From an uncultured Myxococcales bacterium (GTDB lineage: Bacteria; Myxococcota_A; Polyangia; Polyangiales; Houyiibacteriaceae): a DNA stretch of 55,519 nt. The notes beneath the pieces were generated by a model. The model worked only from the letters and a program-made list of their open reading frames with translations, had not been told where the DNA came from and did no database searches. The translations under genes and the position numbers were made by a program. The stretch is from positions 1 through 55,519 of the forward strand of contig CALCTH010000562.1 of assembly GCA_937893795.1 (NCBI GenBank), given 5' to 3'. Below, one piece after another: positions 1 through 55,519 of the stretch (positions are counted from its first letter, which is position 1; each line of letters begins with the position of its first letter).

Positions 1-333
1 ATCAACCGCCCCCGGCCGCGACGACGCAGGCTCCGACCGCGCCGGCGCCGCCGCGCGGGAGCCAGGCGGCCTGCGGGTCGTGCCACGCAGCTCTACGCAC
101 GCCTGGAGCGGGCGCTGGCGAAGGCCGGCGCGGAGCGCCCGCCGGGCCGCACGCCGACGGAGCACGTCGCGCACCTCGAAGCGACGAGGCCCCCGGCCGC
201 GGCCCCGGCCGGCGAGGTCACGCGGGCCTACCTGGCGGCCCGCTTCGGCGACGCTCCCCTCGGCGACGAAGCCGCCCTCCTCGCCAAGATCCGCGAAGTC
301 CGTACGGCCCGCCCCCCCGAAGCCGCCGAGTAG
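1..333 (+). CDS. C-terminal part of a DUF4129-type membrane protein (5' end outside the window)
   Basis: The frame is open from base 1 and ends at the TAG at 331-333. An Arg-rich stretch is followed by a segment of the form LYARLERALAKAG..RPPGRTP.E, the layout of the DUF4129 domain: a basic juxtamembrane region, a small helical core (L-Y-x-R-L) and an R-x-G-x-T-P turn. This domain often closes transglutaminase-like membrane proteins, which may be what lies upstream, but that part is not visible. The tail is Pro/Ala-rich with a further helical segment (AYLAARFGDAPLGDEAALL). It converges on the L,D-transpeptidase gene 92 bp away. The family call rests on motif memory; the frame is well supported by codon pattern and the clean stop. 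Confidence 0.6.
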   Translation: MNRPRPRRRRLRPRRRRRAGARRPAGRATQLYARLERALAKAGAERPPGRTPTEHVAHLEATRPPAAAPAGEVTRAYLAARFGDAPLGDEAALLAKIREVRTARPPEAAE

Positions 334-425
334 CCCCGCCCCGGGCGGACGCGACCCGAGAAACCAACGGCCCCCAGAGCCCGGTCCCTATCGAGCCCCG
401 CATGCACGAGGCCTGGCCGCCACGC

Positions 426-1847
426 TCAGCGCGTGAGGTGCACCCAGGTACCGCGGGTCCGCCGCCGCGCGTGCCACTGGTCCGGCAGGTCCGGGCTCGT
501 GAACTCGAAGAGGAAGCGCGCGTCGTGCGGCGCGATGTTCACGCAGCCGTGGCTCCGGACCTCGCCGAAGCCGTCGTGCCAGTAGGCGCCGTGGAGCGCG
601 TAGCTCTGCCAGAAGTACTGGGTCCACGGGACCTGATCGACCTCGTAGGGACCGTCGACGGGGTCCTCGCCGGTCATCGTGGTCGAGAGGTACTTCTCGC
701 GGACCTGGAAGGTGCCCTTGACCGTCTCGTAGCCCTCGCGCCCGGAGCTCACGAGGGTCATCAGCACCGGCGCGTCGCCCTCGTAGGCGACGAGGGTCTG
801 CTCGGCGAGGTCCACGTGCAGCCAGCGTACGTCGGCCGGCACGCGCTCGGGCCGCGCGATGGTGCGTGCGACGCGCACGTGCTCGCGGAGCAGCGCGCGG
901 CCTTCGGCGTCGACCACGTAGCTCTGCCCGTCGATGTCCCGCTCGCCCACGACGACGAGGCGCGCGTGCTTCTCGGCGACGCCCACCTCGACCACGTTCG
1001 TGCCGTGCACGCGAAAGAGCGGTCGCTCGTCCGCGCCGTAGGCGAAGGCTCGCGGCGCCACGTCGCCGTCCGAGAGCGTCGCGCCCACGAGGCGCGGCGT
1101 CTCCTGCACGGTCACGTCCTCTTCCGCGAGCACGCGTCCCTTGAGCGTCCGGACCCAGCCCTCCTGCTCGGGCTTGGCCTCCGGGCGCGCGTCGAGGGCG
1201 ACGAAGTAGTCGCCGTTCAGCACCTCGTGCACGACCTCCGGGAGCGGCGTCGCCGTCGTGTCGGCCACGTGCGCGGCGAGCGCGGCCTTCTCCGCCTCAG
1301 TCGGAACGCGGTAGAAGCGCGCGGCGCCGCGCCGCACGAGCCCGTAGCGGTAGGGGAGGGGAGCGGCGTCATTGACGGCCTGGCGGTCGAGCTCGAGCTC
1401 GCCCTCCTCGCGCCCGACGTGGAAGCCGTCGCCGGTGCAGACGAAGCCGCCCGGGACGCCGTACCAGCTTCCGCCGCGGCAGCTCCCGCGCCGGGCCTCG
1501 GCGGGAAGGCGCCGACCTCGGCGCACCCAGCCGACGATCTCCGCGCCTTCGCGCGCCCGCTCGTAGACCGGCGCCTTGAAGTGGTAGGCCGTCGCGACGA
1601 AACCCTCTGGCGCGCTCCCCCGCTCGAGGGCGGCGACCTCGCTCGGAGGCGCCAGAGCCCGAAGCCGCTCGCGCCCGCTGGCGTCTTCCTCGGAAGGGGT
1701 CTCGCGCGGCGCCTCGGCGGCCACGCCCGGATCCTCCGGTACGGGCCCGGTCTCGGCCGCCCGCGAGCAGCCCGCCCCGCAAAACGCCAGGGTGCACGCG
1801 GTGGCGGCGGCGGCCAGGAGGGCAGCGGCAGCGGCGGCGCGCGGCAT
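426..1847 (-). CDS. exported L,D-transpeptidase (YkuD family)
   Basis: A 473-residue protein whose C-terminus carries the YkuD signature: His419, then S-H-G-C-V-N with catalytic Cys435. L,D-transpeptidases make 3-3 peptidoglycan crosslinks or attach proteins to peptidoglycan in the periplasm. I chose the ATG at 1847 because it starts an Ala/Leu-rich signal sequence with two Cys (18 and 27) in imperfect lipobox contexts; the frame stays open further upstream but reads like non-coding sequence. Residues about 30-60 form an acidic linker. The middle, about 70-340, is a long region that may include SH3-like folds (EIVGWVRRGRRLPAEAR) and is unrecognised in detail. It is divergent from the PLP enzyme at 2079 across about 230 bp. 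The enzyme family is confident; lipidation is inferred. Confidence 0.88.
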   Translation of the reverse strand: MPRAAAAAALLAAAATACTLAFCGAGCSRAAETGPVPEDPGVAAEAPRETPSEEDASGRERLRALAPPSEVAALERGSAPEGFVATAYHFKAPVYERAREGAEIVGWVRRGRRLPAEARRGSCRGGSWYGVPGGFVCTGDGFHVGREEGELELDRQAVNDAAPLPYRYGLVRRGAARFYRVPTEAEKAALAAHVADTTATPLPEVVHEVLNGDYFVALDARPEAKPEQEGWVRTLKGRVLAEEDVTVQETPRLVGATLSDGDVAPRAFAYGADERPLFRVHGTNVVEVGVAEKHARLVVVGERDIDGQSYVVDAEGRALLREHVRVARTIARPERVPADVRWLHVDLAEQTLVAYEGDAPVLMTLVSSGREGYETVKGTFQVREKYLSTTMTGEDPVDGPYEVDQVPWTQYFWQSYALHGAYWHDGFGEVRSHGCVNIAPHDARFLFEFTSPDLPDQWHARRRTRGTWVHLTR

Positions 1848-2078
1848 GGCGCCGAATATGGGACGAAAGCGTCGCAGCGTCGAAGAAGAGCGGGCCAGGG
1901 GCTTGGCGCCGTCGCGTGCTCGCTGCTCGACAAGCTCCTGGTTTCGGACGCGCGAGCGACCGAGTGACTGAAATCGTTGAGAAAAAGGTGGCCTTTGGTT
2001 TTGTTGGTTCCGTCCGTCCCCTCGGGGATGGGTCGATTGCTTGCGTGGGTGGGGGGGATCCCGAAGGATGGGGCCGTC

Positions 2079-3317
2079 ATGGGAGACGACGCAGAGCGTC
2101 ATGGCGCGCCCGAGGGCTCCGAGCGAGGCGCGCTTCGGCGCTCACCGCGGCCCCGCACGGCGGCCATTCACGGCGGCGAGCCTGGCGCCAGCGAGCGCAT
2201 CGATGGTGCCGTGGCGGCGCCCCTCGTCACCAGCAGCACCTTCGACCTCGGCGACCCCGAGACCTTCGACGACATCAAGTACATCCGCCTGAACAACACC
2301 CCGAACCAGCGCTGGGTCTGCGAGAAGCTCGCAGCGCTCGACGGCGCGGATGCGGCGGTGGTGCTGCCCTCGGGCACGGCGGCCATCTGGATGGCGCTCG
2401 TCACGAGCCTCGACGCCGGCGACGAAATCCTCGCGCCCTTCCGCGTCTACGGCGGCACGCGCAAGATCCTCGACGAGCTCGCCCGGAGCCACGGGGTCAC
2501 GGTCACCTATGTCGACCTGCTCGACCCGACAACCTGGAAGGCGAGCGAGAAGACCCGCGTCTTCTACGCCGAATCGCTCACCAACCCGTGGATCGACGTG
2601 CCGCCGCTCGACGAGGTGGTCGCCTTCGCGCGGCAGCGTGGGCTGGTCAGCATCGTCGACAACACTTTCGGCACCCCCATCGCCTACCGGCCCGTCGAGG
2701 CAGGCTTCGACCTGGTGGTGCACAGCGCGTCAAAGTACCTCAACGGCCACACCGACGTGGTCGCGGGCGCCATCGCCGGCGAGGCGGAGCGCATCGAGCG
2801 TATCCGCAAGCGCATGAACCTGATGGGGATCTGCCTCGACCCCCATGCGTGCCACCTGCTTCACCGCGGCCTCAAGACGCTCAGCGTGCGCGTGGAGGCC
2901 CAGTTCGCGTCGGCGCGCACGCTCGCCGCGATGCTCGCGGCGCATCCCGACGTCGAAAGCGTCCGCCACCCGAGCCTCGCGAGCGACCCGGCCCACGCCA
3001 ACGCGAGCCGGCTCTTCGAGGGCTACGGCGCCATGCTCAGCTTCACGCCGAAGGGCGACCCGGAGCGCGCCCGCGCCCTCGTCGAGGCCCTCGAGCTCGC
3101 CGTCGAAGCCCCGAGCCTCGGCGGCCTCGAGACGCTCGTGACGCGCCCCATCACGACCAGCCACGCCGGCCTCCCGGCGAGCGTGCAGGCGGCCATGGGC
3201 ATCGACCCGCGCATGATCCGCGTCAGCGTCGGCCTCGAAGACATCCGCGACCTCGTCGCCGACTTCGAGCGCGCGCTCACCGAGAGCGCCCGCCTGGCCG
3301 CCGCCGCCGCCGAGTGA
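2079..3317 (+). CDS. cystathionine gamma-synthase / methionine gamma-lyase family PLP enzyme
   Basis: A 412-residue Cys/Met-metabolism PLP-dependent enzyme (aspartate aminotransferase fold type I). Visible hallmarks are Y-I-R-L-N-N-T-P-N in place of the usual YSR.xNPT element, the cofactor-phosphate loop L-P-S-G-T-A-A, the D-N-T-F-G-T-P segment whose Asp pairs with the PLP ring nitrogen, and S-A-S-K-Y-L-N-G-H-T-D with Schiff-base Lys219. The ATG at 2079 starts just before the family's N-terminal T-A-x-I-H-G-G motif; upstream in-frame residues look non-coding. Family members do gamma-replacement or gamma/beta-elimination on sulfur amino acids, and sequence alone does not separate synthase from lyase here. 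No sulfur-metabolism neighbours help. It ends 33 bp from the convergent lipoprotein gene. Confidence 0.88.
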   Translation: MGDDAERHGAPEGSERGALRRSPRPRTAAIHGGEPGASERIDGAVAAPLVTSSTFDLGDPETFDDIKYIRLNNTPNQRWVCEKLAALDGADAAVVLPSGTAAIWMALVTSLDAGDEILAPFRVYGGTRKILDELARSHGVTVTYVDLLDPTTWKASEKTRVFYAESLTNPWIDVPPLDEVVAFARQRGLVSIVDNTFGTPIAYRPVEAGFDLVVHSASKYLNGHTDVVAGAIAGEAERIERIRKRMNLMGICLDPHACHLLHRGLKTLSVRVEAQFASARTLAAMLAAHPDVESVRHPSLASDPAHANASRLFEGYGAMLSFTPKGDPERARALVEALELAVEAPSLGGLETLVTRPITTSHAGLPASVQAAMGIDPRMIRVSVGLEDIRDLVADFERALTESARLAAAAAE

Positions 3318-3350
3318 AGCGCGGCCTCGGGCCGAGCAGACTGCCGCGCG

Positions 3351-5735
3351 TCAGCGCGCGATGACGGCCCAGTCGCCCGTCGCGCCGTCGAAAGCGAGCA
3401 GGCCGCGGCCTTCGATGGTGGTCATGAAGCCGACCCCATCGGTTCCCGGAGCGGTCAGCTCGCGCACGTCCCCGGGCATGGTGCGTTCGTAGCGGGGCGC
3501 CCCCGTCTCCGGATCGAGGGCCCAGAGCGTTCGCTCGTAGGCCACGAACACGACGCCGCCGGACACGGCGATGTCCGCGGCCTCGACGAAGTCGCCGGCC
3601 AGCTTGCCTGGAAAGTCGCGCAACTCGCGCAGCGAGCCCGAGCCATCGAGGGCCACGGCGACCAGCCGAAGCACCTCGCCGCCAAGGCGGCTGGCGCGCT
3701 GCAGAAGGAGCGCTTCCTCCCGTGCCGGCGCCACGGCGACGGCCCGGGTCTGGGCTGCGGTCACCGGACCCTCGGAGGGCGCCGCGCGGGCGAGCACCCG
3801 GACCGCGGGGAGGTCGAGCAGATCGCGCGCCAGCACGTCGCCGAACACGTCGTCGACGTACACCAGCGCGTCGCCGCCGACGTCGAGCGCGGGCAGGTGG
3901 TTGGGGTTCCCGGTCCCGTCGGAGACGATGCGCGTGACCTCGCCGGACGCGAGGTCGATGCGATCGATGGCACCCATGTCGTCCATGACGAAGAGGCGCG
4001 CACTCTCCGCGTCGAGGGCCGCGGATCGCCACGAGGATCCGCCGGCGAAGCCCATCGGCCGGCGCTCGCCACCCTCGACGCCGAGCGACACGTCGAACGC
4101 GCCGTTGGCGTCGGCGAGCAGCACGCGGTCTTCCAGGCGAACGACGCCCCAGGGCCCGGAGAGCCTCGGCCCGGACCCGACGGCCCCGAGGTCGAGCTCT
4201 CCTCCGCGCACCGTGACGGGGTCGAAGGTGCGAAGCGGAAGGTCGCGCACGTCACGGCCGACTTCCGCGATGCCGACCATGACCCCGTTCGCGGGGTCGA
4301 CCACGAAGCCGCGCAGGGACGGCATGGTGCCAAGCGGCGACGCGACGCCAGCTTCGACGTCCAGCTCATAGGCGCGGTAGCGGATGTCGCGTCCCACGAC
4401 TCGCTCCGCGAACCCATCCCACGCCAGCTCTAGCATCGGGCTTTCGGCCTCGATCTCCATCACCGTCGCCGCGGCCTCGCCGGGCACGAGCGTCTCGTAC
4501 TCCGGCAGCGCGGACTTCGGGCACAGAAGCACGATGTCGCGCGTCGGGTCGTAGGCGGCGTCGCACGTCCGGACCACGCGGGCGACCTCCACGCCGCGGC
4601 GGGCTCCCGTGTCGCGGTCGATGAAGGAGACGCCGTCGGGCGTCGCGTAGACGATGAGCTCCCCCTCCCGAAGGGCGAGGAAGACCGGGTCGGGAGCGAA
4701 GCGTTCCCCGTAGCTCGAGAGAAGCTCGGCGCCGCGCCCTTCGTCCCGGAAGACCGCGGTCTCGAGGGTTGGCGTTCGCCCGCTGACGTAGAGGCCTCCC
4801 GCGTCGGCCGCGACGCCGTTGAGCGTGCGGAGCGCGAAGCCGAGATCGGCGCGAAGCAAGGCCAGGCCCGCCTCACGATCCACCTCGAGGACGCGGTAGC
4901 GAAAGCGCTCGCTCGCTCGGTCGAGCTGCTGGTCCGCGAGGAGAAGTCGACCGCGCCCGGAATCCACGCCGAGCGCCACCAGCTTCGTCGGGAGCGAGGC
5001 GCGGGTCAGCACGAACGTGTCCTCGACCTCGTCCCGCACGGCCACCTGGACGACCTGTCGGCCCTCCTGCAGGGCGACACGACCCTCCCAGGCATCGGTC
5101 GCGGCGTCATAGGTGGCCTCGACCTCCCCGTCGGGCGCGATGAAGCGAACCGCGTCGCCCGAGGCTGCGTCGACGCGCGCGCGAAGCGTCAGAGCGGACA
5201 GCTCGGTGAGGGCGGGTGCCGGCGGGAAGAGCGGCTCCGCGAGGCGCGAAGGCACGACGACCACGTCCGGTTCGTAACGATACGCCAACGGCGCGCTACA
5301 GCCGGAGCGCGGGCGACCGGGAAGCAGCGCGTCGGCACTGAAGAGCGTCTCGCCCGCGTCCACCTCGACGGGCACGCCAAACGCTCCGGCGACCCGCCTC
5401 ACGTCCCGAGGCTCGCCTTCGCACGCGCCATTCGAGAAGAGGCGAAGCTCCGCACTCGGAGCTGCGGTGCCGATGACCACGGGGCTGGGCGTGTTGCCGG
5501 GGGATCCGGGGACGGTCTCCGTCAGCGTCGGCGTCGGCGTCTCGAAGGGGCCCGCGTCGACCGGGCCCGCGTCGGCCGGGGCGGCATCCCCCATGTCCTC
5601 ATCTCGCGGCGGCCCGTCCCCGCGGCTCCGGAAGCAGCCCGACGCGAGGAGCACACACGCGGCGACGAGGCTCCAGCGCGGCGAACCTCGGCGCTCGCGG
5701 GGTGGTGAGCTCGGCTGCGCTGGCGAGTGGACCAT
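3351..5735 (-). CDS. large secreted lipoprotein, probable beta-propeller-type
   Basis: A 794-residue protein. The chosen ATG at 5735 starts a classical lipoprotein signal: basic n-region, hydrophobic stretch, and lipobox L-A-S-G-C with Cys34. It is followed by an Asp/Ala/Gly/Pro linker (DAAPADAGPVDAGP) typical of myxobacterial lipoproteins. About residues 70-250 look like Ig-like modules (T.T.TVPGSPGNTPSP..GTA, as in bacterial Ig-like repeats). The rest has recurring patterns such as 'DGVSFIDRDTGARRG', 'ALDPETGAPRYERTMPGDVREL' and 'AFDGATGDWAVIAR', which resemble blades of a PQQ/YVTN-like beta-propeller. No catalytic motif is seen, and the function is unknown. Start codons of this gene and the opposite-strand gene at 5868 are about 130 bp apart, so promoters are divergent. 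Confidence 0.75.
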   Translation of the reverse strand: MVHSPAQPSSPPRERRGSPRWSLVAACVLLASGCFRSRGDGPPRDEDMGDAAPADAGPVDAGPFETPTPTLTETVPGSPGNTPSPVVIGTAAPSAELRLFSNGACEGEPRDVRRVAGAFGVPVEVDAGETLFSADALLPGRPRSGCSAPLAYRYEPDVVVVPSRLAEPLFPPAPALTELSALTLRARVDAASGDAVRFIAPDGEVEATYDAATDAWEGRVALQEGRQVVQVAVRDEVEDTFVLTRASLPTKLVALGVDSGRGRLLLADQQLDRASERFRYRVLEVDREAGLALLRADLGFALRTLNGVAADAGGLYVSGRTPTLETAVFRDEGRGAELLSSYGERFAPDPVFLALREGELIVYATPDGVSFIDRDTGARRGVEVARVVRTCDAAYDPTRDIVLLCPKSALPEYETLVPGEAAATVMEIEAESPMLELAWDGFAERVVGRDIRYRAYELDVEAGVASPLGTMPSLRGFVVDPANGVMVGIAEVGRDVRDLPLRTFDPVTVRGGELDLGAVGSGPRLSGPWGVVRLEDRVLLADANGAFDVSLGVEGGERRPMGFAGGSSWRSAALDAESARLFVMDDMGAIDRIDLASGEVTRIVSDGTGNPNHLPALDVGGDALVYVDDVFGDVLARDLLDLPAVRVLARAAPSEGPVTAAQTRAVAVAPAREEALLLQRASRLGGEVLRLVAVALDGSGSLRELRDFPGKLAGDFVEAADIAVSGGVVFVAYERTLWALDPETGAPRYERTMPGDVRELTAPGTDGVGFMTTIEGRGLLAFDGATGDWAVIAR

Positions 5736-5867
5736 GGCGAAGCATACCAAACGGTACGACGGGGGCTCGACGTGCGGCTCGACTCGCGGCCGAGGTACAC
5801 GTCCCCTACCGCGCACGCCCCTAGCTGCGGTCTCGCGGTGCCCAGCCGCCGGTTCCAAGATGAGCGC

Positions 5868-6353
5868 GTGAGCGCCGACGACGAGCACGCCTTCGAGGCC
5901 GCCATCTCCTTCGATGAAGGGCAGGAGAAGGGCTACATGAAGCACTTCGTGCCGGTCCCGCCCGGCGTTGCCGAGGCGCTGGGAAGCGCCGGCGTCGAGC
6001 GCATCGAGGGTCAGCTCGGGGCGATCCCCTTCCGTCGAAAGCTCATGCGCGCGACCGACGGGACGCCCTGCGTGAAGCTCGGCGAGGGCTGGCTCCGCGA
6101 CGCGGGTCTCGAGGTCGGGGACGTCGTCCGCGTCATCCTCTGGCCCGACCCGGACCCGGACCGCGTCGACGTTCCCGATGCGCTCGCCGAGGCCCTCGCG
6201 CGGGAGCCGGACGTCGCCGCGCACTGGGAGACGCTCACGCCGGGCAAACGCCGCACCCTCGCGTACGCGATCACCCGCGCCAAGCGGCGTTCCACGCAGG
6301 AAAAGCGCGCCGAAGCGCTCGTCGACGAGCTCCGCGACGCGATGCGCCGCTGA
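5868..6353 (+). CDS. DUF1905 / YdeI-OmpD-associated family protein
   Basis: A 161-residue cytosolic protein. The first half matches the DUF1905 plan: F-E-A-A-I at the start, V-P-V-P-P-G-V-A-E-A-L-G, then 'IPFRRKL...DGTPCVKLGEGWLRDAGLEVGD-V-V', a small beta-barrel. The second half has the YdeI/OmdA (bacteriocin-protection family) helical tail, with L-T-P-G-K-R-R-T-L-A-Y-A-I-x-x-A-K followed by T-Q-E-K-R-A-E-A. The start is set at a GTG because the conserved FEAAI strand begins eight codons later; the frame is open upstream, but those residues look non-coding and run into the divergent lipoprotein start. YdeI-type proteins are poorly understood, with links to stress and antimicrobial peptide tolerance. 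The biochemical role is not inferable. Confidence 0.8.
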   Translation: MSADDEHAFEAAISFDEGQEKGYMKHFVPVPPGVAEALGSAGVERIEGQLGAIPFRRKLMRATDGTPCVKLGEGWLRDAGLEVGDVVRVILWPDPDPDRVDVPDALAEALAREPDVAAHWETLTPGKRRTLAYAITRAKRRSTQEKRAEALVDELRDAMRR

Positions 6354-6394
6354 CGCTCTCGACGACTCGCGTTCACCCACCTAAAACGTTCGGT

Positions 6395-8023
6395 ATGCCC
6401 GCCGTGCGCAGCCTTTGCCTCCTCCTCGTGCTCTTGGCATGCAACGCGAGCACGGCGCTTCGTGTGGTCCCGGCCGACGGCGGAGCGGACGACCGCGACG
6501 CGCGCCCGCCCGATGCTCCGCCGGCGGAGGACCTGGACCCACTGGCCGCTGGCGAGCCGCATCGCGTGTTTCCCGGCGCCCGGCTCGGACCCATCGTGTG
6601 GACGCCCGAGGATGGAACGGCGTCTCGTGAGCGTGGCGTCACGGAGGACTCGTTCTTCAGCGTCTCGGGCTTCGACGACGACCGCTTCGACCTCGCTGGA
6701 GCCTACGTCGACGAATTCTACGAGGGTCGCCGCTGCGACGTTCGTGCCTTCGAGAGGGGCGAGCTGCCCCGCTGCGTGCCTCCGACGCGTGCCACTCGTT
6801 TCGCTTTCGAAGACCGAGCCTGCCAGGCCCGCCTATCGGTGGCCGCTCCTTGCGACGACGAGCTTGCGTTGGTCCTCGCGCCCCCCTTCGGCCCCCTTCG
6901 GCTCTTGGCGCGCGAAGGCCCCGTCGCCGTGGACGCGGTCTTCGCTCCAGCTGGAGGGTGCACCGAGGTCAGCCGTGAGGCCGTCGGCTGGGCGCCCGAC
7001 GCGGAGGTCTTTCGCTGGGCTCCCGTCCCCAGCGCCGAGCTCGTACGGCTCGCCAGCGTCCAGCGCGAAGCCGACGCGCCCGGTGCCGTCGTCGTCGAAC
7101 GGCGCTTCACCGACGGCACCGTAGAGCAGGCGCGGGAGCCCGAGAGCCCATGCTGGGTACGGCTCACGAGCGAGGGCTATCGCTGTTTGCCGCAGCGCGC
7201 CTTCCCCGTCGGACGCGTGCGCGCTTTCGCCGACCCCGAATGCACCGAGGTCGCCTATGACGTGGCGGGAGACCCGGGCCTGATCTTCGCGATCGCGGAC
7301 GACGCCGGTGTGCCCGCGCTCTTCGAGCTGATCGAGCAGCGCGAAGGGAACCTCTACGAGCGCGACGCCGGCGGCTGCATGCCGGTTGCGACGAGGCGAG
7401 CGTTTCGCTTCGCGCTCGCTGCCTCCGCCGACCTGTCGGCCAACCCGCGCCTCACGCCTACACCGGTTGGGGAAGGGCGCCTTCGACCCGTCCGCTGGTT
7501 GGACGAGGGAGGGCGCGCCTGGAGCGCGCTCCCCGTCTCGCCGGACCTGACGTTGCGGGACCTCGGCAACGGGGCGTACGACGTCGCGTTTCGCTGGGGT
7601 GAGCGTTTCTTCGATACGGAGCTGGGGGTCGAGTGCACGCCCTGGGAGACGCCGACGGGTCCGCGCTGCCTCCCTTCGCTGCCCCTGTCGGAGGTCGGTG
7701 CATGGGTCAGCGGCAGTTTCCGCGATGCGTCGTGCTCGGAGCCCATCGTCTTCCGCGTGCTGCCGCCCGCCGGGTTGACCGACCGGCCGACGCGCTACGT
7801 GTACGAAGCGGAGGACGGTGCGCCCACGGTCCCGGGCAGCTGCGGTGCCCCGGCTCCCGTCACGGTCCGTCCTCTCGAGGGCGAGCTCACCACGGTGGCG
7901 GCGGTCTACTCGGAAGGCCCCTCTGGCTGCCTTCCGAGCGCCTTTCGCAACGTGACGGTACTCGCGAGCGCGATCGGCGAGCCGGTGCCCCTCGAGCGTT
8001 TCGCGGCGTTCCGGGAAGACTAG
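6395..8023 (+). CDS. secreted lipoprotein with repeated RC(L/V)P...D..C modules
   Basis: A 542-residue protein with a lipoprotein signal (lipobox L-L-A-C, Cys16) and an Asp-rich linker. I see at least three copies of a module in which a Cys is followed 8-13 residues later by R-C-(L/V)-P and, about 15-25 residues further on, by (F/A)-x-D-x-x-C: 'CDVRAFERGELPRCVP', 'CWVRLTSEGYRCLP' and 'CTPWETPTGPRCLP'. The even Cys count per module suggests disulfides, hence an extracytoplasmic location. A damaged paralogue lies at 23138-24561, sharing G-R-L-R-P-(V/L)-R-W-(L/V)-D-E and L-G-V-E-C. No function is known to me. The stop codon shares a CTAG with the stop of the convergent DUF2461 gene. Confidence 0.75.
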   Translation: MPAVRSLCLLLVLLACNASTALRVVPADGGADDRDARPPDAPPAEDLDPLAAGEPHRVFPGARLGPIVWTPEDGTASRERGVTEDSFFSVSGFDDDRFDLAGAYVDEFYEGRRCDVRAFERGELPRCVPPTRATRFAFEDRACQARLSVAAPCDDELALVLAPPFGPLRLLAREGPVAVDAVFAPAGGCTEVSREAVGWAPDAEVFRWAPVPSAELVRLASVQREADAPGAVVVERRFTDGTVEQAREPESPCWVRLTSEGYRCLPQRAFPVGRVRAFADPECTEVAYDVAGDPGLIFAIADDAGVPALFELIEQREGNLYERDAGGCMPVATRRAFRFALAASADLSANPRLTPTPVGEGRLRPVRWLDEGGRAWSALPVSPDLTLRDLGNGAYDVAFRWGERFFDTELGVECTPWETPTGPRCLPSLPLSEVGAWVSGSFRDASCSEPIVFRVLPPAGLTDRPTRYVYEAEDGAPTVPGSCGAPAPVTVRPLEGELTTVAAVYSEGPSGCLPSAFRNVTVLASAIGEPVPLERFAAFRED

Positions 8024-8697
8024 GCGTGCGCCACGAGCCAGCGGTGCAGGGCGCCCATCGGCTCGAAGCGACGTAGGCACCAGTCGAGGAAGCCGCGGCG
8101 GGCGATGGTCTTGGGCGCCGGGAGCGTCACGCTCGCGTGGAAGTGCTTCATGCGGAGGAAGCGTTCGAGCGGGTGGTCGGGATCGTAGCCCTTGGGCACG
8201 CGCTTCAGGACCGGCTCCGACGTCCCGAGGCCGGCGCTGCTGCGCTCGGCTTCGGCGAGCGCCGCCCGAAATGCGTCTCCGTGCCCCACGAGCCCCTCGC
8301 GCCAGCGCGACAGATCCGGGAGCATCATCGATCCGACGCCGAGGTTCACGCGCGCGGGGTGGAGCGCGAGATAGAAGCCCGAGCTCACCTTCTTGCTCGG
8401 GCCCTCCCACACGAAGAGCGCCTGCTGGGTCTTGTAGGGCGACTTGTCCTTCCCGAAGCGCGTGTCCCGGTGCAGGCGAAAGAGCGAGCCATCGACCTTG
8501 GGCTCGGCCACGACCCCCGGCGAGACGCGCGCCGAGAGCGCGTCGGCGAGCTCCACCACGAACCGCTTCGCCGGCTCGACGACGCCCGCGTCGTACACGG
8601 CCCGGTGCGCCTCGAAGAAGGCCTTCGAGTTGTCCTGCTCGAGTCCCGCCAGCACCGCGAGCCCCTCCGGCGAGAATCCCTGAAATCGTTCCGTCAT
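8020..8697 (-). CDS. DUF2461 / TIGR02453 family protein
   Basis: A 225-residue protein starting at an ATG preceded by a good GAGGAGG ribosome-binding site. It shows the DUF2461 layout: F-x-G-F at the N-terminus, then L-x-x-N-N/D-(S/N)-K-A-F-F-E-A-H-R, a central 'RLHRDTRFGKDKSPYKT' block (R-x-x-R-D-x-R-F-x-x-D-K-x-P-Y-K is the family signature), and 'SSGFYLALHP' plus a G-x-M-x-P-D element. The family is widespread and functionally uncharacterised. The last codon overlaps the stop of the convergent lipoprotein: CTAG at 8020-8023 gives TAG on both strands. The next minus-strand gene upstream is 170 bp away, so co-transcription is uncertain. Confidence 0.88.
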   Translation of the reverse strand: MTERFQGFSPEGLAVLAGLEQDNSKAFFEAHRAVYDAGVVEPAKRFVVELADALSARVSPGVVAEPKVDGSLFRLHRDTRFGKDKSPYKTQQALFVWEGPSKKVSSGFYLALHPARVNLGVGSMMLPDLSRWREGLVGHGDAFRAALAEAERSSAGLGTSEPVLKRVPKGYDPDHPLERFLRMKHFHASVTLPAPKTIARRGFLDWCLRRFEPMGALHRWLVAHA

Positions 8698-8870
8698 CAC
8701 GACCTCCTCGGAGTGACGACGGGCGGCCGAGGTCGACTTCGACACGTCTGGCGCAGATGCGCCGCACGCGTGAGGTACTCCTCCTCCGTCCGGCGCCCCG
8801 CACGCCGGCTCTTCCAGGCCGACCTCGACCACTCCCGGGAGCAGACCGTCGTCGAAGAGCGGCGCTCGCC

Positions 8871-9668
8871 CTAATCGGCCCGGCGGAAGCCGCCCGAGAA
8901 GCGCACCTCCACGGGCGCCTCGTGCAGCACGCTCATGAGCACCGTCGGGAAAGGCAGCGTGCGCAGCGGCGCCACGTAGGTACCTCCGCGAAAGCGCTTC
9001 CCGTGCTTGAGGATGAGCTCCTCGGGCGTGATCTCGACGAAGCGCACGTCTGCCCACGCCACCCGTTGCCGGCGCTTCCGCGTGGTCCAGGCCGCCGCCT
9101 CTGCGGAGATCGTGAGCGCGCCGAAGGTGAGCCCTTCGCCCTCGTCGAGCGCCTTCAGCGCTTCGAGGCGCACCGGCCGGACGACGTGCCGCTCGATGTG
9201 GCGGGCGAGCTCCGCGCCGTCCACGACGTCGTTCGGGATGCGCAGCCGGTCGCCGTCGGTGCCGACGAGGTCGAGTTCCCCGCCTGTGACCACCTTCGCG
9301 GACAGCACGCCGGCCGTGTCGAAGCGGCGAAAGAGGTCACGCACCCCCTCGAAGCGGACGACCACGTCGGGGCGCAGCCAGCGCCGTCCGCGGTACCCCG
9401 TCTCGTGCACGACCACCTCGCGCAGCCGCCCGAAGTGGAAGCCCACCACGACGACCAGCCCGAGGAGGACGGACTGCCCGAGACCGCGCACGCTCGCGCT
9501 GCCGCCGGCGCCGGCCACGAGCAAGCCGATGAGCACGCTCATGCCGAGCAGCACGAGCAAGAGAACCCACGCCTGCGTGCCGCGCACGCGATGCCGTGCG
9601 CGCACTTCCCCGAGCGGGGCCGGCGGCTCGGGCGGCACCGGCGCGGGGTCTCGGTAGGGCGCGCTCAC
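8871..9668 (-). CDS. two-TM membrane protein of unknown function (DUF6585-like)
   Basis: A 265-residue protein with a Pro-rich cytosolic N-terminus, two predicted membrane helices at about residues 33-53 and 63-79, and a cytosolic C-terminal region of about 180 residues rich in beta-strand patterns. The C-terminal part has an 'ELILKHGKRFRG' type PH-like strand near its end. The architecture (two helices, then a PH-like domain with 'R-x-x-D-V-x-x-V-E-I') recalls DUF6585-type proteins, but that assignment is tentative. No catalytic residues are seen. It is separated by 255 bp from the glutamate dehydrogenase gene on the same strand. That gap shows nothing I can annotate. Confidence 0.65.
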   Translation of the reverse strand: MSAPYRDPAPVPPEPPAPLGEVRARHRVRGTQAWVLLLVLLGMSVLIGLLVAGAGGSASVRGLGQSVLLGLVVVVGFHFGRLREVVVHETGYRGRRWLRPDVVVRFEGVRDLFRRFDTAGVLSAKVVTGGELDLVGTDGDRLRIPNDVVDGAELARHIERHVVRPVRLEALKALDEGEGLTFGALTISAEAAAWTTRKRRQRVAWADVRFVEITPEELILKHGKRFRGGTYVAPLRTLPFPTVLMSVLHEAPVEVRFSGGFRRAD

Positions 9669-9923
9669 GTCGGCGCACCATACCGAGACCCGCGGGGCGC
9701 AGCACGGGCGAAGTCGACTCGGGCACGCCAGACCCTTCCCTCGCGGATCGGCACCGCGAGCCGGCGGTCGTCTCGGTGCTGGAAAGCGTGGGAGCGAGGG
9801 GACTCACCCTCGAAATGGGCGCCGGTGCGCGTAAGGTGTCTGCCGTCGAGTGACCGGGAAGCCGACGACACGATCGTGCGCATCACCTGATCGCTGCTCC
9901 GACGCGAGGCATGGGAGTCCAGG

Positions 9924-12767
<2,844 letters not shown>

Positions 12768-12819
12768 CCGGCTCGCTTACCATGGGAGGCTGCCACGCTG
12801 GGTCGCCCCGCGGGGCACC

Positions 12820-14184
12820 TCACCAGGAGAGGCCGCTCGGCGGACCGACGGACCAGGCAGCGTCCCCACGGATCTCTCCGCTGAGGTTGCGCGGCCAGAG
12901 CAGCGAGAGGGGGACGTCCCCGCGCACGGCGATGGCCCGCGCGTTGCCGCTGGCGCCGCGGACGGGGAAGGAGACGCTCCGGTCGTAGCCCGAGGGGAGG
13001 GGCGGCATCGTCGCCGCGGTGTCCCTCGTGAGGAGCGAGATGGACACCACCCGCTCGCCCAGCCGGTACTGAACCTCGTAGAGGTCGACGTCCGGTGCCG
13101 GTGCCGTCCAGGTCACCTCCTCGTCCCAGCGCCGGGCCCGCGTCACCCGCGGCACGTCCAGCAGCCCCAAGCTCTCGGCGGGCGGTCGAGTGGTGAAGGA
13201 GCGGACGGAGTAGACGAGGGGGGCGCCGCTCTCCGACGAGACCGCGAAGGGCGCCAACCACCAGACCAGCGCCTCGTCCTCCAGGCCCGGGAAGACCAGG
13301 AGGCGGACCGTGACCTGCGTCGCTTCGACGACGAGGTCCGTGATGACGCTCGTCATGAGCCCGGTCCCGGCCTCGGCCGTGTAGAGCCACGTCGGGCCGA
13401 GCGAGCCGCTCACGGCGTCGTCGAGCTCTTCGGTGCGGAAGGGGCTCCCGGGGTCGTCGGGGAGCTCGATGACGCGCTCGACGGCCTCCGGCGCCTCCTC
13501 GAAGCGGCCATCGAAGGCGACGGTCGCTTCGAGGCCCTCCTCGCTGGTCACCCACGCGCCGCGCACGAAGTCAACGAGCTCACCCTCGGCGTCAAAGGCG
13601 AAGGCGTGTACGTAGTCCGGCCACTCCGCGACCCGTCGTGCCTCGATGCTCAAGGGGCCGGTCGACTCCACGCCGAGGCAGCGGAGCTGAAGGCGCGCTA
13701 GTCCGAGGCACCAGCGCCCGCCGCTCGGGACGCCCGTCGCCCGGACGAGGACCGGGACGCGTTCGCCCGGTGTCTCGAGCGGCGTGAGCACGAGAGGCGC
13801 CCTGCTCAGCTCGGCGAGGTCGGCCGGGTCGAACCCGTCGAAGGCGAAGATGCGAAAGCCCTCGAGCGCCACGACGCCGTCGAAGGTCTCGGGTCCCGCC
13901 GGCCCCTCGATGCGGAAGGCGCCGAGCGCGTCCGTCGTCGCCTCGAGGCGCCCCCGGCCCAAGGGATCGAGGGCCACGTTCACGCCGTCGAGAGGCCTGC
14001 CCTCCCGGTCCTCGACCGTGCCCTCGAAGACGAAGGGCCGGGGCACGTCCGGCTCCGTACCCGCGTCCACGACGGGGTCCGCGCCGCCGTCGACGGCCGG
14101 CTCGTCACCGCCGCCAAACACGATGGACGCATGACAACCGAGGGAGACCGAGGCCGCCAGCACGTACATCAACCAGGCCTTCAT
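12820..14184 (-). CDS. secreted lipoprotein with a CarboxypepD_reg-like domain
   Basis: A 454-residue protein. The ATG at 14184 has an upstream GGAAAGGG and begins a signal peptide with lipobox S-L-G-C (Cys17); a second in-frame ATG six codons upstream is possible. After a short Asp-rich linker comes 'FEGTVEDREGRPLDGVNV...TTDALGAFRI', the pattern of a carboxypeptidase-regulatory-like Ig fold (about residues 50-115). The remaining 330 residues lack recognised motifs; about 385-420 reads like a fibronectin III-type strand set ('TWTAPAPDVDLYEVQYRLG'). It probably functions at the outer membrane surface. It precedes the glutamate dehydrogenase by 52 bp, with no obvious functional link, and is divergent from the acyltransferase across 128 bp. 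Confidence 0.75.
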   Translation of the reverse strand: MKAWLMYVLAASVSLGCHASIVFGGGDEPAVDGGADPVVDAGTEPDVPRPFVFEGTVEDREGRPLDGVNVALDPLGRGRLEATTDALGAFRIEGPAGPETFDGVVALEGFRIFAFDGFDPADLAELSRAPLVLTPLETPGERVPVLVRATGVPSGGRWCLGLARLQLRCLGVESTGPLSIEARRVAEWPDYVHAFAFDAEGELVDFVRGAWVTSEEGLEATVAFDGRFEEAPEAVERVIELPDDPGSPFRTEELDDAVSGSLGPTWLYTAEAGTGLMTSVITDLVVEATQVTVRLLVFPGLEDEALVWWLAPFAVSSESGAPLVYSVRSFTTRPPAESLGLLDVPRVTRARRWDEEVTWTAPAPDVDLYEVQYRLGERVVSISLLTRDTAATMPPLPSGYDRSVSFPVRGASGNARAIAVRGDVPLSLLWPRNLSGEIRGDAAWSVGPPSGLSW

Positions 14185-14312
14185 CGTCGGCACCCTTTCC
14201 ATCGCGTGTCCGGAAGGTACTCGAACGGCCCGCCCGGTGCTGGCGTCTGGACGGCGAGCGGCTCTGGACCTCGTGGGCGTGTCGCCGTGCCCTACCCCGT
14301 CCCACGTATCTC

Positions 14313-15320
14313 TTGACCAGAAGGGTCGGGATTGGGCACTCACCCTCGGTGCTCGACCTGGGCCTCTATGATCGCGTTCGGCTGAGCCGGAGGCCCCTCG
14401 CGCAGCGGCTCATCGCCGAGTGCTTCCTTCGCTTCGACTACCGGAAGATCTCGCTGCGCGTGGAGGGGCTCGAGAACCTGCCGCCGCGGCCAGTGGTTCT
14501 CGCGATGAACCACACGGACAACTACAACTACTGGCCCCTCCAGTACCGGCTTCACCACGAGGACCGCTACACGGCGACCTGGGTGAAGGGGAAGAACTAC
14601 GAGAACCCGGGGGTGAGCGCCTTCATGCGCTCGACGAACAACATCCCGGTCGCGTCGCGTGGCTACGTCATCACCCGCGACTTCCTCAACGCGATCGGTC
14701 GTCGCCCGGAGCCCGAGGAGTACCGCGCGCTGCGTGATGCGGTGGATCGGCTGGAGCCCGTGGAGCGCGGCGCCGTGCCCGCAGCGCTTCTCGACGAGGG
14801 CCGCGACATGCTCGGACGGCCCTTCGACCCGACGCGCGAGGCCTACCACGACGCCATCGAGGCGCTGATGAACCGCCTCAACGAGCGATTCCTCGACCTC
14901 AACCGCGAGGCGCATCGCGTCGGCTGCGACGTGCTCGTCTTCCCGCAGGGCACGCGCTCGATCCGGCTCTCCAAGGGACATATCGGTGTCGCCCAGATCG
15001 CGTGCTTCCTGGGCGCCGACATCGTGCCCGTCGGATGCAACGGCACGGACGTCATCTATCCGAGCCGGGCCATCCGCGCGAAGCCCGGTGACGCCGTGTA
15101 CCGGATCGGGAAGCCCATCGAGCTCGCGTCCTTCGGCGACCTCCTCCCGCCGGAGGGCTTCACGCCCTTCACCCGGGACGCCGAAGACAAGTACCGCGAC
15201 CGCTTCCAGGCCATGGTCGACCGCGTGATGGACGCCATCGACGGCCTCCTCGACGAGCGCTACCGCTACGGCGACGACAAAGAGAGCGACGGAACGACGG
15301 GCACCGACCGCTTCGTGTGA
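14313..15320 (+). CDS. PlsC-like 1-acyl-glycerol-phosphate acyltransferase family protein
   Basis: A 335-residue protein with the LPLAT/PlsC fold marks: 'LRVEGLENLPPRPVVLAMNHTDNYNY' region with N-H-T-D (His67) as block I, and F-P-Q-G-T-R-S (residues 210-216) as block III, followed by the hydrophobic block IV (A-D-I-V-P-V-G). Two differences matter: the catalytic H-x4-D spacing is not kept (Asn72 sits where Asp is expected; an Asp is at +2), and block III has Gln instead of the usual Glu (FPEGTRS). Between the blocks is an insertion of about 100 residues that is longer than in standard PlsC. The start is uncertain: TTG at 14313 is the longest plausible, GTG at 14349 an alternative. Membrane-associated phospholipid or other O-acyl transfer is inferred. 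Confidence 0.75.
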   Translation: MTRRVGIGHSPSVLDLGLYDRVRLSRRPLAQRLIAECFLRFDYRKISLRVEGLENLPPRPVVLAMNHTDNYNYWPLQYRLHHEDRYTATWVKGKNYENPGVSAFMRSTNNIPVASRGYVITRDFLNAIGRRPEPEEYRALRDAVDRLEPVERGAVPAALLDEGRDMLGRPFDPTREAYHDAIEALMNRLNERFLDLNREAHRVGCDVLVFPQGTRSIRLSKGHIGVAQIACFLGADIVPVGCNGTDVIYPSRAIRAKPGDAVYRIGKPIELASFGDLLPPEGFTPFTRDAEDKYRDRFQAMVDRVMDAIDGLLDERYRYGDDKESDGTTGTDRFV

Positions 15321-15347
15321 GCGTCCAGCGCTCCTTTATCCCTGCCG

Positions 15348-16535
15348 CTAAGGCAATACGCGGAACGAATCGAGGCACGGGCTGAGCTCCCGCCGCTGCT
15401 CGTCGGACTCGAACATGATCTGCACGAAGTAGAGGGTGCGACCCGCCTGCACCGTGCGGATGACGTAGCCGCGCTGCCGCCGTCGTTCCTGGAGCTCCGC
15501 TTCGCGCCCACGGTACGTCCCGATGAACACCGTCACGTCGGAGACGACGTGTGCGTATCGACCGCGGGCGGCGCGGTCGATCACGTGATCGAAGCTCTCC
15601 TCCGGCGACGGCACCGGACCGTCGGCGGGGAAGGTCGCCACGAGCGTCGAGCAGCCGCGGCCATTCGCCCAACTGAGCCACGCGGTCGCCGATCCTGCGC
15701 CGCCGGGCATGGGAAACCGCGAAGGGCGCCGCTCGGGCGGTACGGGCATGTCGGCGAAGGCCCGCCCATCGGGCGAGGCCCAGCGATGCCAATCGGCGGG
15801 CGTGGCCACCGGTGCCGGGGAGAGCGTGTCTTCGCCCGTGCTCGCGTGCTCATGGATGCGCAGTGACCGGACGCAGCGTTGCGCCGCTGCCGTCTCCGAT
15901 GGCCAGGAGGCGAGCGCCTGGACGAGCACCAGCTCGTCCGGTGAAACGAATGCCCGGAGGAGTACGTGCTCGCTTCGTTCGTCGATCAAAAGCAGCGTCG
16001 AGAGCTCGTGCCCCGGCCGCCCGTCGACCTCTACCTGCTGGTGGCGCTGCGTCTCGCCCATCTGATCGAAGGTCCGGCGGAGGTTTGCGTAAGCCTCTTC
16101 GACGATGTCGGGCTGGGGGGCCGAGAGCTTCAGGTGCGTCACCGTGCAGGTGAACCGTCCCGTCGACGCAGACCAGAAGCGGTAGACGCCGCCCACCAGG
16201 TCATCGGGGGCTGGACGCTCGGTAAGCGTCGGCCTCTCCGGCATGTCGATCTCCAGCACGCCGTTGGGTGTTTCCCATCGATGCCAGACGAGCTCGGCCT
16301 CCCAGGGTGCTTCCGGCAGCTGCGGCGGCTCGGTCGCCACTGGGTCGTCTCGACGTTGCATGTCGCTGGGCGCGAGGGCGCCCGGCACCGAGGTCGACCC
16401 CGTCGAAGAAGCGCTGACGCAGCCCACCCAGGCGGCCATGGCGGCCAACTGACGCACCGTCCCGGCGACGCGGCGAGCGCCACCCCCGGCGCCTTCGCAA
16501 GATCGTCTCGCTGCCTTCCTCCACACGAGTCGCAC
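15348..16535 (-). CDS. putative exported protein with a duplicated domain
   Basis: A 395-residue protein starting at GTG 16535, 5 bp after the preceding minus-strand gene, so the two are probably co-transcribed. Residues about 20-40 form a signal-like hydrophobic stretch ending A-W-V-G-C (imperfect lipobox), so export or lipidation is likely. The mature part contains the same domain twice: copy one begins 'WHRWETPNGVLEIDMPERP' and copy two 'WHRWASPDGRAFADMPVPP', each about 130-150 residues and ending in a segment like 'VLVQALASWP' or 'LYFVQIMFES'. This resembles small PsbP/DUF1795-like folds but no family is certain. Function unknown. It converges on the acyltransferase 27 bp away. Confidence 0.6.
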   Translation of the reverse strand: MRLVWRKAARRSCEGAGGGARRVAGTVRQLAAMAAWVGCVSASSTGSTSVPGALAPSDMQRRDDPVATEPPQLPEAPWEAELVWHRWETPNGVLEIDMPERPTLTERPAPDDLVGGVYRFWSASTGRFTCTVTHLKLSAPQPDIVEEAYANLRRTFDQMGETQRHQQVEVDGRPGHELSTLLLIDERSEHVLLRAFVSPDELVLVQALASWPSETAAAQRCVRSLRIHEHASTGEDTLSPAPVATPADWHRWASPDGRAFADMPVPPERRPSRFPMPGGAGSATAWLSWANGRGCSTLVATFPADGPVPSPEESFDHVIDRAARGRYAHVVSDVTVFIGTYRGREAELQERRRQRGYVIRTVQAGRTLYFVQIMFESDEQRRELSPCLDSFRVLP

Positions 16536-16540
16536 TCAAC

Positions 16541-17356
16541 TCACATGGGGAGGCCGAACACGCCGTCCAGCGTGACACTCCAATAGGAGAGCAGCGCCGC
16601 GTAGGCACCTAGGATGACCAACATCCACACGATGGTCATGAGCCCTGATACGGCCTCTAGCTCCCGCAGCGTGAGGAGATAGACGATAAAGTAGAGAGCA
16701 AGTCCCGTGGCAGTCACGACCCGGAATGAGACCCAGAGAAGGGCCGAAAGTATGCCTGCGACGAGGAGGAACGACATCGCCACACCAATGGGTGCTTTCC
16801 CGGTTCGGGGTCGACCGTTGTACTCGACGCCTAGCCAGTAGCCTAGCCGCACGAAGTACCAAGCGAGCCAGCCAACGGATCGGTTCCCGTTGACCACCGT
16901 CACGATCTCGCGGAAGAGCTCGTCAGCGTCGTGCCGCTCGATGGCCACGTCCTCCGGGGGCTCATCGCCCTTGCTCACTTTGAGAACCCCGTAACGGAAG
17001 GCGTAGTCGTGGACGAGCGACGCGACGAGGAGCACGCCCAGCGGGCGCAGCACACCGACGGTAATGAGACTCACCAACCAGGGTGCCGGGACCGATGCAC
17101 CGTCGAACTCGAAGCGCTCCCCACCCGTCTCCTTCGGGACGACGATGGTGCCGGAGTGCTTGGGGAATCGAGCAGAGCGTAGCTCAAGGCTCCAGTCCTC
17201 CGTCAGGTAGAAGAAGCGCCTGACGGTGGCGATGGCGATTTGCCTGAGCCAAGGGGCGTCGGGTTTGGTGGAGATGGATTTGAAGATGATCTTCGGCAGA
17301 CTCGTGACCGTCACGAGGACGTCGTTGACATCGCCAAAGCTCTCTCGCTGGTACAT
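16541..17356 (-). CDS. DUF1353-like domain fused to C-terminal membrane helices
   Basis: A 271-residue protein. Residues about 65-175 carry the DUF1353 pattern: F-D-G-A-S-V-P (84-90), L-V-H-D-Y-A-F (114-120), then R-H-D-A-D-E-L-F (141-148) and a helical W-Y-F-V-R-L-G-Y. DUF1353 proteins are typically small, often phage-encoded and uncharacterised, with His/Asp residues suggesting metal binding or hydrolysis. Here the domain continues into about 80 residues containing two or three membrane helices (about 190-210, 216-232, 239-258), which is not the usual architecture. Base composition is visibly lower in GC than the flanking genes, consistent with horizontal transfer. Translation of the downstream duplicated-domain gene starts 5 bp after this stop. 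Confidence 0.65.
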   Translation of the reverse strand: MYQRESFGDVNDVLVTVTSLPKIIFKSISTKPDAPWLRQIAIATVRRFFYLTEDWSLELRSARFPKHSGTIVVPKETGGERFEFDGASVPAPWLVSLITVGVLRPLGVLLVASLVHDYAFRYGVLKVSKGDEPPEDVAIERHDADELFREIVTVVNGNRSVGWLAWYFVRLGYWLGVEYNGRPRTGKAPIGVAMSFLLVAGILSALLWVSFRVVTATGLALYFIVYLLTLRELEAVSGLMTIVWMLVILGAYAALLSYWSVTLDGVFGLPM

Positions 17357-17602
17357 GCGGCGGCTCCAATGCTCGATGAAGACAATCCCGCCAATGGTCG
17401 CGGGCGACCGTAGGCAATGAGAGTCGCATGCTTCGCTGCGCCCCCCAATGCCGTCGCCGTCCAGGCAAGCAGTCGATCGTGAGACACGGTTCCCTGCGTG
17501 CTCGTGGTTGACGCCCGCCGACGTTCTCGATCGCAGGAGGGTGCGGTCAGCGCGCCGCGGGCGTTAGCCTGAGCCCGCCGCCGCGCGAACGCTGGAGCCC
17601 GA

Positions 17603-18223
17603 ATGACCAACTTGACCTTCTACACGAACCCGATGAGCCGCGGCCGGATTGCACGGTGGATGCTCGAGGAAGTCGGCGCCTCCTACGAGACCGTGGTGCT
17701 CGAGTACGGGCCGCACATGAAGGGCGCCGAGTACGTAGCCGTGAATCCCATGGGGAAGGTGCCGGCCCTACGGCATGGCGACGTGGTCGTGACCGAATGC
17801 GCGGCCATCTGCGCGTACCTGGCGGACGCCTACCCCGACGCGGGCCTCGCCCCCGCGGCGAGCGATCCACAGCGCGGCCCCTATCTGCGCTGGATGTTCT
17901 TCGCGGCGGGGCCCGTCGACGCCGCCGTGACCAACCACTCGCTCGGCTGGGTCCCGGAGGGGCCGAAGGAGGAGGCGCGCGTGGGCTACGGGACGCTCGG
18001 CCGCGTCACGGACACGCTCGAAGAGCTCGTGTCGAAGAGTGGCCCGTGGCTGCTCGGGGAGCGCTTCACCGCGCTCGACGTCTACCTCGGTTCGCAGATC
18101 GCGTGGGGCCAGGCCTTCGGCACCATGGAGAAGCGCGCGTCCTTCGAGGCCTATGTCGCGCGCATCACAAGCCGGCCCGCCGCGGTGAAGGCCAAGCAGA
18201 TCGACGACGCGCTCATGGCCTGA
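17603..18223 (+). CDS. glutathione S-transferase family protein
   Basis: A 206-residue GST-fold protein. The N-terminal thioredoxin-like domain has 'TFYTNPMSRGRIARWMLEE' with a Ser/Arg active-site region, then V-N-P-M-G-K-V-P-A-L (the cis-Pro glutathione-binding element) and 'VVTECAAICAYLAD' (E-x-x-A-I, contact with the glutathione gamma-glutamyl group). The C-terminal helical domain has 'GPWLLGERFTALDVYLGSQI', the N-capping box/hydrophobic staple motif (F-T-x-x-D). Length is normal for bacterial GSTs. It acts in the cytosol, probably in conjugation or reduction of electrophiles; the substrate is unknown. It is monocistronic by position, 50 bp before the sigma factor gene, which has its own GTG start. 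Confidence 0.9.
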   Translation: MTNLTFYTNPMSRGRIARWMLEEVGASYETVVLEYGPHMKGAEYVAVNPMGKVPALRHGDVVVTECAAICAYLADAYPDAGLAPAASDPQRGPYLRWMFFAAGPVDAAVTNHSLGWVPEGPKEEARVGYGTLGRVTDTLEELVSKSGPWLLGERFTALDVYLGSQIAWGQAFGTMEKRASFEAYVARITSRPAAVKAKQIDDALMA

Positions 18224-18273
18224 GCGGTCGTCGCTCGGCCGCGCGCCGCAACGCGACCGTGGTAGCGTGACGC

Positions 18274-18845
18274 GTGGACCCTCGTTCCGAGGTGACGGCC
18301 CTTCTGGAGAGCCTCGAAGCGGCAGGCCCCGAGGCGGCGGCGGACCGAGAGCGGCTCCTCGGGCTCATGTACGACGAGCTTCGGCGCCTGGCCGGGAAGC
18401 TCATGGCCCATGAGCGCCGGGTGGTGACGCTTCAGCCGACGGCGCTCGTGCACGAGGCCTACGTCCGACTGGTCGAGCAACGCACCCCCGGCTGGTCGGG
18501 GCGCGCCCACTTCTTGGCCGTGGCCGCGACGTGCATGCGGCGCGTGCTCGTCGACCATGCCCGCGCCCGGCGCGCGCAGAAGCGAGGCGGACCGCTCCAG
18601 CCCGTGACCCTCGACGAAGACGTCGACGGGTCGGCGAGCCCCGAGCTCGAGACGCTGCTCGTGCACGACGCCCTCGAGCGCTTCGCCGCGCTGGACCCGC
18701 GCGCCGCGCGCGTCGCCGAGATGCGCCTCTTCGGCGGCATGAACGTGCGCGAGGTCGCCACGGCGCTGGACGTCTCCAAACGAACCGTCGACGGCGACTG
18801 GGCCACCGCGCGCCTCTGGCTCAGCCGCGAGCTCAGCCTCGACCC

Positions 18846-18849
<4 letters not shown>
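18274..18849 (+). CDS. ECF-type RNA polymerase sigma factor (TIGR02999 / sigma-70 X6 group)
   Basis: A 191-residue sigma factor starting at GTG. Region 2 contains 'LMYDELRRLAGKLMAHERR' then L-Q-P-T-A-L-V-H-E-A-Y-x-R-L, the hallmark of the ECF subgroup that replaces the usual region 2.2-2.4 sequence. It continues with 'HFLAVAATCMRRVLVDHAR'. Region 4 has a helix-turn-helix ('MNVREVATALDVSKRTVDGDWATARLWL'). In this group sigma factors are commonly encoded next to PknB-type kinases rather than classic anti-sigma factors, and phosphorylation by the kinase is the suspected control. Here the stop TGA at 18847-18849 overlaps the kinase GTG at 18846, so the pair is translationally coupled. The target regulon is unknown. 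Confidence 0.92.
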
Positions 18850-21131
<2,282 letters not shown>

Positions 21132-21334
21132 AGTGTCGAGTGAGGCGGGGAGCGGGCGCGTGCTGGACCCACCCCTACGACTGCAAGGCCTTGACGAGAG
21201 GGTGGACGATCGCTTCGATGGCCGAACCGACGCGCGTGCGGAGTGAGGTGCCGGCAGGCCGCAGGCGATGCCGCCAGCGTCGACGCCGCGGCGACTATGC
21301 TGCAGGCGCCGTCCGACACGCGGCGCTACCCGTC

Positions 21335-21880
21335 ATGAAGCCAGCCCCGCTCACTGCCTTGTGCGTCACGGTGCTCTTCGGCGCCTTCGCGCCATGCGCG
21401 CGCGCCGAGGCCTCCGCGGAGGGCAGTAGGGCCACGCTGCCCGTGCTCACGGCGTCGCTCGCGCTCGAGCTCGAGCGCGAGGACCCGCAACAGTAACGGC
21501 TCGCAGACCCCAACGCGACGACCATTGGGGTGGCACAGATGGGCGGCGTGCTGACCATTGCCGCCAACGGCAACCGCCCGTCCCAGACGACGTCCCGCGG
21601 CCTCACGCGCGCAGGCGCAACGCTCGCGCTGACGAGTCTGACCGCGGCCCTGGCGGTCGCCATCACACAGGTGGTCCGGGTGCGGCGCCGCTATCGTCAG
21701 CTGCGGCGCCTCGGCTTTCCAGTACGCAACCACCGCGACGCGGTGGCCTGGGCGATCCTGATGCCCTTCCTGACGCCATGGCCGACGAGCCTGGGCGCGA
21801 TGCAGCAGCACCGCGACAACCTCGAGGCGGTCGGGCGCGACCGCCGCGCCTATCCAGGCCTTCGTCCCCGCGCGTGGTGA
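21335..21880 (+). pseudogene. small secretory/membrane protein interrupted by an in-frame TAA
   Basis: An ATG at 21335 begins a clean signal peptide (MKPAPLTALCVTVLFGAF, then A-R-A-E-A). The reading frame then runs 'LELEREDPQQ' into a TAA at 21494-21496 and continues in the same frame as R-L-A-D-P-N-A-T-T-I-G-V-A-Q-M-G-G-V-L-T, a membrane helix (about 'GATLALTSLTAALAVAI'), a basic stretch and a Trp-containing C-terminus ending at the TGA at 21878-21880. A single CAA-to-TAA or CAG-to-TAA type change would explain the split, because both halves use the same frame and similar codon composition. Alternatives are two short unrelated ORFs or readthrough. No family was recognised. The 200 bp before it and 330 bp after it hold no convincing gene. 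Confidence 0.4.
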
Positions 21881-22212
21881 GGAGCACCAAGGAACTCGGC
21901 AATCGGCCCTTGCGACCCGCTGCGGGCCTAGATGCCGGCGTCGGGCGCCAAACACGAGTCGAGCCCAACGTTCCAGATCGGGCACCCCCACTCATCGACG
22001 GCCGGCTCGAACGCCGTGGGTGCGGCGTCGTTGACGCAGGGTCGGCAGGCGTCGATGTCGGCGGCCCAGCCCCGAGCTCCGTGCACCCGCAACTCGGGAT
22101 ACCGCGCGCGCAGAGATCAGACCCACCAGGCGCTGCGGACGGTTCAGGTGGATCGAGTCACGCGGGGCGACTCGGAGATTGCGAGGTGGAGTGCTTCGTC
22201 TAGCTTGTAGCC
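21881..22212. other. gene-free stretch
   Basis: About 330 bp between the interrupted secretory gene and the MYXO-CTERM gene. Reading frames on both strands lack start context, family motifs or consistent codon bias. I see no RNA gene or strong hairpin. The last 60 bp presumably carry the promoter of the gene at 22213, but no consensus elements are clear. Confidence 0.35.
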
Positions 22213-23079
22213 ATGACTTTGCTTCGTCCGCTCCTCGGCGGTGCGCTGGTGCTCGTCCTCGCGGTCGCGCTCGCCGGAACGGCGGCCGCCTGTAGCCTCG
22301 TGAACAACACGGTCGAGGAGGTGCTCGGGGAGATTCCCTTGGCAGACGAACGCGCCGTACCGAGCAACGTCGCCATTCGCGCTCCCTCGGCGTCCTCCGC
22401 CGATTTCGTGGCGGCCGGCATCCCGCTCGTCCGCGTGGACTCGTCGATGGAAAGGCTGAGCGAGCGGGCCACCGGTCCCGCCGACACCCTGCCACCGAGC
22501 GCGCCCACGGTGCTCCGCGCCACCACGTCCTTCCAGGAGTTTCCCGATCCTGCGGAGGACTGCTTTGGGAGCCAGCGCTCCATCACCCTGCAGGTCGAGC
22601 CCTCCCTCGACGACCAGGCCACCCCCGACCGGCTGACCTACGCCCTCTTCTTCGGCGCGACGGGGAGCGAGGCGCGCGAAGCCGCGACCCCCGACTTCGT
22701 GCTCGCCGACTTCGAGGGGGACTACGTCGGGACGCAGGTCTACGCGGAGGCCGGGGCCATCGCGGCGCCGGGTGCCTGGGTCCGGGTCGTGTTCCTCGAC
22801 CAGGCCGGCAACGCGAGCGCGAGCAGCGAGCCCGTCGAAGTCGACGACACCACGCCGACCGAGCCCCCCGACATGGGCGCGACAGACGAGGACATGGGCG
22901 CGCCGCTCGACATGGCGGCGGCCGACGACATGGGCTCCCCGGCGGCGGACATGGCGAGCTCGGGTGCGAGGTCGGACGACTCCGGCTGCAGCGCGGCTCC
23001 CGGGGCGGCGAGGTCGTGGTGGCTCCTGATCATGGCGCTCGTTGGCTGCCGGCGCGCGTTGTCGACGCGTCCGGGCTGA
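22213..23079 (+). CDS. MYXO-CTERM-sorted surface protein
   Basis: A 288-residue protein with a long N-terminal signal sequence (about 1-26, Leu/Ala-rich, ending A-A-A-C). The C-terminus has an acidic, repetitive linker with repeated D-M-G-x-P and 'DMAAADDMGS' units, then D-S-G-C-S, a hydrophobic segment (SWWLLIMALVG) and C-R-R. This Cys-hydrophobic-Arg arrangement is the MYXO-CTERM sorting tail, which in Myxococcus is processed by a rhombosortase-like/MrtX-type system and leads to surface exposure. The middle, about 50-210, is unrecognised and may be Ig-like (ends 'VRVVFLDQAGNASASSEPVEV'). No partner protease gene is in the window. Function unknown. Confidence 0.75.
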   Translation: MTLLRPLLGGALVLVLAVALAGTAAACSLVNNTVEEVLGEIPLADERAVPSNVAIRAPSASSADFVAAGIPLVRVDSSMERLSERATGPADTLPPSAPTVLRATTSFQEFPDPAEDCFGSQRSITLQVEPSLDDQATPDRLTYALFFGATGSEAREAATPDFVLADFEGDYVGTQVYAEAGAIAAPGAWVRVVFLDQAGNASASSEPVEVDDTTPTEPPDMGATDEDMGAPLDMAAADDMGSPAADMASSGARSDDSGCSAAPGAARSWWLLIMALVGCRRALSTRPG

Positions 23080-23137
23080 TGGCGTGACGGCGAGACGCGG
23101 TCGTCGAGTCCGACGAGACCACCGTAGGCAGCACGAC

Positions 23138-24561
23138 ATGCACTTCGTGATCCCGGCCCTTCTCGTCGTATGCGCCGGCTGCGCCGAGAGCTCGCTTCCC
23201 AGCCACGCGGGTGGTTCGGGCCCGGGCGACCAGGGTCCGACCGAGATGTCCCGGGAGTCCGACGCGCTTCTCGTGCCGCCCGGTGAGCTTGTCGCCGTGG
23301 TGCCCGGACGTCGGCTTCGAGAGCTCGCCTACGTACCCAACGATGGAACGCGCAATGTCCTGCCGCGTTGGCTCCTCGACGCACGCTTCGACGAACCATG
23401 CTTCCCGAGCGATCAACTCGAGGGCGAGCGGACGCGTTGCTTGTCGGGTCGCTTCGACAAGCGCATCTTCGACCTGCCCTTCCCTGGCTCGACGCGGAGT
23501 GTTCCGTGCGCGCCATGCCCGACCTCGCCCGATGCGGTGAAGTGGGGCGCCTCTGGCTCGTCCCGCACGACCCACCGATCCCCCTCCGCGAGTCCATCGC
23601 GCGCCGTTGGGTCGTCGTGCAACGGACCGGCGCTGCCCTCGACCTCGCGACGCGCGATGCCTTCGAGCTCGGTTTCGACGGCGGGGGTCGCTGGGCATGC
23701 CACGCATCCGTCGCCCCGGTGTCGCCCGACGCAGCAGAGCTGGCGGGCGACACGTTCCGCGAGGGTCGCCGGGTTTCGGAGAGCGAGCTCGTGGAGCTGG
23801 TCGAAGAGCGTGTGGTCCGCGAAGGAAGTTTGGTGCGGGAAGTTCTCCGCCGGTATGCCGACGGGACGCGGGTTCTCTCTCGTGAGCTTCCCGCTGACGG
23901 GAATCGACCTGCCCTCAGGCGAAGCGATACCGGCACGATTCACGCGGTACCCTATGACGAACGAGACGCGATCGACCTCAGCGTCTATCCGGTGCTCCGC
24001 CCGGTGTCGGTCGGTACGGGGCGCCTACGACCGCTTCGCTGGGTCGACGAGGCCGGCAGCGCGTGGCCCTTTTATCGGTTCTCAAACCTCGAGCGGAACT
24101 TCCTGCGACGCGGCCACTACGCCCTGTTCGTGGACATGCGGCTCGGCGTCGAGTGCATGTGGTGGGACACGGTCGAGGGCGGCCGCTGCCTCCCCCGAGG
24201 GACGGTGACCCTGGACGCCCGGGCCAGCGGTTTCGACGCATCGGGCCCGGCCGCCGCCGCCTATGCCGACCCAGGCTGCACCGAGCGCCTCGTTGCTCGA
24301 TACGCGGGCATCACGCCAACGCACCTCGCGGTGGTCGAGGACCCCGATGCGATCTGCCCGGTTCCCCACCTGGTCACGGAGCTCCGCCGGCTCGACACAC
24401 CGCTGACCGAGGGCGCGCCGATCTACTCACGCAGTATTCCAGACGGCGCGTGCTTCTTGCACAGCCGGGTGCGCGCCGGCTCGCCTCTCCTCTTCCGGCA
24501 GGAGGACAGCGCGCCCGAACCACTGTCGCGCTACGCGAGGCTCGACGGGCGTTCGCCATGA
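23138..24561 (+). pseudogene. frameshifted paralogue of the RC(L/V)P-module lipoprotein
   Basis: The ATG at 23138 opens a signal sequence with a lipoprotein-like end (V-C-A-G-C) and about 115 coding-like residues to 'CLSGRFDKRIFDLPFPG'. From about 23470-23495 the coding signal moves by one frame (frame 2 to frame 1): it continues L-D-A-E-C-S-V-R-A-M and stays open to the TGA at 24561. The downstream part contains 'GTGRLRPLRWVDEAG', L-G-V-E-C-M-W-W-D and G-G-R-C-L-P, matching the intact lipoprotein at 6395-8023, so one gene is split by an indel. A real pseudogene and a sequencing/assembly error are both possible. It appears shorter than its paralogue (about 474 codons against 542), so one module is missing or diverged. 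Confidence 0.65.
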
Positions 24562-24615
24562 GCGCGCGTGTAGCGGCGGTGCGACGGTCCGCAGCGCCGC
24601 GCAGCGCCGCGCCGC

Positions 24616-25434
24616 TCAGCGCACCTCGAGGATCGGCGCTCCCCAAAAGGACCAGTCGTTTTGGATGTCCCCGCTGGCCGCGGCGATCAGGGTGAGCGAC
24701 GTCGCGCCGGCGGGAATCGGCACGTCGATGGGGAAACGACTCCCGGGCGCGCTCACTCCACGCTCCTCGAAGACGATCGCGTCGTCGACGGCGACGAGGA
24801 AGGAGAGCACGTTCTCCGCCAAGGGCGTGCGGTTGCCGATGCCGGCCGTCGCCTGGAAGCGCACCGGCGTCCCATGGGCGGCCGCGATGGCTGCCAGGTC
24901 GAACGTGATGCCCTTGTTGGCGTGCGCGCCGATCTGCGGGCCTTCGAACTCGGTGACGATGCTCGAGTTGGTGCCGTTCCAGAGGTGGTCCCAGGTGGAC
25001 TGCGTGAAGATGCTCGGTGCCCAGTCCGGAACGCCCGTCAACGTCGTACCATCGCTCCGGATGGGTACGGGCGCGTCCTCGGCCTCGCCGCCGTCCGGAC
25101 AAAAGACGCCGTCCACGAGCGCGTTCTCCGCGGGCACGTAGACGTTTGCCGGGCAGTCGAGCGCGAGCGCCCGCATTGGCGCCGCGAGCCCCGTGAGCAT
25201 GTCGATGCCCCGATCGCCGCCGCTGCCCGTGCCGTCGCCGCCTCCGACGATGTCCGCGAGGTCGATGCGCGTGCCCGGGCTCATGTCCGGCGGCATGTCC
25301 TCGCCCGCGTCGTCGACGCCTGCCTCACCGGCCCCTTCGTCGGAGGCCAGGTCCAGCACCACGTCGGCGTTCGAGTTTCCTCCGCAGGCCGCGAGCGCCC
25401 ACCACGCAGCTGCCCAGACGAGCTCTCGTCCCAT
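24616..25434 (-). CDS. lipoprotein with NPCBM-like carbohydrate-binding module
   Basis: A 272-residue protein. It starts with a short signal and lipobox L-A-A-C (Cys17), followed by an Asp/Glu/Gly-rich linker to about residue 60. The C-terminal about 145 residues show the NPCBM (novel putative carbohydrate-binding module) sequence plan: 'IGAHANKGITFDLAAIAA', then 'RFQATAGIGNRTPLAENVLSFLVAVDD' strands, I-D-V-P-I-P-A-G-A-x-x-L-T-L-I, and a final D-W-S-F-W-G-A-P-I-L segment (D-x-x-x-W is typical of the end). It could bind glycans on the cell surface or in soil. No catalytic domain is fused to it. The start is shared with a 98-bp divergent promoter region opposite the hybrid kinase gene. Confidence 0.75.
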   Translation of the reverse strand: MGRELVWAAAWWALAACGGNSNADVVLDLASDEGAGEAGVDDAGEDMPPDMSPGTRIDLADIVGGGDGTGSGGDRGIDMLTGLAAPMRALALDCPANVYVPAENALVDGVFCPDGGEAEDAPVPIRSDGTTLTGVPDWAPSIFTQSTWDHLWNGTNSSIVTEFEGPQIGAHANKGITFDLAAIAAAHGTPVRFQATAGIGNRTPLAENVLSFLVAVDDAIVFEERGVSAPGSRFPIDVPIPAGATSLTLIAAASGDIQNDWSFWGAPILEVR

Positions 25435-25532
25435 GGACCGAGGGTACCCCGCGTCCCGGGTGGGGCTTCGAACCCGCGTGACCGGGGCGCGTCGGGTTCA
25501 CCACGGCGTGATGCGGCTCGTATGGTCTGAGC

Positions 25533-27779
25533 ATGGAGGGGACGGAGGCCATCCAGGAGGACGCACGACGCGCGTGGTCGCAGCAAGACACCGCGGCCGC
25601 CGCGCGCCTCGTCGCGTTTCTGGCCCGCCGCCGCGCGTCGGCCTCTCCGGAGCTCGTCGCCGCGGCGTGTCTGGGCGTCGCTCAGGTCGCCTGGTGGGCA
25701 CAGCAGGATCCAGAGCGCGCGCGGCGTTACGTCGACGCGGGCCTGGCGCGTTTGGACATCGACCTGGCCACCCTCGTCGGCCTTCGGCTCCTCAACTTCT
25801 CGGCGTTCTTGGCGAGCCAGCAAGGACGCATCCTCGAGGCGCTACCAGCGGTGCTCTCCGTGCGGCGCCTCGCGCCGGACGTGCCGGGCGCGGAGCGCGA
25901 GCTCCTCCAGGCGCAATACACGCTCGTCGCCATCCTCACCCATCTCGGCGCCCTCGACGAAGCGGAGGCGCTGCACCGCGAGCTCCGGGAGGAAGGAGGG
26001 GCGTTTGGCCCGGGCGAGACGGAGCACGCTATTCTGCTTCTTCGCCGCGGCGACGTCGACGCCGCGCGGGAGGTGGTGGCGCGCCTGCGTTCGACGCTGG
26101 AGGGCGGGCGGCCGGCCGCGCCCAAGGTGCTCTCCGTGCTGGACGCCTGGATCGCCCTCGCCGACGGGAAGCTCGAGGACGTCCTGGAGAAGGCCACCTA
26201 CGCCGTCGGCGTCCCGCCCGCCTGGCACCAGCTCGAGGTGGTCGCGCTCTGGCTTCGCGCGGAGGCGCACCTCGCCCTCGGCGACCCCGTGGCTGCGGAG
26301 GCCGATGCGCGAAAGGGCCTCGGTCACCTGCGCTACCCCGCCGGCGGCCTGGTTCATCGCGACCTGACCACGGTGCTCGTCCGTGCCCTCCACGGGCAGG
26401 GCCGTCACGATGACGTCATCGAGGAGGTGGCGCAGCGCACGAGCGCGCTCGGTGGGGCCGGGGAGCGCTTCGCCGTCGGGTTGCTGCGGATGGTGCGCGA
26501 CTTCGACCGGCAGCTCGAGCGGCTCCGCTACGTGGAGGTCGAGGCGCGTGCCCAGGCCCTCGCGCGCGTCAATCGGGAGCTCGAGGAGGCCCGCGATACG
26601 GCGGAGGCGGCTCTCGCCGCGCAGCGGGCGCTCCAAGAGCACCTCCAGCGCGCCGCCAAGCTCGAGGCCGTGGGTCAGCTCTCGGCTGGCCTCGCCCACG
26701 ACCTGAACAACTTCCTCACGACGGTCTACGGAAGCGCGGACGGCCTTCGGCTCCAGCTGGGAGAGGGCGGGCCCGCTGCGCCCTTTCTCGCCGAGCTCGA
26801 CACGGCGTCCGAGCGCGCGTCACGCCTGAGCCGTCGCCTCCTCGCGCTCACGCGGCGTCGCACCGACCCTGCGAGCACCGTCGCCATTCACACCGTCATG
26901 GAGCGCGTCGCCGAGCAGGCACGAGAGCGGCTCGGGCCCGAGGTGACCTTCGCCCTCGAGCTCGGTCCGCCCGCCGTCGCCCACATCGCTGCCGACGCCG
27001 TCGTGCAGGCCCTGATGAACCTCGTCGTCAACGCCCAGGAGGCCATCGAGGGGGAGGGGCGCGTGACGCTGCGGCAGGAGCTCGGCCTCTGCCCCGAGGG
27101 GCGCCCGGCGATCCGCGTGGTGGTCGAGGACGATGGCGACGGGATGAGCGAGGCGGTGAGGCGCCGCGTCTTCGAGCCCTTCTTCAGCACCAAGGACCGG
27201 AAACCGGGGAGCGGCCTCGGTCTGACCATCTGCCAACAGGTAGCGGTGGAAGCCGGCGGCGTGGTCGACGTGCGCAGCGAGCCGGGACGAGGCTGCTCCG
27301 TCGCCCTCGTCCTTCCCCAGGTCGAGGGTGCCACCCGTCCGCGCGCGCCGAGCGACGTCGACGCCCCGTCGCCCCAGCCCAGGAGCTCCGGTGAGGTCAT
27401 CCTCCTGGTCGAGGACGAGCCCCTCGTTCGCCGCAGCACGGCCCGCTGCCTTCGGCGCCTCGGCTTCGAGGTGTGGACCGCCGAGAACGGGCGCGAGGGC
27501 ATGGAGCGCTTCGACGAAGGCCCCGAGCGGGTCACCGCCGTCATCAGCGACATCGTCATGCCGGAGGCGAGCGGGGTCGACGTCGCCCGCTACGTCGTCG
27601 AGCGTCACCCGCGCTGCCCCGTGCTCCTCATGTCCGGGTACGCCGAGGAGGAGGCCCTCGGGGATCTCCTCGCGCACCCGCGCGTGCGGTTCTTGGCCAA
27701 GCCCTTCCGCTATGCCGAGCTCGAGGAGTGCCTCGCCCAGGTGCTGGTGCTCGCGCGCGACCACGAGGCGGCGGGGTAG
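25533..27779 (+). CDS. cytosolic hybrid histidine kinase with C-terminal receiver
   Basis: A 748-residue protein without membrane helices. About residues 1-330 are helical and look like TPR-type repeats (for example 'AEALHREL' and 'LALGDPVAAEADARKGLGHL'). A coiled coil (about 335-375) leads to the phosphoacceptor box L-S-A-G-L-A-H-D-L-N-N with His389, then the HATPase_c domain with N-box 'LMNLVVNAQEAI' (about 495), D-G-D-G-M (about 533) and G-S-G-L-G-L (about 557). The receiver domain at about 630-745 has acidic E-D-E, phosphoacceptor Asp673 in S-D-I-V-M-P-E, and K-P-F. No response regulator with a DNA-binding domain is adjacent, so the output is either internal or elsewhere. It converges on the Cys-rich gene at 27846. 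Confidence 0.88.
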   Translation: MEGTEAIQEDARRAWSQQDTAAAARLVAFLARRRASASPELVAAACLGVAQVAWWAQQDPERARRYVDAGLARLDIDLATLVGLRLLNFSAFLASQQGRILEALPAVLSVRRLAPDVPGAERELLQAQYTLVAILTHLGALDEAEALHRELREEGGAFGPGETEHAILLLRRGDVDAAREVVARLRSTLEGGRPAAPKVLSVLDAWIALADGKLEDVLEKATYAVGVPPAWHQLEVVALWLRAEAHLALGDPVAAEADARKGLGHLRYPAGGLVHRDLTTVLVRALHGQGRHDDVIEEVAQRTSALGGAGERFAVGLLRMVRDFDRQLERLRYVEVEARAQALARVNRELEEARDTAEAALAAQRALQEHLQRAAKLEAVGQLSAGLAHDLNNFLTTVYGSADGLRLQLGEGGPAAPFLAELDTASERASRLSRRLLALTRRRTDPASTVAIHTVMERVAEQARERLGPEVTFALELGPPAVAHIAADAVVQALMNLVVNAQEAIEGEGRVTLRQELGLCPEGRPAIRVVVEDDGDGMSEAVRRRVFEPFFSTKDRKPGSGLGLTICQQVAVEAGGVVDVRSEPGRGCSVALVLPQVEGATRPRAPSDVDAPSPQPRSSGEVILLVEDEPLVRRSTARCLRRLGFEVWTAENGREGMERFDEGPERVTAVISDIVMPEASGVDVARYVVERHPRCPVLLMSGYAEEEALGDLLAHPRVRFLAKPFRYAELEECLAQVLVLARDHEAAG

Positions 27780-27798
27780 CGTCAGCCGCTCGTGCGAG

Positions 27799-27836
27799 CG
27801 ACCGGCGGCGCGTCCCCCGAAAGGCGCCGCCGGTCG
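27799..27836. terminator. strong hairpin between convergent genes
   Basis: A perfect 13-bp inverted repeat, arms 27799-27811 and 27824-27836 (CGACCGGCGGCGC and its complement), around a 12-nt loop, sits in the 66-bp gap between two convergent stops. There is no T-tract. Its position fits a bidirectional transcription barrier. Confidence 0.5.
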
Positions 27837-27845
27837 GTCGGTCTC

Positions 27846-29909
27846 TCAGTCGTCGCGGCGCCGGCGCGCCAGCGCGAGCAGACCCAGGAAGAAGGCCCCG
27901 CCGCCGGTCCCGCCGGCCGCGCACCCGCCACCGCTGGAGGGCGGCGGCCCCACGGGCATCCCCGCGTCCATGGTGGGCGTCACGCCCATGTCGTCCGTGC
28001 CGGCGTCCGGCTCCGGACCCATCTCGGGCACGCCCGGGTCCGGCCGCATACGCACGAAGTCGGTGCAGTCGATGTTGCAGCCCCCGAAGACCATGCCGTT
28101 GGTGTCGCCGTCGTCGCAGGTCTCGGTGTCCGACACGAAGCCGTCGCCGCAGGTCGACGGCTGGCAGAGCGGGTTGCAGTCATCGGCCGCGTCGACGTTC
28201 CCGTCATCGCAACCCTCGCCGCTGTCTATCACGGCGTCGCCGCAGAAGGCGTCGCGGCAGATCGTGCGGCAGGCGTCGGGGTCGACGTCGCTGTTGTCCT
28301 CGCCGTCGTCGCACTCCTCGGCGCCCGTCACGATTCCGTCGCCACAGCGATCGGCGACGCAGGCGTCACACCCGTCGTCCGGGTCGTCGTTGCCGTCGTC
28401 GCAGTCCTCCACGCCGACGCGGACGATTCCGTCGCCGCAGATGGCGTCCGTGCAGGCGGCCGTGCAGCTGTCGCCGTCGAAGGAGTTGCCGTCGTCGCAC
28501 TCCTCGCCGAGCAGGCTCTGGAGGATTCCGTCGCCGCAGAAGGCGATCCGGCAGGCGTTCGAGCACATGTCCTCGTCGATGACGTTGCCGTCGTCGCACT
28601 CCTCACCGCTGTCGACGACCCCATCCGTGCAGAACCCGAAGAGGCAGCCACCGCCCGCCGTCGCGCGGCAGGCGTCGGGCTCCGTGTCGCTGTTGTCCGG
28701 GCCGTCGTCGCATTCCTCGGTGGTCGCGCGGCGGCCGTCGCCGCAGACCGGGAGCGTGCAGTCGTTGGCGCACTCGTCGAGGTCGAAGCCGTTGCCGTCG
28801 TCGCACTCCTCGACGCCGATGTTCTGGACGCCGTCGCCGCACACGTTGAGCCGGCAGAAATCGGTGCAGCCGTCCGTGGCGATGGTGTTCCCGTCGTCGC
28901 ACTCCTCGAACTCGTCGAGTTGCAGCACACCGTCGCCGCAGTTGGGCGGCGGCGTGAAGAGGAAGTTTACGATGCGGTTCTGGTCGATGGGAGCGATGCC
29001 CTCGAGGGCCCGCGGGGCCAGCAGCGGATCCGTGTAGCTGCGTGCCAGCGTCTCGGCGCTCGCGCTGTCGGCACCGGTGGGAAAGGAGAAGTGCAGGAAG
29101 ATGACCGTTTGCCCCGCCCGAATGGTGATCGGTTCATATTCCCATGCCAGCTCGTCCGCATCGAAGGTGCTGGAGGTCGCGAAGGGGTTGAAGGCAGCGT
29201 AGGCGACACGTCCGGGTGCCCCAGGGCCGGCCGTGACGTGGCCGATGTTCTGGTCCATAGCGGTCGTGCTCCGCGTCGTGAACCAGTTCACGCCCGCGCC
29301 GATGGTCCCTCCGAGGCTGCTCGCGCCGACCGTTTGAGTGGTGTCTCCGAGCTCGGCGAATCGTGTCGATGTCGTCCCGACGCGTACGCGAACTGTCTGG
29401 GGAGACCCCGAGGTGTTCTCGATAATCTCCATATAACGGATGAATGGCGTACCCGATGCAGGGATGAACGTGCGTCGCTGGGCCGTGATGCCACTGCTTC
29501 CGCCGGCCACGGGACGGCTGACGGTAATGATCTCATCCGTGCTCGTCGGGCCCATGACCCGCGATGCGAAGCGGCCGAAGGTCGCGCGGAAGTCCTCGGT
29601 GGTCTGATTGCAGGTCGTTCCCGGGAACCCTCCGCGGGCGACGTCCAGCACGCAGAGGTTCGGCCAGCTGGAATACGTTCCGCTGTAGGCCGTCAGAAAG
29701 GGCGACGTTCCCAGCGACGAGATCTCTCCGCCATCGTCGTCGTCCATGTTGAACGTGACGGTACCGCCACTCGAGAGGGTGCCCACACAGCTCGTGAACC
29801 CATCTGGGTTCTGGCACTGGGCGGCTGCGCCGGAGGGTGCGACGGCGAGCACGACGAGGGAGAAGGTGAGTGACGCCAATCGCCACCCCCATCGGGTAAG
29901 TAAAGTCAT
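27846..29909 (-). CDS. MYXO-CTERM protein with Myxococcus Cys-rich repeats
   Basis: A 687-residue protein: signal peptide (to about A-A-A-Q), an about 300-residue N-terminal domain of unknown type with beta-strand patterns, then nine copies of the disulfide-rich repeat typified by C-G-D-G-x(6-9)-(E/D)-x-C-D-D-G-N-x(6-9)-C-x(2-3)-C, as seen in the TIGR02232 repeat. It ends in a Pro/Gly/Asp linker, G-G-G-C, a hydrophobic stretch and R-R-R-R, a MYXO-CTERM-type tail. These repeats are typical of large myxobacterial surface proteins, but their ligand is unknown. The N-terminal half has lower GC than the repeats. It is predicted to be exposed at the cell surface. Confidence 0.85.
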   Translation of the reverse strand: MTLLTRWGWRLASLTFSLVVLAVAPSGAAAQCQNPDGFTSCVGTLSSGGTVTFNMDDDDGGEISSLGTSPFLTAYSGTYSSWPNLCVLDVARGGFPGTTCNQTTEDFRATFGRFASRVMGPTSTDEIITVSRPVAGGSSGITAQRRTFIPASGTPFIRYMEIIENTSGSPQTVRVRVGTTSTRFAELGDTTQTVGASSLGGTIGAGVNWFTTRSTTAMDQNIGHVTAGPGAPGRVAYAAFNPFATSSTFDADELAWEYEPITIRAGQTVIFLHFSFPTGADSASAETLARSYTDPLLAPRALEGIAPIDQNRIVNFLFTPPPNCGDGVLQLDEFEECDDGNTIATDGCTDFCRLNVCGDGVQNIGVEECDDGNGFDLDECANDCTLPVCGDGRRATTEECDDGPDNSDTEPDACRATAGGGCLFGFCTDGVVDSGEECDDGNVIDEDMCSNACRIAFCGDGILQSLLGEECDDGNSFDGDSCTAACTDAICGDGIVRVGVEDCDDGNDDPDDGCDACVADRCGDGIVTGAEECDDGEDNSDVDPDACRTICRDAFCGDAVIDSGEGCDDGNVDAADDCNPLCQPSTCGDGFVSDTETCDDGDTNGMVFGGCNIDCTDFVRMRPDPGVPEMGPEPDAGTDDMGVTPTMDAGMPVGPPPSSGGGCAAGGTGGGAFFLGLLALARRRRDD

Positions 29910-30277
29910 TTGTGATACCGTGAAGAAAGAGCCGTTATACCGAGCGCACGCCGGTTGGCGTGGTGTGAGAAGCTCGGTGTCAGTGGGGTTGTGAGGCGCG
30001 ATGGCGCCGGCGGCGAGCTGTTCTTTTCAGACTCGTAACCGGCATCACCACGCCCCTCCCCAGAAAAACATAACGGGCAATCTGCTCATTGGCTACATCG
30101 CTTTAAGGACAAAGCTCGCTCCAGAAGGGCCTGCCCCGAGGTTGGGTCTCGCCGGCTGCGTCATCGGCGTACCTCGTTCGGGGGTGAGTAGCGGCTCGCC
30201 CACTCATGACGTCGTGATCCGTACCCCGACGCGGCGAGGCGCGGAGAGTGCTTCACGCGGATGCCGCCTCAGCTTCC
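29910..30277. other. gene-free stretch upstream of the Cys-rich gene
   Basis: About 370 bp of noticeably lower GC than its neighbours (for example AT-rich patches at 30060-30120). It lies upstream of the minus-strand start at 29909, so it should hold that gene's promoter. A TATAAC on the minus strand at 29935-29940 is a -10 candidate, with no convincing -35 at the right spacing. No gene or RNA is supported. Confidence 0.35.
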
Positions 30278-30448
30278 TCATCCGCCAAGAGCAGCCGTGT
30301 CGAAGTCCACGCGAACCACCCGAACACCACCGTGAAGACCGGTCGGTGGGGAACACCGTAAGTCAGCGTGCAGCACGGCAAAGACGACGAGGGCTGCGCC
30401 AAAAAGCGCGACTGCCGAAAGGCCGGAGAGCGCCGCGAGCTCCCGCAT
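30278..30448 (-). CDS. possible small membrane protein (56 residues)
   Basis: An ATG at 30448 starts a 56-residue frame with one clear hydrophobic helix (about residues 10-27, SAVALFGAALVVFAV) followed by a charged C-terminus. It lies 26 bp downstream of the lipoprotein stop on the same strand, so it could be a short cistron in the same transcript. It has no strong ribosome-binding site and no family was recognised, so it may be fortuitous. Confidence 0.3.
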   Translation of the reverse strand: MRELAALSGLSAVALFGAALVVFAVLHADLRCSPPTGLHGGVRVVRVDFDTAALGG

Positions 30449-30474
30449 CGACCGAGTACGGTTCACGACACCTC

Positions 30475-32256
30475 TCACGGCGCCGGCAGGCTGATGCCCG
30501 TCGGCGTGACGCGAACGTCGAGGGTGCCGCTCGCCCGGCTCACGGTCTTGACGACCAAGAGGTGCCGGCCCGGCATGGGCACCCGAAGGCGGTCGCTCAG
30601 CGGCGTGCCGGCCACGCCGGCGCCGCACACCGTGGGGCTCGTGAAGGGACAGGCGACGGATCCCGCGCGAAGCGCGTAGGCAAAGTCGGCCGGTGCGTCG
30701 ACCTCGAGGTCGACGCGCTCGTTGGACACGGTGGTGGCGAAGGCGAAGAAGGCGTCCTGACCCGTGGCCCTGGCCGGGCACCCGAGGCTCGTCGCGTCGC
30801 TGCTCATCACGTCGAGGTCGAGCAAGGCGCGCTCCCCCGGAGAGAGCGCGCAGGCCTCGTCGCACGCATCGCACACGACGGGGTCGAGCACCTCGACGTC
30901 GAGCTGGTGCTGCGTCGCGACCCGCTCGAGGGGCTCGGCCACGAAGTCCAGGGTGCCCGCGGGGACGTTTCCCACGAGCACGTGGATGGGCCGAAGGAGC
31001 TGCGTCTCACAGACCGAGGCGGTGCCCGAGAGCTCGAGCCCCGCGGCGGCGATGTCGACGATGCCCTCCGTCGTCCGCAGCGTCGTGCGGACGGAGCGTG
31101 GCTCGGTGAGCGTGAGGGCGTAGCACCGGTCCGGCGCCGTCGGCGCGGCGCCGCAGCTCGGCCCAGCCGCATCGTCGCCCCGGAAGATACGAGTCGAGAG
31201 TCGGCCCTCGGGCGGAATGATCTCGGGAACGCACGTTCGGGGAGCCGACGGCGTCACCGTGAGCAGCAGGTCGAGCAACCCCTCGAAGCCCGTGGCGTAG
31301 AGGAGCCAATAGGTGCCCGGCGCGAGATGCTCGAGCTCGAGGAGGTTCGGGAAGCACTGCAGGAAGTCGCGGTCCGCGGCGAAGTCACCGACGCAGACCG
31401 ACTCCCCGCCCGCGCCGCGCAGCTCGAGCACCCCGTCGCCCTCGACGAAGGCGCGGAGGTCGCTCGTTTCCGTGAGCTCGAGGCGAAAGACCACGTCTCG
31501 AATCGGGTCGCTTCCGCTCACCGAGCAGGAGATGGTCCGGTCGAAGGCTGCATCGCGGGTGGAAAAGCGATAGGTGCCCGAGCCCGGCAGGAGCTGCGCC
31601 GTGGCGCAGGTGTCGTTGGCGGTGGGGCAGTCGTCGTCGTCGACGTCTGTGAGCCCGTCGCAATCGTCGTCGCGCCCGTTGGCGCAGAGCTCCTCGGGGC
31701 CGCAGCACTCCAGTGGCAGCTCGACCATGCAGCCCGGCGGGGGGGCGCAGGGATCTGCGAAGTCGTCGAAGGTACATCCGCTGCCCGGCGTGCAGCTGTC
31801 GACGGTGCAGGCATCGCCGTCGTCGCAGGTCGGCGCATCGCCGCTGGCGCAGCCCGTCGTCGTGCAGGTCTCGGCGCCGTTGCAGGGCTCGGCGTCGTCG
31901 CAGAAGGTGTCGTCGAGGGTAGGCGCGAGGCAGAGCGCGTTCGCTTCGTCGCAGGCGCTGAGCGTGCAGTCGACCTCGTCGTCGCACGGGTCCATGCCGC
32001 GCGCGCAGAGGCCGCCGGAGCAACGCTCCGCTCCATTGCAGAAGCAGCCGTCGTCGCACTCGGCGTCGCCGAGGCACGGGCTGTCGAGGGTGGCGTCCAA
32101 CGCGCACGCGCGCGTTGCATCGGGGGCGACGTCCGGGGCGGCGTCCGCCGCGCCGCCGAGGTCCCGGTCGCCCGGGGGACTGGTCGTGGATGCGCAGCCA
32201 AACGCTGCGATCATCCCGAGAACCCACCGCAACTGGCGGGGAGAATAAGAAAGCAT
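30475..32256 (-). CDS. secreted lipoprotein, cysteine-rich N-terminal part
   Basis: A 593-residue protein. The ATG at 32256 begins a signal peptide ending A-F-G-C (Cys21), with an Ala/Asp/Pro linker after it. About residues 50-190 are Cys-rich, with 'CDDGCFCNGAERCSGGLC', C-N-G-A-E-x-C and C-D-D-G-D-A-C-T-V-D-S-C, the pattern of small disulfide-rich modules seen in myxobacterial surface lipoproteins. 'CANGRDDDCDGLTDVDDDDC' is a Ca-binding-like D-x-D-x-D-G motif. The following 400 residues have repeated beta-strand units of the form 'ELEHLAPGTYWLLYATGF' and 'VPMPGRHLLVVKT', similar to pre-peptidase C-terminal (PPC-like) folds. No catalytic site is seen. A possible small membrane cistron lies 26 bp downstream. 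Confidence 0.72.
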   Translation of the reverse strand: MLSYSPRQLRWVLGMIAAFGCASTTSPPGDRDLGGAADAAPDVAPDATRACALDATLDSPCLGDAECDDGCFCNGAERCSGGLCARGMDPCDDEVDCTLSACDEANALCLAPTLDDTFCDDAEPCNGAETCTTTGCASGDAPTCDDGDACTVDSCTPGSGCTFDDFADPCAPPPGCMVELPLECCGPEELCANGRDDDCDGLTDVDDDDCPTANDTCATAQLLPGSGTYRFSTRDAAFDRTISCSVSGSDPIRDVVFRLELTETSDLRAFVEGDGVLELRGAGGESVCVGDFAADRDFLQCFPNLLELEHLAPGTYWLLYATGFEGLLDLLLTVTPSAPRTCVPEIIPPEGRLSTRIFRGDDAAGPSCGAAPTAPDRCYALTLTEPRSVRTTLRTTEGIVDIAAAGLELSGTASVCETQLLRPIHVLVGNVPAGTLDFVAEPLERVATQHQLDVEVLDPVVCDACDEACALSPGERALLDLDVMSSDATSLGCPARATGQDAFFAFATTVSNERVDLEVDAPADFAYALRAGSVACPFTSPTVCGAGVAGTPLSDRLRVPMPGRHLLVVKTVSRASGTLDVRVTPTGISLPAP

Positions 32257-32309
32257 ACCCACAGGCTAGCCCCTTCCGGCCGCGTTGCTCGGGCGATGAG
32301 CATCGTGGT

Positions 32310-32543
32310 CTTCTCACGCTTCGGGCTCACGCCCACGTCGAGAGATTCGGCGCTGAATCGCGAGGAACGCACGAACGAAGCGAAGGCTCTCTTCTGCGCG
32401 AGCTGGCGGTCGAGATCGGCCCGCGCGAAGCCGGGACCGCCGAAGAGCTGGCGGCTGCGGACTACGTCGAGGCGGAGCTCTTCGGCCTGGGCTACGCCTC
32501 GACGCACGCTGCCGGAGGGCGATACGGCTCAGTGTCGCGGTAG
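32310..32543 (+). pseudogene. N-terminal remnant of an M28-type aminopeptidase
   Basis: In one frame, ending at the TAG at 32541-32543, residues read 'LLRELAVEIGPREAGTAEE', then L-A-A-A-D-Y-V-E-A-E-L-F-G-L-G-Y. This matches the conserved N-terminus of M28-family zinc aminopeptidases (L-A-x-x-I-G-x-R-x-x-G-T, A-A-x-Y-(V/I)-x-x-x-L-x-x-L-G-Y). No in-frame ATG or credible start precedes it, and the metal-binding domain is absent because the frame ends within 20 codons, where it overlaps the end of the opposite-strand histidine kinase gene (32529). I read it as a 5' gene fragment cut off at the kinase locus. The short length keeps confidence moderate. Confidence 0.4.
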
Positions 32544-34787
32544 CTCCGCGACGACGGAGGGCCCCGCCGCGAGGGCCCGCGTCTGGACGAGGGCCCTCAG
32601 CGCCGCCACCTCGATGGGCTTCTCCAGAAGCGGATTCGGGAGAGTCTCCATGTCTTCCCGCGTCTCGCCGGCGAAGGTCCCTCCGCTGATGAAGACCACG
32701 GAGTTGGCCGGCGTACGCGCGTCCTCGGTCTCCGCGAGCCGCCGGAGCAGCTGCGGTCCAGTCATCTCCGGCATCATCACGTCGCAGAGCACCACGTCGA
32801 ACGCCGTGTCGCGGCAGCGCCGGAGGCCCTCGCGCGGGTCCGTCGTCGTCTCGACCTCGTGGTCCCGGAGCGCGCGCGCGAGGGTACGTCCGACCACCGC
32901 GTCGTCGTCGACGACGAGCACGCGAGCCCGGACCATTTGCGGGGCGCCCGAATCCTGGACGCGGCGCTCCTCGGGCGTCGCCACGGCCCGAGGCAATCGA
33001 ACCGTGAAGCGCGTCCCGGCGCCCACCGTCGACGTCACGCTGATGCTCCCTTCGAGGGCACGCACGATGCCGTGTGCGATGGAAAGGCCGAGCCCGGTCC
33101 CCTCGCCTTGAGGCTTCGTCGTGAAGAAGGGGTCGAACACCTGAGGAAGATGCTCCGGCGCAATGCCGGATCCCGTGTCCTCGACCTCGAGGGAGACCAT
33201 GCGACCCTGGGCGCGTGCCCGGACGATGACCTGCTCGTTCTCGGCGCCCCCGGGCGCGAGGGCCTGGGCCGCGTTGAGCAGAAGGTTGAGCAGCACCTGT
33301 CCGAGGCGACCCTCGTCCGCCTGGACGGCGACGCGCTCCGGCACGTCGATCACCAGCGAAGCCCGGTGCCGGAGCTCGTGGCGCGCGAGCTGTGCCGTCG
33401 CCTTCACCAGCGGCAGCAGAGCGACCGGCGCAAGCGTCGTGGGGGGCTCCCGCGTGAGCGTCTTGAGATCGCGGACCGTGTCCTGCACGCGGGCGCAGCC
33501 CTCACGCATCTCCTGGGCGAGCGTCAGGAGCTCTGCGCGGAGCTCCGACGACATCGAGGCGTCGTCCTCCAGGCGCTCGAGGAGGAGGAAGGCGTTGGTC
33601 GCGACCGCCGAAAGCGGGTTGTTGATTTCGTGCGCGGCCCCGGCGGCGAGCGTTCCGAGCGACGCGAGGCGGTCCGCCTGCGCGAGCTTTGCCTCCGCAC
33701 GTTCCCGCTCGCGGAGGTCGAGGACCGTCAGTACCGCGCCGGGCGCATCGCCTAGCCGATTCGCCACCTCCACGGGGATGCTTCGGCCGGCTGCGCGAGC
33801 GATGACGCGGGTGGGCTCGATCACGTCGCCGAGACGATCGAAGAGCGCCGGGTCCTCGAAGAACTCGCCGAGCGGCCGGCCGAGCGTCTCGGCGCGCGGC
33901 GTGCCGAAGAGCGTCTCCCAGGCCGGGTTCACGTCCACGACCACGCCATCTCGGTGCAGGGCGATGCCCTCGCGCGTCGCCTCGGCGAGCAGCTGGTAGC
34001 GCGTTTGGCCGGCCCGGGCCTCCACGGTCCTCTCGTCCACCGTCTCCTCGAGTCGCTCGAAGAGGGCGGTGACACGCAGATCCTGCGACCAGCTGATCAG
34101 GAGACCGGTGATCGCGAAGGCCCAGTGGAACACCCGAATGCTCGAGCTCCATCCCATGTGAACCGTGATGTCATTGGCGACCGCGACGATCATCAACACC
34201 GCGAGCACCCGGATCTCGCGGCGCGTCACGGGCAGGGGTACGTCGGAGAGACCCTCGGAGCCCCGAAGGACCCGGACGACGACGACCACCGTGCCGGCGG
34301 CCATCGGCGCGGCGATCCAGATCAAGAGCGGTCCCGGCTCGGCGCTCCACATCAGTCGCCCCAAGGCGTCGACGCGCTGGATGGCGGTGTCCGAGGTGAC
34401 CAGGTCCGTTCCGACGATCAACGCGACGACACCGAGAACGAAGGAGCCATAGCGCCTCAGCCACGCCGGCAGTCCGCGCAGCCCTCCCAGCGCACGGGCG
34501 ATACCCAAGGCCACGAACGTCATCGACACGCCGGCGGCGAAGCGAAGCCGGCCTCCGAGCACGGCGGCTTCGGGTGCGTCTGCCGTCAGCTGGAGCAGGC
34601 GTCCCGCGATGTAGACGAGCGCCGCCGCGTTCCACAACGTGGCCCAGAGGTTCGGCTCGGTCAGCGGTCCGCGCCGACCAAGAACGAGCGACTTGAGGGC
34701 CAGCACGCCCGTCGCGCCCATCAGCGCGAGGAGTGCCCACACCTCCGCCTGGGTGTTCCAGCCGATCGCATACCTCCCCGTGGCCAT
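32529..34787 (-). CDS. membrane hybrid histidine kinase with PAS domain and receiver
   Basis: A 752-residue protein. Residues 1-about 260 carry about seven hydrophobic helices, a polytopic N-terminal sensor of 7TM type. A short coiled coil then leads into a PAS domain (about 270-375; 'REGIALHRDGVVVDVNPAWETLFG'). The HisKA box is L-A-A-G-A-A-H-E-I-N-N-P with His386. HATPase_c has 'LLNLLLNAAQAL' (about 485), D-T-G-S-G-I and G-T-G-L-G-L-S-I. The C-terminal receiver (about 625-740) has D-D-D, phosphoacceptor Asp669 in C-D-V-M-M-P-E, and E-K-P. Start ATG at 34787. No partner response regulator is adjacent, so it may phosphorelay to an orphan regulator. Confidence 0.9.
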   Translation of the reverse strand: MATGRYAIGWNTQAEVWALLALMGATGVLALKSLVLGRRGPLTEPNLWATLWNAAALVYIAGRLLQLTADAPEAAVLGGRLRFAAGVSMTFVALGIARALGGLRGLPAWLRRYGSFVLGVVALIVGTDLVTSDTAIQRVDALGRLMWSAEPGPLLIWIAAPMAAGTVVVVVRVLRGSEGLSDVPLPVTRREIRVLAVLMIVAVANDITVHMGWSSSIRVFHWAFAITGLLISWSQDLRVTALFERLEETVDERTVEARAGQTRYQLLAEATREGIALHRDGVVVDVNPAWETLFGTPRAETLGRPLGEFFEDPALFDRLGDVIEPTRVIARAAGRSIPVEVANRLGDAPGAVLTVLDLRERERAEAKLAQADRLASLGTLAAGAAHEINNPLSAVATNAFLLLERLEDDASMSSELRAELLTLAQEMREGCARVQDTVRDLKTLTREPPTTLAPVALLPLVKATAQLARHELRHRASLVIDVPERVAVQADEGRLGQVLLNLLLNAAQALAPGGAENEQVIVRARAQGRMVSLEVEDTGSGIAPEHLPQVFDPFFTTKPQGEGTGLGLSIAHGIVRALEGSISVTSTVGAGTRFTVRLPRAVATPEERRVQDSGAPQMVRARVLVVDDDAVVGRTLARALRDHEVETTTDPREGLRRCRDTAFDVVLCDVMMPEMTGPQLLRRLAETEDARTPANSVVFISGGTFAGETREDMETLPNPLLEKPIEVAALRALVQTRALAAGPSVVAELPRH

Positions 34788-34806
34788 CCGCCCGCCACTC
34801 GTTTCC

Positions 34807-34816
34807 CGTTATAACG
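34807..34816 (-). promoter_or_regulatory. possible -10 region/palindrome upstream of the hybrid kinase
   Basis: CGTTATAACG is a perfect 10-bp palindrome about 20 bp upstream of the kinase start; its TATAAC matches a -10 element on the minus strand. No convincing -35 is seen, so this is only a candidate. Confidence 0.2.
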
Positions 34817-34943
34817 ACAAAGCGCAGACTCTCACCGGCGGAATGGTCGGAGCATTCTGACGGCCTCCCCGAGTCGGCGTCGCCACGCACCCGTGCCGCC
34901 CATGGCTTGTGAGGAGTGCGCGCTTCGCGCTTTGCTAGTCCTC

Positions 34944-37136
34944 ATGAGGGGTTTGGGGGGACTGGTCGCGCTCTCGTTGCTCGTCGCGTCGTCGGCGCTC
35001 GCGAGACCTGACTACGGAGATCGTCTCCCCAACGGGAGTCGCGTCGGCTGCACGGCGTGCCATCTCACATCCGGCGGAGGCGACGAGTGCGGTGAGCCGC
35101 CGTGCCTGAACCCCTTCGGCGAGGACGTGAGGCCCTTCGTCTTCGGCGGGACGCTGGGACCCGTGTGGGAGGGCAGCACGCTGGCCTCCCAAGACCCCGA
35201 CGGCGACGGCTACACCAGCGGCTTCGAGTTGGGCGACCCCGCCGGTACGTGGGTGACGGGCGCGCCCGATCCCACCGATGGGCCCATCCGTTCGCCCGGC
35301 CTCGACGACGGCGTCGACGGCGAGGATGTCGATGAGTGCGCCTTCGGAGTGGACGACTGCGTGGCCCTCGCGACGTGCACGGACCTCGTGGAGCCCATGC
35401 CGGCTCGGCGCCCGAGCTTTCGCTGCACCTGCCCCAACGGACGCGTCGGGGACGGCACCACGGGCGGTACGGGGTGCGTCGACGCCGGTGGCTTCGATGG
35501 CTACCTCGGCGCGCGTCCCGTGTTCGACGGCCAAATCGTCGACGTCGACACCACGCAGAGCACGTCGGAAGTCGTGGAGTCCTCCTGCGGCGCGACCGGC
35601 CGCGACGTCTGGCTTCACTACCACTTCGAATGCCCGAGCGAGCTGAGCGTCGAGGTGGTGGAGGCCGACTTCCAGGTGTCCGTCGCGCTCTTCGACGACG
35701 ACTCGCTCGGCGATCCCACGCTGCTCCCCACGGAGCTCGCCGAAGTCGCCTGTCGGAACGGTGAAGGAACGCTCTCACGCCGGTGGGCGCGGGCCGGTGC
35801 GGTCATCCGCGTGTCTGGGCAGAGCGGCGAGGTGGGGCTGGCGCGCCTCCGCGTCTCGTGCGCGAGCCTCTCGAGCCATTGCAGCTCGGCCGGCGCCCTC
35901 GTCGACGGCACCGTCGAGTACGTGAGCGACAACCCCTTCGTGGGTCGCGACCCTCTGTCCGACGATCCCTGCCCCATCGATGGCGACAAGTGGTGGACGT
36001 ATACGGTCCCCTGCACGGGCACAGTCACCTTCGGACTCACCGAATACACGCCCACGATCTGCGAGCGCGAAGACGTCGGGGTCGCGGTGTACCGAGAAGC
36101 GGAGTGTGAGACGCAGGACACGCCGCTCGCCTGCAACGTCGTCCCCGTGGACTGCGACGAGCCCCTGCCCGAGGTGCGCGTCTTCGCGCTCGCGGGGGAG
36201 GAGTTTCTGCTGCGGGCGGGCGGCACGCTCCAGCACGTCGGGTCGGTGAACGTCTCCTGCGCGGAGGCGACCACGTGCACGGACTTCGACGACCAGTGCG
36301 ACGCCCGCGCGCTCTGCATCACGGACAACATGGGCGCGCTGACCTGCCAGTGCCCCGTCGGCTTCTCCGGCGATGGGCTCGCGCGGGGCACCGGCTGCAA
36401 CTTCGACGGCCCGTGCGTGGAGGCCGGCCTCACCTGCGGCGAGCACGCCCGGTGCCTGGCCGTAGACGGGGGCGGTCGTTGCCTCTGCGGTCCGGGCTAC
36501 GTGGATGGTGGCCTGACCTGCCTCGACGAGCGCGAGTGCTCTTCGGGCGTGGGCACCGCTGCCTGCAGCTCCAACGTCGCCAGCGCTCGTACGGTCTGCC
36601 TCGAGCGCGAAGGCAGCTTCGGCTGCGCATGCGAGGCTGGCTTCAGCATCGACACGGAGGCCTCGACGTTCCGCTGCGTCCGGCGCTGCGGCGACGGTCA
36701 GCGCGCGCCGCCGGAGCTCTGCGACGATGGCAACACGGTCGACGGCGATGGCTGCAGCGCCAGCTGCGACGAAGAGGTCGGCTTCCGCTGCTTCGAGACG
36801 GGTGACACCGCGAGCCGATGTGCGCCCACCTGCGGCGACGGCCTCATCGACGCCGAAGCCGGCGAGTCATGCGATGACGGTGCCCGCAACTCGGACACGC
36901 GCCCGAACGCATGCCGCACCGACTGCACGCTCCCCGTGTGCGGCGACGGGATCGTGGACACGGACTTCGACGAGGTCTGCGAGCCGAACCCCGACGAGCC
37001 GAGCTTCGACTGCAACCGGTTCTGTAAGCGGGGCTTCGGCTGCGCGACGTCGGGAAGCCCGTCCAGCGCAGCCTTCGTGACGGGCTTGCTCGTGCTGGCG
37101 CTCGTGCGTTTCCGGAGACGCCACGCGAGCGCATGA
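34944..37136 (+). CDS. MYXO-CTERM surface protein with temptin-like, EGF-like and Cys-rich repeats
   Basis: A 730-residue protein with a signal peptide cleaved near A-L-A/R (residue 20). Residues about 21-125 contain C-T-A-C-H (36-40, a CXXCH motif) followed by 'NPFGEDVRPF', W-E-G-S-T-L-A and D-P-D-G-D-G-Y-T-S-G-F-E-L-G-D-P, the layout of temptin-like/EF-hand-like extracellular domains. About 130-190 is an EGF-like module (D-E-C..C..C.C). About 250-440 is strand-rich and unrecognised. More EGF-like modules follow at about 440-570, then two or three C-G-D-G/C-D-D-G-N Myxococcus repeats (about 575-690). The tail is F-G-C, a hydrophobic helix and R-R-R-H. The CXXCH could bind haem only if exported through a cytochrome maturation system; otherwise the Cys are disulfides. 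Confidence 0.82.
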   Translation: MRGLGGLVALSLLVASSALARPDYGDRLPNGSRVGCTACHLTSGGGDECGEPPCLNPFGEDVRPFVFGGTLGPVWEGSTLASQDPDGDGYTSGFELGDPAGTWVTGAPDPTDGPIRSPGLDDGVDGEDVDECAFGVDDCVALATCTDLVEPMPARRPSFRCTCPNGRVGDGTTGGTGCVDAGGFDGYLGARPVFDGQIVDVDTTQSTSEVVESSCGATGRDVWLHYHFECPSELSVEVVEADFQVSVALFDDDSLGDPTLLPTELAEVACRNGEGTLSRRWARAGAVIRVSGQSGEVGLARLRVSCASLSSHCSSAGALVDGTVEYVSDNPFVGRDPLSDDPCPIDGDKWWTYTVPCTGTVTFGLTEYTPTICEREDVGVAVYREAECETQDTPLACNVVPVDCDEPLPEVRVFALAGEEFLLRAGGTLQHVGSVNVSCAEATTCTDFDDQCDARALCITDNMGALTCQCPVGFSGDGLARGTGCNFDGPCVEAGLTCGEHARCLAVDGGGRCLCGPGYVDGGLTCLDERECSSGVGTAACSSNVASARTVCLEREGSFGCACEAGFSIDTEASTFRCVRRCGDGQRAPPELCDDGNTVDGDGCSASCDEEVGFRCFETGDTASRCAPTCGDGLIDAEAGESCDDGARNSDTRPNACRTDCTLPVCGDGIVDTDFDEVCEPNPDEPSFDCNRFCKRGFGCATSGSPSSAAFVTGLLVLALVRFRRRHASA

Positions 37137-37212
37137 CGCGGGTCGCCCGTGAGGCGAGGATCGCGAAAGGAACGGGTCGTGAGCGGTGATATCGTGGCGC
37201 CGGGTCCTCGTC

Positions 37213-37899
37213 ATGCCCTGGTTCGCCGACCTCGCGCCGCTCACCTATTTCACCCGGCAACCCGGAAGCCTGCGTGCCATCGGGTGGCTGAACGCGAACC
37301 ACGGCTATGCGAAGGGCCCGGTCGCGGAGGAGGACTTCGCGCGGCTCTGCGAGCTGCTCGTCGACCCGTGGGAGCCCGGGGGCTTCACCGGCTCCCATGC
37401 GTGCGACCTCTGCCGCTTCACCTCGGGGCCCACTAACGTCCACTTCCGGAAGAGCAGCGTCAGCGTCGGCCACGCCAACCTCTTCCTGCCTGCGGGCGAC
37501 GTGCTCTTCGTCGCGCCTTCGCTCGTGGTTCACTACATCGACGCGCACGAGTATCAGCCGCCGCCGGTCTTCTGGGAGGCGGTCCGGGCGTGCCCGCCGA
37601 TGCGTAGCCTGGCCTACAAGAAGGCGCTGCTGGCGGCCGGAGGCGGGGCGTTGCTGGAGCACGAAGCGCGGGAGGGTCCGGTGCCGAGTCGCTGGTCCGA
37701 GCGGCCCAAGAACGTGCGTCTTCCGCCGGGTGCGTTGGAGGCTCCCCGGCCGGCGACGTGGCGGGTCATGCGCATCGACGACAACGGCAACCAGTTCGAG
37801 GTCGCGCGCTTCGCCACCGAGCGCGAGGCCGACGACGCGGCCATGCGCTTCGAGGCCCGCGGTCACAAGCAGAGCTACTGGGTCGAAGGAGTGGGCTGA
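37213..37899 (+). CDS. DUF7919-like protein with a C-terminal DDNGN/GHKQ module
   Basis: A 228-residue protein. The ATG at 37213 begins M-P-W-F-A-D-L; an in-frame GTG at 37186 is less likely. The first 125 residues have a pattern I associate with the DUF7919 group: 'APLTYF' then I-G-W-L, G-S-H-x-C-D-L-C-R-F with two Cys, N-L-F-L-P, 'VVHYIDAHEYQPP' and A-V-R-A-C-P-P-M. The last 45 residues are a separate module, W-R-V-M-R-I-D-D-N-G-N-Q-F-E-V followed by G-H-K-Q-S-Y-W-V-E, a small alpha/beta unit seen at the ends of unrelated bacterial proteins. His/Cys residues suggest metal binding. Function unknown. Confidence 0.6.
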   Translation: MPWFADLAPLTYFTRQPGSLRAIGWLNANHGYAKGPVAEEDFARLCELLVDPWEPGGFTGSHACDLCRFTSGPTNVHFRKSSVSVGHANLFLPAGDVLFVAPSLVVHYIDAHEYQPPPVFWEAVRACPPMRSLAYKKALLAAGGGALLEHEAREGPVPSRWSERPKNVRLPPGALEAPRPATWRVMRIDDNGNQFEVARFATEREADDAAMRFEARGHKQSYWVEGVG

Positions 37900-38002
37900 T
37901 TCGCCGGGCCGCTCCCTACGCGGGACGGTTGATCGAGCGACCCTCGAGCCGGCGGCGCTGCATCCGCTGGCGTCGTCGGAGCCGGATGGCAACGCTGCGC
38001 GG

Positions 38003-38437
38003 GTGATCGATGTGCGTCCGGTAAATGCGGCGGAGCTACCGGCGCTTCGGGTGCTGGTCCGCGACGCGATCCGGGACACCTACCCGGACATCGTCGCGCG
38101 CATCGGCGACCCGGACCTCGGCGCCCCCGGGCGCTGGGTGCCGGCGCTCGTCGCGCTCACCAGTCGCGCGCTCGTCGGCGTAGGCCTCGCCCAACGAGCC
38201 GTCGTCACCGACCTCTGGGTCGCGCGCCCGGCCCGGGGCCGCGGCGTCGGCGCCGCGCTGCTCGCCGCCCTCGAAGCACGGGTCGCCAGCGAGGGTCACT
38301 CGAGGGCTCGGCTGCGATGCGTCGCCACGAACACCCGGGCTCGCGCCTTCTATCGCCGGGCCGGGTGGCATGTGGTCGGCCAGCATGCGCACGAGCGCTT
38401 CGGGCACCCGATGGTGGACTTTGCGAAGCGTCTCTAG
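38003..38437 (+). CDS. GNAT family N-acetyltransferase
   Basis: A 144-residue protein starting at GTG (V-I-D-V-R-P-V). It has the GNAT core: N-terminal 'IDVRPVNAAELPALRVLV', then 'LWVARPARGRGVGAALLAAL' whose R-G-R-G-V-G is the acetyl-CoA pyrophosphate loop, and 'RCVATNTRARAFYRRAGW', the classic N-x-x-A-x-x-F-Y-x-x-x-G-(F/W). The substrate is not inferable. Its TAG stop shares CTAG (38434-38437) with the stop of the convergent gene. The end of the preceding DUF7919-like gene is about 100 bp upstream, so co-transcription is possible. Confidence 0.88.
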   Translation: MIDVRPVNAAELPALRVLVRDAIRDTYPDIVARIGDPDLGAPGRWVPALVALTSRALVGVGLAQRAVVTDLWVARPARGRGVGAALLAALEARVASEGHSRARLRCVATNTRARAFYRRAGWHVVGQHAHERFGHPMVDFAKRL

Positions 38438-39693
38438 AAGCCGCGCGGGCTTCTGAGGGCGGCGGCTTGCCGGGCGGCGAGCTGTTCGGCGCGGGCTTCG
38501 GGACCGACATGCGGTTCGTCGTGCGGAAGGTGCGCGCGCAGCTCATCGAAAGGAACGACCCGAACCGTGGGGCGGTGCGCCTTGCGGAAGCGGCGCCCCG
38601 GCAGGCCCTGCCAGCGGAGGAAGGCGAACACCGTCGACGCCCCTGCCGGGTCGAGCCAGTTGGCGACGCCGGGATCCCGTCGGCTCACCACCATGTGCAG
38701 CAGGCCGTCCGAGCTCGGCCGAGCCTGCGCCGCGGTCAGGCTTGTTTGCCGGCGGGTGTAGTCGAGGCTGTTGAACCACAGGTCGCCCACCTGGATGGAC
38801 TGATAGCGGGCGCGCGACCGGGGCACGCTGATGACCGTCGCGGTGTCGGCGTGCGCCGGGAAGACCCCCTTCACGTTGAACTGGCCCGTGAGGCCTCCGC
38901 TGGCGGACTCCGCGGGCTCGCTCAGCGTGTTCGGCTCCAGCTCGCCGAGGAGCTTGCCCACGAAGGCGACCCACCCGGCCGTGGAGGTCGTGAGGTGTTG
39001 CGCGGCGCGCGCGTACTGGCCGCTCACGAGGTCGGGGGTGACGAGCGGGCGCGGCGTCCCCCAGGTGTCCGTGCGTTCGATGGTCCAGGTGCCCGCCGTC
39101 TCGCGCTCCCAGTCCATGAAGCTCTCGCGAATGAGCACCGTGGTCGCGCCCCGCTCGCCATCGGCGATGGCCAGCCAGTTGTCCCCCTCGCACGTGTCGC
39201 TGATCACGATCTCGAAGTTCCCCTCGTCGTCGGTGACCAGCTCCTCCGACGACATCTGGCTCACGGTCTCGAGCTTGAAGACGCCGGAGCCGACCTGGAT
39301 CTGGAGGTCCGCGCTCGTGCCTCGACGCCCGCGCACGACGTACCTCCCGGGCGCCGAGATGGACGCCAGGTGATAGCGATTGTCCGGGTTGAAGAGGCCG
39401 AACTGATTGTGCCGATCGCTCAGCCGAAACTCGGGAAAGAGCGGGTCGTGGAGGATGAAGCCCTGGTCGAGCGCGGCCGAGATGTTGTGCTTCAACTGCC
39501 GCTCGGCCGCCGCCCGCTCCAGCGGCCTGTTCTCGTTCCGGAGAAACCAGGGCGCGCCGAGCATGATCCGGCGCGCCCGCTCGATGGCCCGGGCGAATCG
39601 CTCCGGTCCATCGAGGGTCGCGAGGTCGTGGGCGGGGGCAAGGGGCTGGGTTAGGTAGGGCGGCTTCGCGTGGGGGGTCGTGATTCGAGTCAT
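38434..39693 (-). CDS. conserved protein, DUF1214-like C-terminal half
   Basis: A 419-residue protein starting at ATG 39693, preceded by a GAGG. It has no signal peptide and few membrane features. About residues 80-200 contain 'DPLFPEFRLSDRHNQFGLFNPDNRYHLASISAPGRYVVRGRRG', and later 'IRESFMDWERETAGTWTIERTD'. The combination of a strand-rich G-x-Y-x-(V/I)-x-G-R with an R-E-x-F-x-D-W segment resembles DUF1214/DUF1254 proteins, uncharacterised but often found near oxidative or lipid genes. The assignment is tentative and function unknown. The last codon overlaps the GNAT stop (CTAG). The 180 bp upstream, toward the next minus-strand gene, contain no recognisable element. Confidence 0.5.
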   Translation of the reverse strand: MTRITTPHAKPPYLTQPLAPAHDLATLDGPERFARAIERARRIMLGAPWFLRNENRPLERAAAERQLKHNISAALDQGFILHDPLFPEFRLSDRHNQFGLFNPDNRYHLASISAPGRYVVRGRRGTSADLQIQVGSGVFKLETVSQMSSEELVTDDEGNFEIVISDTCEGDNWLAIADGERGATTVLIRESFMDWERETAGTWTIERTDTWGTPRPLVTPDLVSGQYARAAQHLTTSTAGWVAFVGKLLGELEPNTLSEPAESASGGLTGQFNVKGVFPAHADTATVISVPRSRARYQSIQVGDLWFNSLDYTRRQTSLTAAQARPSSDGLLHMVVSRRDPGVANWLDPAGASTVFAFLRWQGLPGRRFRKAHRPTVRVVPFDELRAHLPHDEPHVGPEARAEQLAARQAAALRSPRGF

Positions 39694-39876
39694 GAGTCGC
39701 CTCGGGAGCTGGAGCGTCGGTGCGCGGCCGCGGGGCAACCGTCGCCCCCCGACCACGACGAAGCTGCGTCCGCTCCCGGGCCCTCGCGACTTAAGGCGAC
39801 TTAACGCGCGCTGCCGATGGCCGGGCGCGTCGCTTCGGGCTCGCAGCACACACGAGGTTCGCCGGACCCGAGGTCG

Positions 39877-41121
39877 CTAGCTGCCGGTTTCGACGCAGTA
39901 GAGGCGAAGGTCGGAAGCCGAAGCGCAGCGGCGTGTACGAAGGGTCCAGAAGGCGCCGTTCACCGGCGACGCGGGGAACCCGTAGTGGCCGCGGATGTCG
40001 CTCGAGTCCGAGCCCCAGTCGTCGCAAGACGTGTCGCCGAGCGCGTCGATGCGTTCGCTTCCGGTCCACACGCGGCGCACCTCGCTCGGGTACGTGCCGT
40101 CGCCCTGCTGCCACGCCCCCGTTCGCCACTCGCCGACCGCGAGCTGCGCGCCGGTGCCGACGGCGACGCCATCCGGGCGCACGTAGGTAGCGGCCGGGTC
40201 GAGGACTTCGCTCGCGGCGCTAGTGCCCGTGGCGAGGAGGGGTGCGATGTCTCCTGCACCGGCGGGCTTGCTCGCCTCACAGGCGGCCGCGGGCGTCACG
40301 CTTCCGCCCGGCTCGAAGTCGTCGTTGGTGAGGTAGATCAAGCGCCCGGCCTCTCGCTCCGGCACGACCTCGCGCGAGTGCACGTTCTCGATGCAGTAGA
40401 TGCGCCGCGGGGAGCACGTCGACGAACCGCGGCTGGTCCACGCGCGGGGGCCCCCGTCGGCCCTGCCCGTCGTCATCCCCTGCGTCGCATCGGTCCAGTC
40501 TCGGCAGTGGTTGGCGGAGCGCGCGCCTTCCGCGTCCGTCCCCGTAGCGACGACTTCCTCGGGAGGGACGCGAGCACCCGTCTCGTCGAAGGCCACGCCG
40601 CGAAACACCTCGCTGGCCAGCACGTCGTCCGCAAAGGGCTGCCCGTCCATGCGCACGAAGCCTCGGGCCGGGCCCAAGCGGCTCGCGGCCGTGCTCGCGG
40701 CGTCGCTCATCCAGGCCATGAAGCGGGCGTCGTCGGCACCCTGGAGCCCGGCGCGGGTCGCGAGCCGGTTGCACGCGGCGTCGTAGGGCCCGACCCCTCC
40801 CAGGTCCATCGCGAGGGTCTCCGAGCTGACGAAGACGCGATTGAGCGCGGAGCTCGGTGAGCCCGCGTCGAAGGGCGCCGCGACGTCCCGTGGGGCGTCC
40901 ATCAGGCTCGCGTCGGGAGCGCCCGTGCCATCCGGTGGCCCAACGTCGGCCGCGTCCGACGCCGCGGCATCCGGCACCAGTGCGGCATCGGCGTCCGGCG
41001 CTTCGAGCTCCGGTGGTAGCGCCGCATCCGCGTCGAGCGGGGAAGGGCCGGACGGCCTCGACTGGGCACAGCCCACGAAACAGAGCGCAGCCATGCCGAC
41101 GCAGACGGAGGGTGTGGCCAT
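39877..41121 (-). CDS. lipoprotein with tandem DUF1554-like domains
   Basis: A 414-residue protein starting at ATG 41121, with signal and lipobox F-V-G-C (Cys18). About residues 25-90 form an Asp/Ala/Pro-rich linker. The mature part contains two related halves: 'RVFVSSETLAMDLGG...YDAACNRLA...AWMSD..S' ending in R-R-I-Y-C-I-E, and 'RLIYLTNDDFEPGG...AAACEAS' ending in L-R-L-Y-C-V-E, each with W-T-(S/D) and R-R-(I/V) segments and a Cys pair near its end. This matches the general plan of DUF1554-type surface domains. Disulfides and surface location are inferred, function unknown. It is divergent from the lipoprotein-like gene at 41275 across about 150 bp. Confidence 0.65.
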   Translation of the reverse strand: MATPSVCVGMAALCFVGCAQSRPSGPSPLDADAALPPELEAPDADAALVPDAAASDAADVGPPDGTGAPDASLMDAPRDVAAPFDAGSPSSALNRVFVSSETLAMDLGGVGPYDAACNRLATRAGLQGADDARFMAWMSDAASTAASRLGPARGFVRMDGQPFADDVLASEVFRGVAFDETGARVPPEEVVATGTDAEGARSANHCRDWTDATQGMTTGRADGGPRAWTSRGSSTCSPRRIYCIENVHSREVVPEREAGRLIYLTNDDFEPGGSVTPAAACEASKPAGAGDIAPLLATGTSAASEVLDPAATYVRPDGVAVGTGAQLAVGEWRTGAWQQGDGTYPSEVRRVWTGSERIDALGDTSCDDWGSDSSDIRGHYGFPASPVNGAFWTLRTRRCASASDLRLYCVETGS

Positions 41122-41274
41122 GGACACGTCCGGGACGTACGGCAGCCCATCGATGTCTCGAAGACCTGCCTGGGCAGTCGTCGCGTCGAGTCGCGCTCCG
41201 AGCGCTCCGGAGGCACCCGGGAGTCGGCTTCCGGACGTACGCTGCTCAGCCCGCGAGCGCGGCGTTCCAAGGAC

Positions 41275-42783
41275 GTGGTGTACGGTGCCCGTGTGCGCTT
41301 CTTATCTTGCTTGATTTTGGGGGTGACGTGCGCGTGCCCCGCGTCCCTCGAGGGCGTCCCGCCGGATGCAGGTGGTGACGGAGCGGCCGACGCCAGCGCG
41401 GACGAAGGCTGGGACCTCGCGCCGGTCGTCGACGCGGCGACTTTGGGGCCCACCCTAATCGTCGAGCTGCGCGACCGCTTGGACCGACCCGTCGCCGGAC
41501 ATCCGGTCGCCGTGAGGCTCGGAGATCTCGGCGACGTTTGGCGAGGGGAGTCCGACGGCGCGGGGGAGGCCCGGTTCCTGGGCCTCTCGCTCGATGGTGC
41601 GGCCCTTCTTTCGCTCACGACCTACGAGCCGGAAGGCATCCCCGTTGGGGAGGCCGCCGAAGTTGGCGGCGTTTGGAGCGAGCCGCTCTTCTTGGCGGGC
41701 TCGCCGGAGGGTGACGACTGGCGTGTCCGCCTCGTCGTGGACGACTACTTCGCTCGCCCGACGGTGCTTCGCGGGCGCGTGCGCGGTGTGTCGGGGTTGC
41801 CACTGCCCCAGTTTCGGTTGACCGGGGGCGTTCTCTCGGGTGGCGCGGTGGACACCGGCCCGGACGGCACCGCCTTCAGCGTGGCCGCCGTGCAATGGAC
41901 CACGACGCTCGCACCCTGGATGGTGGTGAGCTTCACCGCCGAGGACCGCTTCGTGACTACCGCCGTACCCTGGCCTGCGGGCCTCCCCAGCGAACCGCAA
42001 ATGGTCGACATCCAGCTCCCGGACGCGGAGATGACGCCGGCCGAAGTCTCCTTCGAGACGCCGCGGATCGAGGAGGCCAACTGCGCCGTCACCGTGCGCG
42101 CTGCCGGTGTGGGGCTCCTGGGGCTGAGTCGGTACGCGCCATGCGACGGAGCCCTTCGGACGCTGACCTGGGTCCCCTTGGCGGGCACGCGCGACGGCAC
42201 GCTCTTCGTGCAAGGGGCCACCGGCGAGCCCCCCCGGCGGCGGACGCAGCGTGGCCTACCAGACGAAGTGTTCGCGGAGCTGCCGATGAGTCCCGAGCTG
42301 CCCTCGACGCCCCGTCTTGCGGGCAGCGAGTTCACCACCGCCGCGGAGCTTGCGGCAAGCCTGTCCACGGTCGAGGCGTCCGTAGTTCGAAGCCTCCGGG
42401 TGCGCGCGCCGCTCGTCACGCTCGACGTCCGTATCGGGTCTTCGCCCGGCCGCGTTCCGCCGCTCCCGGGTGAGCTCCGGTGGGCGCAGGTTCGGGAGCT
42501 CGCCACGAGCGACGCCTTCTTCGTCGCGGTGAGGGACACCAAGGTCTTCGCGGGCCCACCGGAAGCACCCACCCACTTCGCCTTCGCCGAGGACGGCGGC
42601 AGGAGCCTGTTGTCGGTCGACGAACGTGACGCCCGGACCCCCCGTCCCTCGCCCATACTCGCGCGCCACGAGTCGCATCGAGTGGCCCGGCGCCCTGGTC
42701 CGACTAGCGTCCTACCTGGGGCGACGAACGGGCCGACAGGGCTCCACGCCCAGCGTGCCGCGAGGCACGGGACTTACTTATGA
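41275..42783 (+). CDS. putative lipoprotein with carboxypeptidase-regulatory-like fold
   Basis: A 502-residue protein with start at one of three close GTG codons (41275, 41278 or 41293). The N-terminus is hydrophobic with two Cys (L-G-V-T-C-A-C-P) and an Asp/Ala-rich linker, so it is probably a lipoprotein, although the lipobox is imperfect. About residues 55-105 read like a carboxypeptidase-regulatory Ig fold (L-D-R-P-V-A-G-H-P-V-A). The rest is unrecognised. The last 60 residues lose the coding pattern of the earlier part (many Arg, Pro and His, no hydrophobic periodicity), as if the original stop had been lost. The TGA (42781-42783) overlaps the ATG of the next gene at 42780. Confidence 0.6.
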   Translation: MVYGARVRFLSCLILGVTCACPASLEGVPPDAGGDGAADASADEGWDLAPVVDAATLGPTLIVELRDRLDRPVAGHPVAVRLGDLGDVWRGESDGAGEARFLGLSLDGAALLSLTTYEPEGIPVGEAAEVGGVWSEPLFLAGSPEGDDWRVRLVVDDYFARPTVLRGRVRGVSGLPLPQFRLTGGVLSGGAVDTGPDGTAFSVAAVQWTTTLAPWMVVSFTAEDRFVTTAVPWPAGLPSEPQMVDIQLPDAEMTPAEVSFETPRIEEANCAVTVRAAGVGLLGLSRYAPCDGALRTLTWVPLAGTRDGTLFVQGATGEPPRRRTQRGLPDEVFAELPMSPELPSTPRLAGSEFTTAAELAASLSTVEASVVRSLRVRAPLVTLDVRIGSSPGRVPPLPGELRWAQVRELATSDAFFVAVRDTKVFAGPPEAPTHFAFAEDGGRSLLSVDERDARTPRPSPILARHESHRVARRPGPTSVLPGATNGPTGLHAQRAARHGTYL

Positions 42784-44324
42784 CGAAGACACGACTTCTC
42801 TTGGTGGCCGCGCTCGCCGTGGCCGCCGTCGCCTGCGGCGACGATGACGCGTCCACGGACACCGGGGCCCTCGATGCCGGCACGGAGTGCCCCGCGGGTC
42901 AGCTGCTGTGCGGGAGGGAGTGCGTCGACACGGGCGTCGACCCCTCGAACTGCGGCACCTGTGGCGCGGTATGCGGGGCCGGTGAGCTTTGCAGCGCCGG
43001 AACGTGCGCCCTCTCCTGCGGCGGAGGCACCACCCGGTGCGGCGAGCTCTGCGCCGACACGCAGCTCGACCCGGCGAACTGCGGCGGCTGCGCCGTGGAC
43101 TGCGCAGCCGGTGAGCTGTGCTCCATGGGCACCTGCGGCCTGAGCTGCGTCGGCGGCACGACGCGCTGCGGCGACGCCTGCGTCGACACCGCGAGCGATC
43201 CGGTGAACTGCGGCGGCTGCGGCGCCGCCTGTGCGCCCGGCGAGCTCTGCAGCGCGGGCGCCTGCTCACTGAGCTGCGGCGGAGGCAGCACCCAATGCGG
43301 CGACCGCTGCGTCGATACCATGAGCGATCCGGCGAACTGCGGGGGCTGCGACGCGGCCTGCCCGCGCGGGGAGCTCTGCCTGGAGGGCACCTGCGCCCAA
43401 GCGTGCCCGGCGCCGAACGTGGCGTGCGGCGACCGGTGCGTGGACACGGGCTCGAACCCGGACTTCTGCGGCGCCTGCGACGTGGCCTGTGCCGCCGGTG
43501 AGTTCTGCACGGACGGCGTCTGCGCGACCGAGTGCCCGGTACCGAACGTGGTCTGCGGTGACCGGTGCGTGGACACGGCTTCGAACCCGGACTTCTGCGG
43601 CGCTTGCGACGTTGCCTGCGGGTCCACGGAAGCGTGTTTGGCCGGGCGCTGTCTCCCGCTCGAGCAGCTCGACGTCCTCGTCTACTCCGACGACGAGACG
43701 CGCTTCGACGCCACCACGCATCCCGTCGTCGTCGCGGCGGCGGCCGTCGGCTTCGTCGATGTGACCCTCATCTTCGACGACGAGTTCGCCTTCGAAGCCG
43801 CGCGTCTGGCCGGAGACGTGGACCTGCTGGTCGTCGACGCGAGCCTCGCCATCCTCCCGGACGAGGTGCTGGCCGCCGCCGAGGCGCGCGCCCGTGCGGA
43901 GCTTCCGCTGGTCTTCAGCTACTGGAACCTCGACAACACGGACGCGGCGGAGACGTCCCTCCGCGCCGCGCTCGGCGTCACCACGCGCAGCTACAGCGTG
44001 GCCGAAGGCGTCTTCGTCACGGCGGGCGCGGACCCGAACCTCTTCACTTTCGAGGAGACGGTCACCTCGCCGATGGCGGCCACCGACCGCGTCGTCGACG
44101 ACGGCGACTATCTCGATCTCACGGGCGCGGGCGACGTGCTCTTCTCCGCAGGCGGCGCGGCCGGCAGCGACAACCTCGGCGTGCTCACCAACCGTCGCAC
44201 GTCCCTCGTGCTCGGCTTCCTCCTCGCGAACCTCGACGACAGCGACGTCGACGCGGACGGCATCGACGACGTCGACGAGCTGATGACCAACATCCTCGCG
44301 TGGTTCGCGGCGGGCCGGCCGTGA
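42780..44324 (+). CDS. lipoprotein with six tandem Cys-rich repeats and an alpha/beta C-terminal domain
   Basis: A 514-residue protein with lipobox A-V-A-C (Cys19) and an Asp-rich linker. Residues about 36-295 are six copies of a 43-45 residue unit typified by C-G-D-R-C-V-D-T-x-S-(D/N)-P-x-(N/F)-C-G-x-C-D-x-x-C-x-x-G-E-x-C-x-x-G-x-C, with eight or so Cys per unit. Residues about 300-510 are alternating alpha/beta ('LDVLVYSDDETRF', 'VTLIFDDEF', 'VDLLVVDASLAIL', 'RRTSLVLGFLLAN'), resembling a ThuA/glutamine-amidotransferase-like Rossmann fold; no catalytic triad is recognised. The ATG overlaps the upstream gene's stop (ATGA), so the two are probably co-translated. Confidence 0.8.
   Translation: MTKTRLLLVAALAVAAVACGDDDASTDTGALDAGTECPAGQLLCGRECVDTGVDPSNCGTCGAVCGAGELCSAGTCALSCGGGTTRCGELCADTQLDPANCGGCAVDCAAGELCSMGTCGLSCVGGTTRCGDACVDTASDPVNCGGCGAACAPGELCSAGACSLSCGGGSTQCGDRCVDTMSDPANCGGCDAACPRGELCLEGTCAQACPAPNVACGDRCVDTGSNPDFCGACDVACAAGEFCTDGVCATECPVPNVVCGDRCVDTASNPDFCGACDVACGSTEACLAGRCLPLEQLDVLVYSDDETRFDATTHPVVVAAAAVGFVDVTLIFDDEFAFEAARLAGDVDLLVVDASLAILPDEVLAAAEARARAELPLVFSYWNLDNTDAAETSLRAALGVTTRSYSVAEGVFVTAGADPNLFTFEETVTSPMAATDRVVDDGDYLDLTGAGDVLFSAGGAAGSDNLGVLTNRRTSLVLGFLLANLDDSDVDADGIDDVDELMTNILAWFAAGRP
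42885..43665 (+). repeat. six tandem 129-135 bp coding repeats
   Basis: DNA counterpart of the Cys-rich units in the lipoprotein at 42780. The units share phrases such as 'tgcggcgaccgctgcgt' and 'ggcgaactgcggc'. The last two units are most alike, suggesting recent duplication within the array. Confidence 0.7.
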
Positions 44325-44458
44325 CGCGACGCGAGGCGCTCGCCGTCTTCGGTAGCCCGCGGGCTCCGGCTCGCTAAGCTGGGGGCTCGTGAGGGGATCC
44401 GGGCGCCGATCTCGTAGGGTGAATTGAGAGCAGCGTTCGTCTCCTGGGAGCCACACGC

Positions 44459-45679
44459 ATGACGCACGTCCCGACACATTGGACCGGCATCGGTCTCCTC
44501 ATCGCCTCGTCACTGCTCGCCTGCGGGGAGGCGAACGAGCCTACTGATGGCCCCGGCGACGCAGATGCCGGTGCGATGGATGCAGGCACGAGGGACGCCG
44601 GGTCCATGGACGGCGGTTCGCTGGATGGTGCGCCGCCGGATGACGCAGGCTCGCCGCCCGACGCCGGGGGAACGCCCGACGAGCTGGTCGCAGCCATGCT
44701 CGACCTGGTCGATACCGAAGTGGACCCCAGCTACGTCTACGAGTTCGAGGGCGCCCGCTTCGTCCCGCCGGAGGGCAAGACGCTGCTCATCCTCGGGCAG
44801 ACCCTCGACGCGGTCGAGGAGCTCACCACGAGCTTCCCCGACGCGCCGACTCCCGGCGGCTGGTCGGCCTACTGGGGCATCCCGTCGATGGACTACGTGA
44901 CTCGCGAGACGACGAACGAGACGGGCGACCGGCACCACCATCAGGCCCTCGTGGAGCGATTCCCCAACACGGTGCTCCACAGCGGGATGTGGATGGTGGG
45001 AACGTGGGGCGTTGCCCAGCGAACGGTGGACGGTGAGTTCGACCCGGTCATCCGTGACTTCAGCACCTGGGCCAAGGCCGCCGCGCGCCCGATCTACCTC
45101 CGCATCGGCTACGAGTTCGACGGACCGCACAACGAGCTCGACCCCGCCACGTACATCGCCGCCTACCGCCGCATCGTAGACATCATGCGCGAGGAAGGCG
45201 TCCAAAACGTGGCCTTCGTCTGGCACTCCTTCGCCGCGCCGCCGGCGGGCGGGCGCCCCATCTCGGCGTGGTGGCCCGGCGACGACTACGTCGACTGGGT
45301 CGCCGTGTCCCTCTTCGGACAGCTCTACGCGAGGACGCCCGGACGCTGGGTGGACGCGGTCTTCGACTACGCGCGGGAAAAGCGAAAGCCCGTCCTGGTG
45401 GCAGAGGCGAGCCCGACCAACGGCATCAACCCCGGCAGCAACGCGGTCTGGGCCAGCTGGTTCGCGAAGCTCTTCTCGTTGAGCTACGCGCGGAACATCA
45501 AGGCCATCGCCTTCATCAGCCAGAACTGGCGCCGAAACCCCTCGAATGGCGTCACCTGGGAGGACGCGCGGCTGTCGAACAACCCGCTCGTCGGCCGGGC
45601 CTTCTTCGCCGAGACCAACCAGGACCGCTACCTCAAGCAGTCCCCCGAGCTCTTCGAAGAGCTTGGCTACACGCCCTAG
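44459..45679 (+). CDS. GH26-like (beta-mannanase-type) lipoprotein
   Basis: A 406-residue protein: signal with lipobox L-L-A-C (Cys22), a linker rich in D-A-G units up to about residue 75, then a TIM-barrel-like catalytic domain. Residues 'LRIGYEFDG' contain Glu219, placed as the acid/base after strand 4 (the usual GH26 motif is R-x-x-x-E-x-N/D-G), and 'VLVAEASPTNG' contains Glu316, the likely nucleophile. 'FVWHSFAAPP', 'WWPGDDYVDWVAVSLFG' and 'IAFISQNWRR' fit the surrounding strands. GH26 includes beta-1,4-mannanases and beta-1,3-xylanases; the substrate is not assigned. Surface display suggests scavenging of plant or fungal polysaccharide. Confidence 0.72.
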   Translation: MTHVPTHWTGIGLLIASSLLACGEANEPTDGPGDADAGAMDAGTRDAGSMDGGSLDGAPPDDAGSPPDAGGTPDELVAAMLDLVDTEVDPSYVYEFEGARFVPPEGKTLLILGQTLDAVEELTTSFPDAPTPGGWSAYWGIPSMDYVTRETTNETGDRHHHQALVERFPNTVLHSGMWMVGTWGVAQRTVDGEFDPVIRDFSTWAKAAARPIYLRIGYEFDGPHNELDPATYIAAYRRIVDIMREEGVQNVAFVWHSFAAPPAGGRPISAWWPGDDYVDWVAVSLFGQLYARTPGRWVDAVFDYAREKRKPVLVAEASPTNGINPGSNAVWASWFAKLFSLSYARNIKAIAFISQNWRRNPSNGVTWEDARLSNNPLVGRAFFAETNQDRYLKQSPELFEELGYTP

Positions 45680-45690
45680 ACCGCGCCGCA

Positions 45691-45702
45691 CCTCGTACGA
45701 GG
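45691..45702. other. 12-bp palindrome between convergent genes
   Basis: CCTCGTACGAGG is a perfect loopless palindrome in the 27-bp gap between the GH26-like and XRE gene stops. It could be part of a terminator or a protein-binding site; no T-tract follows. Confidence 0.25.
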
Positions 45703-45706
45703 CACC

Positions 45707-46507
45707 TCAGGGCAAGAGATCGAGGTGCCGGAGCGGAGCTTCGCTCGCGTCGTCGAGGGGCACGATCAACTCGATGTCGAGGCCTTCGAGCGATGCGTCG
45801 AAGAGGGCGCCGAGCTGACCGAGCAGCGAGGTGATCTGAAGCCGCTCGCCGCCGGGTAGCTCGATCGCGATGGGGAGGATGCCGGCCGTCGGCGGGGCCG
45901 GATCATGGGGCGAGATGTGGTCGAAGAGCCCGCGCTCGAGCGCCTCGTCGAGCGTCTCCCGCACGAAGGCCGAGCGTGCCGCCGCGTCCTGGAGGCGATG
46001 GAAGAGGGCCGTGCTCGCTTCCTTCCAGTTGGTGACGAAGGCTCGAAACCCGTCCGAGAGCAGGATGCGGAGCATGTTGCGTTCGTGGCCCATGGTCGCG
46101 ATGAGGCGTGCGCCGGCGGCGTTCTCCCGGAGGAGGTTCCAGTCGTGGTCGAGCACGAACGCCGGGAAGGGCCAGTGCGAGAGGACGCGGCGCTCGAGGA
46201 GCGCGAGGCCCGCGGCGCGAGCCTGCGGGTCGGGCGTCGTCGAGAAGGGGTTCTCGAAGCCCGACGCCCGGAAGAGCGTCCGGCGCTGCGGATCGCTGAG
46301 CGGCAGCTCCGCGCAGAGGCGCCCCAGCATGCGGCGGCTCGGCGCCGACCGGCCCGTTTCCAGGAAGGAGACGTGGCGCTGGGTCGTGCTGATCTTCTGC
46401 GCGAGCGCGAGCTGCGTGAGGCCAAGCTGGTGGCGTACGCTGCGAAGCGCCGCCCCGAAACCGTCGTCGAGGGAGATCACCGGATGTCCGTGAGGCTGCG
46501 TGACCAT
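45707..46507 (-). CDS. XRE-family regulator with MmyB-like ligand-binding domain
   Basis: A 266-residue protein. Residues about 15-70 contain a helix-turn-helix of Cro/CI type ('GAALRSVRHQLGLTQLALAQKISTTQRHVSFLETG', with the recognition helix around T-T-Q-R-H-V-S-F-L). Residues about 95-250 match the MmyB-like C-terminal domain: W-P-F-P-A-F-V-L-D-H-D-W-N-L-L-R-E-N and 'RILLSDGFRAFVTNW', a PAS-like ligand-binding fold. Members are usually ligand-responsive repressors. It is divergently oriented with the MAPEG gene at 46606 across 98 bp, the common layout of an XRE regulator and its target, so it probably controls that gene. Confidence 0.88.
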   Translation of the reverse strand: MVTQPHGHPVISLDDGFGAALRSVRHQLGLTQLALAQKISTTQRHVSFLETGRSAPSRRMLGRLCAELPLSDPQRRTLFRASGFENPFSTTPDPQARAAGLALLERRVLSHWPFPAFVLDHDWNLLRENAAGARLIATMGHERNMLRILLSDGFRAFVTNWKEASTALFHRLQDAAARSAFVRETLDEALERGLFDHISPHDPAPPTAGILPIAIELPGGERLQITSLLGQLGALFDASLEGLDIELIVPLDDASEAPLRHLDLLP

Positions 46508-46519
46508 TGCGCAAGGCTC

Positions 46520-46536
46520 ATTCCCTCCGACGGAAT
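46520..46536. promoter_or_regulatory. possible operator between XRE and MAPEG genes
   Basis: ATTCC-N7-GGAAT inverted repeat in the divergent intergenic region, 13 bp upstream of the XRE start. Arms are only 5 bp, so this is weak; it is a candidate for binding by the XRE protein. Confidence 0.25.
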
Positions 46537-46605
46537 CGACGGTCGTCGAGCGCGCCGTAGGTGTGCTGTCGGGCGACGCTCGCCCCGCAACACGGGAACG
46601 ACACG

Positions 46606-46986
46606 ATGACGATGTGGCTCTTGGCCGGCCTCGGCCTCTATCTCTTCCAGATCTACCTGCCGACGACGCTCTTCCTGCCGGCGGAGGGCGTCATGAACCA
46701 CCTGGGCGGGCGCGACGCGCTGCCGGAGCCGAGCAAGTGGGTGGGACGGTCTCGCCGCGCGCTCGCCAACATGCAGGAGAACCTCCCGATCTTCGCCACG
46801 CTCGGACTCCTCTGCATGGTGGTCCCAGGCGCGGACAGCGAGCTCGCGGTCCAGGGGGCCGCGGTGTTCGTCATCGCCCGCATCCTCTACGTGCCGGCCT
46901 ACCTCTTGGCCCTCACGGGGGTGCGGAGCGCGTTCTATCTGGTGGCCCTCGGGGGTCTCGGAGCCATGCTCGTCGCGCTCCTCTGA
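46606..46986 (+). CDS. MAPEG family membrane protein
   Basis: A 126-residue protein with four hydrophobic helices. It carries the MAPEG hallmark R-x-x-x-A-x-x-N-x-x-E-N-L-P-I-F (here 'RSRRALANMQENLPIF') followed by 'ARILYVPAYLLALTGVRS', which fits the R-x-x-Y-x-x-x-Y type element (membrane-associated proteins in eicosanoid and glutathione metabolism). The start is the ATG at 46606; the ATG-poor upstream frame is non-coding. Bacterial MAPEGs are often glutathione-dependent detoxification enzymes. The glutathione S-transferase at 17.6 kb may be functionally related but is far away. The divergent XRE gene is its likely regulator. Confidence 0.85.
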   Translation: MTMWLLAGLGLYLFQIYLPTTLFLPAEGVMNHLGGRDALPEPSKWVGRSRRALANMQENLPIFATLGLLCMVVPGADSELAVQGAAVFVIARILYVPAYLLALTGVRSAFYLVALGGLGAMLVALL

Positions 46987-47108
46987 CGCTGCCGCGACGG
47001 ACTCTCTCCTTGCCGCGGCCCGTCTTCCCGCGCGGGTTCGCCTGGCTTCACGGACGCTCCACACCTGCGCCCTAGCGTGGCGGTGGGCGGGGAATCGCCC
47101 GAGAGGAG

Positions 47109-48899
47109 ATGCCCGTGCCCCACGCTCACCCCCCGACGCTCACCATCTTGCTCGCGGTCGCCCTGCTCGCCGCCTGCGGCGAGGACGCGGCTCCGCTCGA
47201 GCCCGAGGACACGCGCTGCGAGGCCCCGCCGCTCGTGCGCACGACTGCGGCGGGCGTCGACTTCGTGCGCACGCCGGACGCCTGCTTCGCGGCGCTCCCG
47301 GACTGGCCCTACGCGCCGCGCTACGTGGAGCTCGACGGCCTCCGGCAGGCCTACGTGGAGGAGGGTCCCGAGGACGGACCCGTCGTGCTGCTGCTCCACG
47401 GGCAGCCCTCCTGGTCGTACCTCTACCGGAAGATGATCCCCGTGCTCGCCGAGGCGGGATACCGGGTGATCGCGATGGACCACCTGGGGATGGGCCGCTC
47501 GGACAAGCCGGTGGACATCGGGGCCTACAGCTACCTCGGGCACGGTGCGCGGCTCCTCGGCTTCATGGACGCGCTCGCTCTCGAGGACATCCACCTCTTC
47601 GTGCAGGACTGGGGGAGCCTCGTCGGGCTCCGCGTGGCGGGGCTGAACCCCGAGCGCTTCGCGCGCATCGCCGTCGGCAACGGCGCGCTGCCCGTGGTCC
47701 CGGCGGGGACGGAGCTCATCGCGCCCATCGAGGACCCGGACACGCCGGCGGCGCTCATGAGTCCCTTCGCCGCGGTGCCGGATCAGCAGGTGCCGTTCTA
47801 CGAGGGCGAGGACGGCTGCGACCCCCGTTTCCCGGCGGGCGATTTCTCCGAGGGCTTCGGGACCTGGGCGACCTACGCGATGCGGGGCGAGGACTTCCGG
47901 CCGAGCGAGGTCCTCGAGGCGCTCACCTGGTTCCCGCTGCCCGATGACGAGGAGTTGGCCTACGACGCGCCCTACCCCTCGCGCAGCTACATGGCCGGCG
48001 TGCGCTCGTTTCCATCGCTCGTGAACGAGCTCGGCGGAGCGAACGAGGAGGCCTGGGCGGGCCTCACGTCCTTCACGCGGCCCTTCTACACCATCTGGGG
48101 TGCCAACGACGCGGGCAACCAGGGCTCCTGCGAGGCGCAGCAGATCTTCGTCGACAACGTGCCCGGCGCTCGGGGCGTGCCGCACACCCGTGTGCCCGAG
48201 GCGGGGCACTTCCTCCAGGACGACCAGGGCGCCTTCATCGCGGAGCAGCTCGTGGCGTTCTTTGGCTTTCGGCCCTTGAGAGCGACGCCGCCGCCCTTCC
48301 GCTATTGCGAGATCCTCCTGGTGAATGGTGGCCCCGAGGGCGTCGCCGCGGACGTATGGGGGACGCAGAACGTGAGCGAGTGCCCGGCCGAGAGCTGGGA
48401 CGCGCTCGACCCCGACGAGGTGGCGGCAGAGAGCGGAGCGCTGGCCGCGCTCTTCAACGGTCCGAGGATTTGGCTCGCGCCCGGCGTCTTCGGGGAGGCG
48501 ACGGCCTTTCCCTCTCCCGAGCGCCGCACCTTCGGAGATCTCGAGATGCGGCTCCTCGCGAGCCTCTCCCTCGACCCGTCGCAGCTCGACCCGACGGCCG
48601 GGTCGACGCCCTACACGGAGAGCGACGTCCGCCGAAACACGGTGTTCCGCTTCGAGGCGGGGGCCGAGATCTACGAGCTCGAGGCGCCGGGCGGGATGCG
48701 CTACGTGATGCAGTCGCTCTCGCAGATCGTGGACGCGGAGCTCGCGCTCGAGGACCTGCCGACGCTCGGCGCGCGCCTGAGCCTCCCCGAAGGCTGGACC
48801 TACCGCGCGCGGGTGCTGGACGAAGCCCTCACGCTGGTCGCCGACGGCCTGGCCGTGGTGATCCAGGACGAGCTGACGAACACGTACCAGCGTCTTTGA
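47109..48899 (+). CDS. haloalkane-dehalogenase-like lipoprotein with an extra C-terminal domain
   Basis: A 596-residue protein. The signal has lipobox L-A-A-C (Cys23). Residues about 70-380 are an alpha/beta-hydrolase fold of haloalkane dehalogenase type: H-G-Q-P-S-W (His97 at the oxyanion turn), nucleophile Asp167 in Q-D-W-G-S, putative catalytic acid Asp334 in G-A-N-D-A-G, and His367 in E-A-G-H-F-L-Q-D. The D-W after the Gln is typical of the halide-binding dehalogenases. Residues about 385-596 form a further domain with 'FRYCEILLV', E-C-P-A-E-S-W-D-A-L-D and N-G-P-R-I-W-L, which I do not know as part of this enzyme class. A GTG at 47115 with AGGAG six bases upstream is an equally good start. 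Confidence 0.85.
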   Translation: MPVPHAHPPTLTILLAVALLAACGEDAAPLEPEDTRCEAPPLVRTTAAGVDFVRTPDACFAALPDWPYAPRYVELDGLRQAYVEEGPEDGPVVLLLHGQPSWSYLYRKMIPVLAEAGYRVIAMDHLGMGRSDKPVDIGAYSYLGHGARLLGFMDALALEDIHLFVQDWGSLVGLRVAGLNPERFARIAVGNGALPVVPAGTELIAPIEDPDTPAALMSPFAAVPDQQVPFYEGEDGCDPRFPAGDFSEGFGTWATYAMRGEDFRPSEVLEALTWFPLPDDEELAYDAPYPSRSYMAGVRSFPSLVNELGGANEEAWAGLTSFTRPFYTIWGANDAGNQGSCEAQQIFVDNVPGARGVPHTRVPEAGHFLQDDQGAFIAEQLVAFFGFRPLRATPPPFRYCEILLVNGGPEGVAADVWGTQNVSECPAESWDALDPDEVAAESGALAALFNGPRIWLAPGVFGEATAFPSPERRTFGDLEMRLLASLSLDPSQLDPTAGSTPYTESDVRRNTVFRFEAGAEIYELEAPGGMRYVMQSLSQIVDAELALEDLPTLGARLSLPEGWTYRARVLDEALTLVADGLAVVIQDELTNTYQRL

Positions 48900-49012
48900 G
48901 GGCAGCGGGCCTAGGTCCTGGAAGGCGGGAACTCCGGGCGCGCACGAGGGCGCTCACCTCGCGGTGTATGCTCCGAGACCGAGGTCCGCGGCCTCGTGCC
49001 TTCGCGCGCATC

Positions 49013-50332
49013 ATGTCGAGCTCGTCCTGGAAGCGTCTCTTTCCGCCGGAGGAGCGGTTGCGTCGGCTCAAGGAATGGGACGCGCACGTCCGGCAGCAGG
49101 CGGGACGTACCTTCGTCTACGCGGGCTGGTGGTTCGTCGGCGGGCTCGGTCTCGGCTTCCTTGCGGACGTGCTCTTTCTGGGCGCGGACGATCCCGTGTG
49201 GATCCCGCGCGTGGGCGTGCTCGCGCAGATCGGCGTGCTGCTCGCGGGCATCGCCATGTTCCGCGTGTCGGCCACCGTCCGTGCCCATCCGCACCCGCTC
49301 TGCACGCTCTTCTCCGCGGTCGTCGCAGGGATCGGCGGCGTGGTGCTCGGGTCCCTCGGGGGCATGGACGGGCCGTACTTCTACGTCAGCTACCTGCTCT
49401 CGGCGACGGCCCTCGGGCTGCCCGCACACCTCGGCTGGCGCATCGGCTTCAACCTCGCCCTGCTCGCCGCCTTCTTCGCGACCTTCTTCGGTCTCCACCC
49501 GGAGCACGCCAACGTCCCGCATGCGCACGTTGCCTGGCTGCACCTGACCTGCATGAGCGTCGGCACGATCGTCTTCGGGCACGTGCTCCACCTGCAGGCT
49601 CGGGAGCTCTTCATGCACCGGGCGGCCGCCGAGCAGCGCGGCGACGCGCTCGTCGAAGAGGTGGCGCTCCGCACCGAGCGCCTCGTCGCGGTGACGGAGC
49701 GCGCCGAGCGCGTTCGCGAGGAGGAGCGCCAGGACATCGCCCGGCTCCTCCATGACGACATGGCGCAGCTCATCGTCAGCGCGCGCATCAACCTGGAGCA
49801 CCTCGAGCGCAGCGTGGACGCGGACCACGCGCGTGCGGACGTGCGCTCGCTGCGCCAGGTGGTCTCGCAGATGGAGCATTCGACGCGGAGCGTGGTCGGT
49901 GGCCTGCGCGCCGCGGAGCTGCCCTTCGAGGTGGCCGCGGAGGACCTGGTGGAGGCCTTTCGCGCCCTCGGCGAGCTCGCGATCACCTTGGAGCTCGATT
50001 GTGCGCACTCGGAGCCGGCGCGACCGGTGCGACACGCGGCCCTGCGCACGATTCAGGAGAGCCTCTCGAACGTGCTGAAGCACGCCGACGCGAAGCGCGC
50101 GACGGTCCGGGTGACGCAAAGCGGGGGCACGCTGATCGTCTCGGTGACCGACGACGGCCGTGGCCTCGACCCGGCGCGAAGGGCCGAGGGCTTCGGCCTC
50201 GAGGGAATGCGGGAGCGCGCGAGCTCGCTAGGGGGGTCGCTCTCGCTCTCGGCCGCGACGCCGCGCGGTACGGAGGTGCGCGTGGCCCTCCCGCTTCGGG
50301 CGCCGTCCGGCTCCCTGGGGTTCAGCGGGTGA
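49013..50332 (+). CDS. membrane sensor histidine kinase, NarL/HisKA_3 type
   Basis: A 439-residue protein. Residues about 25-200 contain about five to six hydrophobic helices. A coiled coil leads to E-R-Q-D-I-A-R-L-L-H-D-D-M-A-Q with phosphoacceptor His247, the HisKA_3 form H-(D/E)-x-x-(A/Q). The HATPase_c domain (about 340-430) has N-box 'ESLSNVLKHADAK', D-D-G-R-G-L and 'GFGLEGMRERA', with the NarX-type G-L-x-G-M-R-E-R. The ATG at 49013 is chosen; an in-frame ATG at 48968 is possible. The stop TGA overlaps the GTG start of the LuxR-type regulator, so the pair forms a two-component system. The signal is unknown. Confidence 0.9.
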   Translation: MSSSSWKRLFPPEERLRRLKEWDAHVRQQAGRTFVYAGWWFVGGLGLGFLADVLFLGADDPVWIPRVGVLAQIGVLLAGIAMFRVSATVRAHPHPLCTLFSAVVAGIGGVVLGSLGGMDGPYFYVSYLLSATALGLPAHLGWRIGFNLALLAAFFATFFGLHPEHANVPHAHVAWLHLTCMSVGTIVFGHVLHLQARELFMHRAAAEQRGDALVEEVALRTERLVAVTERAERVREEERQDIARLLHDDMAQLIVSARINLEHLERSVDADHARADVRSLRQVVSQMEHSTRSVVGGLRAAELPFEVAAEDLVEAFRALGELAITLELDCAHSEPARPVRHAALRTIQESLSNVLKHADAKRATVRVTQSGGTLIVSVTDDGRGLDPARRAEGFGLEGMRERASSLGGSLSLSAATPRGTEVRVALPLRAPSGSLGFSG

Positions 50333-50937
50333 TTCGTGTCTTCCTCGCCGATGACCACCCCGTCGTCCTTCAGGGCGTGAAGCGCGTTCTCGACCTCGAG
50401 GCGGACCTCGAGGTCGTGGGCGTCGCCGAGCGCGCCTACGCCCTCGCGGCGCGCGTGCAGGAGACCGGCGCGGACGTGCTGGTGCTCGACCTGGACATGC
50501 CCGGCATGGGTGGCGCGCGCACGCTCCGGAGGCTCGCGGCGGCCGGCGTCTCCGTGGTGGTCTTCAGCCACTACCCCGAGGGCGTCGTGCGTACCGACCT
50601 CCTCGCGGCCGGCGCCCGCGCCGTGGTCAGCAAGGAACGGGACCTCGCCTATCTGGCCGCGGTGCTCCGGGAGGTGGCCGCGGGCCGTGCCCCGGCGCCC
50701 GAGTCGCCGCCCGAGCTGCCGCCGCTCAGCGCGCGCGAACGTCAGGTCTTCGATGGCATCGCCCGAGGCATGCCGCTCAAGGCCCTCGCCGCGGAGCTGA
50801 ACCTCTCGATCAGCACCGTGCACACCTACGCGCTCCGCGTGCGCGAGAAGCTGAACGTGGCCACCAACGCGGATATCGGTCGCTACGCGGACCGCATGGG
50901 CCTCTCGCTCATCGGCTCGCGCGGCGAGCCCTCCTAG
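50329..50937 (+). CDS. LuxR/NarL-type response regulator
   Basis: A 202-residue protein starting at GTG that overlaps the kinase stop. The receiver domain (about 1-120) has A-D-D-H-P at the N-terminus, phosphoacceptor Asp54 in L-V-L-D-L-D-M-P-G-M-G-G, a Ser/Thr position in 'VVVFSHYPEG' and Lys in V-S-K-E-R. The HTH domain at about 138-195 has the LuxR pattern L-S-A-R-E-R-Q-V-F then 'LKALAAELNLSISTVHTYALRVREKL'. It is the cognate regulator of the adjacent NarL-type kinase, probably a transcription activator. A 12-bp hairpin follows the stop. Confidence 0.92.
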   Translation: MIRVFLADDHPVVLQGVKRVLDLEADLEVVGVAERAYALAARVQETGADVLVLDLDMPGMGGARTLRRLAAAGVSVVVFSHYPEGVVRTDLLAAGARAVVSKERDLAYLAAVLREVAAGRAPAPESPPELPPLSARERQVFDGIARGMPLKALAAELNLSISTVHTYALRVREKLNVATNADIGRYADRMGLSLIGSRGEPS

Positions 50938-50958
50938 GCGCTCCGCGCGCTGCGGCGC

Positions 50959-50990
50959 CGCCGCGTGTAGCGAAAGCACTACACGCGGCG
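50959..50990 (+). terminator. perfect 12-bp hairpin after the two-component operon
   Basis: Arms 50959-50970 and 50979-50990 (CGCCGCGTGTAG and its exact complement) with an 8-nt loop. There is no T-tract, so it is a stem-loop terminator or attenuator candidate; it lies 90 bp before the next ATG. Confidence 0.5.
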
Positions 50991-51080
50991 ATGGATGCAT
51001 CGGCGTAGCGTGGCGTCCTGGGAGTACGGCGCTGCATGGCGCCGCTCACGGCCGCGCGACCGGCCCAGGAGGCAGCGACG

Positions 51081-53225
51081 ATGACGAAGAGGATGCGAAG
51101 GGGAGGGCGTATGGCTTTGGCCGCGCTGCTCGTGGGGAGCGCGTTGAGCGCGGGCGCCGCAGAGGCTCAGAACGTCCGCCTGGAGGCCTGGATGACCGAG
51201 ATGAGCGGAACGCTCGGCGGCGTCCCGCTCAACCGCATCGCCATGCCCGGAAGCCACGACGCGGGCACCTACCGCATTCACCGGAGCCCGGGATGGTCAG
51301 GTGGAAGGAACAGCGCCTGGCTGACCCGGCTCATGCGCTCGATCTCCGGCAACCCCTTCGAGGCGCAGCTCGTCGCGGGACTCTCCCGTGCACGCCAGGA
51401 GAGCGCGCTCAACGACGTGCAGGGTGCGCTCTGGGCGACGCAGAGCCAATCGATCGTTCGGCAGCTCGAGCTTGGCGTCCGCTACTTCGACTTCCGCGTG
51501 AGCTGGGATCCGGAGCAGCGAGCGTGGTTCCTCTATCACGGGACCTGGGTAGAGGCCGACGAGGCCTACTTCGGCCCCATGAGCCACTCGCTCGAGAGCG
51601 AGCTCCCGGGCATCGCGCGCTTCGCGGCGACCCATCCCGGGGAGGTGTTCGTCCTCCACCTTCGCAAGCTCAACGGCGGGGGGCGGGCTGAGCGCGTGGC
51701 GCTCTACCGTCGCTTCGACCAGCTCTTCCGTTCGAACGGTCGTTCGCGGCTGGCCCCGGGAGGGGACGGCGGGCTCTCGCCGTCGAGCCGGCTCCAGGAG
51801 TTCGTCGAGGCCGGCACGAACGTCGTCCTCCTCGACGACTATGGCACGCTCTCCGAGGCCGCGCGCGCGGTCACGGGCTCCATGCCGCAGCCGCGCATCT
51901 GGGGCCCGGCCTCCAGCTTCACCGCCGGCGTGAACGACTCGAACGGCTACGTGAACGCGCCGAGCTTCCGGGCGATCCTCGACCAGGTCGAGCGCACGCT
52001 GGGGGCGCGGGAGATGGCACCGGAGCCGACGACGTTCCAGGTCACGCCGGTCTTTCCGCCGGCCAACAACCTCAAGTATTGGGCGTCGGCGATCTACGAG
52101 CGCTACGTGCGGCGCCTGCCTGGCGGGAACGAGGTCAATCGCCTGCTTCAAAGCGTGCGCGTGAGCTGCCCCGGGGGGAGCCTCCCGGACCTCGCCACGG
52201 GCCAGTGCTTCCGCTGCCCGGGAGGCTTCGACCGGAACCCGCTGGTGGCGCCGAACGCGGACGGCGCGTGCACCCAGCCGCCGCGGGAGGAGCAGCGGGC
52301 CGGCGTCCCCCGCGGGGCACCCACGGGCCTCCTCCGCACCGATTGCCCGCGTGGCGCGATCCTGAACATCGCGGACGCGCGCTGCTATGCCTGCCCCTCG
52401 GGCTTCGCGAAGAACAACCTGCAGACGGACATGCGGCAGGGGAACGCCTGCCTCCGCCACTCCCTCGGCTCGACGCGCGCCGCGGAGCCCGTGGGGCGGG
52501 CGCGGGGCATCGGCTCGGACCGCTACTTCGACCCGCAGGCGTCGTTCCTGACCATCGGCCGGGGCCTCAACGGGGCGCTGATGCGTCGGCTGGGGCGCTG
52601 GTCGGCGAACGAGTCGCTGCGCTCACGGCTCAACGTGCTCATGGTGGACAACGTCGCCATGGCCCGAGAGCCCGGCGACACGCGGGTGGATCCGAGCCTC
52701 ATGCAGGCCATCGTGGCGATGAACCGCGGCACCGTCGCGCCGGCGCCGCCGCCGCTTCGCGTGGCGACGGAGCCGGGGAGCGGACCCGCGCGAACGAACC
52801 GGCTGATCATCGGCCAGAACGAGGCGAACTATGGCCGGCACCGGCTCGTCGGAGGGTTCACGCCGGACCCGCACACCATCGGGAACGTGCGGAGTGGGGG
52901 CAGCGAGGACGTGGCGACCATGGGCCTTCCGCCCAACTGCCGCGGTTTCGCGACGCGCCAGCCGGACGTCGTGCTCGACTATTCGCAGGCGCGGGGCTTT
53001 TTGCGCTTCTACGTGCAGGCCGAGGGGGACACGGTGCTCGTCATCAACGACGCCCGCGGCAACTGGCACTGCAACGACGACACGGCGGGCCGGAACCCGC
53101 AGGTGGACATCCGGAACCCGCCCGCCGGCCACTACGACATCTGGGTCGCGAGCTACGCGCGGGGGCAGAACACGACGGGGACGCTCCACATCACCGAGCT
53201 CACGAGCCGGAGCGTCCAGCCTTAG
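51081..53225 (+). CDS. secreted PI-PLC-like phosphodiesterase with C-terminal beta domain
   Basis: A 714-residue protein. The ATG at 51081 has GGAGG at a good distance and begins a signal sequence ending near A-E-A-Q. Residues about 35-330 look like a phosphatidylinositol-specific phospholipase C fold: M-P-G-S-H-D-A-G-T (His59), 'YFDFRVSW' and L-Y-H-G-T-W (His153), the two His usual in catalysis. The end of the barrel is 'LLDDYG' and later strands. A middle Cys-rich segment (about 360-470) has 'CPGGSLPDLATGQCFRCPGGF', and a second I-L-M-V-D-N-like strand follows near residue 530. About residues 610-714 is a beta domain with 'DTVLVINDARGNWHCNDD' and Y-D-I-W-V-A-S-Y. Release of phospholipid headgroups is inferred; the substrate is unknown. 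Confidence 0.78.
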   Translation: MTKRMRRGGRMALAALLVGSALSAGAAEAQNVRLEAWMTEMSGTLGGVPLNRIAMPGSHDAGTYRIHRSPGWSGGRNSAWLTRLMRSISGNPFEAQLVAGLSRARQESALNDVQGALWATQSQSIVRQLELGVRYFDFRVSWDPEQRAWFLYHGTWVEADEAYFGPMSHSLESELPGIARFAATHPGEVFVLHLRKLNGGGRAERVALYRRFDQLFRSNGRSRLAPGGDGGLSPSSRLQEFVEAGTNVVLLDDYGTLSEAARAVTGSMPQPRIWGPASSFTAGVNDSNGYVNAPSFRAILDQVERTLGAREMAPEPTTFQVTPVFPPANNLKYWASAIYERYVRRLPGGNEVNRLLQSVRVSCPGGSLPDLATGQCFRCPGGFDRNPLVAPNADGACTQPPREEQRAGVPRGAPTGLLRTDCPRGAILNIADARCYACPSGFAKNNLQTDMRQGNACLRHSLGSTRAAEPVGRARGIGSDRYFDPQASFLTIGRGLNGALMRRLGRWSANESLRSRLNVLMVDNVAMAREPGDTRVDPSLMQAIVAMNRGTVAPAPPPLRVATEPGSGPARTNRLIIGQNEANYGRHRLVGGFTPDPHTIGNVRSGGSEDVATMGLPPNCRGFATRQPDVVLDYSQARGFLRFYVQAEGDTVLVINDARGNWHCNDDTAGRNPQVDIRNPPAGHYDIWVASYARGQNTTGTLHITELTSRSVQP

Positions 53226-53435
53226 GCCATGCGGCGGCACCTGGGGACAACACCTCGCAGACCCAATCCGCGCGAGCCTCCGGGCCGGGGTGGACATCGA
53301 GGGAGAGTATCGCTCGGGTCGGAACCACGAGTGGCGGGGCGACGAGCCGAGCGCTCGTGGTCTGGGCGCCGGCGGGCGCGCACCGAAGGCTCCGAGGTCA
53401 GGGCCTCATCGCCGGCACGGCGGTCATGAACAGCG

Positions 53436-54140
53436 TCACCCGCAGCGGCCGGCGGTGCACGTGCGTCCAGCGCCGCAATGCGCATTGGTGACGCACTCGA
53501 CGCACATGCCGCGGCTGCAGCGGCCGGTGGCGCACGCCCCTTCGGGGCAGGGCTGACCGACGGTCGCCGTCGTGTCGTTGCAGGCGCCCTCGAAGCAATG
53601 GCGACCCGGGCCGCAGTGCGCGCTGGTGACGCACTCGACGCACATGCCGCGGCTGCAGCGGCCGGTCGCGCAGGCGCCCTCGGGGCAGGGCTGACCGACG
53701 GTCGCCGTCGTGTCGTTGCAGGCGCCCTCGAAGCAGTGGCGACCCGGGCCGCAGTGCGCGCTCGTGACGCACTCGACGCACGTGCCCTGGCTGCAGCGGC
53801 CGGCGGCGCAGGCGCCCTGCGGACACGGCTGGCCGATCGCGGCCGTGGTCTGATAGCAGGCAGCCTCGAAGCAGTGCCGGCCTTGGCCGCAATGCGCGTT
53901 CGTGACGCAGGCGACGCACATGCCGTTCGAGCAGCGGCCGCCCTTGCATTCGCGGGCGTCGGCGCAGCCTTCGCTGGCGTCGCGCTGGTCCTTGCAACTC
54001 CCCTCGTCGCAGTACTTCAGGTCGCCACAGCCGGAACCACAGCCGACGCCGCTCGCGTTGGCGGCCGGGACCTCGCTCGTCGTCGTCGGGCCGCAGCCGA
54101 GAGCGAGGGCGAAAAGGGCGACGAAGCGAAGCGCGTTCAT
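53436..54140 (-). CDS. lipoprotein with tandem Cys-rich repeats
   Basis: A 234-residue protein with lipobox A-L-G-C (Cys16). After about 30 residues it is almost entirely Cys-rich modules of 46 residues. The repeat unit reads like C-V-E-C-V-T-S-A-H-C-G-P-G-R-H-C-F-E-G-A-C, then Q-P-C-P-E-G-A-C-A-T-G-R-C-S-R-G. Two central units are nearly identical at the DNA level. The modules resemble small disulfide-bonded extracellular repeats; I see no known ligand or enzyme motif. The protein ends with a partial unit (C-G-A-G-R-T-C-T-A-G-R-C-G). The 5' end faces the Uma2 remnant and the 3' end lies about 210 bp from the PI-PLC-like gene. Confidence 0.78.
   Translation of the reverse strand: MNALRFVALFALALGCGPTTTSEVPAANASGVGCGSGCGDLKYCDEGSCKDQRDASEGCADARECKGGRCSNGMCVACVTNAHCGQGRHCFEAACYQTTAAIGQPCPQGACAAGRCSQGTCVECVTSAHCGPGRHCFEGACNDTTATVGQPCPEGACATGRCSRGMCVECVTSAHCGPGRHCFEGACNDTTATVGQPCPEGACATGRCSRGMCVECVTNAHCGAGRTCTAGRCG
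53490..53919 (-). repeat. tandem 138-bp coding repeats
   Basis: A block beginning 'gacgca' recurs with exactly 138-bp spacing at 53490, 53628, 53766 and 53904. The copies starting at 53490 and 53628 are nearly identical over their whole length; later copies diverge more. Period equals 46 codons. Confidence 0.8.
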
Positions 54141-54148
54141 GCGCGGAG

Positions 54149-54480
54149 GGGTACCACCTCTCGGCTTGGAAGCGCGAACGGCTGCCCGAGCCGTGGGATA
54201 CGCGGCCCATCGACGTCCGGCCCGACGGGGTCTGCGAACTCCTGTCTCCGTCGACCCAGCGCCACGATCGCCTGACGAAGGCGAAGCTCTACCCGCGAGG
54301 CGAGCCTTCCCGCGATGTGGCTGATCGACCCGGAGGCGCGCGTGCTGGAGGCCTTCGCGCTGGAGCGGGCCGGTGGGTCGAGGTCGGCCGCTGTGGCGAC
54401 GAAGACGCCGCTCGCATTCCTCCGTTCGAAGCGATCGAGCTCGAGGTCGGGCGCCTCGTTCCGCCGGAGCGAGCGAGCCG
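54149..54480 (+). pseudogene. decayed Uma2-family (DUF820) gene
   Basis: Pieces of a Uma2-family endonuclease-like protein lie in two frames. Frame 2 reads 'WKRERLPEPWDTRPIDVRPD', G-V-C-E-L-L-S-P-S-T and D-R-L-T-K-A-K-L-Y up to about 54305. Frame 3 then reads W-L-I-D-P-E-A-R-V-L-E-A-F-A-L-E to about 54370, and frame 2 resumes with 'GRWVEVGRCGDEDAARIPPF' and 'EAIELEVGRLVPPE'. All pieces match the order of the family's C-terminal two thirds (P-D-x-V-C-E, S-P-S-T, D-R-x-x-K, W-x-x-D-P). The N-terminal part is missing; the sequence joins the start of the opposite-strand lipoprotein. Two opposing indels therefore split it. Confidence 0.7.
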
Positions 54481-54648
54481 TGCGCGGCGTCGACGCGCCT
54501 TGGCGAAGGGTCGCGCTTCGGCGTCTAGGTCGCTCCTTCTCTCCTCGGGGTCGGCGCGCCCGACGGACGACGCCCCCACCCCGCCGGCGTGATCGGGCCG
54601 ACGGGGCAGGGGCGAGCCCAAACAAAAAGGAGGGACTGACCAGGCGTG

Positions 54649-55380
54649 TCAGGCGTCGATCACCTCCTCTCGGTTGGGAGCCTCGGCGCCGTTGGCGGGC
54701 GCCGGTGTGGGCTCTTCGCGCGGTGCGGGTCGGCCGGTGCGTCGGAAGCCCATGAGGCGGAGGAGGCGCTTGTCGCTGATCACCGCGCGGGCGATGGCCG
54801 ACCACTGGAGGTACCAGCGCCACACGGCTTCTTCGGCCGCCTCGAGGCGCTCGCGGTCGACGGCGGGGGCGGCTTCGGCGGGCTCGGCGACCATGCGGAG
54901 CTTGGTCACGAGCGCGTCAGCGAAGGCGAGCTCTTCGTCGTCCAGGCCGCGCTCCATGAGGAGCGCGCGGGCGGCGCCACCATCGTCGCCGACCGCCGGG
55001 TCGGTCTCGAGCGCGCGGACGCGCGCGATGAACTTCTGCACGCTGAAGACGACCTGGGAGCCGCTGGTCTGCCGGAGGTTCTGGAAGACGTAGGCCTCGA
55101 CCGCGGGGTAGGCGTACTGCAGCGTCGCCCGCGCGATGGGGAACCAGCGGTTCTCCCACCGGTCGAGGCGCACGAGCTCTTCCGGGCTCGCGACGCGAGG
55201 CACGGCCCGGTCGAGGCGCCCGTCGGAGAGCGCGCGGAGGCGGTTCCACCCTTCGTCCGCATCGCGCTCCGTGAACCCGTGCTGCACGAGCGCGCGGCTC
55301 ACGTGGGCGTTGCTCATGCTCAGGAGGAACTTGAGCACCCGGTCGGCTTTGTCGCCGACGCTCAATCTGGCCACTTTCAC
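54649..55380 (-). CDS. unrecognised conserved-looking protein
   Basis: A 243-residue protein starting at GTG 55380, preceded by an A/G-rich 'agagaagaa' ribosome-binding region; upstream in-frame residues look non-coding. It is predominantly helical, with 'KADRVLKFLLSMSNAHVSRALVQHGF' near the start (a DNA-binding-like or scaffold helix pair) and 'AVWRWYLQWSAIARAVI' near the end, and a Pro/Ala-rich tail. No family motif is recognised and no signal peptide or membrane helix is obvious, so a cytosolic location is inferred. The 140 bp upstream to the window edge contain an A8 tract at 55461-55468. Confidence 0.6.
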   Translation of the reverse strand: MKVARLSVGDKADRVLKFLLSMSNAHVSRALVQHGFTERDADEGWNRLRALSDGRLDRAVPRVASPEELVRLDRWENRWFPIARATLQYAYPAVEAYVFQNLRQTSGSQVVFSVQKFIARVRALETDPAVGDDGGAARALLMERGLDDEELAFADALVTKLRMVAEPAEAAPAVDRERLEAAEEAVWRWYLQWSAIARAVISDKRLLRLMGFRRTGRPAPREEPTPAPANGAEAPNREEVIDA

Positions 55381-55445
55381 TTCTTCTCTTTCCGACCTCC
55401 CATCAGCGGGGGTCGGGGGCGTGTCTCGGGGGTCGCGGCTCGCAG

Positions 55446-55490
55446 TTGCGCGGTCCGGAGAAAAAAAACCCGGGTGCAGAACCCCCCGCC
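55446..55490 (-). terminator. weak candidate terminator at window edge
   Basis: On the minus strand a short G/C-rich stretch containing A-C-C-C-G-G-G-T is followed directly by a run of eight T (55461-55468). The stem is short, so this may only be a homopolymer run; it would terminate a gene lying outside the window. Confidence 0.2.
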
Positions 55491-55519
55491 CCTCGTCGCG
55501 CGACGCCACTCGACTATCC

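Follow-up and report, generated by a model that had tools for sequence, protein, structure and literature searches.

The fusion gene and its surroundings

The window, that is the whole 55,519-nt stretch of DNA analysed here, carries at 47109..48899 an open reading frame of 596 aa which joins a predicted lipoprotein leader, a hydrolase domain of the haloalkane dehalogenase (HLD) type and a C-terminal domain (CTD). The features, all on the forward (+) strand, are the following:

47101..47108, +, Shine-Dalgarno (SD)-like GAGAGGAG, seen in the sequence; start candidates are ATG 47109 or GTG 47115
47109..48899 (stop codon included), +, whole HLD-CTD fusion gene; 596-aa frame, full-length homologues in L044, L060 and L133
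47109..47177, +, signal peptide ending in the lipobox LLAAC; Cys23 (codon 47175-47177) predicted to be lipidated
47259..48275, +, alpha/beta-hydrolase domain of HLD-I type including its cap, residues ~51-389; NCBIfam NF002043, PDB 4mj3, 6f9o and DhlA
47607..47612, +, nucleophile Asp167 and first halide-binding Trp168; aligned to D-W of HLD-I structures including DhlA
47694..47846, +, long cap insertion, residues ~196-246; alignment of hydrolase relatives
47865..47867, +, second halide-binding Trp253 (DhlA W175); aligned to HLD-I structures and relatives
48108..48110, +, catalytic acid Asp334; same alignments
48207..48209, +, catalytic base His367; same alignments
48297..48896, +, CTD of an undescribed family, residues ~397-596; homologue alignments, without match to known families
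48306..48308, +, Cys400 (RYCE motif), which would pair with Cys425 in the proposed disulfide; Cys/export comparison
48381..48383, +, Cys425 of the CP motif; CTD alignment and Cys/export comparison

The lipobox is present, and Asp167, Trp168, Asp334 and His367 lie in the translation exactly where the initial annotation had placed them, as does the block 'RYCEILLV...CPAESWDALD...NGPRIWL' in the C-terminal part. Since the SD-like GAGAGGAG directly abuts ATG 47109, GTG 47115 may be the actual start, two residues later and leaving the lipobox unaffected. The hydrophobic N-terminal leader ends in LLAAC with Cys23, and the product is likely an envelope lipoprotein, both lipidation and location being predicted. 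The earlier naming as a surface lipoprotein is borne out as to the lipobox, while 'surface' overstated what a lipobox by itself can tell.

Codon-position GC was 0.73/0.48/0.95 in the hydrolase half and 0.72/0.49/0.92 in the CTD half. This near equality across the joint, together with the same architecture in other assemblies, makes a frameshift artefact or mis-assembly unlikely. Judged from its sequence, 47109..48899 is a single real gene, chance being excluded by the 300-bit hydrolase score, the CTD homologues and codon GC.

A MAPEG-family membrane protein gene (46561-46986, E 1.9e-17) lies on the same strand ~120 bp upstream, and its co-transcription with the fusion gene is possible. Downstream, on the same strand, follow a histidine kinase (HisKA_3/HATPase_c, 49013-50332) and a LuxR-type response regulator (50329-50937). 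Divergent OmpR-like response regulators adjoin two relatives (L002 and L133). A two-component system was considered as a standard neighbour and rejected: present by the fusion gene, L002 and L133, it was no rule among the other relatives checked. Further frames include two lipoprotein-like ones, at 42780-44324, of which six stretches match the plant STIG1 Cys-rich family (E 3.2e-30), and at 44459-45679, with a weak match to glycosyl hydrolase family 26 (E 2e-4, just above the cut-off). The exported-looking frame at 51036-53225 (729 aa) had no Pfam match at E 1e-3; its N-terminal start resembles a PI-PLC X domain. No gene with an evident role in dehalogenation was found beside the fusion gene in the window.

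The hydrolase domain and its long-cap relatives

HLDs act by SN2 attack of an Asp while a Trp pair holds the halide, followed by hydrolysis via the His and the acid; in other HLDs, the second halide-binding residue is Asn instead of Trp. Their usual architecture, typical rather than defining, is a single domain with a short cap and no anchor. The fusion protein departs from it by its lipobox, long cap and CTD.

The reading as dehalogenase-like was borne out: the best alignments of the hydrolase are to HLD-I enzymes, and it scores 300.1 bits with the NCBIfam model for haloalkane dehalogenase (NF002043/PRK00870), above the curated cut-off of 265. Pfam Abhydrolase_1 also matches (E 1.6e-21), while epoxide hydrolase-named models are absent (0) from the 22 NCBIfam matches, of which the HLD model is the best. 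The nearest solved structures are all HLD-I (4mj3, 6f9o, 5esr, 2xt0 and DhlA 1b6g), and alignment to them showed the complete HLD-I catalytic pentad, as defined in PMC10503415, in D167, W168, W253, D334 and H367. Comparison with DhlA hence supplied the second halide-stabilising residue, W253, which the initial annotation had left unnamed. Among aligned relatives D167-W168 is invariant save in the distant paralogue L007, and the D334 position is occupied by Glu in L168. The hydrolase is likely of HLD-I type by sequence.

In a tree of 43 hydrolases, the fusion's domain fell in a 20-row long-cap clade with 100/100 support and a long stem (0.69), throughout which both halide Trp are kept. The cap insertion measures ~34-57 aa in long-cap relatives, 46-57 in the fusion's nearest group and 8 in most short-cap relatives, and the clade mostly carries HGQP, whereas HGEP is the motif in characterised HLD-I enzymes. 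Compared with the latter, of which it shares the fold, cap domain, pentad D-W-W-D-H and best sequence matches, the fusion protein differs by HGQP, a cap ~45 aa longer, the lipobox and the CTD, where DhlA and the other solved enzymes have ~300 aa, HGEP and a short cap. The D-W motif and triad also occur in other alpha/beta-hydrolases; with the replacement of HGEP by HGQP and the large cap insertion, this means that the substrate may differ.

The branch containing the fusion consists of exported proteins, with lipoproteins in Myxococcota (L002, L134-L138) and Sec-type leaders in L167/L168. The closest homologues bear lipoprotein or Sec leaders whether a CTD is present or absent, LLAAC-like leaders occurring in L002, L044, L060 and L134-L138. 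Most exported relatives of the branch stop after the hydrolase. This is so for L002, a stand-alone lipoprotein HLD of the same genome with a hydrolase 69% identical to that of the fusion, and for L134-L138 (~60% identical): both share the lipobox-like leader and long cap, and both differ in that the chain finishes without CTD. Lipid anchoring is thus a property of the branch and nothing special to the fusion, contrary to the earlier view that a lipid-anchored fusion was in itself unusual. We also observed a tandem pair of HLD-type genes, one with a lipoprotein leader (L185 4187-6408), and, near exported HLD genes in two genomes, look-alike DJ-1/PfpI-like membrane proteins (L042 2998-3843 and L187 7312-8145).

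As an HLD-I enzyme, the protein would work either within the periplasm or on the outer membrane. Asp167 would displace the halide of a haloalkane-like substrate by SN2 attack, Trp168 and Trp253 would hold the leaving halide, and His367/Asp334 would activate water so that the alcohol is released. The long cap may shape the substrate pocket and select a larger or different substrate.

The main rival to this scheme keeps the HLD-I scaffold and assigns it another natural reaction, on an epoxide, lactone, ester or envelope lipid, the pentad being inherited and dehalogenation absent or a side activity. Such a shift has a precedent in HLD-III, which includes members with other reactions, e.g. the beta-lactone decarboxylase OleB (PMC10503415). 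It would suit the long stem of a clade that is partly exported and mostly HGQP, with cap insertions of 35-57 aa, as well as the lack of an evident dehalogenation-role gene adjoining the fusion gene. Against it, the two halide Trp, needless for other reactions, are kept clade-wide, and it is the HLD cut-off that is passed, with no epoxide hydrolase model matched. We consider another reaction possible but rather doubtful, and retain dehalogenation as the preferred activity.

The C-terminal domain: distribution, fold and cysteine pair

The block which the initial annotation had placed from residue 385 onwards is real, although the homologous domain begins only at ~397. The expectation that it was no ordinary known domain held: searches of Pfam, NCBIfam, PHROGs and PDB sequences returned no match. 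Weak profile matches to p97/CDC48 (E 0.06) were dismissed as chance.

Homologues numbered dozens, with E down to 1e-61. By tblastn the CTD was found in eight plasmid records, where the listed genes are annotated 'hypothetical protein', and at 79 genome loci in Myxococcota, Pseudomonadota, Actinomycetota, Chloroflexota, Acidobacteriota and Bacteroidota; a locus in one cyanobacterial MAG may be mis-binned. Within its own phylum, 51 of 379 genomes gave matches, some with weak E-values. The organism is apparently a myxobacterium, several genomes of this phylum having loci that match those of named Myxococcales/Kofleriaceae records (e.g. L108 and L026, L109 and L029). CTD lipoproteins also occur on two IMG/VR viral contigs of 67 kb and 29 kb (L103, 4001-4564, and L104). 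The genome under study carries stand-alone copies of both halves, the hydrolase L002 and the CTD lipoprotein L003, the latter 52% identical. In a 53-row alignment the motifs RYCE, CP..W, NGPR, YVMQSY.Q, LP.GW and QD.L.N.Y stood out, and all are intact in the fusion. These homologues show the CTD to be a widespread family of at least six phyla, whose stand-alone members are usually exported; the earlier guess that it might exist alone thus proved right for plasmids, for genomes of at least six phyla and for the organism itself.

Stand-alone members (L003 and proteins of Polynucleobacter, Ancylobacter, Anaerolineae, Streptomyces and Bradyrhizobium) are ~31-58% identical to the CTD over ~200 aa, and the exported ones have the Cys pair in common with the fusion. 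They differ in the absence of a hydrolase domain and, for some Actinomycetota members, of a signal peptide. Most CTD genes have no adjoining HLD, and the domain stands alone far more often than it is fused. No constant neighbour or operon partner of stand-alone CTD genes appeared in the loci compared, which suggests a role probably wider than serving a hydrolase. TetR accounted for 6 of 92 neighbouring proteins, and sulfatase, metallo-beta-lactamase and DJ-1-like genes were only occasional. In Polynucleobacter and relatives (L036-L070) the stand-alone gene lies near groES-groEL in 19 loci, a proximity that is probably genus synteny. Elsewhere the CTD is joined to unrelated, exported-looking N-terminal regions (L088, L089 and L083), without Pfam match for L088 and L083, and another CTD protein (L114 1381-2535) combines Asp-rich repeats with a tail at its C-terminus that looks like a MYXO-CTERM sorting signal.

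The AlphaFold2 model of the CTD was confident and mostly beta (pLDDT 90.7, pTM 0.84). Foldseek comparison of this model with PDB and BFVD gave nothing significant: the best E was 0.045 for PDB and 0.026 for BFVD, at TM values no higher than about 0.15. Within the scope of PDB and BFVD, the modelled fold is a candidate for a new one among solved structures. The full-length model (12 rows; pLDDT 64, pTM 0.48) was too poor for domain orientation or contact.

Both Cys400 and Cys425 were kept in nearly all leader-bearing CTD members (77 clear, 11 unclear; exception L022), and 10 of 10 members without signal peptide had Gly at the Cys400 position, export being called by a hydrophobicity rule and not by a trained signal-peptide predictor. 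Seven C/C members were scored leaderless: the fusions L044, L060 and L105, the long proteins L083, L088 and L089, and L115. In all but the last, leaders would lie upstream of the region that the leader test covered. On the CTD tree the Cys pair and export each change four times, in step, although this amounts to 2-4 independent pairs, too few for significance. The tracking of export by the Cys pair suggests that C400 and C425 may form a disulfide with a structural role outside the cytoplasm.

Pairing of the two domains, proposed working and meaning

Besides 47109..48899, HLD-CTD fusions were found in three genomes: L133/L105, L044 (Myxococcota) and L060 (Gammaproteobacteria MAG). The fusion L133/L105 is 65% identical over residues 25-595, and L044 comes from a Myxococcales MAG. 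An Anaerolineae MAG (L042) has the two parts as lipoprotein genes next to each other on the same strand, the CTD gene first and the HLD gene 24 bp after it. All four resemble our protein in having both parts, exported; their HLD identity ranges over 43-71%, and in L042 the parts are two separate genes.

In the CTD tree, the CTD of the fusion grouped with the stand-alone L003 of its own genome as well as L105; the L044, L060 and L042 domains fell elsewhere. Constrained trees mildly rejected the grouping of the 47109..48899 fusion, L105 and L044 (p-AU 0.032), were borderline for all four fusions together (p-AU 0.051) and rejected this set plus L042 (p-AU 0.0003); the tests concern long branches and range from weak to borderline. 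In the hydrolase tree L060 grouped with L042, apart from the Myxococcota group, at a weakly supported fork. The scatter of fused CTDs and the place of L060 make more than one fusion event likely, as read from these trees. Co-occurrence across the 379 phylum genomes gave weak support to the pairing: a CTD was present in 4 of 7 genomes with close exported HLDs and in 37 of the 379 phylum genomes (p 0.002; 0.013 without the fused-only genome), kinship being ignored and the groups read off post hoc.

Taken as a whole, we favour with some reserve a hydrolase of HLD-I type that is anchored in the envelope and carries an undescribed accessory domain, its activity and the role of the CTD being predicted from sequence. 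The CTD, of which we are less sure, would be a disulfide-stabilised, mostly beta module beside the exported hydrolase, which may bind substrate, a ligand or an envelope component, or stabilise the protein. The partnership would be covalent in 47109..48899 and would involve a separate neighbouring lipoprotein in Anaerolineae.

Alternatively, the CTD could do the main job of the protein, in envelope ligand binding or sensing, with the hydrolase as one of several domains that can be joined to it. Its mostly stand-alone, seldom fused occurrence and its presence on the unrelated exported N-terminal regions of L088/L089 and L083 would fit; yet the sole identifiable partner domain is an exported HLD-I-type hydrolase, met in separate lineages and as an adjacent gene, and we hold this alternative to be unlikely. 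An accidental gene fusion or assembly error with the CTD as passenger, which the lack of a CTD in close exported HLDs of the same genome and family might suggest, is most improbable, since three other assemblies show the same architecture, codon use hardly changes at the joint and the CTD motifs are intact.

Returning to the accessory-domain reading, we tentatively extend it as follows: the CTD would be a new, mainly extracytoplasmic family of unseen, disulfide-held fold, which in part serves HLD-like enzymes, exported and with a long cap, by which a natural envelope compound is dehalogenated or otherwise hydrolysed, with repeated fusion. This extension is conceivable rather than probable.

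Few alpha/beta-hydrolases have been studied as well as HLDs (HaloTag, bioremediation), and the present enzyme is an exported, long-cap, multi-domain variant of this known kind. For the CTD family there appears to be no description in Pfam, NCBIfam, PHROGs and PDB, and among the titles and abstracts listed in searches of open-licence papers none described HLDs that are lipoproteins or fused to a CTD. A current mining workflow, EnzymeMiner 2.0, discards HLDs that have additional domains or for which membrane helices are predicted (PMC13355053), so that exported, multi-domain ones are easily missed. If active, the fusion enzyme would place dehalogenation outside the cytoplasm. With a recurring enzymatic partner the function of the CTD family becomes testable, and the repeated pairing with HLDs is the first functional lead for this family.
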